Source: a virus
IMG/VR virus record: IMGVR_UViG_3300023281_001520
Coordinates: 1 to 42,141 of that record
Reading direction: 5' to 3' (one strand)
Length of the DNA: 42,141 bases
Shown here: positions 1 through 42,141 of the stretch, piece after piece
Layout of the letters: each line of letters opens with the position of its first letter
Position numbering within the stretch: position 1 is the stretch's first letter
The notes under the pieces: generated by a model
The model's input: the letters and a program-made list of their open reading frames with translations, nothing else
Told to the model about the DNA's origin: nothing
Database searches by the model: none
Made by a program: the position numbers and the translations under genes

Positions 1-230
1 GTATATCATTCAAAATCCAAGACGGCCCTATCAAAGAAAACGGCGTGAACGGCTGTCAGGTGGATACCTTGATTCATGCGGCTAAGATTATCATTGATGG
101 TCTAGACAAGAAATTCCCTTGCATGGAAAACAAAATGGCATCGCATGGTTTGCAATCCGCATTGTGGGCATTAGAAAGCCGAAAGGCTAATCGAGAAGCT
201 AGAGGCGTAGAGGGGACTAGCGAGGCATGA
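1..230 (+). CDS. Acb2/Tad1-type hairpin protein, 5' truncated by window edge
   Basis: The open frame runs in from the left edge (codons in frame with position 3) and ends at the TGA at 228-230. The visible part reads DGPIKENGVNGCQ, then FPCMENKMASHGLQSALWAL, and ends in NREARGVEGTSEA. From memory, a conserved GPIKEVGVNG...PCRENALA.TKLEEALMWL...REARGVEGT pattern marks the phage family now grouped as the Acb2/Tad1 hairpin domain. Acb2 and Tad1 are phage proteins that bind cyclic oligonucleotide or gcADPR signals and so blunt CBASS and Thoeris defences. A GTG at 45 lies inside the conserved block, so it is unlikely to be the true start, which must be outside the window. The stop overlaps the ATG of the next gene. 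Family membership is recognised by motif only. Whether this copy binds a nucleotide is inference. Confidence 0.75.
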   Translation, partial: ISFKIQDGPIKENGVNGCQVDTLIHAAKIIIDGLDKKFPCMENKMASHGLQSALWALESRKANREARGVEGTSEA

Positions 231-397
231 ATAACGATTTGATGGGCATATTATTCTTGGCGATGAATTTATTTTCCCTACTTGTCGGCGCAAGACTTGA
301 GCGCAATCGATGGGAAAGCAAATCGGATCAACCACAAATGGTGTCAACTTCTACCGGGCTTTACATTGTTAAAAGGGATGTGAGATTTAAGGACTAG
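227..397 (+). CDS. small single-pass membrane protein
   Basis: 56 aa. The ATG at 227 overlaps the upstream stop (ATGA), and GAGGGGACTAGCGAGG lies just ahead. Residues 5-21 (LMGILFLAMNLFSLLVGA) form one hydrophobic helix, followed by a basic/polar tail (RLERNRWESK). The function is not recognised. Tight coupling to the sponge-like gene suggests co-expression. It ends with GGACTAG, the same heptamer seen at several early gene starts, here as part of the coding end. Confidence 0.6.
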   Translation: MNNDLMGILFLAMNLFSLLVGARLERNRWESKSDQPQMVSTSTGLYIVKRDVRFKD

Positions 398-455
398 GCA
401 TTTATAAACTTTATGGGGATTTGAAAGTAGTGAATTATTTAAGAGGGGACTAGCA

Positions 456-572
456 ATGTATAAGTTCTTAAATCGGCTTTACCGGGCTTATTGGATTGGC
501 TGGACAAATCACCAAAGAAACCTAGCCAGCTTGAAGAGGAATAAAAAATACAGCCCTTGGATGGGCTCATGA
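456..572 (+). CDS. basic aromatic microprotein
   Basis: 38 aa, starting MYKFLNRLYRAYWIGW, rich in Arg, Lys and aromatics, with no cysteines. The start is chosen by a strong Shine-Dalgarno, AAGAGGGGACTAGCA, two bases before ATG. This is one of the GGACTAG sites. Function unknown. It is too short for confident homology, and the ribosome-binding site is the main support. Confidence 0.5.
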   Translation: MYKFLNRLYRAYWIGWTNHQRNLASLKRNKKYSPWMGS

Positions 573-584
573 AAGAGGAACAAA

Positions 585-800
585 ATGGCCAACATATTCG
601 AAAAAATCCCCACGCTAAACTGGGAGGAATTAAATGGAAAATCTCTACAGATACACACATCAAAAGATACAGATGAGCTCATGGTGTTTGGGGTCGAAGT
701 GACAACCGGAAAGGCCTACCTATTGGCTTGCGATCGTATTAAAAATAAACTGACTAGAACGCCAGAACCATATGATGGTGATCCATTAAGAAAGAGATGA
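585..800 (+). CDS. small hypothetical phage protein
   Basis: 71 aa, preceded by GAAAGAGGAACAAA. The predicted fold is a mixed alpha/beta miniprotein (LMVFGVEVTTGKAYLLACDRIKNK). It ends in PLRKR. Its last codons and the next start lie inside a 16-bp sequence that is repeated exactly at the next gene junction (964-979). No family is recognised. It belongs to the early small-gene train. Confidence 0.6.
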   Translation: MANIFEKIPTLNWEELNGKSLQIHTSKDTDELMVFGVEVTTGKAYLLACDRIKNKLTRTPEPYDGDPLRKR

Positions 801-979
801 ATATGGGACTAATACCACCGAAACCTCCGATGACCCCAGCAGAGATTAGACGCCGAACACAGCAGCTAAAGATACCACACCATCCAGTTGAGCCGGTAGT
901 TCTGAACAAACCATTCTCATTCAAACTACAAGTGGCCAAGGCCGTTAGATGGATTCTTAAGGGATTAAGAAAGAGATGA
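797..979 (+). CDS. small proline-rich N-terminus, basic C-terminus protein
   Basis: 60 aa. The ATG overlaps the upstream stop by four bases (ATGA), indicating translational coupling. The N-terminus is proline-rich (GLIPPKPPMTP) and the C-terminal helix is basic (AVRWILKGLRKR). No family is recognised. An antisense reading frame of similar length exists (754-939), but coupling, the repeated junction and the Shine-Dalgarno AAAGAG favour this strand. Confidence 0.5.
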   Translation: MNMGLIPPKPPMTPAEIRRRTQQLKIPHHPVEPVVLNKPFSFKLQVAKAVRWILKGLRKR

Positions 980-1080
980 TGATTGACTCTTTGATGCTTT
1001 GGAACTGTTTAATTATGCTTACAGGTTATTGTATAGGCTTTTTATTGGGTTATTTATCTGGAAGGCTTGAAAGAAAATGA
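976..1080 (+). CDS. membrane microprotein
   Basis: 34 aa (MMIDSLMLWNCLIMLTGYCI, then GFLLGYLSGRLERK). Almost the whole chain is one transmembrane helix followed by a positive tail, so an N-out or signal-anchor orientation is likely. The ATG at 976 overlaps the previous stop and its own stop overlaps the next ATG at 1077. It shares the tail pattern GARLER/SGRLER with the 56-aa membrane protein at 227-397, hinting at a common origin or role. Function unknown. Confidence 0.5.
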   Translation: MMIDSLMLWNCLIMLTGYCIGFLLGYLSGRLERK

Positions 1081-1301
1081 TTAAGAAATACCTGATATTC
1101 GCATACGACGACCATTACCCTGACGGGGGAGTATGTGATTTTTACAAGTCAGTAGACAGTCTGGACGAAGCTCAAGAGATAGCAGAAAGCCTGACATTTG
1201 ATAATATCGATATCGTAGAACACTCAACAATGAAGCTTATTAAATCAATTGATGTCTACGAACTCAATCGCCAAAAGGCCATCAAAAATGGCCTACGATA
1301 A
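1077..1301 (+). CDS. small alpha/beta hypothetical protein
   Basis: 74 aa. It begins MIKKYLIFAYDDHYPDGGVCDFY and has a DxLDEAQEIAESL helix and a beta strand NIDIVEH, an arrangement common in small phage proteins of unknown role that present a beta-alpha-beta fold. The start overlaps the upstream stop (ATGA). The function is not recognised. Confidence 0.65.
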   Translation: MIKKYLIFAYDDHYPDGGVCDFYKSVDSLDEAQEIAESLTFDNIDIVEHSTMKLIKSIDVYELNRQKAIKNGLR

Positions 1302-1322
1302 TACAAACGAAGGTTAAGAAAT

Positions 1323-1556
1323 ATGAAGCCAGAACTTAGAGAGACAGTTAAAAGGGCTACGTTTGAAATATTAGATGCTTTAGACAAAGAAGGGATGATG
1401 CTTGATGAATTTTGTGAAGCATTAGTATGTATCAACACAACTATGGTAGCGCATGTCTTTAGGGGAGACAGTGCAGGCAGATCCCCTCAAACATTTCTCG
1501 ACAAGGTTTTAATACCAATACTTAGGAACCATACGGGAATATTGAAAGGTGACTGA
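1323..1556 (+). CDS. small helical hypothetical protein
   Basis: 77 aa with Shine-Dalgarno AAGGTTAAGAA. It is mostly helical (RETVKRATFEILDALDKEGMM...) with a C-terminal TFLDKVLIPILRNHTGIL. The layout of a helix, a loop GDSAGRSP and a helix resembles a compact DNA- or protein-binding helical bundle, but no family is recognised. The stop TGATG overlaps the next start. Confidence 0.6.
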   Translation: MKPELRETVKRATFEILDALDKEGMMLDEFCEALVCINTTMVAHVFRGDSAGRSPQTFLDKVLIPILRNHTGILKGD

Positions 1557-1771
1557 TGAAGCCAACGAGGAAAAAAACCTTCTACCTAAATTTCTGTCGT
1601 AAACATCAGCACAGGGATGGGTATGTAAAGATACTAGCGCCGTCATACGATGCGGCTTATATGGTAGTAGTAGCTAAGTTTAATATGGATTGGCAGCAGA
1701 TAACTGAAGAAGATAAATTTAACAAGGCCAAGTTCTCTAAAGGGGAAATCATGGTCGTGGAGGTTGGTTAA
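1556..1771 (+). CDS. small hypothetical protein
   Basis: 71 aa. The ATG shares its A with the preceding TGA. It is basic at the N-terminus (MKPTRKKTFYLNFCRKHQHR) and then alternating beta/helix (GYVKILAPSYDAAYMVVVAKF), reminiscent of small beta-alpha-beta phage proteins that resemble single-domain RNA- or DNA-binding folds. No definite family. Confidence 0.6.
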   Translation: MKPTRKKTFYLNFCRKHQHRDGYVKILAPSYDAAYMVVVAKFNMDWQQITEEDKFNKAKFSKGEIMVVEVG

Positions 1772-1924
1772 ATGAAAAAAGGACAAAAAGGAAACCAAAT
1801 GGGAATTGTAATTTGCGGCTGTGGTGGAACCTGCAAATTCCAAGGGGACGTTGGCGAGATTGACGAATGGAAGTGCAAAGAATGTGGTACTGTTTATGGA
1901 TTAGCGAAGAAAGAGGGTAAATGA
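1772..1924 (+). CDS. zinc-ribbon miniprotein
   Basis: 50 aa. Cysteines at CGCGGTC and CKECG form two knuckles (C-G-C...C and CxxC) separated by about 14 residues, consistent with a single zinc ribbon. The N-terminus is lysine- and glycine-rich. Small ribbons of this type in phages commonly bind nucleic acid or the host RNA polymerase, but which applies here cannot be told. The stop overlaps the next start (ATGATG). Confidence 0.55.
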   Translation: MKKGQKGNQMGIVICGCGGTCKFQGDVGEIDEWKCKECGTVYGLAKKEGK

Positions 1925-2082
1925 TGGATGACCACATAACAAAGCTTTTTAATAGATACTCGGCAGCTATGAACCGATGGGAAATAGCATTTAATGCCAA
2001 TAACGGCAACATGAGCAAGATAGAGAGAAACCTTTCTAGGAAAGCATATTCGGCCTACCATGAATGGAAAACTGCGCTGTGA
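1921..2082 (+). CDS. small helical hypothetical protein
   Basis: 53 aa (MMDDHITKLFNRYSAAMNRW...), mostly amphipathic helix with charged ends and no cysteines. Start candidates are ATG 1921 and ATG 1924. The first overlaps the preceding stop and follows GAAAGAGGGTAA. Function unknown. It is coupled to the next membrane protein through a GTGA overlap. Confidence 0.5.
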   Translation: MMDDHITKLFNRYSAAMNRWEIAFNANNGNMSKIERNLSRKAYSAYHEWKTAL

Positions 2083-2237
2083 TAAGCCATCATTGGAGGC
2101 ATTTTGCATTGCAGTTAATTTTCGGCGGTGCATGGTTATTGTGGGGATACCCTTGGGGGAATTTGGCAAATGCTTTTTTGGTTTGTTGGTTGATGGTTTC
2201 TTTGGGGGATTTCATGCAGAGGAAAATTGATAAATGA
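2079..2237 (+). CDS. small hydrophobic membrane protein, GTG start
   Basis: 52 aa, starting at a GTG that overlaps the upstream stop (GTGA). Two hydrophobic stretches are visible, FALQLIFGGAWLLWGYPW and NAFLVCWLMVSLGDF, so one or two membrane helices are likely. The tail MQRKIDK is basic. Size and topology would also fit a small class II holin, but it lies far from the endolysin, so I leave it unassigned. The stop overlaps the next ATG (AAATGAATG). Confidence 0.5.
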   Translation: MISHHWRHFALQLIFGGAWLLWGYPWGNLANAFLVCWLMVSLGDFMQRKIDK

Positions 2238-2401
2238 ATGAGATTCAAACAGTTAAAGCTACCGTAAGATGGATTTGCCCCAGTTGCCATTCTCATAATG
2301 AGGGCAAGACTAGATATGGGGTTTTTACTAACTTCGTTCATTGCCCCTATTGCAAAACAAAATCAATTGTGAGCACAGAAGAGGAAGAGGAAAATGTATA
2401 A
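2234..2401 (+). CDS. zinc-ribbon miniprotein
   Basis: 55 aa. Two knuckles, WICPSCHSHN and VHCPYCKTK, are spaced by about 20 residues, a clear CxxC...CxxC zinc ribbon. The C-terminus is an acidic EEEEE tail. The start overlaps the previous stop and the end overlaps the nuclease start at 2394. It may bind nucleic acid or protein; its role is not known. Confidence 0.65.
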   Translation: MNEIQTVKATVRWICPSCHSHNEGKTRYGVFTNFVHCPYCKTKSIVSTEEEEENV

Positions 2402-2765
2402 CTATAAATGTAAAGTCGTGCGAGTCGTAGACGGCGACACAATCGACGTAGATATAGATTTGGGGCTAGATGTCACTCTGAGGAAGCAACGGCTTAGGCT
2501 GGCAGATATAGACGCCCCAGAGCGATACCATGAAGATGGGGATAGGGCCACAACATGGCTAAGGCACAAGCTCTTTTTTAGGGAAAAATTAGAAGATGAG
2601 GGGGTATGTTATATTCAGACATATAAAAAAGGTAGTTTTGGCCGGTATCTTGCTACAATCTGGCTAACAGAGGATGACTATGATGGGAACCTAATATCAA
2701 CTACTTTAAATGATATGATGGTTAAAGAAGGCTACGCCGTCCCATACGTCAAAAGAAAGACTTAG
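2394..2765 (+). CDS. staphylococcal-nuclease-fold (SNase) endonuclease
   Basis: 123 aa, close to the size of a minimal SNase domain. The family signatures are in order: CKVVRVVDGDTIDVDIDLGL (first strands and Ca2+-binding Asp), LRLADIDAPE (catalytic Arg and the acidic DxxDAPE loop), and KGSFGRYLATIW (second catalytic Arg before the beta strand). There is no signal peptide, so it probably acts on DNA or RNA in the cytoplasm, for example in host DNA breakdown or nucleotide scavenging. It sits at the end of the small early gene train and starts eight bases before the preceding stop. Family assignment is firm. The target is inference. Confidence 0.88.
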   Translation: MYNYKCKVVRVVDGDTIDVDIDLGLDVTLRKQRLRLADIDAPERYHEDGDRATTWLRHKLFFREKLEDEGVCYIQTYKKGSFGRYLATIWLTEDDYDGNLISTTLNDMMVKEGYAVPYVKRKT

Positions 2766-3008
2766 ATGAAACAGAAGCAGGAAAATAAGCCCCAGATCAA
2801 AACAACACGGAGCAAAAGAGGATCATACCACGTAGTCAATATAGAACACTTACCAACGGGTATAAAAGTGGAAGGGGAGGGGAAGGTTTTCTATCGCTTG
2901 AAGCTGGATCTCATATCGGAGCTTAATAAGCTAATTGCGGATAGCGGGTACAAGATGATTAAAGAACTTGCTAGCCCAGACGAAATCAAATCGAAGTTGC
3001 ATAGCTAA
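2766..3008 (+). CDS. release-factor-like miniprotein (RF-1 core without GGQ), tentative
   Basis: 80 aa, immediately after the nuclease stop. The central segment VVNIEHLPTGIKVEGEGKVF resembles the VRITHIPTGI-V strand-turn region of bacterial class I release factors, followed by a helix (LDLISELNKLIADSG) where those proteins have their RSQ..NK..A helix. The catalytic GGQ and its flanking loop are absent. Phages carry several small RF-1-like proteins of unknown role. The similarity is short and I rate it weak. The last 78 bases overlap, in antisense, the end of the HAD-like gene. Confidence 0.45.
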   Translation: MKQKQENKPQIKTTRSKRGSYHVVNIEHLPTGIKVEGEGKVFYRLKLDLISELNKLIADSGYKMIKELASPDEIKSKLHS

Positions 3009-3410
3009 GTCAAAATCGGTTGATACTTGACCAACTATCAAGCAATCCCTATTCTTCAGCCCCTTTTCTTGGACAGGGTGAGTGATAACTCTAACATCGG
3101 TGGAATATTTGCAGACCATCGAAGACCAATAGATATCATCGAATCTACCGGGTCCTAGAAGGCTATTAGTTTTTTGGAAGCCTAGCATAAGGTCTTCAGG
3201 AACAAAGTTTTTTTTCTCGCCAAGGTCGATTTGATGACTAAGGCCAATAACATTGTATCCATGGCGTTGCAGGCTTATCATTATGGGTCTTCGCCCAGGC
3301 ACTAGCTCAATATCAGACGGCCCAATTATGTGAGACTTATTAAATCTTGATCGACGAATTGAGTTATCCATATTTATAAAAATAGTTTTTTTACGTCGAT
3401 AGATACTCAT
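2931..3410 (-). CDS. HAD-fold protein with degenerate active site (pseudophosphatase-like)
   Basis: 159 aa on the minus strand. The start at 3410 is chosen because it overlaps the upstream stop (TAATG), although an in-frame ATG exists at 3446. The chain follows class III HAD phosphatases of the HisB-N/GmhB/polynucleotide-phosphatase type: TIFINMDNSIRRS (motif I), GPSDIELVPG, HGYNVIGLSHQ (motif II, Ser58), and GQVSTDFDLAM...FVWASKFF (motif IV). Motif I normally reads DxDGT; here it is N13-M-D15-N-S, so the nucleophilic aspartate is asparagine. In motif IV the first Asp is Gln128 and Asp132 remains. No clear motif III lysine is seen. The fold call is by motif order. Loss of phosphatase activity is inference. 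A binding role is possible. Confidence 0.6.
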   Translation of the reverse strand: MSIYRRKKTIFINMDNSIRRSRFNKSHIIGPSDIELVPGRRPIMISLQRHGYNVIGLSHQIDLGEKKNFVPEDLMLGFQKTNSLLGPGRFDDIYWSSMVCKYSTDVRVITHPVQEKGLKNRDCLIVGQVSTDFDLAMQLRFDFVWASKFFNHLVPAIRN

Positions 3411-3658
3411 TAATACCCTTGGTATAGTTTCTTGCACTTCACACAAGCCTTTGCTTTTATCTTAACCCCATTCTTTAAATATGTAGTTCCAACTGTGATG
3501 ACTTCATGATCGCACATGATTTGCTTAAAAATGATATATGTCACTGCAAATGGGTATACTGTTACCATTGTAACAAAATACATAAATCCTTTCTCTTTTT
3601 TAGTTCTTGGCTTGAATTTACTGTCATTTGGAAAATGAAATACGTTGCTATTGTCCAT
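3410..3658 (-). CDS. membrane protein with C-terminal zinc knuckle
   Basis: 82 aa. The start at 3658 is chosen over 3700 because GAAGGTGAC sits four bases upstream. A polar basic N-terminus (about 25 aa) is followed by one transmembrane segment (FMYFVTMVTVYPFAVTYIIF, about 26-45), then a C-terminal CDH...KACVKCKKLY element that could bind zinc through Cys/His/Cys/Cys. The stop overlaps the start of the HAD-like gene, so the two are translationally coupled. No family recognised. Confidence 0.55.
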   Translation of the reverse strand: MDNSNVFHFPNDSKFKPRTKKEKGFMYFVTMVTVYPFAVTYIIFKQIMCDHEVITVGTTYLKNGVKIKAKACVKCKKLYQGY

Positions 3659-3845
3659 AAAAGTCACCTTCTTTAAAAGTTTTGAAATCTTCTCGTTCAT
3701 ACTCCCTCACGATGTATTTTAGGTCTACAAGAAAGTTACCATTTCTCGATGTAGATATTATTCGGCCAATATATTTATAAAACGTATCGTTCTTTTTGGT
3801 GATTAAAACTTTATCACCCGGCTTTATGAACGTATAATCTAACAT
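3648..3845 (-). CDS. small beta-rich (SH3/KOW-like) protein
   Basis: 65 aa. The pattern FIKPGDKVLITKKNDTFYKYIGRIIS...NGNFLVDL looks like a small SH3/KOW-type barrel (PGDKV..I, GRI.S..NG.FLV), a common shape in phage accessory proteins. It is the first gene of the three-gene minus-strand cassette. It overlaps the following gene by 11 bases and its start codon lies against the divergent cassette. The predicted promoter for that divergent cassette sits inside its first codons. Function unknown. Confidence 0.5.
   Translation of the reverse strand: MLDYTFIKPGDKVLITKKNDTFYKYIGRIISTSRNGNFLVDLKYIVREYEREDFKTFKEGDFYGQ
3811..3838 (+). promoter_or_regulatory. sigma70-like promoter for the lipoprotein cassette
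   Basis: TTATCA (3811-3816), a 16-base spacer, and a perfect TATAAT (3833-3838). Transcription would begin near 3845, about 25 bases upstream of the coiled-coil gene start at 3871. It lies inside the 5' end of the divergent 65-aa gene. Evidence is by consensus match only. Confidence 0.5.
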
Positions 3846-3870
3846 GATTTACTCACACGTCGGAGGTTTT

Positions 3871-4233
3871 ATGAGTTGGGAGCTATTTAATCCTTTTCAG
3901 CGATTGTTTTGCTGTATCTCAGTTTTAATATTAATTTCTCAAGGGGCGGTTATATACACCCAACATTATAACAAAAAGGAGATTAGCTTCTCTTGTCCTA
4001 AAATCCCTCCTCAACCGAGGCCCAGAAAGGTTGATCTATCCGGCTTGAAGAAGATTAGCTTGAAGATTGATGCAGTCCTTAAGAGCAATAAAAATCTGAG
4101 TCGAATACTTAAAGATCAAAAGAAGCTAGATAGAATTACAAAGGATCATAAGAAGCTAGATAAAATCATCAAGAACCAATGGAAAGTTGATCGAATAATA
4201 CAAAGGCTCGATACATGGGGTGTAGAAAAATAG
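3871..4233 (+). CDS. membrane-anchored coiled-coil protein (spanin-like topology)
   Basis: 120 aa. The start at 3871 is chosen over 3844 because CGGAGG lies four bases upstream. It has an N-terminal transmembrane segment (LFCCISVLILISQGAVIY), a short proline-rich stretch (CPKIPPQPRPRKVDL), then about 70 residues of charged helix with a ten-residue beat (RILKDQKKLD, RITKDHKKLD, KIIKNQWKVD). An N-in/C-out periplasmic coiled coil is the topology of phage inner-membrane spanins, and a small lipoprotein gene lies downstream. Two cytochrome genes lie between, however, and the endolysin is 30 kb away, so spanin is one hypothesis only. It could equally be a tether for the cytochrome lipoproteins. Confidence 0.5.
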   Translation: MSWELFNPFQRLFCCISVLILISQGAVIYTQHYNKKEISFSCPKIPPQPRPRKVDLSGLKKISLKIDAVLKSNKNLSRILKDQKKLDRITKDHKKLDKIIKNQWKVDRIIQRLDTWGVEK

Positions 4234-4300
4234 ATATACTGAATACTAAATTGTTATGATATTCCTATAACTACATTAAAACTATGGATGTGAGGGGACA

Positions 4301-5758
4301 ATGAGAACAAAGTTAATCTCTTGGTTTGCTGTTAATTATATTTTGGGCTTTATTCTAGCCTTGTCATTATCATGTGAGAAAGAAAAAACTCGTGTGACTG
4401 ATGATGGGCAAACACAGTTCCCAGTACCATCAAGGCCAGTTCCTCCGCCCGTTGATAATAACCCGGATTTCGTAGCTTTCGACAACTTAGAATCAAACTT
4501 GTTGTTGGATATGAACACGATACCAAGTCAAGACAGGACATCGACTAGGTATCTAATTCTTTGTGATAAATTTAACGAGAAGACGGGTAATATTGGGGTA
4601 TATGCTGGCGGGGTCAATAAAGCACTGAACCATTTAAGCTGGGAACGGGATATAAAAAACACAATTGCCGCAGATCCTAACTCTTGTATCTTTCGCTTAA
4701 ATCTTGATGACTACGATCTAACGGCGCAGGATTGGAGGCTGATTGAAAGATCTGACCCCTTCAAGCTGGAAAGTTTTACTACAAGAGGGCTTCTCTTGAA
4801 GCAGTTGAGTCAAACGGCCCGATTATGGATACACGCCCATAATTTTATCAACGTATCTCATAACAACGATACCTATTATCAACTGTTAGATATCCCAAAC
4901 ACAGTATTAGGTTTTCAAGAGCTATTCGGGGTCAATAACCAAGCCGACTTTGACAACTTTGACAACGATCTATTCCTATTAGGCTTTTTTGGCTCACCTA
5001 TAAGCCTTCAGAAGAATCGGTTACTTCAGAGGAATGACGGGGACGATGGCCCAGTATGGTCAACTTTTGATACATTAGTTGATGGAGCTGTAAACGCCCA
5101 AAAAAATCTATTCGAAAACCCTTTTCCTCTAGCGGCTAGATCCCGCAGGGTCTTCGTAGCGGATGGATCGGAATATATAGCAACGCTGCCAAATGGGCTT
5201 CATGCTTATGCTCTATTCGATGCTAACGACCAAATTATCACGGAGGCCCCGCTTAATTTGGTTATTGATATTAATAACGGCAATCTTGATCCTACGATCA
5301 GAAATAGCCTTAGCTGCATGAAATGCCACAGATCTGGGGCACTTGCCGCAGACGATCAGATAAGAGATCATATTGCCGGTAACTCTTCTTTCGGCGCTCT
5401 CGATTCGCAGTTAGGCCAAGCATACTTTAGGAGCCCTGGTGCTAATGCTGCAATTTTTAGGCAGGATCAAGCTAGGTATAAGGAATCTATGGAGAGGATA
5501 GGTATAAATACGAGCGATGATGATCCAGTAAATCTTTTGACAAATACGCTTAGAAACGAATGGAGCGTTAAGCAGGCTGCTAGTTTCTATTTCCTTAAAG
5601 ATGAAGAATTTATAGAGTGCTTAGAAGGCAGCGCAGACGCTAAAGAACAGATCGGTCAATTATTAAATGGTGGGACTGTATCGTTTGACCAAATGGTAGC
5701 TACTAACCCGATTCTAATTCGGGATTGTAATTTATTTCAAGACGATATTAACGGATAA
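4301..5758 (+). CDS. monoheme c-type cytochrome lipoprotein
   Basis: 485 aa with Shine-Dalgarno GTGAGGGGACA. A lipoprotein signal (hydrophobic to ALSLSC25, then EKEK) predicts export and lipidation. A heme-attachment motif C339-M-K-C342-H343 is present. Around it the sequence matches a cellular family I recall as c-type cytochrome domain proteins of Planctomycetes and Myxococcota: an ADGSEYIATLPNGLHAYALF strand block, then LVIDI, then NSLSCMKCHRSGALAADDQI. Heme would be attached outside the cytoplasm by the host Ccm or Ccs system. The role (electron transfer, peroxide handling, surface masking) is unknown. It is the first gene of a cytochrome pair and 13 bases upstream of the second. A complete non-virion-like lipoprotein cytochrome in a phage is unusual. 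Confidence 0.75.
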   Translation: MRTKLISWFAVNYILGFILALSLSCEKEKTRVTDDGQTQFPVPSRPVPPPVDNNPDFVAFDNLESNLLLDMNTIPSQDRTSTRYLILCDKFNEKTGNIGVYAGGVNKALNHLSWERDIKNTIAADPNSCIFRLNLDDYDLTAQDWRLIERSDPFKLESFTTRGLLLKQLSQTARLWIHAHNFINVSHNNDTYYQLLDIPNTVLGFQELFGVNNQADFDNFDNDLFLLGFFGSPISLQKNRLLQRNDGDDGPVWSTFDTLVDGAVNAQKNLFENPFPLAARSRRVFVADGSEYIATLPNGLHAYALFDANDQIITEAPLNLVIDINNGNLDPTIRNSLSCMKCHRSGALAADDQIRDHIAGNSSFGALDSQLGQAYFRSPGANAAIFRQDQARYKESMERIGINTSDDDPVNLLTNTLRNEWSVKQAASFYFLKDEEFIECLEGSADAKEQIGQLLNGGTVSFDQMVATNPILIRDCNLFQDDING

Positions 5759-5770
5759 GGAGAGTAAAAA

Positions 5771-6157
5771 ATGTTCTACGCTTTTATTATAACACTTAGC
5801 TTTTTGACGGTTGGTTGTGGTGGGAGCGAGACAATTATAGAAAAGCAAGCCCCGGCACCCGCTCCAACTACTCCTCCAGCAAACCCAGGTAATGGCGGCG
5901 GGGCTGGCGGCGGCGTCGGCGGCGGCGGCGGGGCGGTTAATTTTGCTGGGACCATCAAGCCCATGCTCAACAAGTTTTGTGCTCAAAGTGGCTGTCATGC
6001 TGGGGCCGGGTTTATTCAGACAGAGGCCGCTTTTTTAAATTCACGGAGTAAAATAAGGGTTGGAAATGGAACTATGCCGCCACAATATTCGCCGAATTAC
6101 AACCAATTTACACGAAAAGAAAAAGCTCTTTTCTCTGCTTATTTTGATAGTAATTAA
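5771..6157 (+). CDS. small cytochrome c lipoprotein (CxxxCH, MPP)
   Basis: 128 aa, with AAGGAGAG seven bases upstream. It has a signal peptide ending in LTVGC16 (lipobox), then a Pro/Ala and Gly-rich linker (about 26-56), then a compact cytochrome-like domain: FAGTIKPMLNKFC70AQSGC75H76 and GNGTM102PPQ. I..ML...C...CH followed about 26 residues later by MPP is the usual order of heme attachment and distal Met ligand in class I cytochromes c. CxxxCH is a less common spacing but is known to bind heme in some bacteria and is frequent in deltaproteobacterial and Bdellovibrio-type lipoproteins. Its likely partner is the larger cytochrome directly upstream. Heme binding is inferred from motifs. Confidence 0.75.
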   Translation: MFYAFIITLSFLTVGCGGSETIIEKQAPAPAPTTPPANPGNGGGAGGGVGGGGGAVNFAGTIKPMLNKFCAQSGCHAGAGFIQTEAAFLNSRSKIRVGNGTMPPQYSPNYNQFTRKEKALFSAYFDSN

Positions 6158-6332
6158 TTCGGGCTGCATAAATACGGTCACTGAGGTATCTAAGGACCAG
6201 TGGAACTACTGCCACAAGACTTGCGGCATAGGGCGGCTTCACTCGGCAGGTATGGACTGGTTCAACGGCGAAGAAACTTGTACCTGTATCGACAGGCTTC
6301 GATATAGGATGGAGCCTATTGAGCGCAGATAA
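6060..6332 (+). CDS. small cysteine-rich lipoprotein overlapping the cytochrome gene
   Basis: 90 aa. The only ATG starts are 6060 and 6066, with AAGGG six bases upstream, so its first 98 bases overlap the preceding gene in the +1 frame. The N-terminus is long and basic (ending HEKKK), followed by a hydrophobic LFSLLILIVINSGC with the cysteine as probable lipidation site (position -3 is Asn, off consensus). The mature part has CHKTC and CTC arranged as YCHKTCG...ETCTCID, a paired-cysteine layout seen in small phage and bacterial lipoproteins. Overlap plus size recall outer-membrane spanins, which often overlap another gene. The role is unassigned. Confidence 0.5.
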   Translation: MEMELCRHNIRRITTNLHEKKKLFSLLILIVINSGCINTVTEVSKDQWNYCHKTCGIGRLHSAGMDWFNGEETCTCIDRLRYRMEPIERR

Positions 6333-6348
6333 TAAGGGAGATCATAAA

Positions 6349-6501
6349 ATGAAAATAAAGCGGGATTGTGAGCATTGCCTGAAATCATTTGAAGTTGACC
6401 ATTGGGAAGTCACCCGGAAAGGCAAAGGCCGATTTTGTGGGCGACCATGCGTTTACAAATGGATGACCAAGCAGTATAAACTAAAAAAAGCGAAGTCTTA
6501 A
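6349..6501 (+). CDS. treble-clef-like zinc-finger protein
   Basis: 50 aa. The start is ATG 6349 (AAGGGAG upstream) and not the TTG 30 bases earlier. Four cysteines sit in CEHCLKSF and RFCGRPCVYKW. The phrase CxxC-x-F...GRFCxxxC is typical of the small zinc fingers found at the N-terminus of phage HNH enzymes and packaging-associated proteins. There is no HNH catalytic core. It lies directly before the large terminase, so a packaging role is possible, but it is too small to be a usual small terminase subunit. Confidence 0.5.
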   Translation: MKIKRDCEHCLKSFEVDHWEVTRKGKGRFCGRPCVYKWMTKQYKLKKAKS

Positions 6502-6505
6502 TAAT

Positions 6506-7885
6506 ATGGCCGAGGCAAGGGTTATCCTACCGGCCCCACATTCGGAAATTCAATCCCTTATTATGAATTCGGCTTTTACTCCGGATCTGCAAGAAATGTA
6601 TGTAGCTTGTGGAACTAAATTCGGGAAGACGATATCAGGCGTTGCCAGTTATTGCGCTTTGGCCCCTGTTCTGAGAGAGGGCATTATCAGGCATGTGGCC
6701 CCGATATATTCTCAAGCAGGCATTGGCCTTAGATATGCGACGAAGTTCCTTCCAGGCGATCCTTATACCACTGTCAACAAAACCGCTCATACGATATCTT
6801 TTAACCAACGGGGCCGAAATCAGATAGTAGAGTTTTGGCATGGTCAGCAGCCCGAGTCCTTGGAAGGCGACGGGGTTATTTTCTATTTGCTAGATGAAGC
6901 CAGCAAAATGAAACAACAAGTCTATGACTCGGCTCTAACTACAATGACAGTCACCAAAGGGATTCTATGCGCTACCTCCACACCTAGAGGTAAACAGTCA
7001 TGGTTTTATGTTAAATGCATGGAAGCCCAAGCGGAGATGGAATGGTGCATCAAGCGGGGGAAGAATCCGACAAAGATCTTTCTTACAGCTCCAACTAGCG
7101 CCAATCCTCATGTATCGCCAGATGTGATAGCTAGAAACAAGAAAAATTTACCATCAAGATTATTCGAGCAATATTATTTAGCACATTTTGTGGACTCTGG
7201 GGAAATATTCCCTTGCTTCAGAGATGCCATTGAAGGCGAACCGCTTCACTTCGAGATGGAATCGCAATTGTGGTTAGCGCCAGAAGCGGATAAACTAGAA
7301 GATATAGTCATAGGGGCCGATTGGGGGAAGAAGGAGGATTACGCCGTTTTTACGGCTTGGTGCGTTAAAAAAAGGCGTATGATTGGCTTCATGAGATTTC
7401 GAGGCGTCGATTATATTAACGCCATTAAAAATCTTCTATGGTTCGGTCAGCAGTTTGGGCATATCCTCCAAGTTTGGCATGACAAGACGGGGCTTGGTGA
7501 AGTTATCGATGATGCTCTTAGCAATACAGAACTCCCGTACGAGGGTGTTATTTTCACCAACAAAAGCAAAAGTGCAATGGTCAATGCCATGATGATAGCT
7601 TTCCAACGGAGAGATATTCATTTACCGAATTGGCCTGATATGATCGAGGAATTAGACGCATACGAATGTAACTTTTCCGATGTAGGGAATATGAAGTATG
7701 CAGCTGGAGAAGGTTTTCACGACGATATAGTTTCGAGTATGTTTTTAGGCTGGGCGGCACTGGAAGAATACGCCCCTTCTAGCTTAGAAGTTATTTCACT
7801 GGATGAGCTAGAAAACCTAGATTTACAAGCAACGGACTTCAAAGCAGCCGATGAAGATTTTTATTCATGGCTGGGAAAAGGTTAA
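6506..7885 (+). CDS. terL: terminase large subunit
   Basis: 459 aa. The ATPase half shows a Walker A variant CGTKFGKT (35-42) and Walker B YLLDEAS with D130-E131, then a coupling segment ATSTPRGKQSW. The nuclease half shows acidic motifs IGADWGKKEDYAV (near 272), VWHDKTGLGEVIDDA (near 316) and FHDDIVSSM (near 410), the order expected for the RNase-H-like nuclease. It packages DNA into the prohead through the portal, whose gene follows after 3 bases. No strong Shine-Dalgarno is visible. Length is normal. A separate small subunit is not recognised nearby. Confidence 0.95.
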   Translation: MAEARVILPAPHSEIQSLIMNSAFTPDLQEMYVACGTKFGKTISGVASYCALAPVLREGIIRHVAPIYSQAGIGLRYATKFLPGDPYTTVNKTAHTISFNQRGRNQIVEFWHGQQPESLEGDGVIFYLLDEASKMKQQVYDSALTTMTVTKGILCATSTPRGKQSWFYVKCMEAQAEMEWCIKRGKNPTKIFLTAPTSANPHVSPDVIARNKKNLPSRLFEQYYLAHFVDSGEIFPCFRDAIEGEPLHFEMESQLWLAPEADKLEDIVIGADWGKKEDYAVFTAWCVKKRRMIGFMRFRGVDYINAIKNLLWFGQQFGHILQVWHDKTGLGEVIDDALSNTELPYEGVIFTNKSKSAMVNAMMIAFQRRDIHLPNWPDMIEELDAYECNFSDVGNMKYAAGEGFHDDIVSSMFLGWAALEEYAPSSLEVISLDELENLDLQATDFKAADEDFYSWLGKG

Positions 7886-7888
7886 AAT

Positions 7889-10195
7889 ATGGCTAAAATT
7901 GCCAAAAAGAAAACCCATTCTAAGGTCATTCAGATGCCTGAAGCTAATGGCCCCATAGGAAAGGTGAAACATCTAGATACTGATGTATTCGGCCAAGACG
8001 ATGGCAGCGGTGTATGGGACTCTGAAATAAAAGCTTTCATGGAAGCGCAGACTTTAAAGGGTTTATTCTTCAATGAAGACTGGGTATTCATGCTTCTGGA
8101 TCTGATAGCCGAAGCTGTTTCATCTCAGCCGATGGTTATTAAAAAGGCTGTAGGAGAAGAGAACGGTAAGGTCATAGAGGAGACTGTTGACAATCACCCA
8201 GCTTTGACCCTTCTTAAGCACCCAAACGAGTTTCAAGAGTATGCATCGTTTATCTATAACTACACTGTCGAGCTGGACTTGATGGGCAATGCCCTTCTGT
8301 TCTATGCCAGGAATCGTCAAGCTATGATGATTATGCCAGCCGAGTCAGTAAACCTTAAGTATGACCCCAAAGGCAAACTTGAAGGTTATTACGTGCTGAA
8401 TGACTTGGGAAGAAGTGATTCAAGAGATGCTACATTCTTTCCAACCAAAACTATTTGGCACCAAAGAAGACCGAATCCAAATTCGGTCCACTATGGATTA
8501 TCGCCATTCGTGCCAGCAAGAAAAAATGTCCTTTTCAATCGTTATACCCAGGATTGGTTGAATTCGTTTTATTTGAAAGGTGCAACTCCTACCGTCGCCC
8601 TTTCGATGGAAAAGAATACAGATGAAAAATCAGCATTAAGATTTTTAAAAAGCTTCGAGATGGCCTATACAGGCCGAAGGAATATGCGTAGGCCATTGGT
8701 CTTGCCGAAAGGCGTAAGTGTCGAGAATCTTTCACCTTCTGTAGCGGATCAGCAGTTAATAGAACTCATAAATAAGAACCGAGAGAACATCATAAATATC
8801 TTGAGAGTTCCAAAACACGCCTTGTCATTAGCTGAGTCTGGTTCTCTCGGATCTGATGAACACAAGCAAGCTTTAAAGTTCTTTTGGACTTCTGCGATTA
8901 TCCCAACACAAAAGAAGATAGCCGACCATTTCACAAGGAACTTTAGAGCTAATCAATTACTTGAAGAAGATGAGCGACTAGAGTTTGATAACTCAGAAGT
9001 TGAAGTCTTACGAGATGATCTGATGAAGAAAGCCGAACTATCAGAGAAGATGCTTGCCATATGTACGCCCAACGAGATTAGGAAAGACATTTGGGACAAG
9101 GAGCCAATTGAAGGCGGTGATTCTCTCCAAAGCTCACAGCAACCACAAAGCCCATTCTCATTCGGTGCTCCACCAAGTCAAGAGCCTAAGCCAGAGCCAG
9201 AGGTTGAGACAGAAGAGGACGAGACTAAGGCCCTGATAGACGACGACGATTTAACTTTTCAGGCTAAGGACTATCGGGAAGGTGTCGTCAAAGCTATCAC
9301 CGACAAATACACGGACCATTTAGAAGTGAGAGCAAAGCAGAACATTGAAGTAATCGAAGGCCCAGGGGAAAAGGCGGTTGATCTATGGAAGGGTATTTTA
9401 CAACAATGGAGCAAGGGAGCTGTGAAGCTTGTGATGAAGGAGCTAAGGAAGGCCCCCGCTCGTCAAAAAGCTGAAGCTGATGAAGTTCCGGTTAAGATTC
9501 CGAGCAAGCGAAAGCTTAAGAAGCTCTTAGAAAGTGATTTTACTAAGGCCGAATCCGAATGGTTAGACTTCGTTATTGATGATTTTAATGCGATAGCTGA
9601 AGACTCTTATGATGTTCAGGTTGCGCCTATCACTGGAGAGGACAACGTAGCTTCTATTGCTGCCGTTAAGGAGAGGGATACAAAAAAGAGGCGGCGAATC
9701 CTATCGGCTAGGGCTGGTAATGCCTTTGCTGATATTTCTAAGACTCAAATCGAAGCTATCATGAAGCTAGTAGAAAAGGGCATAGAGGACCAAACGCCTT
9801 TGCGAGATATTGGAAAGCAGATCGAGGAAAGATTTGAGAATATCGGACAGAAAAGAGCCGAAACGATAGCGAGGACCGAGGCATTAACAGCCGTTAGTGT
9901 CGGCAAGCAAGCGGCGCTAGAAAACGCTAAAGAAGTCATTGGCGAAGACAATCTTGTGAAGGTTTGGATCAACCTAGGAGATCTCAGGGTAAGAGGAAAT
10001 CCAGGCGGTGCTTATCCTAACTCAAAGGCTGACCATTGGGTTCTCCAAGGTGAAACAAGAGAAGTTGATGAGCCGTTTACTAATGGCTTGATGTATCCTA
10101 GAGATTTAAAGTCAGGCGATCCATCGGAGGTTATTAACTGCCGATGTGATTTTCTAATGGTTCCAAAAGAAGATATCGAAAGCCTACAAACTTAA
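7889..10195 (+). CDS. portal protein fused to MuF-like head morphogenesis domain
   Basis: 768 aa, far longer than the usual 400-500 aa HK97-type portal. Residues about 1-420 look like a portal (SSQPMVIKK, LTLLKHPNEF, ELDLMGNALLFYAR, IWHQRRPNPN). A Pro/Gln/Glu-rich acidic linker follows (about 430-470: SFGAPPSQEPKPEPEVE). The C-terminal part has the MuF signature: RAETIARTEALTAVSVGK, KADHWVLQGETREVDEPF and VINCRC near the end. MuF proteins are minor head proteins, and in some phages they are fused to the portal or to toxins or effectors. Here no extra enzyme is visible. Lies between terminase and protease, as expected for a head gene cluster. Confidence 0.9.
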   Translation: MAKIAKKKTHSKVIQMPEANGPIGKVKHLDTDVFGQDDGSGVWDSEIKAFMEAQTLKGLFFNEDWVFMLLDLIAEAVSSQPMVIKKAVGEENGKVIEETVDNHPALTLLKHPNEFQEYASFIYNYTVELDLMGNALLFYARNRQAMMIMPAESVNLKYDPKGKLEGYYVLNDLGRSDSRDATFFPTKTIWHQRRPNPNSVHYGLSPFVPARKNVLFNRYTQDWLNSFYLKGATPTVALSMEKNTDEKSALRFLKSFEMAYTGRRNMRRPLVLPKGVSVENLSPSVADQQLIELINKNRENIINILRVPKHALSLAESGSLGSDEHKQALKFFWTSAIIPTQKKIADHFTRNFRANQLLEEDERLEFDNSEVEVLRDDLMKKAELSEKMLAICTPNEIRKDIWDKEPIEGGDSLQSSQQPQSPFSFGAPPSQEPKPEPEVETEEDETKALIDDDDLTFQAKDYREGVVKAITDKYTDHLEVRAKQNIEVIEGPGEKAVDLWKGILQQWSKGAVKLVMKELRKAPARQKAEADEVPVKIPSKRKLKKLLESDFTKAESEWLDFVIDDFNAIAEDSYDVQVAPITGEDNVASIAAVKERDTKKRRRILSARAGNAFADISKTQIEAIMKLVEKGIEDQTPLRDIGKQIEERFENIGQKRAETIARTEALTAVSVGKQAALENAKEVIGEDNLVKVWINLGDLRVRGNPGGAYPNSKADHWVLQGETREVDEPFTNGLMYPRDLKSGDPSEVINCRCDFLMVPKEDIESLQT

Positions 10196-10209
10196 CGGAG
10201 TTAAAAAGC

Positions 10210-11742
10210 ATGAAAAATCTTAAAAAAGATCAGACAGCACCACAGAAAGCCGTGGGCGACTTCTTAATAAAAGACGGCAAAGGTAAGCAAGTCATAATTG
10301 AGGGATTCGCTAACAAAGCTGTTAGCGATAGAATTGGTGATTTGATCCCGCCCGATGCTTGGGAGCTAGACAACTTCAAGAAGAATCCTATCATATTTTT
10401 CAATCATGATAGAAACATACCAATTGGCAAAGCTATTGATACAAAGATTACAGATGAAGGGCTGAAGATTAAGGTGAGGATCTCAAAATCAGATCAAGCC
10501 CCTATCCCCTTCATTAGAGACATGATCGAAGAGGGTATATTAAAAACCTTCTCGGTTGGATTTGATGACCATGAATCGGCTTTTAAATCAGACGAAGGTC
10601 ATAATAGCTTTAAGCGAGCCGAGCTACTAGAGACTTCAGTTGTCACTATTCCAATGAATCAGGAATCGGATTTCGAGCTTGTTTCTTTGAAGTCTGATGG
10701 GTGGGGTAAGATCAAAACTAAGTCAGATCTGTCTAGCTGGAAGGATAAGAGCTATTCGACAGTAGTTAGAGAGTGCTTGAGTGCTAAAGGTGCTTACGTT
10801 GCAGCCGTGGCCAAGTCTTATATAGACATAGACCCGGACCACTACCAGGATTTCGAAGTCAAGTTTCACGACTATCTAAACGGCGAGAAGCAAGCGGATG
10901 ATGAGTTTATAGAAGAGTGCGCCGAGAGGTTCTCTGTGTCTGCTACCAGCCTTCACGATCTGAATAAGAAAGCAGATATGGAGGAGGAAGAAGAAGAAGA
11001 GGAGGACAAGAAAGAAGGCGAAGAAGAAGAGGAAGAAGACAAGAAGAAGCAAGAGGATGAGGAAGAAGAAGAGGATAAGAAAGAAGACGAAGACGACAAG
11101 AAAAAGCAAGAGGATGAGGAAGAGGAAGAAGAAAAGGAAGAGAATAACGACAAGGCAGACTTTCAAGACTGCGTAGCCGGAAAAATTCCTAAGTTTATGG
11201 AGGAAGGGATGGAGCGTGACAAAGCCGTCGCCGCTGCTATATCTTCCTGTCAAGAGGGCAAAAGTTGCGACCTTACCCCTTCTAAGGATGACTTAAAACT
11301 CTTCTGTGATATCGCCGATAAGTCAGCCAAGGCAGAAGAAGAAGAGAAGAAAAAGCAGGCAGATTTAGGCGAAGGTGAAAGCGAAAGTGTTCCTATCGAT
11401 GAGAAAACATCAGAATTCGATATAGGCCAACCTAGTATCGACCTGCAAAAGTCTAGCCTTGCTCTCCAAGGGTCCCAACTCGAAACCACAAAAGCCTTGG
11501 TTGAGGCTCAGAATAATACCAATGAGCTTTTATCTGCAATGCTAGAAATAATGAAAAATGGCCCGACAACAGTTGAGACTGTCGAAGAATCTAAGGCCGA
11601 GGATGAGGAAGAAGAGGAAGAGGACCAAGAAGAAGACCAAGAAAAAAGACTAAAACGAATGGGAGAAGTAGAAAAAAAGATTTCACAGATAGAAAAAATA
11701 CAAGCCTATCATGAAAAGCTGGATAAGCTAATGGTGTTGTAA
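10210..11742 (+). CDS. prohead protease with acidic, scaffold-like C-terminus
   Basis: 510 aa, with the last half beyond the usual HK97 protease (about 200-230 aa). N-terminal part: GFANKAVSDRIGDLIPP, FFNHDRNIP (catalytic His), LKTFSVGFDD (catalytic Ser), RAELLETSVVTIP (acidic partner), typical of the U35/herpesvirus-like protease fold. Next is an unfamiliar segment (about 170-255), then about 70 residues nearly all Glu, Asp and Lys, then a small domain with DCVAGKIPKFMEEGMERDKA, and finally a helical C-terminus predicted to form a coiled coil. Acidic and coiled parts placed after a protease often serve as scaffold, which the protease then destroys. No separate scaffold gene is seen. Confidence 0.88.
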   Translation: MKNLKKDQTAPQKAVGDFLIKDGKGKQVIIEGFANKAVSDRIGDLIPPDAWELDNFKKNPIIFFNHDRNIPIGKAIDTKITDEGLKIKVRISKSDQAPIPFIRDMIEEGILKTFSVGFDDHESAFKSDEGHNSFKRAELLETSVVTIPMNQESDFELVSLKSDGWGKIKTKSDLSSWKDKSYSTVVRECLSAKGAYVAAVAKSYIDIDPDHYQDFEVKFHDYLNGEKQADDEFIEECAERFSVSATSLHDLNKKADMEEEEEEEEDKKEGEEEEEEDKKKQEDEEEEEDKKEDEDDKKKQEDEEEEEEKEENNDKADFQDCVAGKIPKFMEEGMERDKAVAAAISSCQEGKSCDLTPSKDDLKLFCDIADKSAKAEEEEKKKQADLGEGESESVPIDEKTSEFDIGQPSIDLQKSSLALQGSQLETTKALVEAQNNTNELLSAMLEIMKNGPTTVETVEESKAEDEEEEEEDQEEDQEKRLKRMGEVEKKISQIEKIQAYHEKLDKLMVL

Positions 11743-11775
11743 CGAGCCGCTGCCAGTTTTCTATTACGTTTTAAT

Positions 11776-11822
11776 AGCCGTCGTTGGATTTATCATAAAT
11801 CTGGCGACGGTTGTTTTTGTTT
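11776..11822 (+). terminator. intrinsic terminator between protease and capsid genes
   Basis: AGCCGTCG (11776-11783) pairs with CGACGG-TT near 11805-11812, with an inner GATTTAT/ATAAATC stem, followed by GTTTTTGTTT. A GC-rich nested hairpin with a T run is a good rho-independent terminator. It would set the protease apart from the major capsid gene, which needs its own promoter or read-through. Confidence 0.7.
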
Positions 11823-11877
11823 GTCAATTAATTACATAATGGGGGACCAACTTAAAATCTACGGAAGGATGTAGCCG

Positions 11878-13266
11878 ATGGGCAAAAAAATAGTAACAGA
11901 GGCGGACCTTTCCGCAAAAGAAAAAGAACTTGATGACCGTTTTTCTAGAATCGAAACCTTTCAAAAGGAATTCGAAGCTAAAGGAATGGAAGTATTATCT
12001 GGCAACGGTGGACCAACTATCCACACACGAAGCCGGGTAGGATCATACGAGCAAAAAATCCTGTCATCTTTTGGATGCAAGGGATTTAGTGACCTTTTAC
12101 TGGTCAACTCATGCGACGAAAAATTCAATCATGTTAGCATCGAGGCTAAGTCTGCCGTTCAAAACTTAAAAGAAGCTTATGACATTGGTCGATGGATTTC
12201 TCAAATGTTCCACGATCAGCCTTTAGACGGCGAGCGGAAAGTAGCCCAAGTCAAAAATATCTTCGGGTCTTATTACGGCAAGGAAGTGTTAGAGCCATTG
12301 GTTAAGGCTTTTGATTCAACCGTAGCAGGTACGGGTGGTAACTGGGTCCCAACTGGGATGAGTAACCAATTTATTGCAGAGCACGAGCTAGAGAAAAAAG
12401 TTGCTACGATGTTTCGTGAATTGCCAATGCCAACTAACCCTTGGGATCTCCCAACGGCTGGTGGAAGAACTACAGCCCGCAAGATTGCGGAAGGTGCAAC
12501 CCTTAGTGGAGCTAACTTCACAACTGGCAAGATTACGTTTTCAGCTACAAAATTAGGTGAATACTACCCAATTCCTACCGAGCTTGATGAAGATTCTGCA
12601 CCCGCAATTTTGGCTTTAGCTAGGACCGAGATCGTTGAAGCTCAAATTAGAGCAAGAGAGGAAATTATCCTCAATGGCGATACCACAGCAACTCATATGG
12701 ACGACGACACAGCCGCCCTCCTCCCTGATGTTGCCCAGAAAGTTCAGATCGGACTTCGAAAGAAAGCCTTGGTCAACAGTGCAACAGTGACAGCAAGTTC
12801 AGCAGTCACCAAGGTCATTCTTGATAACATGCGTAACGCCATGGGTAAGTTTTCCAACAACCCAAGAGACATGGCATACTTCTTGGGAGCGACTGGCTAT
12901 AACCAGGCTGTAACCATCGACGAAGTAACCACAGTTGAAAAGTACGGGCCACACGCTTCTATCCATACGGGGGCACTTGCTCAGTACCGGGGAGTTCCTA
13001 TCATTACCTCGGAAGCGGTTAGAGAGGACGTTGCAGCGACGGGCGTCAATACAGGCGCAGGACCAAACGATAAAGGCGTTGCATACCTAACCAATGTTAA
13101 AAGATTCTATGCAGGCGTTAGGCGACCGATTCAAACACGTATCGCAATGTCAGAGCCTGATGATGATTTGTGGAAACTAGCATCCTATCAGAGATGGGAT
13201 TTCCAAGGTCATGTGCAAAGCGCAAGTGAAGTATCAACCGTTTTAGCGATTGACCTCACTGTGTAA
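11878..13266 (+). CDS. major capsid protein, HK97 fold
   Basis: 462 aa. The N-terminus is helical and charged (KEKELDDRFSRIETFQKEF), resembling the delta/scaffold domain of HK97-type capsid precursors. The mature fold part shows GNWVPTGMSNQF, KKVATMFRELPM, SATKLGEYYPIPTELDEDS, IVEAQIRAREEIILNGD and AYFLGATGYNQ, all characteristic of this family's A and P domain. It should be cut by the protease after about 100-150 residues. Shine-Dalgarno CGGAAGG is nine bases upstream. Being bounded on both sides by hairpins probably allows high separate expression of its mRNA. Confidence 0.9.
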   Translation: MGKKIVTEADLSAKEKELDDRFSRIETFQKEFEAKGMEVLSGNGGPTIHTRSRVGSYEQKILSSFGCKGFSDLLLVNSCDEKFNHVSIEAKSAVQNLKEAYDIGRWISQMFHDQPLDGERKVAQVKNIFGSYYGKEVLEPLVKAFDSTVAGTGGNWVPTGMSNQFIAEHELEKKVATMFRELPMPTNPWDLPTAGGRTTARKIAEGATLSGANFTTGKITFSATKLGEYYPIPTELDEDSAPAILALARTEIVEAQIRAREEIILNGDTTATHMDDDTAALLPDVAQKVQIGLRKKALVNSATVTASSAVTKVILDNMRNAMGKFSNNPRDMAYFLGATGYNQAVTIDEVTTVEKYGPHASIHTGALAQYRGVPIITSEAVREDVAATGVNTGAGPNDKGVAYLTNVKRFYAGVRRPIQTRIAMSEPDDDLWKLASYQRWDFQGHVQSASEVSTVLAIDLTV

Positions 13267-13293
13267 AGATTAGCTTGAAAAAATACTAATATT

Positions 13294-13321
13294 TATAGGG
13301 GCCAGGTATCTGGTCCCTATA
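13294..13321 (+). terminator. terminator-like hairpin after the capsid gene
   Basis: TATAGGGGCCAG pairs with CTGGTCCCTATA around a GTAT loop (one G-U pair in about 12). It is followed by ATAATTATT, only a weak T run, so it may terminate partly or protect the end of the capsid mRNA. Confidence 0.5.
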
Positions 13322-13342
13322 TAATTATTCGGGCTAACTAAA

Positions 13343-14185
13343 ATGACTGATTTCAAGCTAAAATCGTTTGATACTCAGAACTTCTTGCTTCTTAAGAGTA
13401 GGCCCCCTGGTACTTACAAAGTAGTTTTAGAAGTTCAGGGTAATAGTATTCTCTCAACGCTATACATCAAGACTCTTGATGTTGGCGCAACGGTAAAAGC
13501 AAACTATTATGAAGATACACTAGGCGGATTGTTCGGGGAGCGTAAAGAACTCCCTGGTCATCCGTTGCAATCGGCGGCATCAACTAACCCAAGCAAAATA
13601 ACGATTACACCTTTTCATAATTCACCTATTTTAGAGGTGATTGTTACCGGGGGAAACGCCGAGTTTTCTGTTAGAGGTACGGCGGTAAACTCTTTCGCTA
13701 CCGATCTCGATAGTGCTTTGCATTTAGATGCAGATCCAGGCAACCTTTTGGAAGACAAGGGTCTTCCTGTTCAGTGCTACGATGAAGCAACAGGCGCTTT
13801 CTACTTTCTCCGCTGCAAAGAAGGTGCCATAAATATCAGCGGCTCCGTAACTCTTCCGCCTGTTACGGAGAGAGTTTTTGGGTCTTCTCTTGTTGCTGAT
13901 ACATTAACAGTAACACTTATAACGCACTCGCCAGCAACTCTTTCAAAAAGGGTTCAAAGGATTTTAGTTGGCGGTGATGGATACGGCGAATTTACAGTGA
14001 AGATAAATGGTGATACTTGGGGAATAATCCGAAACAGTTGGAATGACCGCACCAAGATTGTTGAGTTTGGCAATAAACTAATCACCAATTCTGATACAAT
14101 AATTGTAGAAGTTACAAATGTCAGTATCGGCAGTGGGGGTTCTTGCACGTATGAGTCTGTAATATATCTAACGGAGGACCCTTAA
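13343..14185 (+). CDS. beta-rich structural protein, head region
   Basis: 280 aa with many alternating beta segments (TYKVVLEVQGNSILSTLYIKT, FTVKINGDTWGII, DTIIVEVTNVSIG). Located between the major capsid and connector genes, where capsid decoration, fibre or head-completion proteins lie in related phages. No family recognised. No signal peptide or catalytic motif. The Shine-Dalgarno is weak. I take it to be a virion protein by location and composition only. Confidence 0.55.
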   Translation: MTDFKLKSFDTQNFLLLKSRPPGTYKVVLEVQGNSILSTLYIKTLDVGATVKANYYEDTLGGLFGERKELPGHPLQSAASTNPSKITITPFHNSPILEVIVTGGNAEFSVRGTAVNSFATDLDSALHLDADPGNLLEDKGLPVQCYDEATGAFYFLRCKEGAINISGSVTLPPVTERVFGSSLVADTLTVTLITHSPATLSKRVQRILVGGDGYGEFTVKINGDTWGIIRNSWNDRTKIVEFGNKLITNSDTIIVEVTNVSIGSGGSCTYESVIYLTEDP

Positions 14186-14187
14186 CC

Positions 14188-14361
14188 ATGATGATTACCG
14201 CCGAATTAGAAGAATTAGAAAAAGAGAAGGTTTACTTCGCCCATATGATGAAACTTAGAGATTTTAAAATCAAAAAGATCAAGACAGAGCAAGATTTAGT
14301 CAAGATCAATGAAGAGATAACTAAGGTCGAATTATCTATTTCAAAGTTACAGGAGAAGTAA
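14188..14361 (+). CDS. short coiled-coil protein
   Basis: 57 aa, nearly all charged helix (AELEELEKEKVYFAHMMKLR, then FKIKKIKTEQ... ISKLQEK), with heptad-like hydrophobics. ATG 14188 or 14191, with ACGGAGG upstream. The next gene begins one base after its stop. It could be a scaffold- or capsid-accessory helix, but there is no direct evidence. Confidence 0.55.
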   Translation: MMITAELEELEKEKVYFAHMMKLRDFKIKKIKTEQDLVKINEEITKVELSISKLQEK

Positions 14362-14362
14362 A

Positions 14363-14959
14363 ATGGAGTTCAAAGAAGGTCAAGGCATAAAAACCCACAG
14401 AGACAACGACCTATCAGGCAAGATCGTTGATGGAGCTGGCGGCGCAACCGCTACACATATTCTATCTATCGTTGAAGACGGTGATACAAAAACTACAGCA
14501 AATGATTATGGTATTCCTATCATGGTCGAGAAAGAGGATGGCACCTATTGCGTCCCCGCTGCCGATGATGCTTGTTCATTAAAGGTTGTCGTCGTAGATG
14601 AAGTTGATGATTCCAGGGTTCATAGTCATGCAACGCACTCCGGTGTAACAGCGTCTGGAGGCACTAACGATCATGATGGTGCTGCAATTCCAAGTGGCGA
14701 TATCGTGAACGAGATAGAGTTCATTGCTTCAAGCCCTGGTTGTTTCAAGTATGAGATCGGCGAGTATGACGGTGTTTCTGTCTTCACAGTTCATGCCGTT
14801 ATTATCACTCAGCCAGCAAGCCCTAGCATTTGTTGCAAGGTATGCTTGCCTGATGTGACTGGTGATGGCTCAATTGTTCTTCGCATTAGAGCAACCAACA
14901 ACGACGATACTGACAACGATGCTTTCAGTACCATGTGCTATAAGACTCGAACTCCTTAA
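14363..14959 (+). CDS. hypothetical structural protein
   Basis: 198 aa with CAGGAGAAG as Shine-Dalgarno. It starts EFKEGQGIKTHRDNDLSGKIV, has a His/Asp-rich middle (VHSHATHSGV...NDHDGAAIP) that could coordinate metal, and a Cys-containing C-terminus (SICCKVCLPDVTGDGSIVLR). Beta-rich. Sits in the head region between the coiled coil and the next beta-rich protein. No family recognised. Confidence 0.55.
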   Translation: MEFKEGQGIKTHRDNDLSGKIVDGAGGATATHILSIVEDGDTKTTANDYGIPIMVEKEDGTYCVPAADDACSLKVVVVDEVDDSRVHSHATHSGVTASGGTNDHDGAAIPSGDIVNEIEFIASSPGCFKYEIGEYDGVSVFTVHAVIITQPASPSICCKVCLPDVTGDGSIVLRIRATNNDDTDNDAFSTMCYKTRTP

Positions 14960-14977
14960 TTTTAAAAGGGCCTAATT

Positions 14978-16252
14978 ATGGCTGAAACTTGGGGAAAAGA
15001 AGTTGCCAAGTGGACTAAAATAACCGATGGGGATGAAGACAAAACCGCATCGATTATGACAGACTCCCAAGGCAATGATCGCCTACGAGGTGAAACCCGC
15101 CTCGTAGGCGATGATACGCTAGCCGTTGAACGTGAAGCGCAGGTTGTCACACGAAACGATGGTGTAAAAGCACTCGCTGTGGATTCTCGAACGGTGGTAG
15201 AGTCCACTTTCGGCTCTAACAGTGTGCCCGATGCTTACTTTGTTATTAGAGATACAGGCGGCGCAGGCACAACTTGGACTGTATTCATTAATGGAACCGC
15301 AAACGACCCAAGCAGCCCGCCTGACAGGGATGTACCATCATATACTAAGGTGTTCACTGTTCAGGTATCGGAAGAAAACGATGAAATAGCCTTCCGTGAC
15401 CGTATTATAACGACTTTGAACCAAGACGTAGCGTTCAAGACAAATTCAGAGCTTAAAGCACAGAGAGCTACCGATAGGGCTATTGTCCATATCTTTAGTA
15501 CGTCATTTACATTATCAGGTGAATTCTACGAACGATTAGTTCCTGGTGACTTTGCTGTAACAATTGGCGGTGCTCCTGGTGATGGTGTTGTAGTCGTACC
15601 ATTCGATATTCTTCACACAAGAAACCTACCAGTTGCAACTATCCCCGACTTTGATAGCCCTCACAGGCTTTCTAGATTTGGTGTGACGGGTGACATCAAT
15701 ATATCATTCAAAGATTTGGATGATATATTTATTCAGTATGCTACTGATGATGGCACACCATCCCCCGATGGTGGCGGTACAGGTAGCGAAGACCTTCTTG
15801 TGAATGGTTCGCTAGCTACTCCTGTTTTATTCTCGATATCTGCACAAAATGAGACAGACATATTCTGTCAGACTCTTATTTTCAGGTGCCAAGGGAATGG
15901 TATCAAGCTACCAAATTTTTTCGCTAAAAATATAGGACTGACTAACGGCGTAGTAGTCGAGATAAAATCAGACGATGTTATAACTACCTTTCTCCCTTTA
16001 AGAACTACCTCAGATTTTAAAAATAGATGGGCGGCTCTCTCAGGCACTATGGCTAGCTGGGAGCTTTCGGTAGAAGCTGGCCGTGACGAGGCTGTAGCAA
16101 TTCTAAACTTTACAAACCCATTTGTCATAAAAGCACAGGGAACGCATGGTGCTGGTAACGATGACTATATTGAAGTTAAGATCCAAGATGATCTCTCAAG
16201 TGGCAATTTCTTTTTTGATTTCTTAGTTAGAGGATTCGAGGCCGAGCCATGA
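14978..16252 (+). CDS. large beta-rich structural protein
   Basis: 424 aa, AGGGCC as Shine-Dalgarno. Start MAETWGKEVAKWTKITDGDE. Repeated beta segments, a Pro/Asp/Gly loop (TPSPDGGGTGSED) splitting it at about residue 265, and no predicted membrane region or active site. Position suggests a head fibre, decoration or tail-associated protein. The stop overlaps the next ATG by four bases. A 13-bp perfect inverted repeat lies inside codons 34-45 (15078-15112). Confidence 0.55.
   Translation: MAETWGKEVAKWTKITDGDEDKTASIMTDSQGNDRLRGETRLVGDDTLAVEREAQVVTRNDGVKALAVDSRTVVESTFGSNSVPDAYFVIRDTGGAGTTWTVFINGTANDPSSPPDRDVPSYTKVFTVQVSEENDEIAFRDRIITTLNQDVAFKTNSELKAQRATDRAIVHIFSTSFTLSGEFYERLVPGDFAVTIGGAPGDGVVVVPFDILHTRNLPVATIPDFDSPHRLSRFGVTGDINISFKDLDDIFIQYATDDGTPSPDGGGTGSEDLLVNGSLATPVLFSISAQNETDIFCQTLIFRCQGNGIKLPNFFAKNIGLTNGVVVEIKSDDVITTFLPLRTTSDFKNRWAALSGTMASWELSVEAGRDEAVAILNFTNPFVIKAQGTHGAGNDDYIEVKIQDDLSSGNFFFDFLVRGFEAEP
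15078..15112. repeat. 13-bp perfect inverted repeat inside a coding region
   Basis: Left arm ATCGCCTACGAGG (15078-15090), nine-base spacer, right arm CCTCGTAGGCGAT (15100-15112). A GC-rich stem in the mRNA of the 424-aa structural gene. Not followed by a T run, so not a terminator. Confidence 0.8.
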
Positions 16253-16719
16253 CAACTAGCGTGACGCCACAGAGCGTTAAACTTCTCCTTGCTAAAGGCG
16301 AAGCCGATAGCGACTTGGTAACTGGTATTGCTGATATTGTGATAAAAGTACCCGGTACATTTGGTTTAGATCAGCATGGTAATTTACTTAAGGGAAGAAC
16401 CATAGAAGGCGGTTTTGGATGCTTTAGCACTCAAGAAGCCGGTGATTATTTGACTATCGAATTGAGGGATGATGACAACCTGTTAGGCTACGGTGCTGGC
16501 ACAGTTCTAGATGAATTCCATGATACTACCGTACCCGCTGATAATCAGGGTTGGTACTTCATGGGCAGCAACGTCCTAGACCTTAATCCTATTGTTAGTG
16601 ATGACCCTACAGATTTGCCTTGTGCTATGTACCTGCATATTTGCGGACACAAGGCATCTATTCCTGACCCTGCTCATACTTTCTATATCAACCTGCACTG
16701 GGGGGCTCGTATCCGATGA
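16249..16719 (+). CDS. hypothetical beta-rich protein
   Basis: 156 aa. ATGA overlap with the upstream gene and with the next (16716), so three genes are translationally coupled. Mostly beta (IADIVIKVPGTFGLDQHGNL, FCFSTQEAGDYLTIELRDDD). No motif recognised. Together with the 424-aa and 198-aa neighbours it makes up a block of beta-rich virion-like genes. Confidence 0.55.
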   Translation: MTTSVTPQSVKLLLAKGEADSDLVTGIADIVIKVPGTFGLDQHGNLLKGRTIEGGFGCFSTQEAGDYLTIELRDDDNLLGYGAGTVLDEFHDTTVPADNQGWYFMGSNVLDLNPIVSDDPTDLPCAMYLHICGHKASIPDPAHTFYINLHWGARIR

Positions 16720-16859
16720 GCGAATGTACTGCTAATCAAGACTGTGATAATCAAATATCCTATAAAGATAAACATCAAGGCCGCCGACGTATTAAGCTGA
16801 TAGGTCGGAATAAGGCAGTCTGCTTTTTTTGTAAGGTCAAGGTAGAGCCTGCAAAATGA
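16716..16859 (+). CDS. small zinc-binding protein
   Basis: 47 aa, overlapping neighbours at both ends (ATGA and ATGA). Cysteines at SEC, QDC and CFFCK (CxxC), with a basic middle (HQGRRRIKLIGRNK). This resembles a small zinc finger inside a structural operon. Function unknown. The overlap on both sides is the best support. Confidence 0.55.
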   Translation: MSECTANQDCDNQISYKDKHQGRRRIKLIGRNKAVCFFCKVKVEPAK

Positions 16860-17389
16860 TACTACTTTGGACCAAAAACAAGCTACCAGGTTCTAAGCTA
16901 ATCCGATGGGGATTAAGTGAAGATGTCAGCCACTTCGCTTGCGCCTTCTTTGTCTCTAAAGATAAGGGGTTGGTTGTTCACCAAAAGCTTCACGGCTTCT
17001 CTATTGATTGGCTCCCAAAATGGAGAGATAAAAATGATGTAGTTTTCTCTTTAAAGCCAAAAGAAGCTGACAAGGAGAGGGATCGTAAGATACTCCATGG
17101 GATTATGAATAGGTTTTATGGCACTAGATATGACGCTTTAGGATTCTTATATTTCACATGGAGAGCTTTTTTATATAAGTTCTTTGGTGTAGGATTGCCG
17201 GTAAAGAATAAATGGTCAGAAGAAGAGGAGCCCCTTTGCACTGGCATTGCCAAGATTTTACAAGATGCTCAACCTTTATGGTTCTTTAGGTCGGTGAGAG
17301 ATTTCGATATTGTGACCCCTCAAAGGCTTTTTAATAACATGCGATCATCGGGGCAATTCGATGATGCAACTATTTTTGACGAAGGATGA
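16856..17389 (+). CDS. permuted papain-like (YiiX/YaeF, C92-type) hydrolase candidate
   Basis: 177 aa. The order of signature elements is permuted relative to ordinary NlpC/P60: SEDVSHFACAFF gives the histidine (H26), then VHQKLHGFSIDWL, KNDVVFSLKP, YGTRYDALGF and, last, PLCTGIAKIL with the probable nucleophile C128. This is the layout of the YiiX/YaeF-type papain folds, known or suspected amidases and peptidases, several of them phage-borne. Its location between head genes and connector suggests a virion-associated enzyme, for example for wall penetration or protein maturation. Catalytic residues are by position only. Confidence 0.6.
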   Translation: MILLWTKNKLPGSKLIRWGLSEDVSHFACAFFVSKDKGLVVHQKLHGFSIDWLPKWRDKNDVVFSLKPKEADKERDRKILHGIMNRFYGTRYDALGFLYFTWRAFLYKFFGVGLPVKNKWSEEEEPLCTGIAKILQDAQPLWFFRSVRDFDIVTPQRLFNNMRSSGQFDDATIFDEG

Positions 17390-17393
17390 TTTT

Positions 17394-17654
17394 ATGCAAC
17401 TAGAATTTTTCAAGAAGAGATTAGGTAATTTCCCCGTACAGTATACCTTCATTGCTGGATCTGCCGGAGTAATTTTATTAAAATGGCAAGAACCCCAAGA
17501 AGTCCCCGATGAAATAGCCTATAAAATACTTGGAGAAGCAAGCGATATTATTAGGAAGGTCGAGGCTAAAGAACCCGTTAAGGGCAAAGGCAAGACTCCA
17601 AAAGCTAGGCAGTCAAAGAGAAAAAAGGTTGTTGAGAATTTCACAACAGCATAA
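17394..17654 (+). CDS. small hypothetical protein with lysine-rich tail
   Basis: 86 aa. The start at 17394 follows GAAGGATGATTTT and is preferred to 17361. The N-terminal half is globular (LEFFKKRLGNFPVQYTFIAG), followed by a helical EIAYKILGEASDIIRKVEAK and a basic GKGKTPKARQSKRKKVV tail. Lies immediately before the head-tail connector. Role unknown; no family seen. Confidence 0.5.
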   Translation: MQLEFFKKRLGNFPVQYTFIAGSAGVILLKWQEPQEVPDEIAYKILGEASDIIRKVEAKEPVKGKGKTPKARQSKRKKVVENFTTA

Positions 17655-17668
17655 CGAGGTAATATATT

Positions 17669-18319
17669 ATGTCGCTGAAGACCAATGCCCTGTGTTTGCT
17701 TGTAACTCTGAAGGACCATTTAGATATACCAGCCGACGATACCTCTTTGGATTTGAGATTGAATAGGCTGATAAATGTAGCCTCTCAATTCATCGAAAAC
17801 TATTGTGGGCGGGTATTGGTCGAAGCTTCATATGATGAATATCAAGACGGCAGAGCTAGCAACAGATTACTATTAAAGCAATGGCCTGTTATTGGGGGAC
17901 CCGCAGACGGTGGAACAAAGCCGGAAGTTATCATAGACGAAGACGGCGTTTTTCCTTCTACTGATGCTGTGGACGTTTCTAGCTATTGGGTAGGTAACGA
18001 TATTGAACTAGTCCGCAAGGGAATGTGGCCGAAGGGTTATAGAAATATCAAGATTAGCTATACCGCAGGGCTTGGCAAAGTAAACACAGTGGCCGGGACT
18101 AATACCTTACCTTCAGATTTAGAGCAGGCTTGTCTAGATTATGTAGAATGGTTGCATACAATGAATACAGATAGAAGGATCGGACGAAACACCAAAACCA
18201 AGGGTGACGAGTCAGTATCTTTTATTTCGGATATACCGCCACATGTTGCCATGATCTTAGAAAAGTATATCCGGCATGAGTTCCCATCAGATGCGCCTGT
18301 TGGGGTTAGGAACGGCTAA
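17669..18319 (+). CDS. head-tail connector, gp6-like (HK97 type)
   Basis: 216 aa. Typical helical adaptor features: LKDHLDIPADDTSLDLRLNR, LINVASQFIENYCGRVL near the N-terminus, a middle beta segment (IKISYTAGLG), and LPSDLEQACLDYVEWLHTMN near 150. This is the layout of the HK97 gp6-like / Phage_connect family that forms a ring under the portal. AGGTAATATATT precedes the ATG. Confidence 0.8.
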   Translation: MSLKTNALCLLVTLKDHLDIPADDTSLDLRLNRLINVASQFIENYCGRVLVEASYDEYQDGRASNRLLLKQWPVIGGPADGGTKPEVIIDEDGVFPSTDAVDVSSYWVGNDIELVRKGMWPKGYRNIKISYTAGLGKVNTVAGTNTLPSDLEQACLDYVEWLHTMNTDRRIGRNTKTKGDESVSFISDIPPHVAMILEKYIRHEFPSDAPVGVRNG

Positions 18320-18320
18320 A

Positions 18321-18587
18321 ATGATAGATCAGGCATCAATAGAACAAGTTGAATACGAGCTAACAGATGAGGATTGGGAGATCCTTAAACGCTGGAGGCA
18401 CTTTAAACCCCATGGCGATCAATCCCGCCGATATATCCGTATTAATCAAGAGACTAAGAATATCGCCAAAATCATGATGCATAATTGCCCGCCTTCTAAG
18501 GAGCGCAGTATAGCCCTTAGGAAGCTTGAAGAGGCAAGGCTATGGGCTAACCAGGCAATCATGAAGAACGAGGCTGAGAGTTCATGA
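18321..18587 (+). CDS. Acb2/Tad1-type hairpin-domain protein
   Basis: 88 aa. The start at 18321 is chosen over 18276, one base after the upstream stop. The C-terminal half reads GDQSRRYIRINQETKNIAKI, NCPPSKERSIALRKLEEARL, WANQAIMKNE. I recall this pattern (YxxIRxxAKxLAxxIxxxCPxSxExSLALxKLEEAxMWANxAI) as the common phage family annotated as the Acb2/Tad1 hairpin domain. It overlaps the next gene by four bases. The coupling with connector genes could mean a structural role or simply insertion into that operon. Nucleotide binding is inference. Confidence 0.6.
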   Translation: MIDQASIEQVEYELTDEDWEILKRWRHFKPHGDQSRRYIRINQETKNIAKIMMHNCPPSKERSIALRKLEEARLWANQAIMKNEAESS

Positions 18588-19021
18588 TATCGACTAATGC
18601 AAATATTTTAGTGAAGCGAGTCAAGAGCAAGCTAAAGGTGCTTGACTTCAAGGATCGTGAAACCGCTCAGAAGTTTGTCAGAATTGCCCTTTTGCTTGAG
18701 AACCAGACAAAGATTAATGTACGCCGTAGGGGCTTAGTCGATACCGGCGCTTTGCTAAACTCAATCACTTCTAGTGTGGTTAGGTTGAAGTCAGATAGCG
18801 CCCGTATCGAGTGGGGCTCAGTTGGCGTTAGATATGCAGCAACCCACGAATTTGGGCTAAAGGGGACTATCAACATTCCAAGCCACAGTAGGAATAGATC
18901 TGGCAATACTCACACAGTTAAGACACACAGCCGCAAAGTGAATTTTAGGGAGAGGCCATATATCAGACCTTCCCTGATTCAGCAGCGGCGAAAAATCCTT
19001 AAAATCCTGATGGGGGATTAG
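18584..19021 (+). CDS. head-tail joining protein, HK97 gp10-like
   Basis: 145 aa. Signatures: INVRRRGLVDTGALLNSITS, RIEWGSVGVRYAATHEFG, and near the end FRERPYIRPSL. Together these are diagnostic of the gp10/minor tail completion family (VDTG.L..S, YA...EFG, P..RP....) that joins tail to head. Spacing to the next gene is zero (stop TAG then ATG). Confidence 0.85.
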   Translation: MISTNANILVKRVKSKLKVLDFKDRETAQKFVRIALLLENQTKINVRRRGLVDTGALLNSITSSVVRLKSDSARIEWGSVGVRYAATHEFGLKGTINIPSHSRNRSGNTHTVKTHSRKVNFRERPYIRPSLIQQRRKILKILMGD

Positions 19022-19480
19022 ATGGCTTCCCTTGAAAACCTAATTCTGGCAGCCTTGCAAGAGAAGCTTCAAGAGCTGACTTGGCCCAAGGTTGTCGAAT
19101 ATGAGAAAATAAAGCTTCTCTCTACCGACTTCCGAGAACATGAGATGCCAGCTATTCAATTCTATGATAATGGCCGATCTTTTGCCCATGTCCAGAGACG
19201 GATTGAGGTAGAATGGAATATAACTATTGAAGTATTAATGAAGCGGACGAGTTCCGATGTCGTTGACCAAGGGGTTCTCTTGGATCGGACAGAGGAGATT
19301 GAAAGAAAGATTGGCGCTAACATGACTTTGGGCCTTGATACTAATGACGCTATGATAGGGAATGTGGTACACGTTAAGTATCTAAGCGCTATTACAGATT
19401 TGCATACGGTTGAACCGTTTTTTATATCTCTTATGAATTTTTCAGTTAACTATTTTAAGCCGTATACTGGTGAATGCTAA
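19022..19480 (+). CDS. tail terminator-like protein
   Basis: 152 aa, directly after the gp10-like gene. It starts with a helix (LENLILAALQEKLQELTWPK) and continues with beta strands (MPAIQFYDNGRSFAHVQRRIE, WNITIEVLMK) and ends with the IxxLMNFSVNYF strand, matching the alpha-beta layout of gpU/gp11-like tail terminators that cap the tube. The assignment relies on order plus fold impression. Confidence 0.65.
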   Translation: MASLENLILAALQEKLQELTWPKVVEYEKIKLLSTDFREHEMPAIQFYDNGRSFAHVQRRIEVEWNITIEVLMKRTSSDVVDQGVLLDRTEEIERKIGANMTLGLDTNDAMIGNVVHVKYLSAITDLHTVEPFFISLMNFSVNYFKPYTGEC

Positions 19481-19498
19481 AACATAGGAGTAGAACAA

Positions 19499-20752
19499 TT
19501 GGCTAAGAACTTCGCTACGGAATATGCAAAGACCGGAGACTCTATAAGTCTTAATCAGAGCGTTTTTATTGTAGCAGAATCAACAAAAGGAACTTTTGCA
19601 GCTCCCACAGATACAGACTTCATCTTTAGTCTTGCTGGGTCTGCCGTTAATCACACTCAACCAGTGACGCCGAGTCCACATAGATCTGGCCGTCATAATA
19701 CCGATACCTTCGCAGAGAAGAAATCCACAGAGTGGGAGCTACCCACGTTTGTTAATATCGATACGGCTGAAGCTGGCGGTGATACTGCTAGAGAGCCTGG
19801 AATGGCTGTCCTATGGAAGTCATTGCTTGGCAACCAGACGGATACAGGCGGCGTTAGTTCTGTTTTTGATAGTTCTGTAGATCCAGATATCACTTTCTCA
19901 CTGTATGAAAATGGGGATGTCTGGGCGCAGCAAGTAAGAGGATCTTTTGTCGAAAGTTGCTCCCTTTCCGCTCCTGGTGATGGACAGGCTCAATGCTCTT
20001 GGTCTGGAGCTGGTGCTGATAGGATTCGTGTTGGTATCGGAAGGTTCACGACTGATTCTAACACTACTAATATAGTTACCATGGGGGTTGTGTCTGAAGC
20101 CAAGAGATTTCCGGTCGGAGCGCAAGTGATGATCGTGGAGGACGGGGGAATTATTCGCAGCGCAGACACTCCAAACGGTAGTTACCGTACAGTAACCGCC
20201 ACCAATACAGCTACTGGAGCTGTAACACTTGACGGCGCTGTTTTAGCAGACGCAGACGGCACCACAGGATCAGGATTCTTTCTAGCCTTTGCCGAGCCCT
20301 CAACACCAACAGGAATTTCTAACATTCAGACCGGACTCGTTGGATCAATCTCTATTGATGGCCTTGGCGGATCGGTTGCTTGCGTTAGAAATTTTGAGCT
20401 TGCTTTGAATAACAATCATGAGCGAGTAAATTACTGCTACGGTACAGACGGCCTTGCTACTCCATTCTTCGTGGCTGGGGATAGGCTTTCTGTAGAGCTT
20501 ACAGTTGAGATGAACTTAAACCATTCTACAGTTGAGTGGCTTTATGATCTCGATCAGTTCACAAGTCAGGATATCGATTTTGTATTGGGTGACGTAACCG
20601 GAAGACATTTAAAAATAGATCTTCCAAAAATCATCTTCAATATCCCGACCACAACATTGCCTGAAACGGGATCTATTCCATTTTCTGCCGATGGAATCGG
20701 ATATCAGACAAGTTTAGCAGCAGCAGACGAGGTAACGGTTAGCTACCTCTAA
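19499..20752 (+). CDS. major tail (tube) protein
   Basis: 417 aa. TTG start with ATAGGAGTAGAACAA upstream. It begins NFATEYAKTGDSISLNQSVF and its C-terminal part (IDGLGGSVACVRNFELALNN, NHERVNYCYGTDGLATPFF, DRLSVELTVEMNLNHSTVEW) has the tube protein pattern with a conserved insertion loop. Location between the terminator and the chaperone pair agrees. Longer than a minimal tube protein, suggesting an added surface domain, perhaps in the 100-230 range. Confidence 0.8.
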   Translation: MAKNFATEYAKTGDSISLNQSVFIVAESTKGTFAAPTDTDFIFSLAGSAVNHTQPVTPSPHRSGRHNTDTFAEKKSTEWELPTFVNIDTAEAGGDTAREPGMAVLWKSLLGNQTDTGGVSSVFDSSVDPDITFSLYENGDVWAQQVRGSFVESCSLSAPGDGQAQCSWSGAGADRIRVGIGRFTTDSNTTNIVTMGVVSEAKRFPVGAQVMIVEDGGIIRSADTPNGSYRTVTATNTATGAVTLDGAVLADADGTTGSGFFLAFAEPSTPTGISNIQTGLVGSISIDGLGGSVACVRNFELALNNNHERVNYCYGTDGLATPFFVAGDRLSVELTVEMNLNHSTVEWLYDLDQFTSQDIDFVLGDVTGRHLKIDLPKIIFNIPTTTLPETGSIPFSADGIGYQTSLAAADEVTVSYL

Positions 20753-20765
20753 GTTATAGAGTTAC

Positions 20766-20789
20766 GGGGATCTCTTTTTTAAAATCCCC
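20766..20789 (+). other. possible hairpin between tail tube and chaperone genes
   Basis: GGGGAT (20766-20771) and ATCCCC (20784-20789) with a 12-base loop containing TTTTTT. The T run is in the loop, not after the stem, so it is not a classical terminator. It may lower read-through into the chaperone gene. Confidence 0.35.
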
Positions 20790-20823
20790 ATAATACCCAT
20801 TTCATTCTAGGAGACGATTTAAA

Positions 20824-21288
20824 ATGGCACTGATTTTAGGCGATAGAGACGAGCAGATTAAAGTTATTTCAAGGGTTGATGCTTCTGTGAGATGTGACGA
20901 AGAAGCATATGAAGAGTATCTAAAAAAATTAGATGAGAGTCTTCTAGATCTCGACCCCGACTCAGAGCCGACTAGGTTCGTCATGAAAAAGATTATGTCT
21001 CAAGAAGACGATATAGCGGTCAAAAACGAGACTCTGAAGGTGGGTACGGACGGGACACCTTCCATACAGCTAGGCTTTATGCAGAAGGAAGTCCAAGTAT
21101 CACTTTTGAGGATTGAACAGCCTGAGTCATTGCCAGAAGAGAGCAAGATTAAATATAAGACGATTGCTAACAAGGTTGACTCTGAAACCATCTCTTGGCT
21201 AGATCAAGTGGGAGTCTTAAAAGACCTTTACACCGCTAAGCAGAAGGCAGCTACATCTACCCTAGGTGGAGTAGTAAAAAAAAGCTAG
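20824..21288 (+). CDS. tail assembly chaperone, frame 0 product (gpG-like)
   Basis: 154 aa, AGGAGACG upstream. Acidic and helical (LDLDPDSEPTRFVMKKIMSQ, EISWLDQVGVLKDLY), with no hydrophobic segment. Located between the tube protein and the tape measure, the standard place for the chaperone. It ends GVVKKS at a slippery A8 run (21276-21283) followed by AGC TAG, so a fraction of ribosomes can shift to the -1 frame and make a longer product (see next entry). Confidence 0.8.
   Translation: MALILGDRDEQIKVISRVDASVRCDEEAYEEYLKKLDESLLDLDPDSEPTRFVMKKIMSQEDDIAVKNETLKVGTDGTPSIQLGFMQKEVQVSLLRIEQPESLPEESKIKYKTIANKVDSETISWLDQVGVLKDLYTAKQKAATSTLGGVVKKS
21276..21288 (+). promoter_or_regulatory. programmed -1 ribosomal frameshift site
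   Basis: Run of eight A's (21276-21283) then GCTAG. In the zero frame it is GTA AAA AAA AGC TAG; the A AAA AAA heptamer fits X XXY YYZ with the stop right downstream. Frame 0 ends at 21288 and the -1 frame remains open for over 150 codons. Confidence 0.75.
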
Positions 21289-21758
21289 AGGCTTTAATTG
21301 CCCTGACATTTGCTGATAAGTCTGAGTTAAGGAAATCAGGGCGCAACTTCACATGCTCGAAATGTGATGATTCGGTAAAGAAGTTGCGCCGATGTCAGGA
21401 AGATAGGTTTGATTTCACCGAGAAAGACAATGCGGGGCTGTGGCCGATGCAGGTTGAAAAAGGCGGAGCACAATTCGGATTCTGTCCGGGGAAAGCAACC
21501 TGGGATGGCCAAGTATCAGAGCTTTATAAAATTTTGGAGATCTCCTACCATACTAGTCACCTTCCTTTTTCCGGCCCTCTCTTAGAGCAACCTGCTTGGT
21601 TTATTGATTGCCTTCATATGTTTATGACAAGGTATGACGATCTTCGCTTTGCTTCACGACAGAAGGCAATGTGGGGAGATGGCAAAGGAAGCAAGAACAA
21701 GGGTGGAGAGAATCAAGGCCGAGGCACTAACAGGGCGAAGAAAAGAGGCAAACGCTAA
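21282..21758 (+). CDS. tail assembly chaperone, -1 frame extension (gpT-like part)
   Basis: After the slip on A AAA AAA (21276-21282) the -1 frame reads AAG CTA GAG GCT and stays open to the TAA at 21756-21758, giving KKLEALIALTFADKSELRKSG and then a FTCSKCDDS...KLRRC...GFCPGKATW cysteine cluster. A basic C-terminus KKRGKR follows. This portion has a TTG at 21384 that could also start translation, but there is no convincing ribosome-binding site there. The fusion product is the gpG-T type chaperone that coats the tape measure protein. The final TAATG overlaps the tape measure start. Confidence 0.75.
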   Translation, partial: KLEALIALTFADKSELRKSGRNFTCSKCDDSVKKLRRCQEDRFDFTEKDNAGLWPMQVEKGGAQFGFCPGKATWDGQVSELYKILEISYHTSHLPFSGPLLEQPAWFIDCLHMFMTRYDDLRFASRQKAMWGDGKGSKNKGGENQGRGTNRAKKRGKR

Positions 21759-24700
21759 TGGCAATTGAAAGAGATCAACTGACGATCGGCGTCGAGCTAG
21801 ACTCGAAAGGAGCTATCAAGAACCTTGACGAACTCAAAAAGGGAATCAAGGGAGTTGGCAAGACTTCTAAGCAAGCCAGCAAAGGTATAAGCTCATTTGA
21901 TAAGGCATTAGATAACGCCTTTAAGTCAGTAACTCTTTTAAATCAAGGGGTCCAATTAGCGGTTGGTGCCTATAACACACTCAATAAAGCCCTTGATACT
22001 GTTACAGATGCTTATTCGAAGCAGGAAGACGCACAACGAGGATTGGTTAATACCTTAAAGCTTCAAGGTCAATTCTCACAAGCTGCTATATCTGACTTCA
22101 ATGAATTCGCTACGCAGTTGCAGAAGACAACTGTTGTAGGTGATGAGGTTACACTAAGTTTTTTAAAGCAGGCTAAGGCAATGGGTCTTAGTAACGATCA
22201 ATCAAAGGAAGCAGTTAAGGCGGCGGCTAATCTATCAGCGGCGACAGGCAGAGAATTAAATTCAGCCTTCGCCCAAACCCTAAAAACATTTGGCGGGTTT
22301 GCCGGTGAGCTTGGCGAAGTAATTCCTGAACTAAAGGACCTAACAGCAGCACAGTTAAAAGCTGGTAAAGCAACGGAACTTTTAAATCAGAAGTTTAAGG
22401 GTGAAGCCGAAGCCTTGGCCGAATTATTCTCAGGGTCTGCAATACAAAGAGCTAACGCCTTTGGTGATGTGCTCGAAGAGATCGGCGCTACATTTATTGA
22501 AGTCTTCGACCTTAATCAAGTAAATAAAGACGCTAAGGCATTTTTCGAAAACCTAGGCCAGTCTATAAAAGGATTCAGGGAGGCTTTAGGGAGGATTGAC
22601 TTTAATAGGATCAATGAAAACCTGAAGACTATAGGGATGACACTATCTGTCATTATCCTTCCTGTTCTGATAAAAATGGCCGTACCGCTGGCCCTGGTAT
22701 CTGCGAAGTTCTTAGCAATAGGCATATCTGTGGGGGTGGTTGCTGTAGCTATCGATCTCATAGCTAGGAACATGACTAATTTATCAAAGGTTGGAGAGGT
22801 AGCCCTTCAAGCTCTTAATACGGCTTGGCTCAACTTCCAGATAACAGTTATCAAAGGCTGGGAGCTTATCCTAAAGGGGGCTAAGGTTCTTATAGGATTC
22901 CTTGGCAAGATCAGTGCATCTTTTGGAAAAGTTGCTAAGGGCTTAAATAAGTCTATTGACGGTGTTATTGATACGCTTGAGAAAAATCTAAAGGTTCAGA
23001 TTCAAAAAAGCACAGTAGCTGCTAATGACCTTGGCGAAGCTTTTAATGACTTAGATGATACGGGATCTCTAGGCGCAATCATTGATACTATTACCGAGAT
23101 TAAAAGAGGCTTTGAGGCTGGTGTAAAACCTCAGGTTAATGCTGTCGGTAAAAGCATAGATATAGTTAATAGCAAGTTAAAAGAAACTATTAAATTAACG
23201 AAGAAAGAGTTAGGTGAGCTTAAAAAGCTTAAGTCTGAGAATTTAAAAATTGCAAATGAAATTGATTTCCAAGGAAAAAGCCAAGCTGAGATAGGTTTGA
23301 TGAGGCTTCAGAATGCACTTGAAGAAATCGATGTTAGAAAAAAGGAGTTAGATTTAGGTTCTACGATTTCAAATAATCTCGCTAGGACAATACTAGAACA
23401 GCAAAAAAATCTAAATATTCTTAGGTTTCAAGGTGAAATACTTGTTAAGCAGAAGCAGGTATACGGCGAAATAACATCAGAGCTAAAAACTGCTAAGAAT
23501 CAATATAAAGAACTGTTAGGTATTATCAAAACGCCTACAGATCCGGCTTTAATAAACTTCAAGCAACAAAGCGAACAATTAGATAAATTGATAAATAAGC
23601 TTAGACTAACTGGCATAGTAATCACTGACGTTAATAAGCTTATGCTATTGCCTAATATGGATGCTTCTAGGGCTAATCAAATAGTAAAAAACAGCCTAGC
23701 CATACTTGCAACGATCGAAAAGCTAAGAGACGAGCTAAATAGGACAGCACAGGCGTCTAGAGAAACGTCAATCGGTGAAAATCTTGCAAAAGGTATGAGC
23801 GGGTTTTTAAGAAAAACAAGCAAAGGGTTAGATAATTTAGCAAGTGATATTAATGGGGCATTATTTTTTGGTGCTGAGAAACTTGATGAATTGGGATGGG
23901 ACGATCTTGCTGATACACTAAGGTCTAATATCAAGGGTATTCCTGCCTTTGATATGAAGATCAGCCCAGAAAGTCAAAAGGCAATCGCTTCTTTTATTGA
24001 TGATACTATATCAGGCTGGTCATCAATGTTTGACGGAATTGCGGCAGGGTGGGACGCTGTAAGCTCCACCATCGGCGCTGGTATGGACTTCTTTTCTGGA
24101 GCTGCCGACTTTATAATAGGCTTTGACCAAGCTGGCATTGATGCCATGAAAGATCTACCCAGTAAAATAACCGAAGGCATGATGAATATAGGCCCTATGA
24201 TCGAGTCTATAGGTACAGCTTTCTCTGAGGGTATCTCAGCCTTCCTATCAAACATAGGGACCCTTCTACAATCCCTAGGCCCTATCATGCAAAAGTTTGT
24301 CTCTAGCATCGGTGATGCTCTAATGAATTTGCTAACAGATCTCCCTGGAATCGTTTTTAAATTCATGGAGGCTATGGCCCCAGCTTTTGAAGAATTAATT
24401 AAGCGGTTGCCGGATTTGATAACTAAAATTTTTGATGCAATTCCAGCAGTCATAGACGCTTTATTATCGATGCTTCCAGATATGCTAGTTCAAGTTTTGG
24501 ATGTTTTACCAGAGCTGATAGAACGCCTGATAAAAGGCGTGATAGGTATGATGGGCAAAATTATTACATCGTTGATTGATATTTTTATAACCAAGGGTGG
24601 AGCCTTAAAAATTGCCGTGGCTTTGGTAAAAGCAATTATACAATTAATCCCGGCGATCGTAGACGGCATAGCAACCGGGCTTAAAAATGCCATTCAATCA

Positions 24701-26113
24701 GTTCTGTTTGGGTTTAAGTATCCGCTACCAGACCTTGAGCCTTTCAAGAAGTCAGTAGAAGATTTTATCAATACTGTCCAAAAAGGAGCTGGTAAAGTTG
24801 CCGATGAAGTCTTTGCAGTTATCGATATCCCCGCCTTAGGTGACGATAGGGGCTCAGGTGATCCGCCAGAGAGAAAGTTACAAAAAGCCCTTGAAGAAGG
24901 AGGTGACAAGGTAGTCGGTGGCCTTATTGGAGCATTTTCGGGTTGGCACAAAAAAATGAAGGGGCATTTTGATGAGCTAAGGAGAACTACATCCTTAAAG
25001 GGCCTTGAGTCATTTTATAAAAAATTCTTTGGCGGAATTGTTGATCTAGCAATGCCTATTATGGGTCTTCTGTCTGTTGCTGGCGATGCGTTATTTAGTG
25101 TTATAGAGCCCTTGACATCGGCAATAGAGGCCATTCTAAAACCATTGTTAACCGGCATAGCAAGGCTACCTGAAACTATTAGCGAAGGGTTCAATGCCTT
25201 GATGAACTTCTTCACGGTAGGCTTGCCTAATGCCATTAATAGCGCCTTGCAGGGTATCTTGGGTCTAATAACGATAGTTGGAGAGACTATTATATCGGCT
25301 TTCGATCCAGTTATTCAACTCTTTGAAGACTTGGGGGCGACCGTTACAGATGCTTTTGCGGATGTGACCAATCTTTTAGATACGAACATGTCAGCTAATG
25401 TATCTGAGGCATTTACCCCAGTTATAGACGGCATAACAAACGCCTTCCAATCGGTTTATGATAACTTGTTAAAGCCATGGATTAATCTTGTTAACGGGGT
25501 CTTCCAATCGGTTTATGATAACTTGTTAAAGCCATGGATTAATCTTGTTACATGGTCTTTCCAATGGGTTTATGATGTTTTGTTAAAGCCTTTCATTAAC
25601 CTTGTTACATGGTCCTTCCAATGGGTTTATGATGTTTTACTAAAACCTTTCATAGATCTTCTAAGCGGGGCTTTTAATGCCATTTCCGCCCCTTTCTCTT
25701 CCCTAGCAGATGCTCTAAATAACTTTAGCCCAGACCTTGGCGGTCTTACTGGCGGCGGTGGTGGTGGTTCATTATTAGATAAGATCAGTCCGTTTGCAAA
25801 CGGCGGTATGATTGGTGGACGATTCAACGGCACAGATAATCAACTTATTGCCGGTATGCCGGGTGAATTCGTTTTAAGAAGGGAAGCAGTTTCTGGTATA
25901 GGTGAGCAAACAGTTTCTGAGATGAACAGGACCGGAAGAGTACCAAGCAGCGGGGGCAATGTAGCTCTAAATATTAATGAAGGCGCTATCACAATAATGC
26001 AGCAGCCAGGGGAGAGCCCCGAAGAACAGGCCGAAAAGATATTCGAGGAATTAAAGCAGAGATCTATCAACGGTGAAACTGTAATCTTTGCAAGCGGAAT
26101 TAGGGCGGAATAA
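21758..26113 (+). CDS. tape measure protein
   Basis: 1451 aa, the longest gene. Start TAATG overlap with the chaperone gene. N-terminal part: TP901-like region with helices (DAYSKQEDAQRGLVNTLKLQ, FNEFATQLQKTTVV). Two or more hydrophobic segments in the middle (LSVIILPVLIKMAVPLALVS, IGISVGVVAVAIDLI). Long helical regions with 'FxxxFxxLIxxLP' style repeats. Near the C-terminus four 19-residue near-identical repeats (VYDNLLKPWINLV type) and then a Gly-rich loop and the family's C-terminal motif FANGGMIGGRFNGTDNQ, PGEFVLRREAV. At about 0.15 nm per residue it implies a tail of about 215 nm. Confidence 0.95.
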   Translation: MAIERDQLTIGVELDSKGAIKNLDELKKGIKGVGKTSKQASKGISSFDKALDNAFKSVTLLNQGVQLAVGAYNTLNKALDTVTDAYSKQEDAQRGLVNTLKLQGQFSQAAISDFNEFATQLQKTTVVGDEVTLSFLKQAKAMGLSNDQSKEAVKAAANLSAATGRELNSAFAQTLKTFGGFAGELGEVIPELKDLTAAQLKAGKATELLNQKFKGEAEALAELFSGSAIQRANAFGDVLEEIGATFIEVFDLNQVNKDAKAFFENLGQSIKGFREALGRIDFNRINENLKTIGMTLSVIILPVLIKMAVPLALVSAKFLAIGISVGVVAVAIDLIARNMTNLSKVGEVALQALNTAWLNFQITVIKGWELILKGAKVLIGFLGKISASFGKVAKGLNKSIDGVIDTLEKNLKVQIQKSTVAANDLGEAFNDLDDTGSLGAIIDTITEIKRGFEAGVKPQVNAVGKSIDIVNSKLKETIKLTKKELGELKKLKSENLKIANEIDFQGKSQAEIGLMRLQNALEEIDVRKKELDLGSTISNNLARTILEQQKNLNILRFQGEILVKQKQVYGEITSELKTAKNQYKELLGIIKTPTDPALINFKQQSEQLDKLINKLRLTGIVITDVNKLMLLPNMDASRANQIVKNSLAILATIEKLRDELNRTAQASRETSIGENLAKGMSGFLRKTSKGLDNLASDINGALFFGAEKLDELGWDDLADTLRSNIKGIPAFDMKISPESQKAIASFIDDTISGWSSMFDGIAAGWDAVSSTIGAGMDFFSGAADFIIGFDQAGIDAMKDLPSKITEGMMNIGPMIESIGTAFSEGISAFLSNIGTLLQSLGPIMQKFVSSIGDALMNLLTDLPGIVFKFMEAMAPAFEELIKRLPDLITKIFDAIPAVIDALLSMLPDMLVQVLDVLPELIERLIKGVIGMMGKIITSLIDIFITKGGALKIAVALVKAIIQLIPAIVDGIATGLKNAIQSVLFGFKYPLPDLEPFKKSVEDFINTVQKGAGKVADEVFAVIDIPALGDDRGSGDPPERKLQKALEEGGDKVVGGLIGAFSGWHKKMKGHFDELRRTTSLKGLESFYKKFFGGIVDLAMPIMGLLSVAGDALFSVIEPLTSAIEAILKPLLTGIARLPETISEGFNALMNFFTVGLPNAINSALQGILGLITIVGETIISAFDPVIQLFEDLGATVTDAFADVTNLLDTNMSANVSEAFTPVIDGITNAFQSVYDNLLKPWINLVNGVFQSVYDNLLKPWINLVTWSFQWVYDVLLKPFINLVTWSFQWVYDVLLKPFIDLLSGAFNAISAPFSSLADALNNFSPDLGGLTGGGGGGSLLDKISPFANGGMIGGRFNGTDNQLIAGMPGEFVLRREAVSGIGEQTVSEMNRTGRVPSSGGNVALNINEGAITIMQQPGESPEEQAEKIFEELKQRSINGETVIFASGIRAE
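25445..25672 (+). repeat. four 57-bp tandem repeats in the tape measure gene
   Basis: Units begin TTCCAATCGGTTTATGATAA at 25445 and 25502; the third and fourth begin TTCCAATGGGTTTATGATGT at 25559 and 25616. Each encodes 19 residues (FQSVYDNLLKPWINLV-like). Units 1-2 differ very little, as do 3-4, consistent with duplication of a pair or two stages of copying. Confidence 0.85.
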
Positions 26114-27268
26114 ATGAGCGTTGTTATAAATGACCTTGGATATCTATCGACGCCCTATCTAGGGCTTGGGTATCTCGCTGGATATAGAGAGGGAGCCCAA
26201 GCCGCTTCCGTGACCTTTGCCACTGGTAGTTTTATCGGGGCACAAGTAGAAGGTACTATCAATGTAGAAACGGCAAAAGGCGTACAGGTTAGGACTGGAA
26301 ACTTTGCCCACAACTATTGTCCCGATGATAACGGCTATCTCACAGAGCCATATTTATCAGTTCCATATCTAGGCCCAAGGCTTTGTGTCTCTGGTGGTGC
26401 TCAAGTAAGCGTGATACGCCAAGACGCCCAAGGGGCACAAGTACGCCCAGCTATTTACAACACCAATAATTTAAGGGTTATGTGCGATTTCCCAAGCCGT
26501 GGCGACGGTTCGAATTGGACAGCGAGCAGTACAGAGCCGTCTACTACTTCTTCATTTGACATATTAAATGTTAATACGGATACCACCGAGGAAAAATGGA
26601 GGAGTGCAAGTGGGACTAAGACAGGCATACTCTTGGATTGTGAAGCTGATACAGGAGTTTCTATTTTTCTGGATACCCTGGCCTTCATGAATCATAACAT
26701 GACTACCTCGGCTAGTGTTGTTCTCTTCGGGTCTGATAACGCCTCACATTCACCGACTGGCGTTACGATTCCTCTTACAATGGTTGAAGATGACTTTATA
26801 TATATAGCTCCAGATCTTCCCACCACCGGATACCACTATTGGCGAATAGCGATTGACGACTTAACGAATACTGATGACCATATATCAATAGGCACGATTG
26901 TTTTTGGTTCCTCCCAGATATTCCATAACGAGTGCTTTATCGATCAAGTCAAGAAAACTAGGGTAAACTATGTTGATTCAGTATTTACTGAAGCCTTCTC
27001 CAACGTCCGCAATGACCGAGGAATCAAGAACAAGGTTAAGCTAACATTTAAAAATATCAAGTTTAATGGGGGCAACTGGGATAAGCTCGTTGACGTATTC
27101 GAAGAGTCTAGAACCATCCTAAAATGTCTATGGATACCGACGCCAGCATTCCCATATCGATTCTTCACCTTTGCAAAACTCACGAAGATTCCAGAGGAGA
27201 CACATAACGTCAAAGGTGAGTTTCATGATTTTGTTGATTTTGTGATAGAAACCGATGAGAGCTTATAA
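26114..27268 (+). CDS. distal tail protein-like
   Basis: 384 aa, directly after the tape measure (stop then ATG). The N-terminus has GYLSTPYLGLGYLAG and, 70 residues later, GYLTEPYLSVPYL, plus GAQV/GVQV repeats at intervals (about 35-105), a repeated-motif N-terminus seen in some siphovirus Dit-type proteins. The C-terminal half has beta-sandwich character (DWxIxDL, FxxITFG) with the ring-forming fold typical of Dit. Likely joins tube to baseplate. Assignment rests on position and partial pattern. Confidence 0.6.
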   Translation: MSVVINDLGYLSTPYLGLGYLAGYREGAQAASVTFATGSFIGAQVEGTINVETAKGVQVRTGNFAHNYCPDDNGYLTEPYLSVPYLGPRLCVSGGAQVSVIRQDAQGAQVRPAIYNTNNLRVMCDFPSRGDGSNWTASSTEPSTTSSFDILNVNTDTTEEKWRSASGTKTGILLDCEADTGVSIFLDTLAFMNHNMTTSASVVLFGSDNASHSPTGVTIPLTMVEDDFIYIAPDLPTTGYHYWRIAIDDLTNTDDHISIGTIVFGSSQIFHNECFIDQVKKTRVNYVDSVFTEAFSNVRNDRGIKNKVKLTFKNIKFNGGNWDKLVDVFEESRTILKCLWIPTPAFPYRFFTFAKLTKIPEETHNVKGEFHDFVDFVIETDESL

Positions 27269-28995
27269 TGAGCGGAAGCAATAGAAAACCTTTTGAAACG
27301 GCAACAGTATTAGACCAGAACTTTCTGAACTTTTGCCAAGACAACCTATCCAATCAGTTGGAGATGGTAGCTGAAATTTCTGTTCCTGCCGCTTCGTCAT
27401 TCCCTAATGATAAGATCTATGTCAGCGACAGAAATAAGTATGTTGGAGAACACTTTTATGAGGCTAGGACAACCTTTCCAGTGGTCAAAAGAACCATAGG
27501 AACCTACCTAGCTCCTGATGTCGCTTTTGGATCTTTGAAGTTACAAATCAATAATGCTGATGGAAAATTTAATGAGATCTTACCGGGCGGCGTTAATTAC
27601 AATCTTATGCTCAATCAGACGGTTGAAGTCAAGATCGGCCTTAGAGATGTGGAATCAACTTATATAACGATTTTTAGCGGGGCCATTACAGATATAGGAG
27701 GAGTGAGCAGGCAAGTATCCTCGTTCTCTATAACAGCTAGAGATAAATTTGATATCATGAAAGCCAAGTATCCTAATCATACTTTTAATGTTTCAGACTA
27801 CCCAGATATAGCCGAAGATTTAATAGGTACCATTATCCCATATTGCTATGGAGACTGGACCGTAGAGCTTAACCCCGAGTCAGGATCAAGCGTACCAGCA
27901 TTTGCTGTTAATACTCTTAAAGCTACTGTTATATCAGGTGTTGCTAATGTAGAGCTTGTGATATCAGATAATGTTAATACCCTATTTGATAATACTAAAG
28001 TTGTCTTATCTAGGTCTTCCAAATATTACCCAATAGCAGCGGCTGATATTTCCAACATAGTAAATAACAACTCCTTCGAGATAGCGCAGGGTGGGGCGAC
28101 CTTAGTCGAGGGTGTAGCCTATACATTCGAAGAAGGAGATGAATTCTTTTGCCAAGTACAAGGTAAAAACCTACTTGCTTATGATGATAATCCCGTAGCC
28201 ATTGCAAGAGATATTCTTGATAGTTTTGGAGGATTATCGCCGAGTGACTTTGATTCTTCATGGGACACAATCAGGGATAAAGTAGACGGAGCAGCCCCCG
28301 AAGATTCCGTAGCTAATATCAAAGCTCGCCTTTGGATACAAGAGCAGCAAGAGGCTCTTACATCGGCCCTATCTATTTTGGAGCAGATAAGAGTTGAGGC
28401 ATTTATAAATAGAAACCAGAAGGTTGAGCTTTCCACCTTGCATTTTACTGATTTCGCCGTAGCTACTAGCAAGCTAACAATAAGAAATTGGGATATCGAA
28501 AGAGAAACTTTTAAGCCCAGGTTAGACCTTAGAAACCAGATCAACAGGGTTAAAGGTTTCTTTAATCGCTTGCCCGATCTGGATGACAATTTCTATTCAA
28601 CAAACTTTTTCAAGAACCAAAACGCTATTGACCAAATTGGCAAGGTTTTAGAAAAAGGCTTGGTATTCCCAAATTTGTATATAAGATCTGATGTGAACAA
28701 CCAAGTTGAAGAGTCTTTAAGACTAACATCAGGATTTTTTGAAGAGATCGAAGTGACCCAGACATGGCGCTCATTGCTCCTCGAAATTTCTGATTTTGTG
28801 ACTATGGATATCAATATCGGGTCAACAGTTTTTGACGGCATACCTTGCCTAATCAGGGATATCGGATACAGCGCAAAGGGCTTGAAAATTCCCATTAAGT
28901 ATTGGTCATTCATGACAGTGCCCTACACTGGCTGGGCTGGAGTTGGCGGCGGAATTGTTGCGGGATCTACTGCAACAATAGAAGAAGAGACTTAA
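27268..28995 (+). CDS. tail hub / baseplate protein
   Basis: 575 aa, one base overlap with the preceding stop (TAATG). Starts polar, then APDVAFGSLKLQINNADGKF, ITIFSGAITDIGG, FSITARDKFDIMKAKYP, and PYCYGDW, as in hub proteins of gene-transfer-agent- and siphovirus-type tails with a gp27-like fold. The C-terminal end is glycine-rich (GVGGGIVAGSTA). It should sit at the tail tip and bridge to the adhesins encoded next. No peptidase motif is visible. Confidence 0.6.
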   Translation: MSGSNRKPFETATVLDQNFLNFCQDNLSNQLEMVAEISVPAASSFPNDKIYVSDRNKYVGEHFYEARTTFPVVKRTIGTYLAPDVAFGSLKLQINNADGKFNEILPGGVNYNLMLNQTVEVKIGLRDVESTYITIFSGAITDIGGVSRQVSSFSITARDKFDIMKAKYPNHTFNVSDYPDIAEDLIGTIIPYCYGDWTVELNPESGSSVPAFAVNTLKATVISGVANVELVISDNVNTLFDNTKVVLSRSSKYYPIAAADISNIVNNNSFEIAQGGATLVEGVAYTFEEGDEFFCQVQGKNLLAYDDNPVAIARDILDSFGGLSPSDFDSSWDTIRDKVDGAAPEDSVANIKARLWIQEQQEALTSALSILEQIRVEAFINRNQKVELSTLHFTDFAVATSKLTIRNWDIERETFKPRLDLRNQINRVKGFFNRLPDLDDNFYSTNFFKNQNAIDQIGKVLEKGLVFPNLYIRSDVNNQVEESLRLTSGFFEEIEVTQTWRSLLLEISDFVTMDINIGSTVFDGIPCLIRDIGYSAKGLKIPIKYWSFMTVPYTGWAGVGGGIVAGSTATIEEET

Positions 28996-29009
28996 AGAGG
29001 AGTAAAAGA

Positions 29010-29681
29010 ATGACGGTAAATTTAACAGTTTCATCAGTATTCACACCGGCCACAGCTTACGCAGATGCATTGCTTGGCGGGGGCACTGGCATTGACTACG
29101 GCACCGGGGTAAATTCTCAGTGGACACCAATTATAGACAAAACAGCTAATACAGGTGCTTTATCTGTTTATCTATCTCATGATGGTGTAAACAAAATAAC
29201 TGAACTTAGGAGTCATATTCAGACCTATGGCACTTCGACGGGGTTCACCTACGGTGGAACAGACAGCGCAGCCAATGATTTCACTACGTTAACAGGATTG
29301 GGTTCGGCTAGCGGATCATCCAAAAATAACGCCGATGGGCTTTCTGGTGGACTTTGGGGGGAGTGCGACGCCGATGTTTCCGCTGCAAATTTCTTTGATC
29401 GAGCTTCCAGGCCGACTCTCGTCAAAGTTTACGGTGATGCCGGCAACGGCCAGAGCCTAGCCACTGCGTACACGATCCCCGATGATTCCATGATCTATGA
29501 TTCGGGGGGTGGAACTGAAACGGTTGCTAGTGCGCCCGTTGACGGCGAATTGGGAGCTTCTGCTGATACCGTTTTGGGCGATAGAAGTTTGACACGCTTT
29601 CGAGTCTATTTTCCAAATTCCTTTTCAGTTGGCGGGACCATGCAATTTGAGCAAGTTTGGACCTACGCCTTTACGACGTAG
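29010..29681 (+). CDS. beta-rich tail-tip protein
   Basis: 223 aa. The start at 29010 follows AAAGAGGAGTAAAAGA and is preferred to an upstream in-frame ATG at 28902 that lies inside the hub gene. Mostly beta with Gly/Ser/Thr-rich loops (GLGSASGSSKNN). Similar small proteins follow the hub in several siphoviruses and are tail-tip or adhesin components. No family identified. Confidence 0.5.
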   Translation: MTVNLTVSSVFTPATAYADALLGGGTGIDYGTGVNSQWTPIIDKTANTGALSVYLSHDGVNKITELRSHIQTYGTSTGFTYGGTDSAANDFTTLTGLGSASGSSKNNADGLSGGLWGECDADVSAANFFDRASRPTLVKVYGDAGNGQSLATAYTIPDDSMIYDSGGGTETVASAPVDGELGASADTVLGDRSLTRFRVYFPNSFSVGGTMQFEQVWTYAFTT

Positions 29682-29823
29682 TATGGCAGCCGGGAACCCC
29701 CCGGTAACCCCCCGGGAACCCGGAAAGTTATACGATTCGGATCCTTTTGGAACGCTTGGTTATCTTTTTCTTGCTGCAGGGCTCTAAAGTGGTACGAAAA
29801 GTTATGTATCTCGAGGATTCATT
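29682..29823 (+). other. 142-bp non-coding stretch with C-rich repeat
   Basis: No gene. It holds three tandem 11-bp units (29690-29722) and then CGGATCCTTTTGG and other AT-rich sequence up to the Shine-Dalgarno GAGGATT of the next gene. No clear promoter was recognised. Confidence 0.5.
29690..29722 (+). repeat. three tandem 11-bp C-rich repeats
   Basis: CCGGGAACCCC, CCGGTAACCCC and CCGGGAACCCG back to back. The C runs and the CCGGG...CCCGG pairings allow hairpins; the other strand carries GGG and GGGGGG runs that could support a G-quadruplex of two layers or an imperfect three-layer form. Confidence 0.8.
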
Positions 29824-30177
29824 ATGAGTAAACATTATTACATGAGATGGGCTCTTTTTTGGCCGAACCGACACAAGGTTGGTGTGTGGTCCATGGCCTC
29901 TCCGCACGAAGTCGACGCGCCGGCTAACCAGGATCTGACAGGGCTTGAAAGAGCCGAGATCCACACAAAGCCCTACGGCGGATCACCCGCCACGAACCGG
30001 TCTGTTATCTGTCCTGGGGCGGATTTCAGTCACTTCGAATGGATCGGTCAAGTCCGACAAGCTTTTGGACCAGGCACAACGACCAGCGCTCCCGAGATTG
30101 TGGGTCTTACTATTGTTCAAAAAAACGGGAAGAAAACAGCATTTTTCAAAGATGGCACCATTAAACAAAAGGGATAA
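29824..30177 (+). CDS. small hypothetical tail protein
   Basis: 117 aa with TCGAGGATTCATT upstream. Starts MSKHYYMRWALFWPNRHKVG. It has no signal peptide or known motif. It lies between a tail-tip protein and the large adhesin-like gene, five bases before the latter, suggesting a tail-fibre partner or chaperone. It seems more GC-rich than its neighbours. Confidence 0.45.
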   Translation: MSKHYYMRWALFWPNRHKVGVWSMASPHEVDAPANQDLTGLERAEIHTKPYGGSPATNRSVICPGADFSHFEWIGQVRQAFGPGTTTSAPEIVGLTIVQKNGKKTAFFKDGTIKQKG

Positions 30178-30182
30178 AACAA

Positions 30183-32798
30183 ATGCCTACTACTAGCACC
30201 GAGATTTCAAGAAGTAAAATACTGCATCCTGACCAAAACCACGACGGGGGCGCAGCCCTACACGCAAAAATAGCAACGCTATTAACCACTCTTGGTGACA
30301 ACGCAAATAGCAGATATACAGAACACACAGCGATTGCAAACAATAACTTCGTGACGATCGATCATAACTTTGGCGCAAACTTAGCAGAGCTTTCGGTCTT
30401 GATTTACTCGGGGACGGGCGCAACTAAGCAGCTCATCTTGGACACTGCAACAGCAGGATATGCAATTGCTGAAGAAGCAGGATTAGAAGAGACACAAGTC
30501 AGGGTTACAGCTCCAGGTTCCGGCGGCCCGCATACTTTCACTGTACTAGTCACAGATGGACAGCTCAAACCTTCAGAGCTTCATCAACTTCTGACCTCGA
30601 CCCCTGGAAATGCAGCTTCGGGTACTATTAGAAAGTGGCTAGATGCTAATGGCCGGGGACTAACAAAAACATCTACCGGGGTTGTGGGGACTCGACAGAC
30701 ATTAACGCCTATCCATACTTCAAGCCCCGCAGTTACAGCTTTACCAGGGTTTCATTATATTATTGATTCAAGTAGTAATGTGGTGATTGTTACGATGCCC
30801 GCAACCATTGCCGACTATGACCGAATCAAAATATCGGATGGAACAAAAAGCTTTAATACTAACAAGTGTACTATTGCCAGAAATGGAAATAACATCGACG
30901 GGACAGCCGCCGACTATGACCTTAACTTTCCTGGCGATTGGATAGACTTCACAGGCGATAATACCAATTCAAATTGGATTGCTGACATTCCAACCGCTGG
31001 AGCTTCTACAGGCGGCGAATCTGGTATCAATTACATGACTAACGGATTATTTGAAAATGATGCTACAACAGGAGTAAGCAACGACGCTGGTGGAACTCCT
31101 GTTCAATTCGACGAAGAGATTGTTAGCCCTCTATTTGGTGTTCGGTCTTCTGAGCTTACTTCGCAAGCTGGTACTGGATACGTTGACTATGCTATATCTG
31201 GCATTGATCCCGCAGTTATTGAGTTAGGAATTGCTAACCTTGTGACTGGGTATCTTAAAACTGATAGTGCGGTAGCAGAGGGCGATTGGACTTGTGGAGT
31301 TTACAGCACGACAGATTCAGTTTACGTGACAGAGCAAGTTGACCTTGCTGTTGATGTCATTAACGTTTTCGAAAGGACGTTTGTTCCTTTCACGGGTAAG
31401 ACCTATGTTCTACGTGCAGAATTTACTGACACGACAGCCGGAAGGATTTTGATTGTAGATCAATTGTCTATGACTCCTGGGCTCACAGCAAGCAATGGAG
31501 TTATTGTAAAAGGGCAGGAAACCACAACTTTAGCTATCGGCGATTTCTCGAATGCTACAGGATTAACTTTGGTCAATGGCTTTCTAACTCTGCAAAGACT
31601 TGGCTCTAGTGTGTCTGTAAGTTTATCGGCTGAATTTAGCGGTACAGGTACGGATGGTGGAGACTTTTATCTTGTGGTTCCAGATTACAAGAATGAGACT
31701 CTTATTTTTGATACCAGCTCAAACTACTACGGTGCGGGACTTGCCCAGAAATCACCGATAAATACTGACCAAACATTAGGTGGCTCCTTCCAAGCACAAA
31801 CTAATGATAATAAGCTAGTTGTTTCAAGAATCGGTGTGAAGCTGTCTGGCTCGAATATGGGTAATGCCGCTGGACGAATCTCTAAAGTTTCTATTAGTGC
31901 TATGGTTCCTGTATCCCAGTGGTCTAATGAGGGTGTCACATTAGGTATTCAAGATTTGACTGAGAGAACTACGGCGGTTGATAATTCTGTTCTAGATATA
32001 GTGACTGCTTCTAGTGCTCTGAATAATCCGCCTACTGTAATTGACGTTGCAGAAGCTATTGCATACAAGGACACGAATTCTACTTACCGATTAAGATTTA
32101 ATGTTCATTATCAATTATCATCGGCGTCTGACACTAGCTTTGCCTTCGCTGGGACAAGTTTACCTCTTACGGGGGCTGCTGCTGTTACGGCTACAGATGT
32201 ACTTGAAACGGTATCTCCTTTATATGCCTCAACAGGGGGTGGTATTAATCAAGTACGCTGCAAAATGAGTGGCTCAACGACCCAGCTAGCTGTTAGTGGG
32301 GATGTAAGGTTAGCATCCAAGCCAACTTGGTTTGATGCTAACCGTGAAAATCCGGTGTCGGCTGCTGTCCATATCGACGAAGCTACTAGTACGAGATCGG
32401 GCGTTATAAAGAAAACACCTGCTCAGATAAAAACTTTAGGCTCTGATGTGTCCAACAGTGATTCGGATATACTGCAATTTAACAACCTTACGGTTGGCCG
32501 AAGGTACACATATAAAGCAATGTTAAGATATGTGCTCAATACTGCCGGAGTATTTTATAATTTTAATATTTACTCTGGCGCTACGCTATTACATGAGCAC
32601 CTGCTTCGTGTAGCGATTTCCACCGACTTTAGAAATACATATGTTATTAATACAGAGTTTACGGCTGTTGGTACTACTGCTTTTATACGTTTAGCTGGTT
32701 TTGCGGCGAACAGTGGAAATATTCAAGCTAGTGGTAATTCGTTTGCAAAATTATCTGACGTTACTGACACAGAGCAAGTGGTGACAACTTGGACTTAA
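30183..32798 (+). CDS. large tail fibre / receptor-binding protein candidate
   Basis: 871 aa. AAAAGGGATAAAACAA upstream. N-terminal 150 residues start with a helix and NNFVTIDHNFGANLAELSVL, a beta pattern found in tail-fibre N-termini, then long Thr/Ser/Gly/Asp-rich beta stretches, with repeats of xVTxSSxxxNxP type near 610. No enzymatic motif visible. The size, composition and position after the hub region fit a host-recognition fibre or adhesin. The receptor is unknown. Confidence 0.6.
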   Translation: MPTTSTEISRSKILHPDQNHDGGAALHAKIATLLTTLGDNANSRYTEHTAIANNNFVTIDHNFGANLAELSVLIYSGTGATKQLILDTATAGYAIAEEAGLEETQVRVTAPGSGGPHTFTVLVTDGQLKPSELHQLLTSTPGNAASGTIRKWLDANGRGLTKTSTGVVGTRQTLTPIHTSSPAVTALPGFHYIIDSSSNVVIVTMPATIADYDRIKISDGTKSFNTNKCTIARNGNNIDGTAADYDLNFPGDWIDFTGDNTNSNWIADIPTAGASTGGESGINYMTNGLFENDATTGVSNDAGGTPVQFDEEIVSPLFGVRSSELTSQAGTGYVDYAISGIDPAVIELGIANLVTGYLKTDSAVAEGDWTCGVYSTTDSVYVTEQVDLAVDVINVFERTFVPFTGKTYVLRAEFTDTTAGRILIVDQLSMTPGLTASNGVIVKGQETTTLAIGDFSNATGLTLVNGFLTLQRLGSSVSVSLSAEFSGTGTDGGDFYLVVPDYKNETLIFDTSSNYYGAGLAQKSPINTDQTLGGSFQAQTNDNKLVVSRIGVKLSGSNMGNAAGRISKVSISAMVPVSQWSNEGVTLGIQDLTERTTAVDNSVLDIVTASSALNNPPTVIDVAEAIAYKDTNSTYRLRFNVHYQLSSASDTSFAFAGTSLPLTGAAAVTATDVLETVSPLYASTGGGINQVRCKMSGSTTQLAVSGDVRLASKPTWFDANRENPVSAAVHIDEATSTRSGVIKKTPAQIKTLGSDVSNSDSDILQFNNLTVGRRYTYKAMLRYVLNTAGVFYNFNIYSGATLLHEHLLRVAISTDFRNTYVINTEFTAVGTTAFIRLAGFAANSGNIQASGNSFAKLSDVTDTEQVVTTWT

Positions 32799-32844
32799 AA
32801 ACTTTCCAATATCGGGGGGTTTAATTTTAAAAGGAGTGCATAGC

Positions 32845-33180
32845 ATGAAAGAATTGAAGGAAGTATTATGCTTCGCCGTATGCTTAGGCAATGCCTTAGG
32901 CGAGAGTTTGAAAGATGGTGAGCTTACTTATGGCGATTCTATGAATTTTTGGGAACCTCTTTCCAAGCTTTCCGAAGCTGTCGAGGGGGCTGAAAATGTG
33001 GTACAGGAAATCAATAATCTCGATGAGGCTCAATCGGCAGAGCTAATTGCTTATGTTAAAGAAAAATTAGATTTGCCACACGAAGGAATTGAGGAAGCGA
33101 TTGAAGCGGGCTTAGATATCGCCGTAGGCGTTTGTAAGTATATCAAGTTAATCAATTTTGTTTCAAAGGAGTCGCAATGA
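32845..33180 (+). CDS. small acidic helical protein
   Basis: 111 aa. Start 32845, with AAAAGGAGTGCATAGC upstream; a GTG nine bases earlier is less well placed. Mostly helical (KELKEVLCFAVCLGNALGE, LDEAQSAELIAYVKEKLD, GIEEAIEAGLDIAVGVCKYI). Acidic. It follows the adhesin gene and precedes a secreted protein with a four-base overlap. No known family. Confidence 0.55.
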   Translation: MKELKEVLCFAVCLGNALGESLKDGELTYGDSMNFWEPLSKLSEAVEGAENVVQEINNLDEAQSAELIAYVKEKLDLPHEGIEEAIEAGLDIAVGVCKYIKLINFVSKESQ

Positions 33181-33563
33181 AAAAGTTAATTTTGCTAGTG
33201 TCTTTCCTATTTTGTCTTCCAGTGTTCGGACAAGATAAAAACCAAGAGTTTGAGTCTGATAGCTATGGCTATGAATACTCATGTAATCTTAAAACCTTTA
33301 TCACGAGATCAAAGAGTTTTAACTACAGGCAAGAAGCCCTTGATTGGTGCCAGCCCTTTGGTAAATTCTGTGTTGCAAGGCGGGGAGCTTATCGGGGTTG
33401 GCAAGGTTATTTTGAAAGAAAATCTAATTTTGATTTTCGATCTGAGAAAAGTTGGGGTGATGCTAGATGGAATGTTTTTAAAAAGTATCAAGATCATTTA
33501 GGTCAAAACGATTACTTCCACCAAAACTTTAGGCATAGTTTCAGTTTTGACAAATGCTATTAA
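33177..33563 (+). CDS. secreted cysteine-containing protein
   Basis: 128 aa. Clear Sec signal peptide (MKKLILLVSFLFCLPVFGQ) with cleavage after FG, no lipobox. The mature domain has four Cys (SCN, WCQ, FCV, KCY) that could form two disulfides and many aromatics and basic residues (RRGAYRGWQGYF). It sits at the end of the tail operon, overlapping the previous stop by four bases. Such late exported proteins can act in lysis, envelope damage or superinfection exclusion. The role is not known. Its 3' end contains a promoter (33547-33576). Confidence 0.6.
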   Translation: MKKLILLVSFLFCLPVFGQDKNQEFESDSYGYEYSCNLKTFITRSKSFNYRQEALDWCQPFGKFCVARRGAYRGWQGYFERKSNFDFRSEKSWGDARWNVFKKYQDHLGQNDYFHQNFRHSFSFDKCY

Positions 33564-33576
33564 GATAGCGTAAAAT
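33547..33576 (+). promoter_or_regulatory. strong sigma70-like promoter
   Basis: Perfect TTGACA (33547-33552), 18-base spacer, TAAAAT (33571-33576, five of six). Predicted start near 33583. It lies inside the end of the secreted-protein gene and is followed within about 30 bases by an intrinsic terminator, so it produces either a leader or a short RNA. Confidence 0.65.
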
Positions 33577-33612
33577 ATTAGTGACCCCCTTTTTAGACTA
33601 GACGTACTCTTG

Positions 33613-33642
33613 AACCCCGTGGATTTATCCATGGGGTTTTTT
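33613..33642 (+). terminator. intrinsic terminator in the leader of the VRR-NUC gene
   Basis: AACCCCGTGGA (33613) pairs with TCCATGGGGTT around a TTTA loop, followed by TTTTTT. Good rho-independent terminator, ending 13 bases before the next ATG. A T-rich ACCCCC ahead of it could compete for the same GGGGT arm, allowing anti-termination. Confidence 0.8.
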
Positions 33643-33655
33643 GTGGAGTTAAAGC

Positions 33656-34009
33656 ATGACTGAAACAGAACAAGACATCCAAAAACTTTGCTTGAATTAC
33701 CTACGTGATAACGGCTTTCTCTGTTGGAAGCAGCCAAGCCAGGGGCTAAGGGTTAATGGTGGGCGTAGGGCTAAGTGTATGGGAGGGTCAACAGTTGGGC
33801 ACCCAGACCTTATGGCTATTAAAGATGGTAATTTTTATTGCATAGAAGTTAAGAAACCTGGCGGTAAAGTTCACCGATCTCAAGTAGCTTGGTTAACTTT
33901 TGCACAGATGAACGGGGCAAAGTGTATGGTAGTGAGGTCACTTCAAGAGATGATTGACAAACTTAAAAGATCCGAATCCTATAACGATTTTATTGACACT
34001 TTCGAGTGA
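33656..34009 (+). CDS. VRR-NUC domain nuclease (PD-(D/E)xK)
   Basis: 117 aa, the size of a stand-alone VRR-NUC protein. Motifs: QGLRVNGGRRAKCMGGSTVG, H-P-D (GHPDLMAI), and FYCIEVKKPGGKVHRSQVAW giving E-V-K, then GAKCMVVRSLQEM. This family cuts branched DNA and often replaces Holliday junction resolvase in phages. Placed behind its own promoter and terminator leader, just outside the late operon, it could resolve recombination intermediates made by RecE/RecT before packaging. Confidence 0.85.
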   Translation: MTETEQDIQKLCLNYLRDNGFLCWKQPSQGLRVNGGRRAKCMGGSTVGHPDLMAIKDGNFYCIEVKKPGGKVHRSQVAWLTFAQMNGAKCMVVRSLQEMIDKLKRSESYNDFIDTFE

Positions 34010-34061
34010 CTGGCTTAAATAAAATGTATTAGTTAACTTCTCATTATTTCGGAGTCTATTT

Positions 34062-34391
34062 ATGTCAAGATTTAATATTGTAAAAAAATGCTTAGACGCA
34101 ATGAATACAGAACAGCAGGATCAGATTATTGATAACTGTGTAAGCATCGTAACAAATGGCTCCTCTCGGTCTGTTGCTGTTAGTGCAAAGACTAAGAGAA
34201 AACCAGATGCTAGCCTTAAAGCCAAAGCCAGAACCAAGACAAGCTTTATAGTCCGTAACGAGGAATATAAAAGTTTCTCTAGTTTTTGCAAAGAGCATGA
34301 CTTGAAGAAAGCGACTGTTTACGCAAAATATAGAAAAATCAAAACAGCAAAAGGCAAAATAAAGTTTCTAGATAGTTTACTAGATTCTTAA
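34062..34391 (+). CDS. small basic protein, possible DNA binding
   Basis: 109 aa, TTCGGAG upstream. N-terminal helices (SRFNIVKKCLDAMNTEQQDQ), a lysine-rich linker (KTKRKPDASLKAKARTKT) and a C-terminal EEYKSFSSFCKEHDLKKATV-YAKYRKIK, which could form a helix-turn-helix-like unit. No recognised family. Its stop overlaps the end of the convergent endolysin gene by four bases. Confidence 0.45.
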   Translation: MSRFNIVKKCLDAMNTEQQDQIIDNCVSIVTNGSSRSVAVSAKTKRKPDASLKAKARTKTSFIVRNEEYKSFSSFCKEHDLKKATVYAKYRKIKTAKGKIKFLDSLLDS

Positions 34392-34810
34392 AGCGGACTC
34401 CCGATATTGTAATTGGGATGTATAATTCCTATAAGGTCATTTCTTCGTTGAATTGGCCTTATTCTTATGTAGGCGTTTTGGGCCGCTGCATCTGCCCCGG
34501 TCTTCGTACTAGATCCCCCGCCCCCGGCTTCTATCATTCTCCATTTATCAACCATGAATCCGACATGAGTAACATTAGGAACTTTGCCGTAAAACACTAA
34601 AGAGCCCGCCTTTGCTTGCGTAGTATGTGGCTGCGCCATAAAAAACATGTATAAGGCGTTGGCGGTTTGATCGCCTGGGGGGTCCATTCCTACAGAAGAC
34701 AAAATCTCCTGAACTAAGCCAGAGCAATCAAAGCCAAGGATAGGATCGTCCCCGCCCCAGATGTAAGGTTTGCCGACAAACGAATGTGCATAGTTTATTA
34801 ATGTTTTCAT
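34388..34810 (-). CDS. NlpC/P60 peptidoglycan endopeptidase (endolysin)
   Basis: 140 aa. Typical NlpC/P60 motifs: YAHSFVGKPYIWGG, FDC29SGLVQEIL (nucleophile), GSLVFYG, VTH82VGFMV and IRIRPIQRR. No signal peptide, so it needs a holin or other export route to reach the wall. It begins with an ATGA overlap after a one-helix membrane protein encoded upstream on the same strand, a usual lysis pair. Confidence 0.85.
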   Translation of the reverse strand: MKTLINYAHSFVGKPYIWGGDDPILGFDCSGLVQEILSSVGMDPPGDQTANALYMFFMAQPHTTQAKAGSLVFYGKVPNVTHVGFMVDKWRMIEAGGGGSSTKTGADAAAQNAYIRIRPIQRRNDLIGIIHPNYNIGSPL

Positions 34811-35109
34811 GATTCCATCTTTTTTATTAAATCGCCCAGGAGTCTAGCCGTGTTCTCTTGATTTTTGCTTATCTCTCTAAGCATCTCAACAATTTTTTCT
34901 TGTTCCATGTGCAAGTGTTTCGGGACGTACCAAATTTTACGACCTTCGTCGTCCGTTTTATTGTGCCAATCGTGCAGATCGTCAAGCTTTCTTTGATTTT
35001 CCGACGAGAGCAAGCAAATCGCTTTAGATCTGTTCATACTAATAAAGTATTTTATAATCTCTATTAAAAGGTAGAGAATGATTGCGCCTGTTGTATAGGT
35101 TTCTTCCAC
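34807..35109 (-). CDS. one-helix membrane protein, holin candidate
   Basis: 100 aa starting at a GTG (35109) with AAGGAG six bases ahead, preferred to ATG at 35193 which lies in the terminator region. Residues 7-24 (GAIILYLLIEIIKYFISM) form a transmembrane helix; the rest is polar with a charged coiled end (EQEKIVEMLREISKNQENTA). Its stop overlaps the endolysin start. Size, one helix and coupling fit a class III-type holin or a lysis regulator, but sequence alone does not prove it. Confidence 0.6.
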   Translation of the reverse strand: MEETYTTGAIILYLLIEIIKYFISMNRSKAICLLSSENQRKLDDLHDWHNKTDDEGRKIWYVPKHLHMEQEKIVEMLREISKNQENTARLLGDLIKKMES

Positions 35110-35133
35110 AGCTTCTCCTTCTTTTAAAATGTG

Positions 35134-35149
35134 ATTATATCGTATTATA
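35134..35149 (-). promoter_or_regulatory. candidate promoter for the lysis pair (two -10 boxes)
   Basis: On the minus strand two perfect TATAAT hexamers lie at 35144-35149 and 35134-35139, ten bases apart, just downstream of a terminator and about 25-35 bases before the GTG start. The -35 is poor (T-rich), so sigma70 recognition is uncertain. Confidence 0.45.
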
Positions 35150-35184
35150 CAAAAAAAAAAGCCTTCCCGCTGAGAAGACTTTCT
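35150..35184 (-). terminator. intrinsic terminator after the small recombination-cluster gene
   Basis: Read on the minus strand: AAGTCTTC...GGAAGGCTT hairpin (one mismatch) ended by ten T's at 35150-35159. It closes the RecE-RecT transcript. On the plus strand the same hairpin has a weaker CTTTCTTTTT tail, so it may be two-way. Confidence 0.65.
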
Positions 35185-35205
35185 TTTTACCAACTTAAGG
35201 ATATG

Positions 35206-35373
35206 TTACTCGCCGGGTACTTCGTCAACAGTTTCGCAAGTAGCGACTAGAGTCTTGCCCTTAGTCGATTTCCATCCAGTCACCTTGATATTGGTATTCC
35301 CGGTTTTCTCTCTGACAATGCCAGCTATAGCGTCATTCACTTCAGTCTCGCCTAACGTAACTTCCAATTTCAT
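35206..35373 (-). CDS. small conserved-looking hypothetical protein
   Basis: 55 aa (MKLEVTLGETEVNDAIAGIV..), with AGGGAGGATTCATT just upstream, one of the best ribosome-binding sites in the window. Beta-alpha-beta-beta layout (KVTGWKSTKGKTLVATCE), resembling small phage proteins of the 'DUF' kind. It ends the minus-strand recombination transcript, before the terminator. Confidence 0.6.
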   Translation of the reverse strand: MKLEVTLGETEVNDAIAGIVREKTGNTNIKVTGWKSTKGKTLVATCETVDEVPGE

Positions 35374-35466
35374 AATGAATCCTCCCTAAAAATTAAAGCT
35401 TCTCAAAAGCTATCCTCTAAATAATGTGTGCGCCACATATAAGATAAAGTCAAGCGGGGCTTCATG

Positions 35467-36258
35467 TTATAGCCCTTCCGTTTCCTCTTTGATTGCTAAC
35501 CGAATAGCCGCCTCCGTATATTCCGTCTGCCCTTCAATCAGCAGCCGATTTAACTCGCTCATGGCTTCAGGCTCGCCGTGTCCTGCTTCTTGCATTAGTT
35601 TAAATGCCAGAGCTTTCTGATGATCCGCTGCCGTATATAGCTCTGTAGCAGATACAACCATGTCGCCGGATAGATCCGCTATGCTGTCGGCGTCAATCAC
35701 ATTAGATTCTTCAGCCTGATTCATCTCTTCCGAAGTGTTCAGCCCTGATAAATCTTCAGGAAATGCTTTTCTCAAGGCCAGGGCCTCGGCACATTTACCG
35801 ATCATGTTTTCGGGCATAGAAGCCCACAAAGGATTTGTCCTTACTTGATAACTTTTAAATCGGGCAGTAGCAACGAAGGGCTCGGGGCACCCATTCTTAT
35901 ATACCTCCGCTTTCGCAGCGACCGGGGCTTCGTCTTCCTCCCAAAAATCGACCCAATCCTTGCCTTTGGCTTTCCAAAAAACCTTAGTGTTTAAATGCTG
36001 TCCTGTCCGTCCAGCAATCGCTCTGAACCCGTCGATACCCGTTTGATACGTTACTTGTGGGCCATTCTTGCCATTGCGTTTTATAGCGTATATTTGCCGC
36101 TTAAACGGATTTAATCTAGAGTCAACGCAGACTTTAATAAAGGTTTCGAACTCGTTTTCGTCCAGAGTTTTGCAAATCGAATTCTTTAGATTCTGTTTAT
36201 CGGCGTTGTTAAAACTTAGAGCTGTCGAATTTTGATTTATATTAGCTATCGCTGTCAT
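35467..36258 (-). CDS. RecT/Redbeta-type single-strand annealing protein
   Basis: 263 aa. Start chosen at 36258 because TTTTAAGGGGACTAGACC sits just ahead; the in-frame ATG 39 codons earlier lies inside the exonuclease gene. Diagnostic block: ETFIKVCVDSRLNPFKRQIY-AIKRNGKNG followed by VTYQTGIDGFRAIAGRTG, then MPENMIGKCAEALALRKAFP. These are hallmarks of lambda Bet/RecT annealases. The C-terminal 80 residues are acidic and variable. Pairs with the exonuclease upstream for replication-coupled recombination. Confidence 0.9.
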   Translation of the reverse strand: MTAIANINQNSTALSFNNADKQNLKNSICKTLDENEFETFIKVCVDSRLNPFKRQIYAIKRNGKNGPQVTYQTGIDGFRAIAGRTGQHLNTKVFWKAKGKDWVDFWEEDEAPVAAKAEVYKNGCPEPFVATARFKSYQVRTNPLWASMPENMIGKCAEALALRKAFPEDLSGLNTSEEMNQAEESNVIDADSIADLSGDMVVSATELYTAADHQKALAFKLMQEAGHGEPEAMSELNRLLIEGQTEYTEAAIRLAIKEETEGL

Positions 36259-36277
36259 TGGTCTAGTCCCCTTAAAA

Positions 36278-37039
36278 TTAAGATAAATATGGCGGAAGAT
36301 TAATTGTTTGAACTTCTTTTGTATAGCCGGGCCATTCTTTATTAGCAACGCATCTCTTATATGATTCGAGCCCATCTTTGATATGTTGTTTTGCTCGAAT
36401 CAAAATATCCATTCCCACTTCTAAAATCATCCAGTCAAAGGGTGCTTTCTTCTCGATGACTGCGAAACGAAATCCTTTGGGTTTGACTTCTGAGAACAGC
36501 AGCAGATACCACATTGCTTGAATGTCATAGCGATAATCAAACATGTTATACCAAATCCCATCCCTCAGTTTGATCGTTGCTGCTGTCTTAATGTCAACTA
36601 GGAACCCGTCATTGTCCAGCAGATCCGCTTTACCTCGACACGGCACGCCGCAGATGTTTGTAAACGCCGCTAGCTCTTTCTGTGAGCTTGGCACGAGATC
36701 CAGACGCAGACCGTCGTAAAGTTTTTCTCCCATTATCTTGTAGTCTTCTACGTCCTTTTCTTTGACGACAGTTAGACCTTTGCTCTCTTGTTCTGCTTTC
36801 CATTCTTTGGCTTCCTTAGATCTAAAATCCCCGTCCCAAACCGCAAAAGTTTCTTTAAACAAATGCGGCTCAAGGGCGAAGCAATGTATCGCCGATCCAT
36901 CGGCAAAGGCTTTAGACACAGTTTGTGGGGAGGATTTGGCGTGCTTGTACTTGAGGGCAGAATCAAGAAAAGTTTTAAATTGGGATTGTGAAAGGGCCGG
37001 GTGTCTAAAGTATTCGCTGTCTGGAATTTTTATAATCAT
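36278..37039 (-). CDS. RecE-like PD-(D/E)xK 5'-3' exonuclease
   Basis: 253 aa, with CAAGAGGACTAGAAA ahead of ATG. Core motifs: PALSQSQFKTFLDS, GSAIHCFALEP, RGKADLLDNDGFLVDIKTAA (D, D-x-K), FDYRYDIQAMWYLLLF (QxxxY). These match the RecE C-terminal/YqaJ-type exonuclease. It would resect DNA ends to give 3' tails for the annealase encoded 19 bases downstream. No helicase or additional domain. Confidence 0.88.
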   Translation of the reverse strand: MIIKIPDSEYFRHPALSQSQFKTFLDSALKYKHAKSSPQTVSKAFADGSAIHCFALEPHLFKETFAVWDGDFRSKEAKEWKAEQESKGLTVVKEKDVEDYKIMGEKLYDGLRLDLVPSSQKELAAFTNICGVPCRGKADLLDNDGFLVDIKTAATIKLRDGIWYNMFDYRYDIQAMWYLLLFSEVKPKGFRFAVIEKKAPFDWMILEVGMDILIRAKQHIKDGLESYKRCVANKEWPGYTKEVQTINLPPYLS

Positions 37040-37180
37040 TTTCTAGTCCTCTTGTTTTCGATTATTTAGTTCTAACACTATAAAAACAGAGTTGCCAGTT
37101 TTTTTTTGATTTGCCTGTAGACTTAATTTTAAAAGCGACCTATGGTTTGCCTACTAGTTATATAAATAGGTTACGGTATA

Positions 37181-37297
37181 ATGGTTGATTCCCATGATTG
37201 CCCAAATTGCGGCTTCCCAATAGACCTAGAAATTATTCAAGAGCTTGGCGGTGATTGTGCATATTGTGGCTGTGAGATTAATATAGATACGGATTGA
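37181..37297 (+). CDS. tiny zinc-ribbon protein
   Basis: 38 aa (MVDSHDCPNCGFPIDLEIIQ, then GGDCAYCGCEINIDTD). A CPNCG...CAYCGC double knuckle is strong evidence for a small zinc ribbon despite the short length. Ribosome-binding site is weak (TAGG, ten bases upstream). It lies in the divergent region between exonuclease and replication genes; a regulatory role is possible. Confidence 0.5.
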   Translation: MVDSHDCPNCGFPIDLEIIQELGGDCAYCGCEINIDTD

Positions 37298-37306
37298 AGA
37301 AGTAGC

Positions 37307-37332
37307 CTAGCGGGTGAACCAAAACCCGCTAG
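37307..37332 (+). other. 9-bp perfect hairpin upstream of the replication operon
   Basis: CTAGCGGGT (37307-37315) pairs with ACCCGCTAG (37324-37332) over an eight-base loop. No T run follows, so it is more likely an operator or structured leader than a terminator. Confidence 0.6.
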
Positions 37333-37406
37333 ACGCTTCAAAAACAGATCATTTTTCCTTTTGCGTAGGAAAGATGGGGATATATTCACCCTTGTAAGGA
37401 AGGCGA

Positions 37407-38036
37407 ATGATGGGCGTACCTAGCAACAGCGATAGTACCAGTCAATCTAAAAAAATCCAAGATGAACAAAAGCGAAGAATATTTCATCCAGAGCCATTTT
37501 GGTTTTGTGTGAGAGAAGCTCATGACATATGGACTAGATACATATCAGCCAAGGGTCAATTTAAATGCGGGCATCTAGTCAACTGCTGGATAAATCATTT
37601 TCTATCTAAAGGTCAGAAGATCCAGGAATCCGGCAACTGGTCAGTAGATCTAGCTGAGACTCGGTGGGAGTCCAGAAAATCGATTGCCAAAAATATGGGT
37701 ATCGGCCAACACACCGCCGAGGATTGTCTAAATGCTGAGAAGTTTTTAAAGAAGCATGGTTTGCTGAAAACGTCACCGATCACAGTAAACAATGAGCACG
37801 TTGGACGGTACGTTGGACTAACCAAAAAAACTATGGATCTCTTCGTCGAAGGACGCCAATTAGTCAGCCTGGTAAAATCTAACACACCCCCCCCACCCCC
37901 TCAGGTAAATCCTACCACCCCCCCTGGTGAAATTTACCAACAGAGTATTAGACCCAATTTAGTATTTAATAATTTTATACCAGAGCCCCAAAAACCTACC
38001 CGCATCAACCCTAAACTTGGTTTGATGGACTGGTAA
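37407..38036 (+). CDS. winged-helix replication initiator-like protein
   Basis: 209 aa with AAGGAAGGCGA upstream (ATG at 37407 or 37410). The middle has a wHTH pattern: ETRWESRKSIAKNMGIGQHT, AEDCLNAEKFLKKHGLLKT, followed by a beta-wing region VNNEHVGRYVGLT. A Pro-rich linker (TPPPPPQVNPTTPP) leads to a short conserved-looking end NPKLGLMDW that could bind the helicase or loader. The gene order (wHTH protein, unknown, DnaB-type helicase) is that of phage initiation modules. Origin binding is inferred. Poly-C tracts encode the linker. Confidence 0.6.
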   Translation: MMGVPSNSDSTSQSKKIQDEQKRRIFHPEPFWFCVREAHDIWTRYISAKGQFKCGHLVNCWINHFLSKGQKIQESGNWSVDLAETRWESRKSIAKNMGIGQHTAEDCLNAEKFLKKHGLLKTSPITVNNEHVGRYVGLTKKTMDLFVEGRQLVSLVKSNTPPPPPQVNPTTPPGEIYQQSIRPNLVFNNFIPEPQKPTRINPKLGLMDW

Positions 38037-38060
38037 AAAATAAATTTTTTTTGTATGTAA

Positions 38061-38088
38061 CTGTTCGGCTCAATATCGAGATGAACCA
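38061..38088 (+). other. imperfect hairpin upstream of a GGACTAG start
   Basis: GTTC-GG-CTC paired with GAG-AT-GAAC over an AATATC loop, with a two-base internal loop. It ends a few bases before the AAGGAGGACTAG ribosome-binding site of the next gene and could modulate access to it. Confidence 0.4.
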
Positions 38089-38103
38089 CAAGGAGGACTA
38101 GAA

Positions 38104-38994
38104 ATGATAGACACGATTACCCAAGCCTTTTTGCACTGTATGGCAGATCAACGAAGGTTGGCTAAAGGAGAAACCCTGGCCTTTGGCCCGAATCATGGGC
38201 TTTCCATTTGGATCAATGAAAACAATTTGAGAACTAAGCTAGGACTAGCAGCGAGAAACTCAGGGCTAAATTTTGGGCAAGTGCTCTCAATGATCCCAGG
38301 ACTAGCTGAATATTGCGCCAAGAAAAACATCATGGCCGATCAGATCCCAAACGAAGCTTTTAAGTATATTGTATATGGTGCCAAGAAGACCGTAGATGCC
38401 CCACAATCTACGCAAAGCTCAAGACAAGGGCAAAGCCACAAGAAGGAAAAAGAGGCCCACAGGCGAGAGATTGAGAAGCTGTGGAAAGCTCCGATTCATG
38501 GCAAAGATGAGAATTGCGACAGCTCCCACTATTGCAACTGGGCACTACTAAATGATGTTTACGACCAACTAGCTGCCAGATACACAATCGGCCAACTTAA
38601 ATCCCTTCGGACGGCTTGGCCCAAATTCAAACTTGGGATCGATTGGGGAGATATTCTCCTGTGGACAAAGCAAAGATTCGACGACCCGGCAGCCGATGAC
38701 TTCATGAGCTACTTTTCTCTTCTAGCCAAATCCTCGATGCTCGAAGGTCATATCTGTGAAGCCGATTTTAGGGAGAGAGGAAAAGGCCAAATTGGTCTTC
38801 AGTATCCATACGACGAAATCAGGATTAAAGCGGTTCTAGTCTCTCGACCGATCTCAAAATCAGATCAAAAGTCTTTGACCGAAACTGAACAAAAAGCAGA
38901 GACAGCTAAAAAGATTGAAAAGCTCGAAGAAATTCAAAAAAAATATGGTTGGTTTAGAGACACTTCAGGAAAATTAAGGCATAAAGATTTTTAG
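38104..38994 (+). CDS. replication-module protein of unknown type (possible loader)
   Basis: 296 aa, the third AAGGAGGACTAG start (38091-38101). No Walker motif, so it is not a DnaC-type ATPase. N-terminal part (ITQAFLHCMADQRRLAKGET) and a central charged linker (QSHKKEKEAHRREIEK) precede a C-terminal WAL..YDQLAARYTIGQLKSL and a helical DWGDILLWTKQRFDDPAADD region. It lies between the initiator-like gene and the helicase, so a helicase-loading or primer-related role is plausible. Not recognised beyond this. Confidence 0.55.
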   Translation: MIDTITQAFLHCMADQRRLAKGETLAFGPNHGLSIWINENNLRTKLGLAARNSGLNFGQVLSMIPGLAEYCAKKNIMADQIPNEAFKYIVYGAKKTVDAPQSTQSSRQGQSHKKEKEAHRREIEKLWKAPIHGKDENCDSSHYCNWALLNDVYDQLAARYTIGQLKSLRTAWPKFKLGIDWGDILLWTKQRFDDPAADDFMSYFSLLAKSSMLEGHICEADFRERGKGQIGLQYPYDEIRIKAVLVSRPISKSDQKSLTETEQKAETAKKIEKLEEIQKKYGWFRDTSGKLRHKDF

Positions 38995-39005
38995 GTATTG
39001 ACGTT

Positions 39006-39054
39006 GGGAGCCCAAAGACCAAGAGGACTAGTCCAAACCCTTAGGCTCCCTTTT
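39006..39054 (+). other. long-loop hairpin carrying the GGACTAGTCC palindrome, ahead of the helicase gene
   Basis: GGGAGCC (39006-39012) and GGCTCCC (39044-39050) pair across a 31-base loop that contains the perfect palindrome GGACTAGTCC (39025-39034) and a SD-like AGAGGA. Four T's follow, so weak termination is also possible. The ATG of the helicase gene lies 37 bases later, preceded by its own AAGGAATA. Confidence 0.55.
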
Positions 39055-39087
39055 CCCAGACTCCGCTAGAAGTAAGGAATATTTAAC

Positions 39088-40380
39088 ATGGCACAAAAAC
39101 ACACTAATGCACAATCACTTTTATCCTTGTTAATAAACGGCTATGAGTTCACAGCCCTAAAGTTTAAGATCCAGCCGAATTATTTTATGTATATTGATGA
39201 CAAGATAATTTGGGAACTACTCCAAGAGTTCTGGAATAATTCACAGGAGATTTCCCTCGATATTCTGTGGAGAGAGTTCAGAAAGAAGAGTAGGCATCAA
39301 GACCCAGGCAGCTATTTTGCTTTCGTGCTTACCGGACCTATAACAGAGAATCCCAATTATTACGCCAAGGGCATGATTGCCGACTACCTTCAATTCCAGC
39401 TTAGGGATGCAATCCAAAAGACCCAGACGACGCCGGACTATGCGGATAAGGTTGTCATACTAAAAACTAAGTTAGACGAGTTAGACGGGTTAGACATCGA
39501 AGGCGATAAGACTTACTTTACTCTCGGCGAAATTACACAAGCACATGCTGAGTATATGCAGTTGAAGATCGACAATGAGCATAATTTTGTAACTTCTGGC
39601 TTCGCAAAGCTAGACGCAAAAATAAGATTTGGTAATGGTCATTTTATTGTAATTGGCGGTAGAAGCGGTATGGGAAAGTCAATGTTCATGTCGAACATGA
39701 TCCGCTATCAAGTTAGAGCTAAAAAGAAGATAGGATTATTCTCGCTAGAAATGAGCAAAGAAGAAGTTTTTGATATGATGCTGGCCCAGCAAATAAAAGT
39801 CCCATATTCGATCTTAAGAAATCCAAAGGATCTGACAGAAGATCACTTTGACTCCCTGCATGGTGGACTGATGAGCCAAGTAGATATTAAAAACTTTCTA
39901 ACGATTTCAGATCAAGCTGCCGTTGACATGGATTACTTGCGGAAGACTGCCGCCGATATGAAACTAGCGATGGGCGGGCTGGATGCTATTTGGGTAGACC
40001 ATCTCCACTTGATGAAACAAACAGGATTCAAGGGGATTCGAGAGATGTTTATTCATTTCTCAGGAGCCTTAAAAGAGCTAGCAAAAGAGCTAGATATCCC
40101 CGTAATAGTCCTAGGACAGATCAACAGAGAAGCAGACAAGAGGCCCGACAAAAGGCCAGTTATTTCAGATCTAAAAGAATCGTCTTCAATTGAAGCCGAC
40201 GCCGACGCTATTCTCTTTGCGTATCGAGAAAGCTTTTATCAAAGCAGCGATTCCGATGGTAACGAGATCGATCCGAACAAGTGCGAGCTTATAATAAGAA
40301 AAAACCGACATGGCGAAGAGAGCAATGTCAGTGTCCATTTTTCCGGTGATGCAGTTTATAAAACTATTAGACAGATTTAA
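39088..40380 (+). CDS. DnaB-type replicative helicase
   Basis: 430 aa. N-terminal domain with short helices (AQSLLSLLINGYEFTALKFK), then the RecA-like motor: Walker A GGRSGMGKS (about 190-198), IGLFSLEMSKEEVFDMM, Walker B AIWVDHLHLM, KELAKELDIPVIVLGQINRE, DLKESSSIEADADAILF, and LIIRKNRHGEES near the end. Unwinds the fork as a hexamer. Length is normal for phage DnaB. A strong terminator follows within 30 bases. Confidence 0.92.
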   Translation: MAQKHTNAQSLLSLLINGYEFTALKFKIQPNYFMYIDDKIIWELLQEFWNNSQEISLDILWREFRKKSRHQDPGSYFAFVLTGPITENPNYYAKGMIADYLQFQLRDAIQKTQTTPDYADKVVILKTKLDELDGLDIEGDKTYFTLGEITQAHAEYMQLKIDNEHNFVTSGFAKLDAKIRFGNGHFIVIGGRSGMGKSMFMSNMIRYQVRAKKKIGLFSLEMSKEEVFDMMLAQQIKVPYSILRNPKDLTEDHFDSLHGGLMSQVDIKNFLTISDQAAVDMDYLRKTAADMKLAMGGLDAIWVDHLHLMKQTGFKGIREMFIHFSGALKELAKELDIPVIVLGQINREADKRPDKRPVISDLKESSSIEADADAILFAYRESFYQSSDSDGNEIDPNKCELIIRKNRHGEESNVSVHFSGDAVYKTIRQI

Positions 40381-40408
40381 AATCTGGTAGGATTTGATTT
40401 CGGGTTCC

Positions 40409-40455
40409 AGGGGCTTTCCGCTTTGATCTCAAAATACGGGAAGCCCCTTTTTTTA
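40409..40455 (+). terminator. strong intrinsic terminator after the helicase gene
   Basis: GGGGCTTTCCG (40410-40420) pairs with CGGGAAGCCCC (about 40437-40447) with one G-U pair, followed by TTTTTTT. It ends the replication transcript where the convergent ribbon-helix-helix gene stops. Confidence 0.85.
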
Positions 40456-40632
40456 TTCGTTCTGTGAAACTGTAGGAAATATAGCGTTCCTACGCCTAGC
40501 TAGATCCCCCGCCTTTATCATGTCTGCAGATATAAGCATCCGAACATACCAACTCATAGTTCCAGTTTTCCCAACTTTCTTTTGCAAATAATCTTTGTGT
40601 TGATCTTCGACGTATAGCGTTATTTTTTTCAT
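40453..40632 (-). CDS. ribbon-helix-helix (CopG-like) DNA-binding protein
   Basis: 59 aa. Start 40632, with GGGGTGATA ahead; the in-frame ATG six codons earlier lies in the preceding gene. Beta strand MKKITLYVEDQ, then helix HKDYLQKKVGKTGTMSWYVR, then MLISADM. This is the strand-helix-helix order of Arc/CopG-type dimers. Second gene of a two-gene operon with the tandem RHH protein; likely a transcriptional regulator. Confidence 0.75.
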   Translation of the reverse strand: MKKITLYVEDQHKDYLQKKVGKTGTMSWYVRMLISADMIKAGDLARRRNAIFPTVSQNE

Positions 40633-40634
40633 TA

Positions 40635-40949
40635 TCACCCCATTGCACAATCTATTAAAGATCTCATATATCCAGCTTTTGTAAGATTATTTGCTTCAGT
40701 TTTTTTTGCCAGAGCTTTGTTCAAATTGTCGGGGAGAATTAAATTTATTCTAAAATCTTTTGTTCCTTCTCGATTGATCTCTGTAAGTTTTTTTTGTTTT
40801 TCCATGTCGCTGCTTATTAATGACCTAAGAAATTGGGTAGGCGTTGATAAGCAAGCCTTGCTGCTTTCCATAATAAACTCGTATCTAGTAGCATCTAAAA
40901 CTAACATAATTCTCTTTGGCTTTGCGTTGCCAGGATCAATTCTTTGCAT
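40635..40949 (-). CDS. tandem ribbon-helix-helix protein
   Basis: 104 aa. Two copies of the RHH plan: KRIMLVLDATRYEFIMESSK...TPTQFLRSLISSDM (about 12-49) and DFRINLILPDNLNKALAKKT...LTKAGYMRSLIDCAM (about 65-103). Each has a beta strand of alternating hydrophobics, a helix, a turn and a second helix. A single-chain pseudo-dimer would bind asymmetric DNA. GGGGGAAGAC precedes ATG. Its last base is three bases before the partner gene. Confidence 0.7.
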   Translation of the reverse strand: MQRIDPGNAKPKRIMLVLDATRYEFIMESSKACLSTPTQFLRSLISSDMEKQKKLTEINREGTKDFRINLILPDNLNKALAKKTEANNLTKAGYMRSLIDCAMG

Positions 40950-40989
40950 GTCTTCCCCCGTTTATTTAGTCTATTAATATTCCTATATT

Positions 40990-41020
40990 CGTTCATATAA
41001 TCAAGCTCTAATTTGTGATA
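40990..41020 (-). promoter_or_regulatory. candidate promoter for the RHH operon
   Basis: On the minus strand TTGATT followed by a 17-base spacer and AATATT, ahead of the tandem RHH gene. Two of six -10 positions are off consensus. AT-rich intergenic region with starts on both strands; the RHH proteins could bind here. Confidence 0.35.
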
Positions 41021-41061
41021 TGATTAGAATCTCCCAACAAACCTAATCAAAAGGATTTTAT

Positions 41062-41433
41062 ATGCGCTACTCACTAACAAGCTCGGTTGTTCTTTCAGAA
41101 GATACAAGCTCCACACCATCCAAAAAAATCTACGAAGACGATAGCCGAACAATCGTTGATACTACGACATTTACAGAAGGGGCTAGCGGATTTACAACCT
41201 ACGCCCCTTCAGCCGCAGACGTAGCGGTACCACTCGGCGGCATCGTGGCCGGGAAATGGATTTATCTAATCGGTGACGCAAGTTTTAGTTTTAAAGTAAG
41301 TGGCGGGGCTGCGTTGACAGTACCAGCAGATCGTCCGTGCCAGTTATTCGTTGACTTCACGGCGCTAACGATTTCAAACCCTAGCGCCGGAAGTTCGGTT
41401 TCTGTGTCGTGGGCTATTGCTGGCTCAGACTAA
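41062..41433 (+). CDS. small beta-rich protein
   Basis: 123 aa, CAAAAGGATTTTAT upstream. Mostly beta with Ser/Thr/Ala/Asp-rich loops (VVLSEDTSSTPSKKIYEDDS, VPLGGIVAGKWIYLIGDASF). No cysteines or signal peptide. The composition looks like a virion or decoration protein, but it lies away from the structural genes. It is convergent with the next minus-strand gene, only nine bases away. Confidence 0.5.
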   Translation: MRYSLTSSVVLSEDTSSTPSKKIYEDDSRTIVDTTTFTEGASGFTTYAPSAADVAVPLGGIVAGKWIYLIGDASFSFKVSGGAALTVPADRPCQLFVDFTALTISNPSAGSSVSVSWAIAGSD

Positions 41434-41441
41434 AAAGAAAG

Positions 41442-41933
41442 TTACCAGTCGAAACCTATGCCCCCGGTAAATGTTGCCGATTTTATGTTTTGACTGGTGA
41501 TGGCTGTCATACCAAGATTTACGTTTTGGTATAATCTTCTGGAGAAACTAAAGCCCATAACAGGATCTCGTTTGGGCTTTATTATTTGCCCACCGTCTAC
41601 CTTTCTTCTTTGTAACCCGGCAGGACCAAGGCCAGCATGAACCGTAAACCTATTGTTCAGAACAACAGTTCTATTAGCCTCTACCCTTATGCTGCTCCGT
41701 AGTCTTTTTAGTTTGTGTTTAGTTTCCGCAAGTTCAGCCCGTAGCTGTATCACTATAATTCTTGCTCTCTCCGCTTGCTCCCTGGAAACCATTTTAAAAT
41801 CATTTGAAGAATATTTTCTTTTTATTCCGTCGTTCGTCTGGACTTCAATATTGCCGTTCACTAAATAGCTCGGTATTTTTTCGGCCAATGCAGCCGCAGG
41901 GAAAAATAGAATTAGTAAAAAGAATTTTAGCAT
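41442..41933 (-). CDS. exported outer-membrane-like coiled-coil protein
   Basis: 163 aa. N-terminal signal peptide MLKFFLLILFFPAAALA with cleavage before EKIPSY. Middle: helix with heptads (REQAERARIIVIQLRAELAE, TKHKLKRLRSSIRVEAN). C-terminal third: alternating beta strands (FTVHAGLGPAGL, FSFSRRLYQNVNLGMTAI, ATFTGGIGFDW) that ends in the aromatic residue (Trp) typical of outer-membrane barrels. A membrane-spanning strand set plus coiled coil would be anchored in the outer membrane. Start overlaps the upstream collagen-like gene. No family named. Confidence 0.55.
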   Translation of the reverse strand: MLKFFLLILFFPAAALAEKIPSYLVNGNIEVQTNDGIKRKYSSNDFKMVSREQAERARIIVIQLRAELAETKHKLKRLRSSIRVEANRTVVLNNRFTVHAGLGPAGLQRRKVDGGQIIKPKRDPVMGFSFSRRLYQNVNLGMTAITSQNIKSATFTGGIGFDW

Positions 41934-42141
41934 TTACCTCTCCTGTGTTTTATTAAATTTAAGTAGCTTAAAACATATTCGCTTGTAGTCACTTTGATGC
42001 TTTTCCAGGCCCATGTCTCTTGGTGTGATCTGGCATCTCTACAAGCGCAAATCCAAAATTCTTTTTCGTCGCCAATGGGGCCAACGGGGCCAGGAGAGCC
42101 GTCTTCGCCAGCAGGACCAACGGGGCCAGCAGGACCAGCAG
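41927..42141 (-). CDS. collagen-like repeat protein, 5' truncated by window edge
   Basis: 70 residues visible (ATG lies outside the window). The N-terminal visible part is AGPAGPVGPAGEDGSPGPVG-PIGDEKEF, a run of Gly-X-Y triplets, followed by a small C-terminal segment with WICACRDARSHQETWAWKSI. In phages such repeats are common in tail fibres or surface spikes and form triple helices. This copy ends in a basic tail, TLIKHRRGKC-like, and its stop overlaps the next gene's ATG on the same strand. Being partial, its role is open. Confidence 0.7.
   Translation of the reverse strand, partial: AGPAGPVGPAGEDGSPGPVGPIGDEKEFWICACRDARSHQETWAWKSIKVTTSEYVLSYLNLIKHRRGKC

Follow-up and report, generated by a model that had tools for sequence, protein, structure and literature searches.

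A predicted Tad1-type sponge gene at the edge of a phage contig and a candidate Acb2-type gene in the same genome

The 42,141-nt phage sequence analysed here, which we refer to throughout as the window, opens inside a gene, and its first 230 bases raise the question of which protein family that gene belongs to, how much of it lies beyond the contig and what its product might do for the phage. Bases 3-227 translate in frame 3 as 75 uninterrupted codons that end at a stop (228-230), and stops are frequent in both remaining forward frames at 1-230. The translated fragment carries the loop GPIKENGVNG, then a two-helix hairpin and then the tail RGVEGTSEA. The initial annotation had proposed an anti-defence protein of the hairpin family from the blocks KENGVNG, PCMENKMA and REARGVEGT, and each of these is present letter for letter in the 75-residue frame. 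It had also held that the window edge truncates the gene, and this was borne out: the frame leaves the contig at its left end, so that the gene starts outside the window, and joining the right end to the left yielded neither an open frame continuing tad1 nor the missing 5′ part. The ends of the 42,141-nt record share no mutual repeat. When IMG/VR was searched with two small neighboring genes for relatives that would show the DNA upstream of tad1, no relatives were found, and the sole near relative of the window that was found (L053) is a 10.9 kb contig without tad1.

HMM and sequence comparisons both point to Tad1. In an HMM search, residues 4-74 of the fragment matched PHROG 2428 (E 6.3e-19), and phmmer against solved structures returned CmTad1 (8kbb; E 1.1e-9 over 71 residues, CmTad1 61-131) and phiKZ gp184 (E 2.9e-6). 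By tblastn the fragment is matched by 124 phage records, which include the Tad1-annotated entries of SBSphiJ7 and SPG24, and 33 related IMG/VR loci are 51-74% identical to it. SBSphiJ7 is the phage that yielded the anti-Thoeris Tad1 (PMC12043709). Given the PHROG, CmTad1, tblastn and IMG/VR matches together, the similarity of fragment 3-230 to this family is no chance match. A family profile built from 29 clade proteins (alignment A1), the fragment included, matched CmTad1 (1.7e-17), gp184 (2.2e-10) and CbTad1 (8.8e-7). A search with the Acb2/Tad1 hairpin profile, PF24729, had been put forward as a check, and here the fragment gives no match at the cut-off of 27 bits; Pfam and NCBIfam scans of it as a whole returned zero matches. 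The profile covers the Tad1 kind but fits this clade poorly, since it scores the SBSphiJ7 Tad1 at 34.2 bits and the clade member L021 at 25.5 bits; some clade members lie at about 25-30 bits, and a few exceed the cut-off. On the sequence evidence and the fold model described below, the assignment of 3-230 as a predicted 5′-truncated Tad1-type gene, and not Acb2, is confirmed. The original label of an "Acb2/Tad1-type" anti-defence protein is therefore narrowed: the protein is retained as a putative sponge of the Tad1 lineage and the Acb2 part of the label is dropped, as the profile and fold matches are both to Tad1 structures.

The extent of the missing part can be judged from the full-length clade relatives, which mostly have 112-135 residues (range 104-146) and the majority of which begin with MALETLK; about 45-60 residues are absent from the fragment. 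In its nearest full-length relative (L002, 74% identical) the counterpart of the fragment is residues 48-122, and the AlphaFold2 model of this relative (pLDDT 85.4) has strands at 15-18, 39-42 and 47-50 and helices at 67-84 and 88-114. Structure prediction, also proposed as a check on the family, came out in favor of Tad1: the model has a C-terminal hairpin arranged as in Tad1 and, in VIA-align 2, overlays CbTad1 (8smd) with Z 10.0 and 1.8 Å over 71 residues (model 51-122). The first eight rows of that search are all Tad1, and in Foldseek the first eight places are taken by CmTad1 and CbTad1. Tad1 proteins have an antiparallel β-sheet at the N-terminus; the L002 model has its three strands within residues 15-50, but the best CbTad1 overlay spans 51-122 only. 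Because the model matches Tad1 structures, what is absent is most likely the remainder of the Tad1 fold and no additional domain. The earlier suggestion that a second domain may precede the hairpin is not upheld by the full-length clade relatives, in which the Tad1 fold itself supplies the N-terminal portion and no extra domain is present. Long N-terminal extensions do occur elsewhere in the family, in phiKZ gp184 and in Burkholderia phage FLC9. In FLC9 (LC667451.1, 135653-136669; L079, 1-834) a cyclophilin-type peptidyl-prolyl isomerase domain (PF00160, 75.8 bits) precedes the Tad1 part and is fused in frame to this C-terminal domain. Overall, and assuming an intact frame upstream, 3-230 very probably encodes the C-terminal two thirds of a Tad1 sponge of about 115-135 residues that has been cut by the contig edge.

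As regards ligands, we take F82 and N92 of CbTad1 to act in gcADPR binding, and R109 and R113 to act in the binding of cyclic trinucleotides (Leavitt et al., 2022; Li et al., 2024). All four residue identities were checked in the CbTad1 sequence, whose numbering is used here. R109 and R113 are invariant in the clade and in every sequence compared, and N92 is retained in 28 of the 29 clade members, including the protein of the fragment. Position 82, which is aromatic in CbTad1, CmTad1, SBSphiJ7 Tad1 and phiKZ gp184, is Leu in 26 clade members, the window protein among them; two others have Phe there and one has Ala. As Leu mostly replaces F82, the ligand preference of the clade may have shifted, and for the same reason we think that cyclic trinucleotide binding would be its best-preserved activity, the gcADPR preference perhaps being altered. 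Taken to its limit, this becomes the alternative that survives best, namely a protein of Tad1 fold that has lost its ability to sponge up gcADPR, its targets being cyclic trinucleotides alone (signals of CBASS and type III CRISPR, e.g., cA3) or another nucleotide. The loss of the aromatic residue, a clade loop that is one residue shorter and the two invariant arginines are in keeping with it, whereas the retention of N92 is not. Moreover, Leu occupies position 82 in 5 of 12 other phage homologues (the other seven are aromatic there) and is therefore a common variant, and in the alignment the position adjoins a gap. A complete loss of gcADPR binding is thus conceivable but unlikely, and we retain the reading of a Tad1 sponge. 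In a tree with few strongly supported branches, the clade stands apart from the tested Tad1 proteins and groups with Brochothrix phage BtpYZU04 (98/77). The locus adds to the Tad1 family a branch beyond those already tested, in which one defined residue change in the signal pocket lends itself to experiment.

The gene neighborhood is summarized in Table 1. The stop of tad1 overlaps the ATG of the next gene (ATGA, 227) and overlapping tiny genes follow, so the run that extends from tad1 is operon-like. In this respect the initial description of a gene "at the head of the early operon" is partly sustained, by the stop/ATG overlap and by the tiny plus-strand genes to 3008, but neither "early" nor "head" is proven. 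A first place for tad1 is unsupported because the contig begins inside the gene. An early operon is likewise unsupported, because in eight relatives tad1 lies near a terminase gene (the large terminase gene about 0-1.5 kb away on the same strand) and replication genes lie elsewhere; the opposite end of the window from tad1 holds RecT and exonuclease genes (35-37 kb) and DnaB (39 kb). Promoter and terminator scans of 1-6600 gave no excess over shuffles. The two proteins with cytochrome c type motifs that are encoded upstream of terminase have no match in Pfam or PHROG and would be odd phage cargo. In the bacterial genome collection the sole match to the clade (L072; JAJFUZ010000229.1) lies on a contig of 4.1 kb that was binned into a Parachlamydia MAG. 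No host is named, as this contig is too short and the Parachlamydia link is uncertain.

Table 1. Positions of the features discussed, in the window and in relatives with neighboring acb2-like and tad1 genes.
Locus	Feature	Positions	Strand	Remark
Window	tad1, 3′ part, C-terminal 75 residues	3-230	+	5′ end beyond contig
Window	About 14 tiny genes, mostly overlapping or abutting	227-3008	+	Directly 3′ of tad1; from ORF list
Window	Staphylococcal-nuclease homologue	2394-2765	+	SNase PF00565, 35.7 bits
Window	Two proteins, lipoprotein-like N-termini, cytochrome c type motifs (CMKCH; looser CAQSGCH)	4301-6157	+	Upstream of terminase
Window	Terminase large subunit	6506-7885	+	tad1 upstream of packaging genes
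Window	Long Glu/Asp/Lys-rich tract	10876-11253	+	Inside ORF 10210-11742, between portal gene and 11878-13266
Window	Head-tail adaptor	17669-18319		Neighbor of Acb2-type gene
Window	Acb2-type hairpin protein (candidate), complete, 88 aa	18321-18587	+	PF24729 and PHROG 1454
Window	Neck/tail completion gene	18584-19021		Neighbor of Acb2-type gene
Window	Collagen-like GPAGPVGPAGE repeats	41927-42139	-	Gene cut by right contig end
L004	acb2-like; tad1	629-898; 901-1281		3 bp apart
L007	acb2-like; tad1	1850-2089; 2089-2457		One-base overlap
L031	acb2-like; tad1	4618-4860; 4863-5231		3 bp apart
L032	tad1; acb2-like	4788-5228; 5854-6201		acb2-like 0.6 kb downstream

The proximity of terminase to tad1 in relatives would also suit a protein that bears a Tad1-like domain and is part of the virion or injected, of the kind seen in phiKZ gp184, a homologue that is an injected inner-body interactor (PMC10449902). 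However, the clade relatives are short (104-146 aa) and possess no extra N-terminal domain, whereas the phiKZ chain is about 150 residues longer, and we regard this explanation as very improbable. Equally improbable is a decayed remnant that has no intact start upstream. The 3′ part alone is visible and the contig ends within the gene, as a remnant would allow, but the 75 codons are free of stops, every invariant position is kept and the overlap of the tad1 stop with the ATG of the next gene is that of a working operon. Finally, although the helical hairpin (PF24729) is common to both families, it is scarcely credible that the fragment is a plain Acb2, as its profile and fold matches land on Tad1 and as neither the N-terminal strand region of its relatives nor the GPIKENGVNG loop is present in Acb2-like proteins.

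With the fragment read as Tad1, the same phage also has, at 18321-18587 in its block of head-tail connector genes, a second gene whose scores place it in the sponge families, this time as Acb2 type. PF24729 matches 18411-18563 with 38.8 bits against its cut-off of 27, PHROG 1454 matches the gene with E 1.7e-14, and L053 encodes a 90% identical Acb2-type protein with the same downstream neighbor. Used alone, PF24729 misses the Tad1 protein of this phage yet detects its second gene. Acb2 folds as a short helix followed by the hairpin, and the model of the second product has helices at 16-26, 36-55 and 60-87; a fold search with this model gave no significant match, T4 Vs.4 (Z 5.8) being level with unrelated helical proteins. 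An Acb2-like gene lies directly upstream of tad1 in 3 of the 33 tad1 loci (L004, L007 and L031), and in L032 one follows downstream. The Acb2-like protein of L007 scores above the PF24729 cut-off and those of L004 and L032 below it, while the L031 protein (as L069) was recognized by its similarity to that of L007. As the acb2-like and tad1 genes of these pairs adjoin, joint use of the two sponges is suggested, and the neighbors are a possible two-sponge cassette. The papers searched contain no account of acb2 lying next to tad1, a negative of little weight. Tad1-type and Acb2-type genes thus co-occur in one phage and adjoin each other in relatives.

Tad1 is a hexamer of three dimers, in which gcADPR and cyclic dinucleotides occupy pockets between protomers and cyclic trinucleotides occupy the trimer interfaces, and it sequesters these signals without degrading them (PMC12043709). 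By analogy with the studied proteins, the window Tad1 would assemble into dimers and hexamers, holding gcADPR or cyclic dinucleotides between protomers and cyclic trinucleotides of the cA3 type at trimer interfaces. With the signals held uncut, Thoeris and CBASS effectors would stay off. The Acb2-type protein would, by kinship, cover cyclic di- and trinucleotides. A more ambitious proposal is that the clade is a separate Tad1 branch of uncultured phages whose gcADPR pocket is altered by the exchange of the aromatic residue for Leu while the cyclic trinucleotide site has been kept, with a division of labor between Tad1 and the Acb2 of the same phage and, in some relatives, a two-gene acb2-tad1 cassette. 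We offer this combination tentatively and consider it rather doubtful.

Among known systems the window protein is closest to CmTad1 (PDB 8kbb-8kbd), CbTad1 (7uav, 7uaw, 8smd, 8kbe-8kbh) and SBSphiJ7 Tad1, with which its hairpin and loops align over all 71-75 residues. The fold is shared, with overlays of Z 8-10, and N92, R109 and R113 are common to both sides of the comparison. Nevertheless, the clade is only about 35% identical or less to the solved Tad1 proteins, and it differs from CbTad1 in having Leu for Phe82 and the one-residue shorter loop. It also carries an NGCQVDT motif with an invariant Cys that sets it apart from these Tad1 proteins, the N-terminus of its full-length members (MALETLK..IGGF) differs from that of the tested proteins, and in the tree it occupies a branch of its own. 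Acb2 (T4 Vs.4 and the PaMx33/PaP2 Acb2; PF24729) has the helical hairpin in common with the fragment, which is itself of Tad1 type. In phiKZ gp184 (PDB 8y6v) the C-terminal 70 residues are homologous to the window Tad1, but that protein has 230 residues, about 150 of them extra, and is carried in the virion and injected into the host.

Follow-up and report, generated by a model that had tools for sequence, protein, structure and literature searches.

Metabolic genes are a known part of phage genomes, and cyanophage plastocyanin, a close copy of a well-known host protein, is a phage-borne electron carrier. In the Bacteria, the di-haem cytochrome c peroxidases combine one Met-ligated donor haem with one reactive haem. 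A further point of reference is the cytochrome P460/c'-beta superfamily, to which its fold is confined and whose members have very low sequence similarity to one another (2025 review, PMC11928373). Lysine-linked members of this superfamily oxidise hydroxylamine, unlinked hydrophobic members bind NO, and an unlinked c'-beta with a distal Arg is reported to have peroxidase-like activity (PMC11928373). The open-licence papers that we searched, on phage-encoded cytochromes, haem proteins, and Planctomycetes or huge phages with cytochromes, describe no exported pair of c-type cytochromes. Here, we describe a putative pair of this kind, which is a real, conserved module in phages, predicted to carry two haems, and apparently new to that literature.

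The pair lies in a stretch of viral DNA of 42,141 nt (IMG/VR record IMGVR_UViG_3300023281_001520), called the window below. Two adjacent ORFs, encoding a large exported CxxCH protein of 485 aa (positions 4301..5758, plus strand) and a small exported lipoprotein of 128 aa (5771..6157, plus strand), are separated by 12 bases from stop to start and sit right before the terminase gene. Their coordinates are those given in the original prediction, which had also assigned them to a phage; the carrier is clearly one, because the terminase, portal, and capsid genes come consecutively and straight after the pair. The window also encodes RecT, exonuclease VIII, and a DnaB-like helicase. No host could be assigned to this phage, whose closest named terminases are just ~23–29% identical; tblastn against named phages gave no relative, and the window terminase has no relative in those pair-carrying viral contigs that were compared.

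The gene order of the window recurs in another viral contig, L002 (14.6 kb), which comes from the same type of phage. The upstream neighbour of the pair, a protein of 129 aa (3844..4233, plus strand) that has a single hydrophobic segment and a coiled-coil-like tail rich in lysine, is 66% kept in L002. Another small ORF with an exported product, the third here (6066..6332, plus strand), contains several cysteines and no CxxCH; read in a different frame from the 128-aa gene, whose end it overlaps, it shows 83% identity in L002. Further upstream, a minus-strand ORF of 171 aa (2931–3446) has an 82% identical counterpart in L002, with synonymous sites saturated between the two, and is therefore a real gene; its product, which we take to have the look of a HAD-type phosphatase, has Asn in place of the first catalytic Asp (FINMDNS) in both phages.

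The large protein starts with an N-terminal hydrophobic signal including Cys25, a sequence pattern that indicates export. Cys25 (LSLS-C; 4373..4375, plus strand) is the putative site of lipid attachment and is followed by a polar, Pro-rich tether. The lipoprotein signals originally proposed for both proteins fit the classical lipobox in the window, and that of the small protein (putative lipid-attachment Cys16, LTVG-C; 5816..5818, plus strand) does so in L002 as well, whereas the large protein of L002 (LNLS-C) departs from the pattern. The large protein is thus likely, if less than certain, to be anchored by a lipid.

The haem c motif of the large protein, CMKCH, occupies residues 339–343 (C339, C342, and H343, as predicted; 5315..5329, plus strand); its CxxCH pattern is found in 17/17 aligned family members and at 36/36 cellular loci. 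Within the family core (approximately residues 56–467), Asn239, Arg240, Trp253, Asp257, and Glu291 are near-invariant across the 17 members, Arg240 being fully invariant. No Lys is conserved in 15 or more of the 17, although the counterpart of the P460 cross-link position was not located, and the family conserves no Met or second His that could serve as a sixth haem ligand.

Between the window and L002, the large protein is 85% identical (pS 0.77, pN 0.095 for its gene) and the small protein ~82% identical (dN/dS ~0.07), compared with a dN/dS of ~0.04 for portal and capsid. All motif residues of both proteins are retained. Because synonymous sites are nearly saturated and amino-acid changes are few, both proteins must be maintained by selection; in other words, both window genes are under purifying selection, and motifs kept across such a distance are not there by chance.

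The small protein carries the haem motif CAQSGCH at residues 70–76 (5978..5998, plus strand), kept in L002, and an MPP at residues 102–104 (6074..6082, plus strand) with M102 as the candidate distal Met ligand; MP is present in 13/13 of the viral partner proteins discussed below. The original prediction had C70, C75, H76, and M102 in their right places, but named the motif CxxxCH, which is in fact CX4CH, a rarer form; the other viral partners carry CxxCH. A Pro/Gly linker joins the lipobox to a compact cytochrome c-like domain, the same architecture as in the partners (L042–L062).

The window proteins have no cytochrome model, and nothing else useful, among their matches in the Pfam, PHROGs, NCBIfam, and PADLOC profiles, and PDB sequence searches gave no match; searches of Pfam, NCBIfam, and PHROG turned up no model of the large-protein domain. 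The original prediction had looked to profile searches of the two chains for similarity to cytochromes. Taken literally, this outcome would fail the finding, and it is the family context alone that rescues it.

That context came from wider scans. Two search alignments (A3 and A5) were padded with artificial sequences keeping only the expected motif columns and served as scan queries only; for each match, a tblastn run with the unaltered sequence of the window gave confirmation. Among bacterial genomes, a scan with a degenerate motif picked out one Poribacteria protein. The large protein matches 66 of 85 Poribacteria genomes over residues ~55–467, at ~25–32% identity across ~400 residues and with E-values down to 9e-40. 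At every one of the 36 Poribacteria loci read (35 distinct genes, as L004 and L005 are one), a c-type cytochrome domain with a second CxxCH, itself a weak PSCyt1 match, is fused just before the family domain; at four additional loci, the front cytochrome domain is intact in three. A tblastn search of plasmids with the window protein found one relative, on a Neorhizobium plasmid (NZ_CP123001.1; L040:71-7013), where the fusion is as in Poribacteria and adjoins a ferric-reductase-like gene; caspase-family and OmpA-family genes also belong to this cluster. The single-chain fusion is absent from the window and L002, which have two separate genes. The fusion in cells gives good grounds to conclude that the two proteins of the phage act together.

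It should be mentioned that one contig classed as viral (L041, IMGVR_UViG_2740892559_000001) contains a gene for a fused protein of the Poribacteria type, with a tape-measure-like ORF of 970 aa a few kb away. It is possibly Poribacteria DNA or a provirus with the fused form, and we grouped it with the fused proteins of cells and not with the viral pairs. Cytochrome P460 (PF16694) genes also occur in 72 of 83 Poribacteria genomes, often with two or three matches each.

When viral contigs were scanned with the deeper alignment, five new ones came up besides the Poribacteria-like one; a second scan added nine, two of them near-identical, leaving 13 distinct contigs. These are 18–343 kb in size, mostly large and unrelated, and include T4-like giants, and all have the large-then-small order of the window. 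In 13/13, the gene after the large one, at -55 to +78 bases, encodes an exported protein in which a long linker of Pro, Gly, and Gln precedes a C-terminal domain of ~70 residues bearing CxxCH...MP. CxxCH occurs in just three of the 254 other ORFs of those stretches. All five partners that were scanned match Cytochrome_CBB3, one above the curated cut-off, and the viral partner domain is related by profile to the fused Poribacteria domain (E 2.7e-12). The search for the pair elsewhere, suggested with the original prediction, thus turned up 13 more viral contigs and the fused forms in Poribacteria and Neorhizobium.

Mis-sorted host DNA was considered as a source of these contigs and rejected for seven of 14, in which there are genes for a terminase, a T4 portal, or baseplate J; the viral status of the other seven rests on the IMG/VR classification. 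In a family tree that is unrooted and has long branches, the 13 viral members form one group (99/99); the window and L002, on a long branch, lie on the other side together with the fused proteins of cells (99/99). On the simplest reading of this tree, phages have probably acquired the genes on at least two separate occasions, both times in the large-then-small arrangement.

Several of these contigs share further genes around the pair. A papain-like cysteine protease precedes it in L057 (L057:4354-5196; Pfam Peptidase_C1 just over the cut-off), and similar genes do so in L043, L054, L055, and L056. In clusters of this type, the protease is followed by a small helical protein, the cytochrome pair, and then a Gly-rich exported protein, which makes a conserved cluster whose products are mostly exported. 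In L062, the gene preceding the pair (L062:3881-5860) contains an intein-like Hint/LAGLIDADG insertion.

How firmly can the two proteins be called cytochromes? Judged by its deep family and invariant CxxCH, the identification of the large protein as a c-type cytochrome is well supported. The small protein is another matter. Aligned with the 13 viral partner domains, it scored 75% in hhalign with E 2.4e-5, and one of 500 motif-keeping shuffles scored higher; with a smaller partner set, three of 400 did so, and against the fused Poribacteria cytochrome domain there was no significant similarity. Its sequence link to cytochromes beyond the motif is therefore only suggestive. We call it a cytochrome mainly because of the order of its motifs and because it has its architecture and gene position in common with the partners, its own similarity being the weakest step. 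The cytochrome identity claimed at the outset accordingly stands for the large protein and for the pairing, and is less secure for the small one. Taking together the gene fusion in cells and the strict adjacency in 13 other viral contigs, which support the pairing, the presence of two adjacent c-type cytochromes on a phage appears well supported.

An AlphaFold model of the large-protein core built from two sequences reached a pLDDT of 34; one built from 17 sequences reached a pLDDT of 70 and a pTM of 0.75, with about five main strands ahead of the CxxCH, confidence being moderate overall and low just before and at the haem motif. According to AlphaFold and VIA-align, residues 193–392 (4877..5476, plus strand) would form a beta-sheet domain with the CxxCH that resembles cytochrome P460/c'-beta. 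Foldseek, the check proposed originally, gave no significant match to this model in the PDB and viral libraries. When Foldseek's top 1000 PDB chains were aligned with VIA-align, 15 P460/c'-beta chains took ranks 1–15 with Z-scores of 5.0–3.6, the next, unrelated chain scoring 3.1; a Z of 5 is in the range where VIA-align warns of common arrangements. The best match, 7ead, has its CxxCH at 116–120 of 135 residues, and model residues 144–299 align to chain residues 1–135, which puts the model motif (285–289) at about the same place. By profile, the large-protein domain aligns to P460 no better than to an unrelated CxxCH domain, and PF16694 found no match in phage records at E up to 10. The model thus resembles cytochrome P460/c'-beta weakly but consistently.

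The original prediction listed several possible roles without choosing among them. A redox pair reactive towards peroxide or NO now looks the most likely. We give about an even chance to a redox pair of the envelope, whose large protein would bear a reactive haem that the small cytochrome supplies with electrons, perhaps for the removal of peroxide or NO. Both proteins would be exported to the envelope, probably as two lipoproteins, and the Ccm system of the host, if it has one, would attach the haems. The small protein may act as a compact mono-haem cytochrome c with His76 and Met102 as ligands, attached by its flexible Pro/Gly tether and receiving electrons from the host respiratory chain. 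These electrons would pass from the small to the large protein, whose haem (His343) would sit in the domain looking like P460/c'-beta. In this domain, a cross-linking lysine is not conserved while Arg (the invariant Arg240), Asn, Trp, Asp, and Glu are; the c'-beta for which peroxidase-like activity is reported has a distal Arg and no Lys cross-link (PMC11928373). Such a domain would most likely reduce a small oxidant such as peroxide, or bind and turn over NO, in the periplasm, and may in this way sustain the function of the host cell or of its envelope in the late stages of infection. More tentatively, and with the odds somewhat against it, we speculate that this is a two-component haem enzyme: a new P460/c'-beta-like family of peroxidase or NO-handling proteins, each served by a tethered cytochrome c, which unrelated phages would have taken up on two or more occasions, which would be a standard module of many giant phages, and which would control oxidants or respiration in the host envelope.

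The main rival is an electron relay without catalysis, which would tap host respiration or send electrons outward, with an oxidase or an extracellular acceptor receiving them, for energy supply during infection. It would account for two mono-haem proteins that always occur together, and for a family domain that is fused to cytochrome domains and adjoins a ferric-reductase-like gene in Neorhizobium. However, the large protein lacks a conserved Met or second His as a sixth ligand, which favours an open, reactive haem, and we regard the relay as rather unlikely. Roles in surface exclusion, in the virion, or in lysis are less likely than the relay. Lipoproteins that change the surface of the host or keep further DNA from entering (superinfection exclusion), with the haem structural or incidental, would suit exported lipoprotein-like genes beside structural genes, a common site for such genes, and the clustering of the pair with other exported genes in viral contigs. 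On the other hand, the domain and its pairing exist in cells as long fused proteins, the CxxCH is invariant, and the superinfection-exclusion lipoproteins known to us are small and haem-free, so that this explanation seems improbable.

A tail- or baseplate-associated component, or one acting with late lysis genes, might be suspected from the position of the module, ~2–3 kb from a baseplate J gene in two contigs and just before the terminase in the window; the signal peptides indicate export from the cell and not cytoplasmic virion assembly, and we consider this very improbable. The chance seems slightest of all that the phage proteins are no longer haem proteins and are captured cellular genes whose motifs now bind a metal or form disulphides. 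In its favour, neither window protein directly matches a cytochrome model, and the small one has CX4CH, but the invariance of the motif, the pairing, and the purifying selection speak against it, and one partner passes the Cytochrome_CBB3 cut-off.

The envelope redox pair, if confirmed, carries a wider meaning. Unrelated phages that keep an exported c-type cytochrome pair as a unit point to a need for envelope redox chemistry during infection, and suggest that some viruses equip the envelope of the infected cell with redox machinery of viral origin. One small operon also opens an untouched protein family, multi-copy in Poribacteria, to direct functional study.

Among the known systems closest to the pair are the fused Poribacteria proteins (e.g., L004, 1119 aa, with TonB_C and FGE-sulfatase), which share nearly the whole large protein (~26–30%) and a cytochrome c domain; these differ in being single chains with the cytochrome domain first, often with more C-terminal domains, and in being cellular and multi-copy. 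In its model, the large protein seems to share with the P460/c'-beta superfamily (PF16694; PDB 7ead, 7s5o, 6hih, and 6amg) a predicted antiparallel sheet followed by CxxCH near the domain end. It differs in that it has no detectable sequence relation to that superfamily, places the domain within a protein of ~430 residues whose N-terminal half is additional and helical and which has further helices at the C terminus, has no invariant lysine, and is fused to or paired with cytochrome c. PSCyt1 (PF07635) and Cytochrome_CBB3 (PF13442) are compact CxxCH...MP domains like the partners, and the Poribacteria domain and viral partners match them weakly to moderately, whereas the small window protein has CX4CH, a shorter domain, and no Pfam cytochrome match. 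By analogy, the division of labour that we propose would resemble that of the di-haem bacterial cytochrome c peroxidases, with a Met-ligated donor haem and a reactive haem, although a different fold is expected, the phage uses two chains, and the window proteins match no profile. Like carriers of the cyanophage plastocyanin type, the window proteins would be redox proteins brought by a phage for its host cell; unlike them, they belong to an unnamed family and form a recurring two-gene module.
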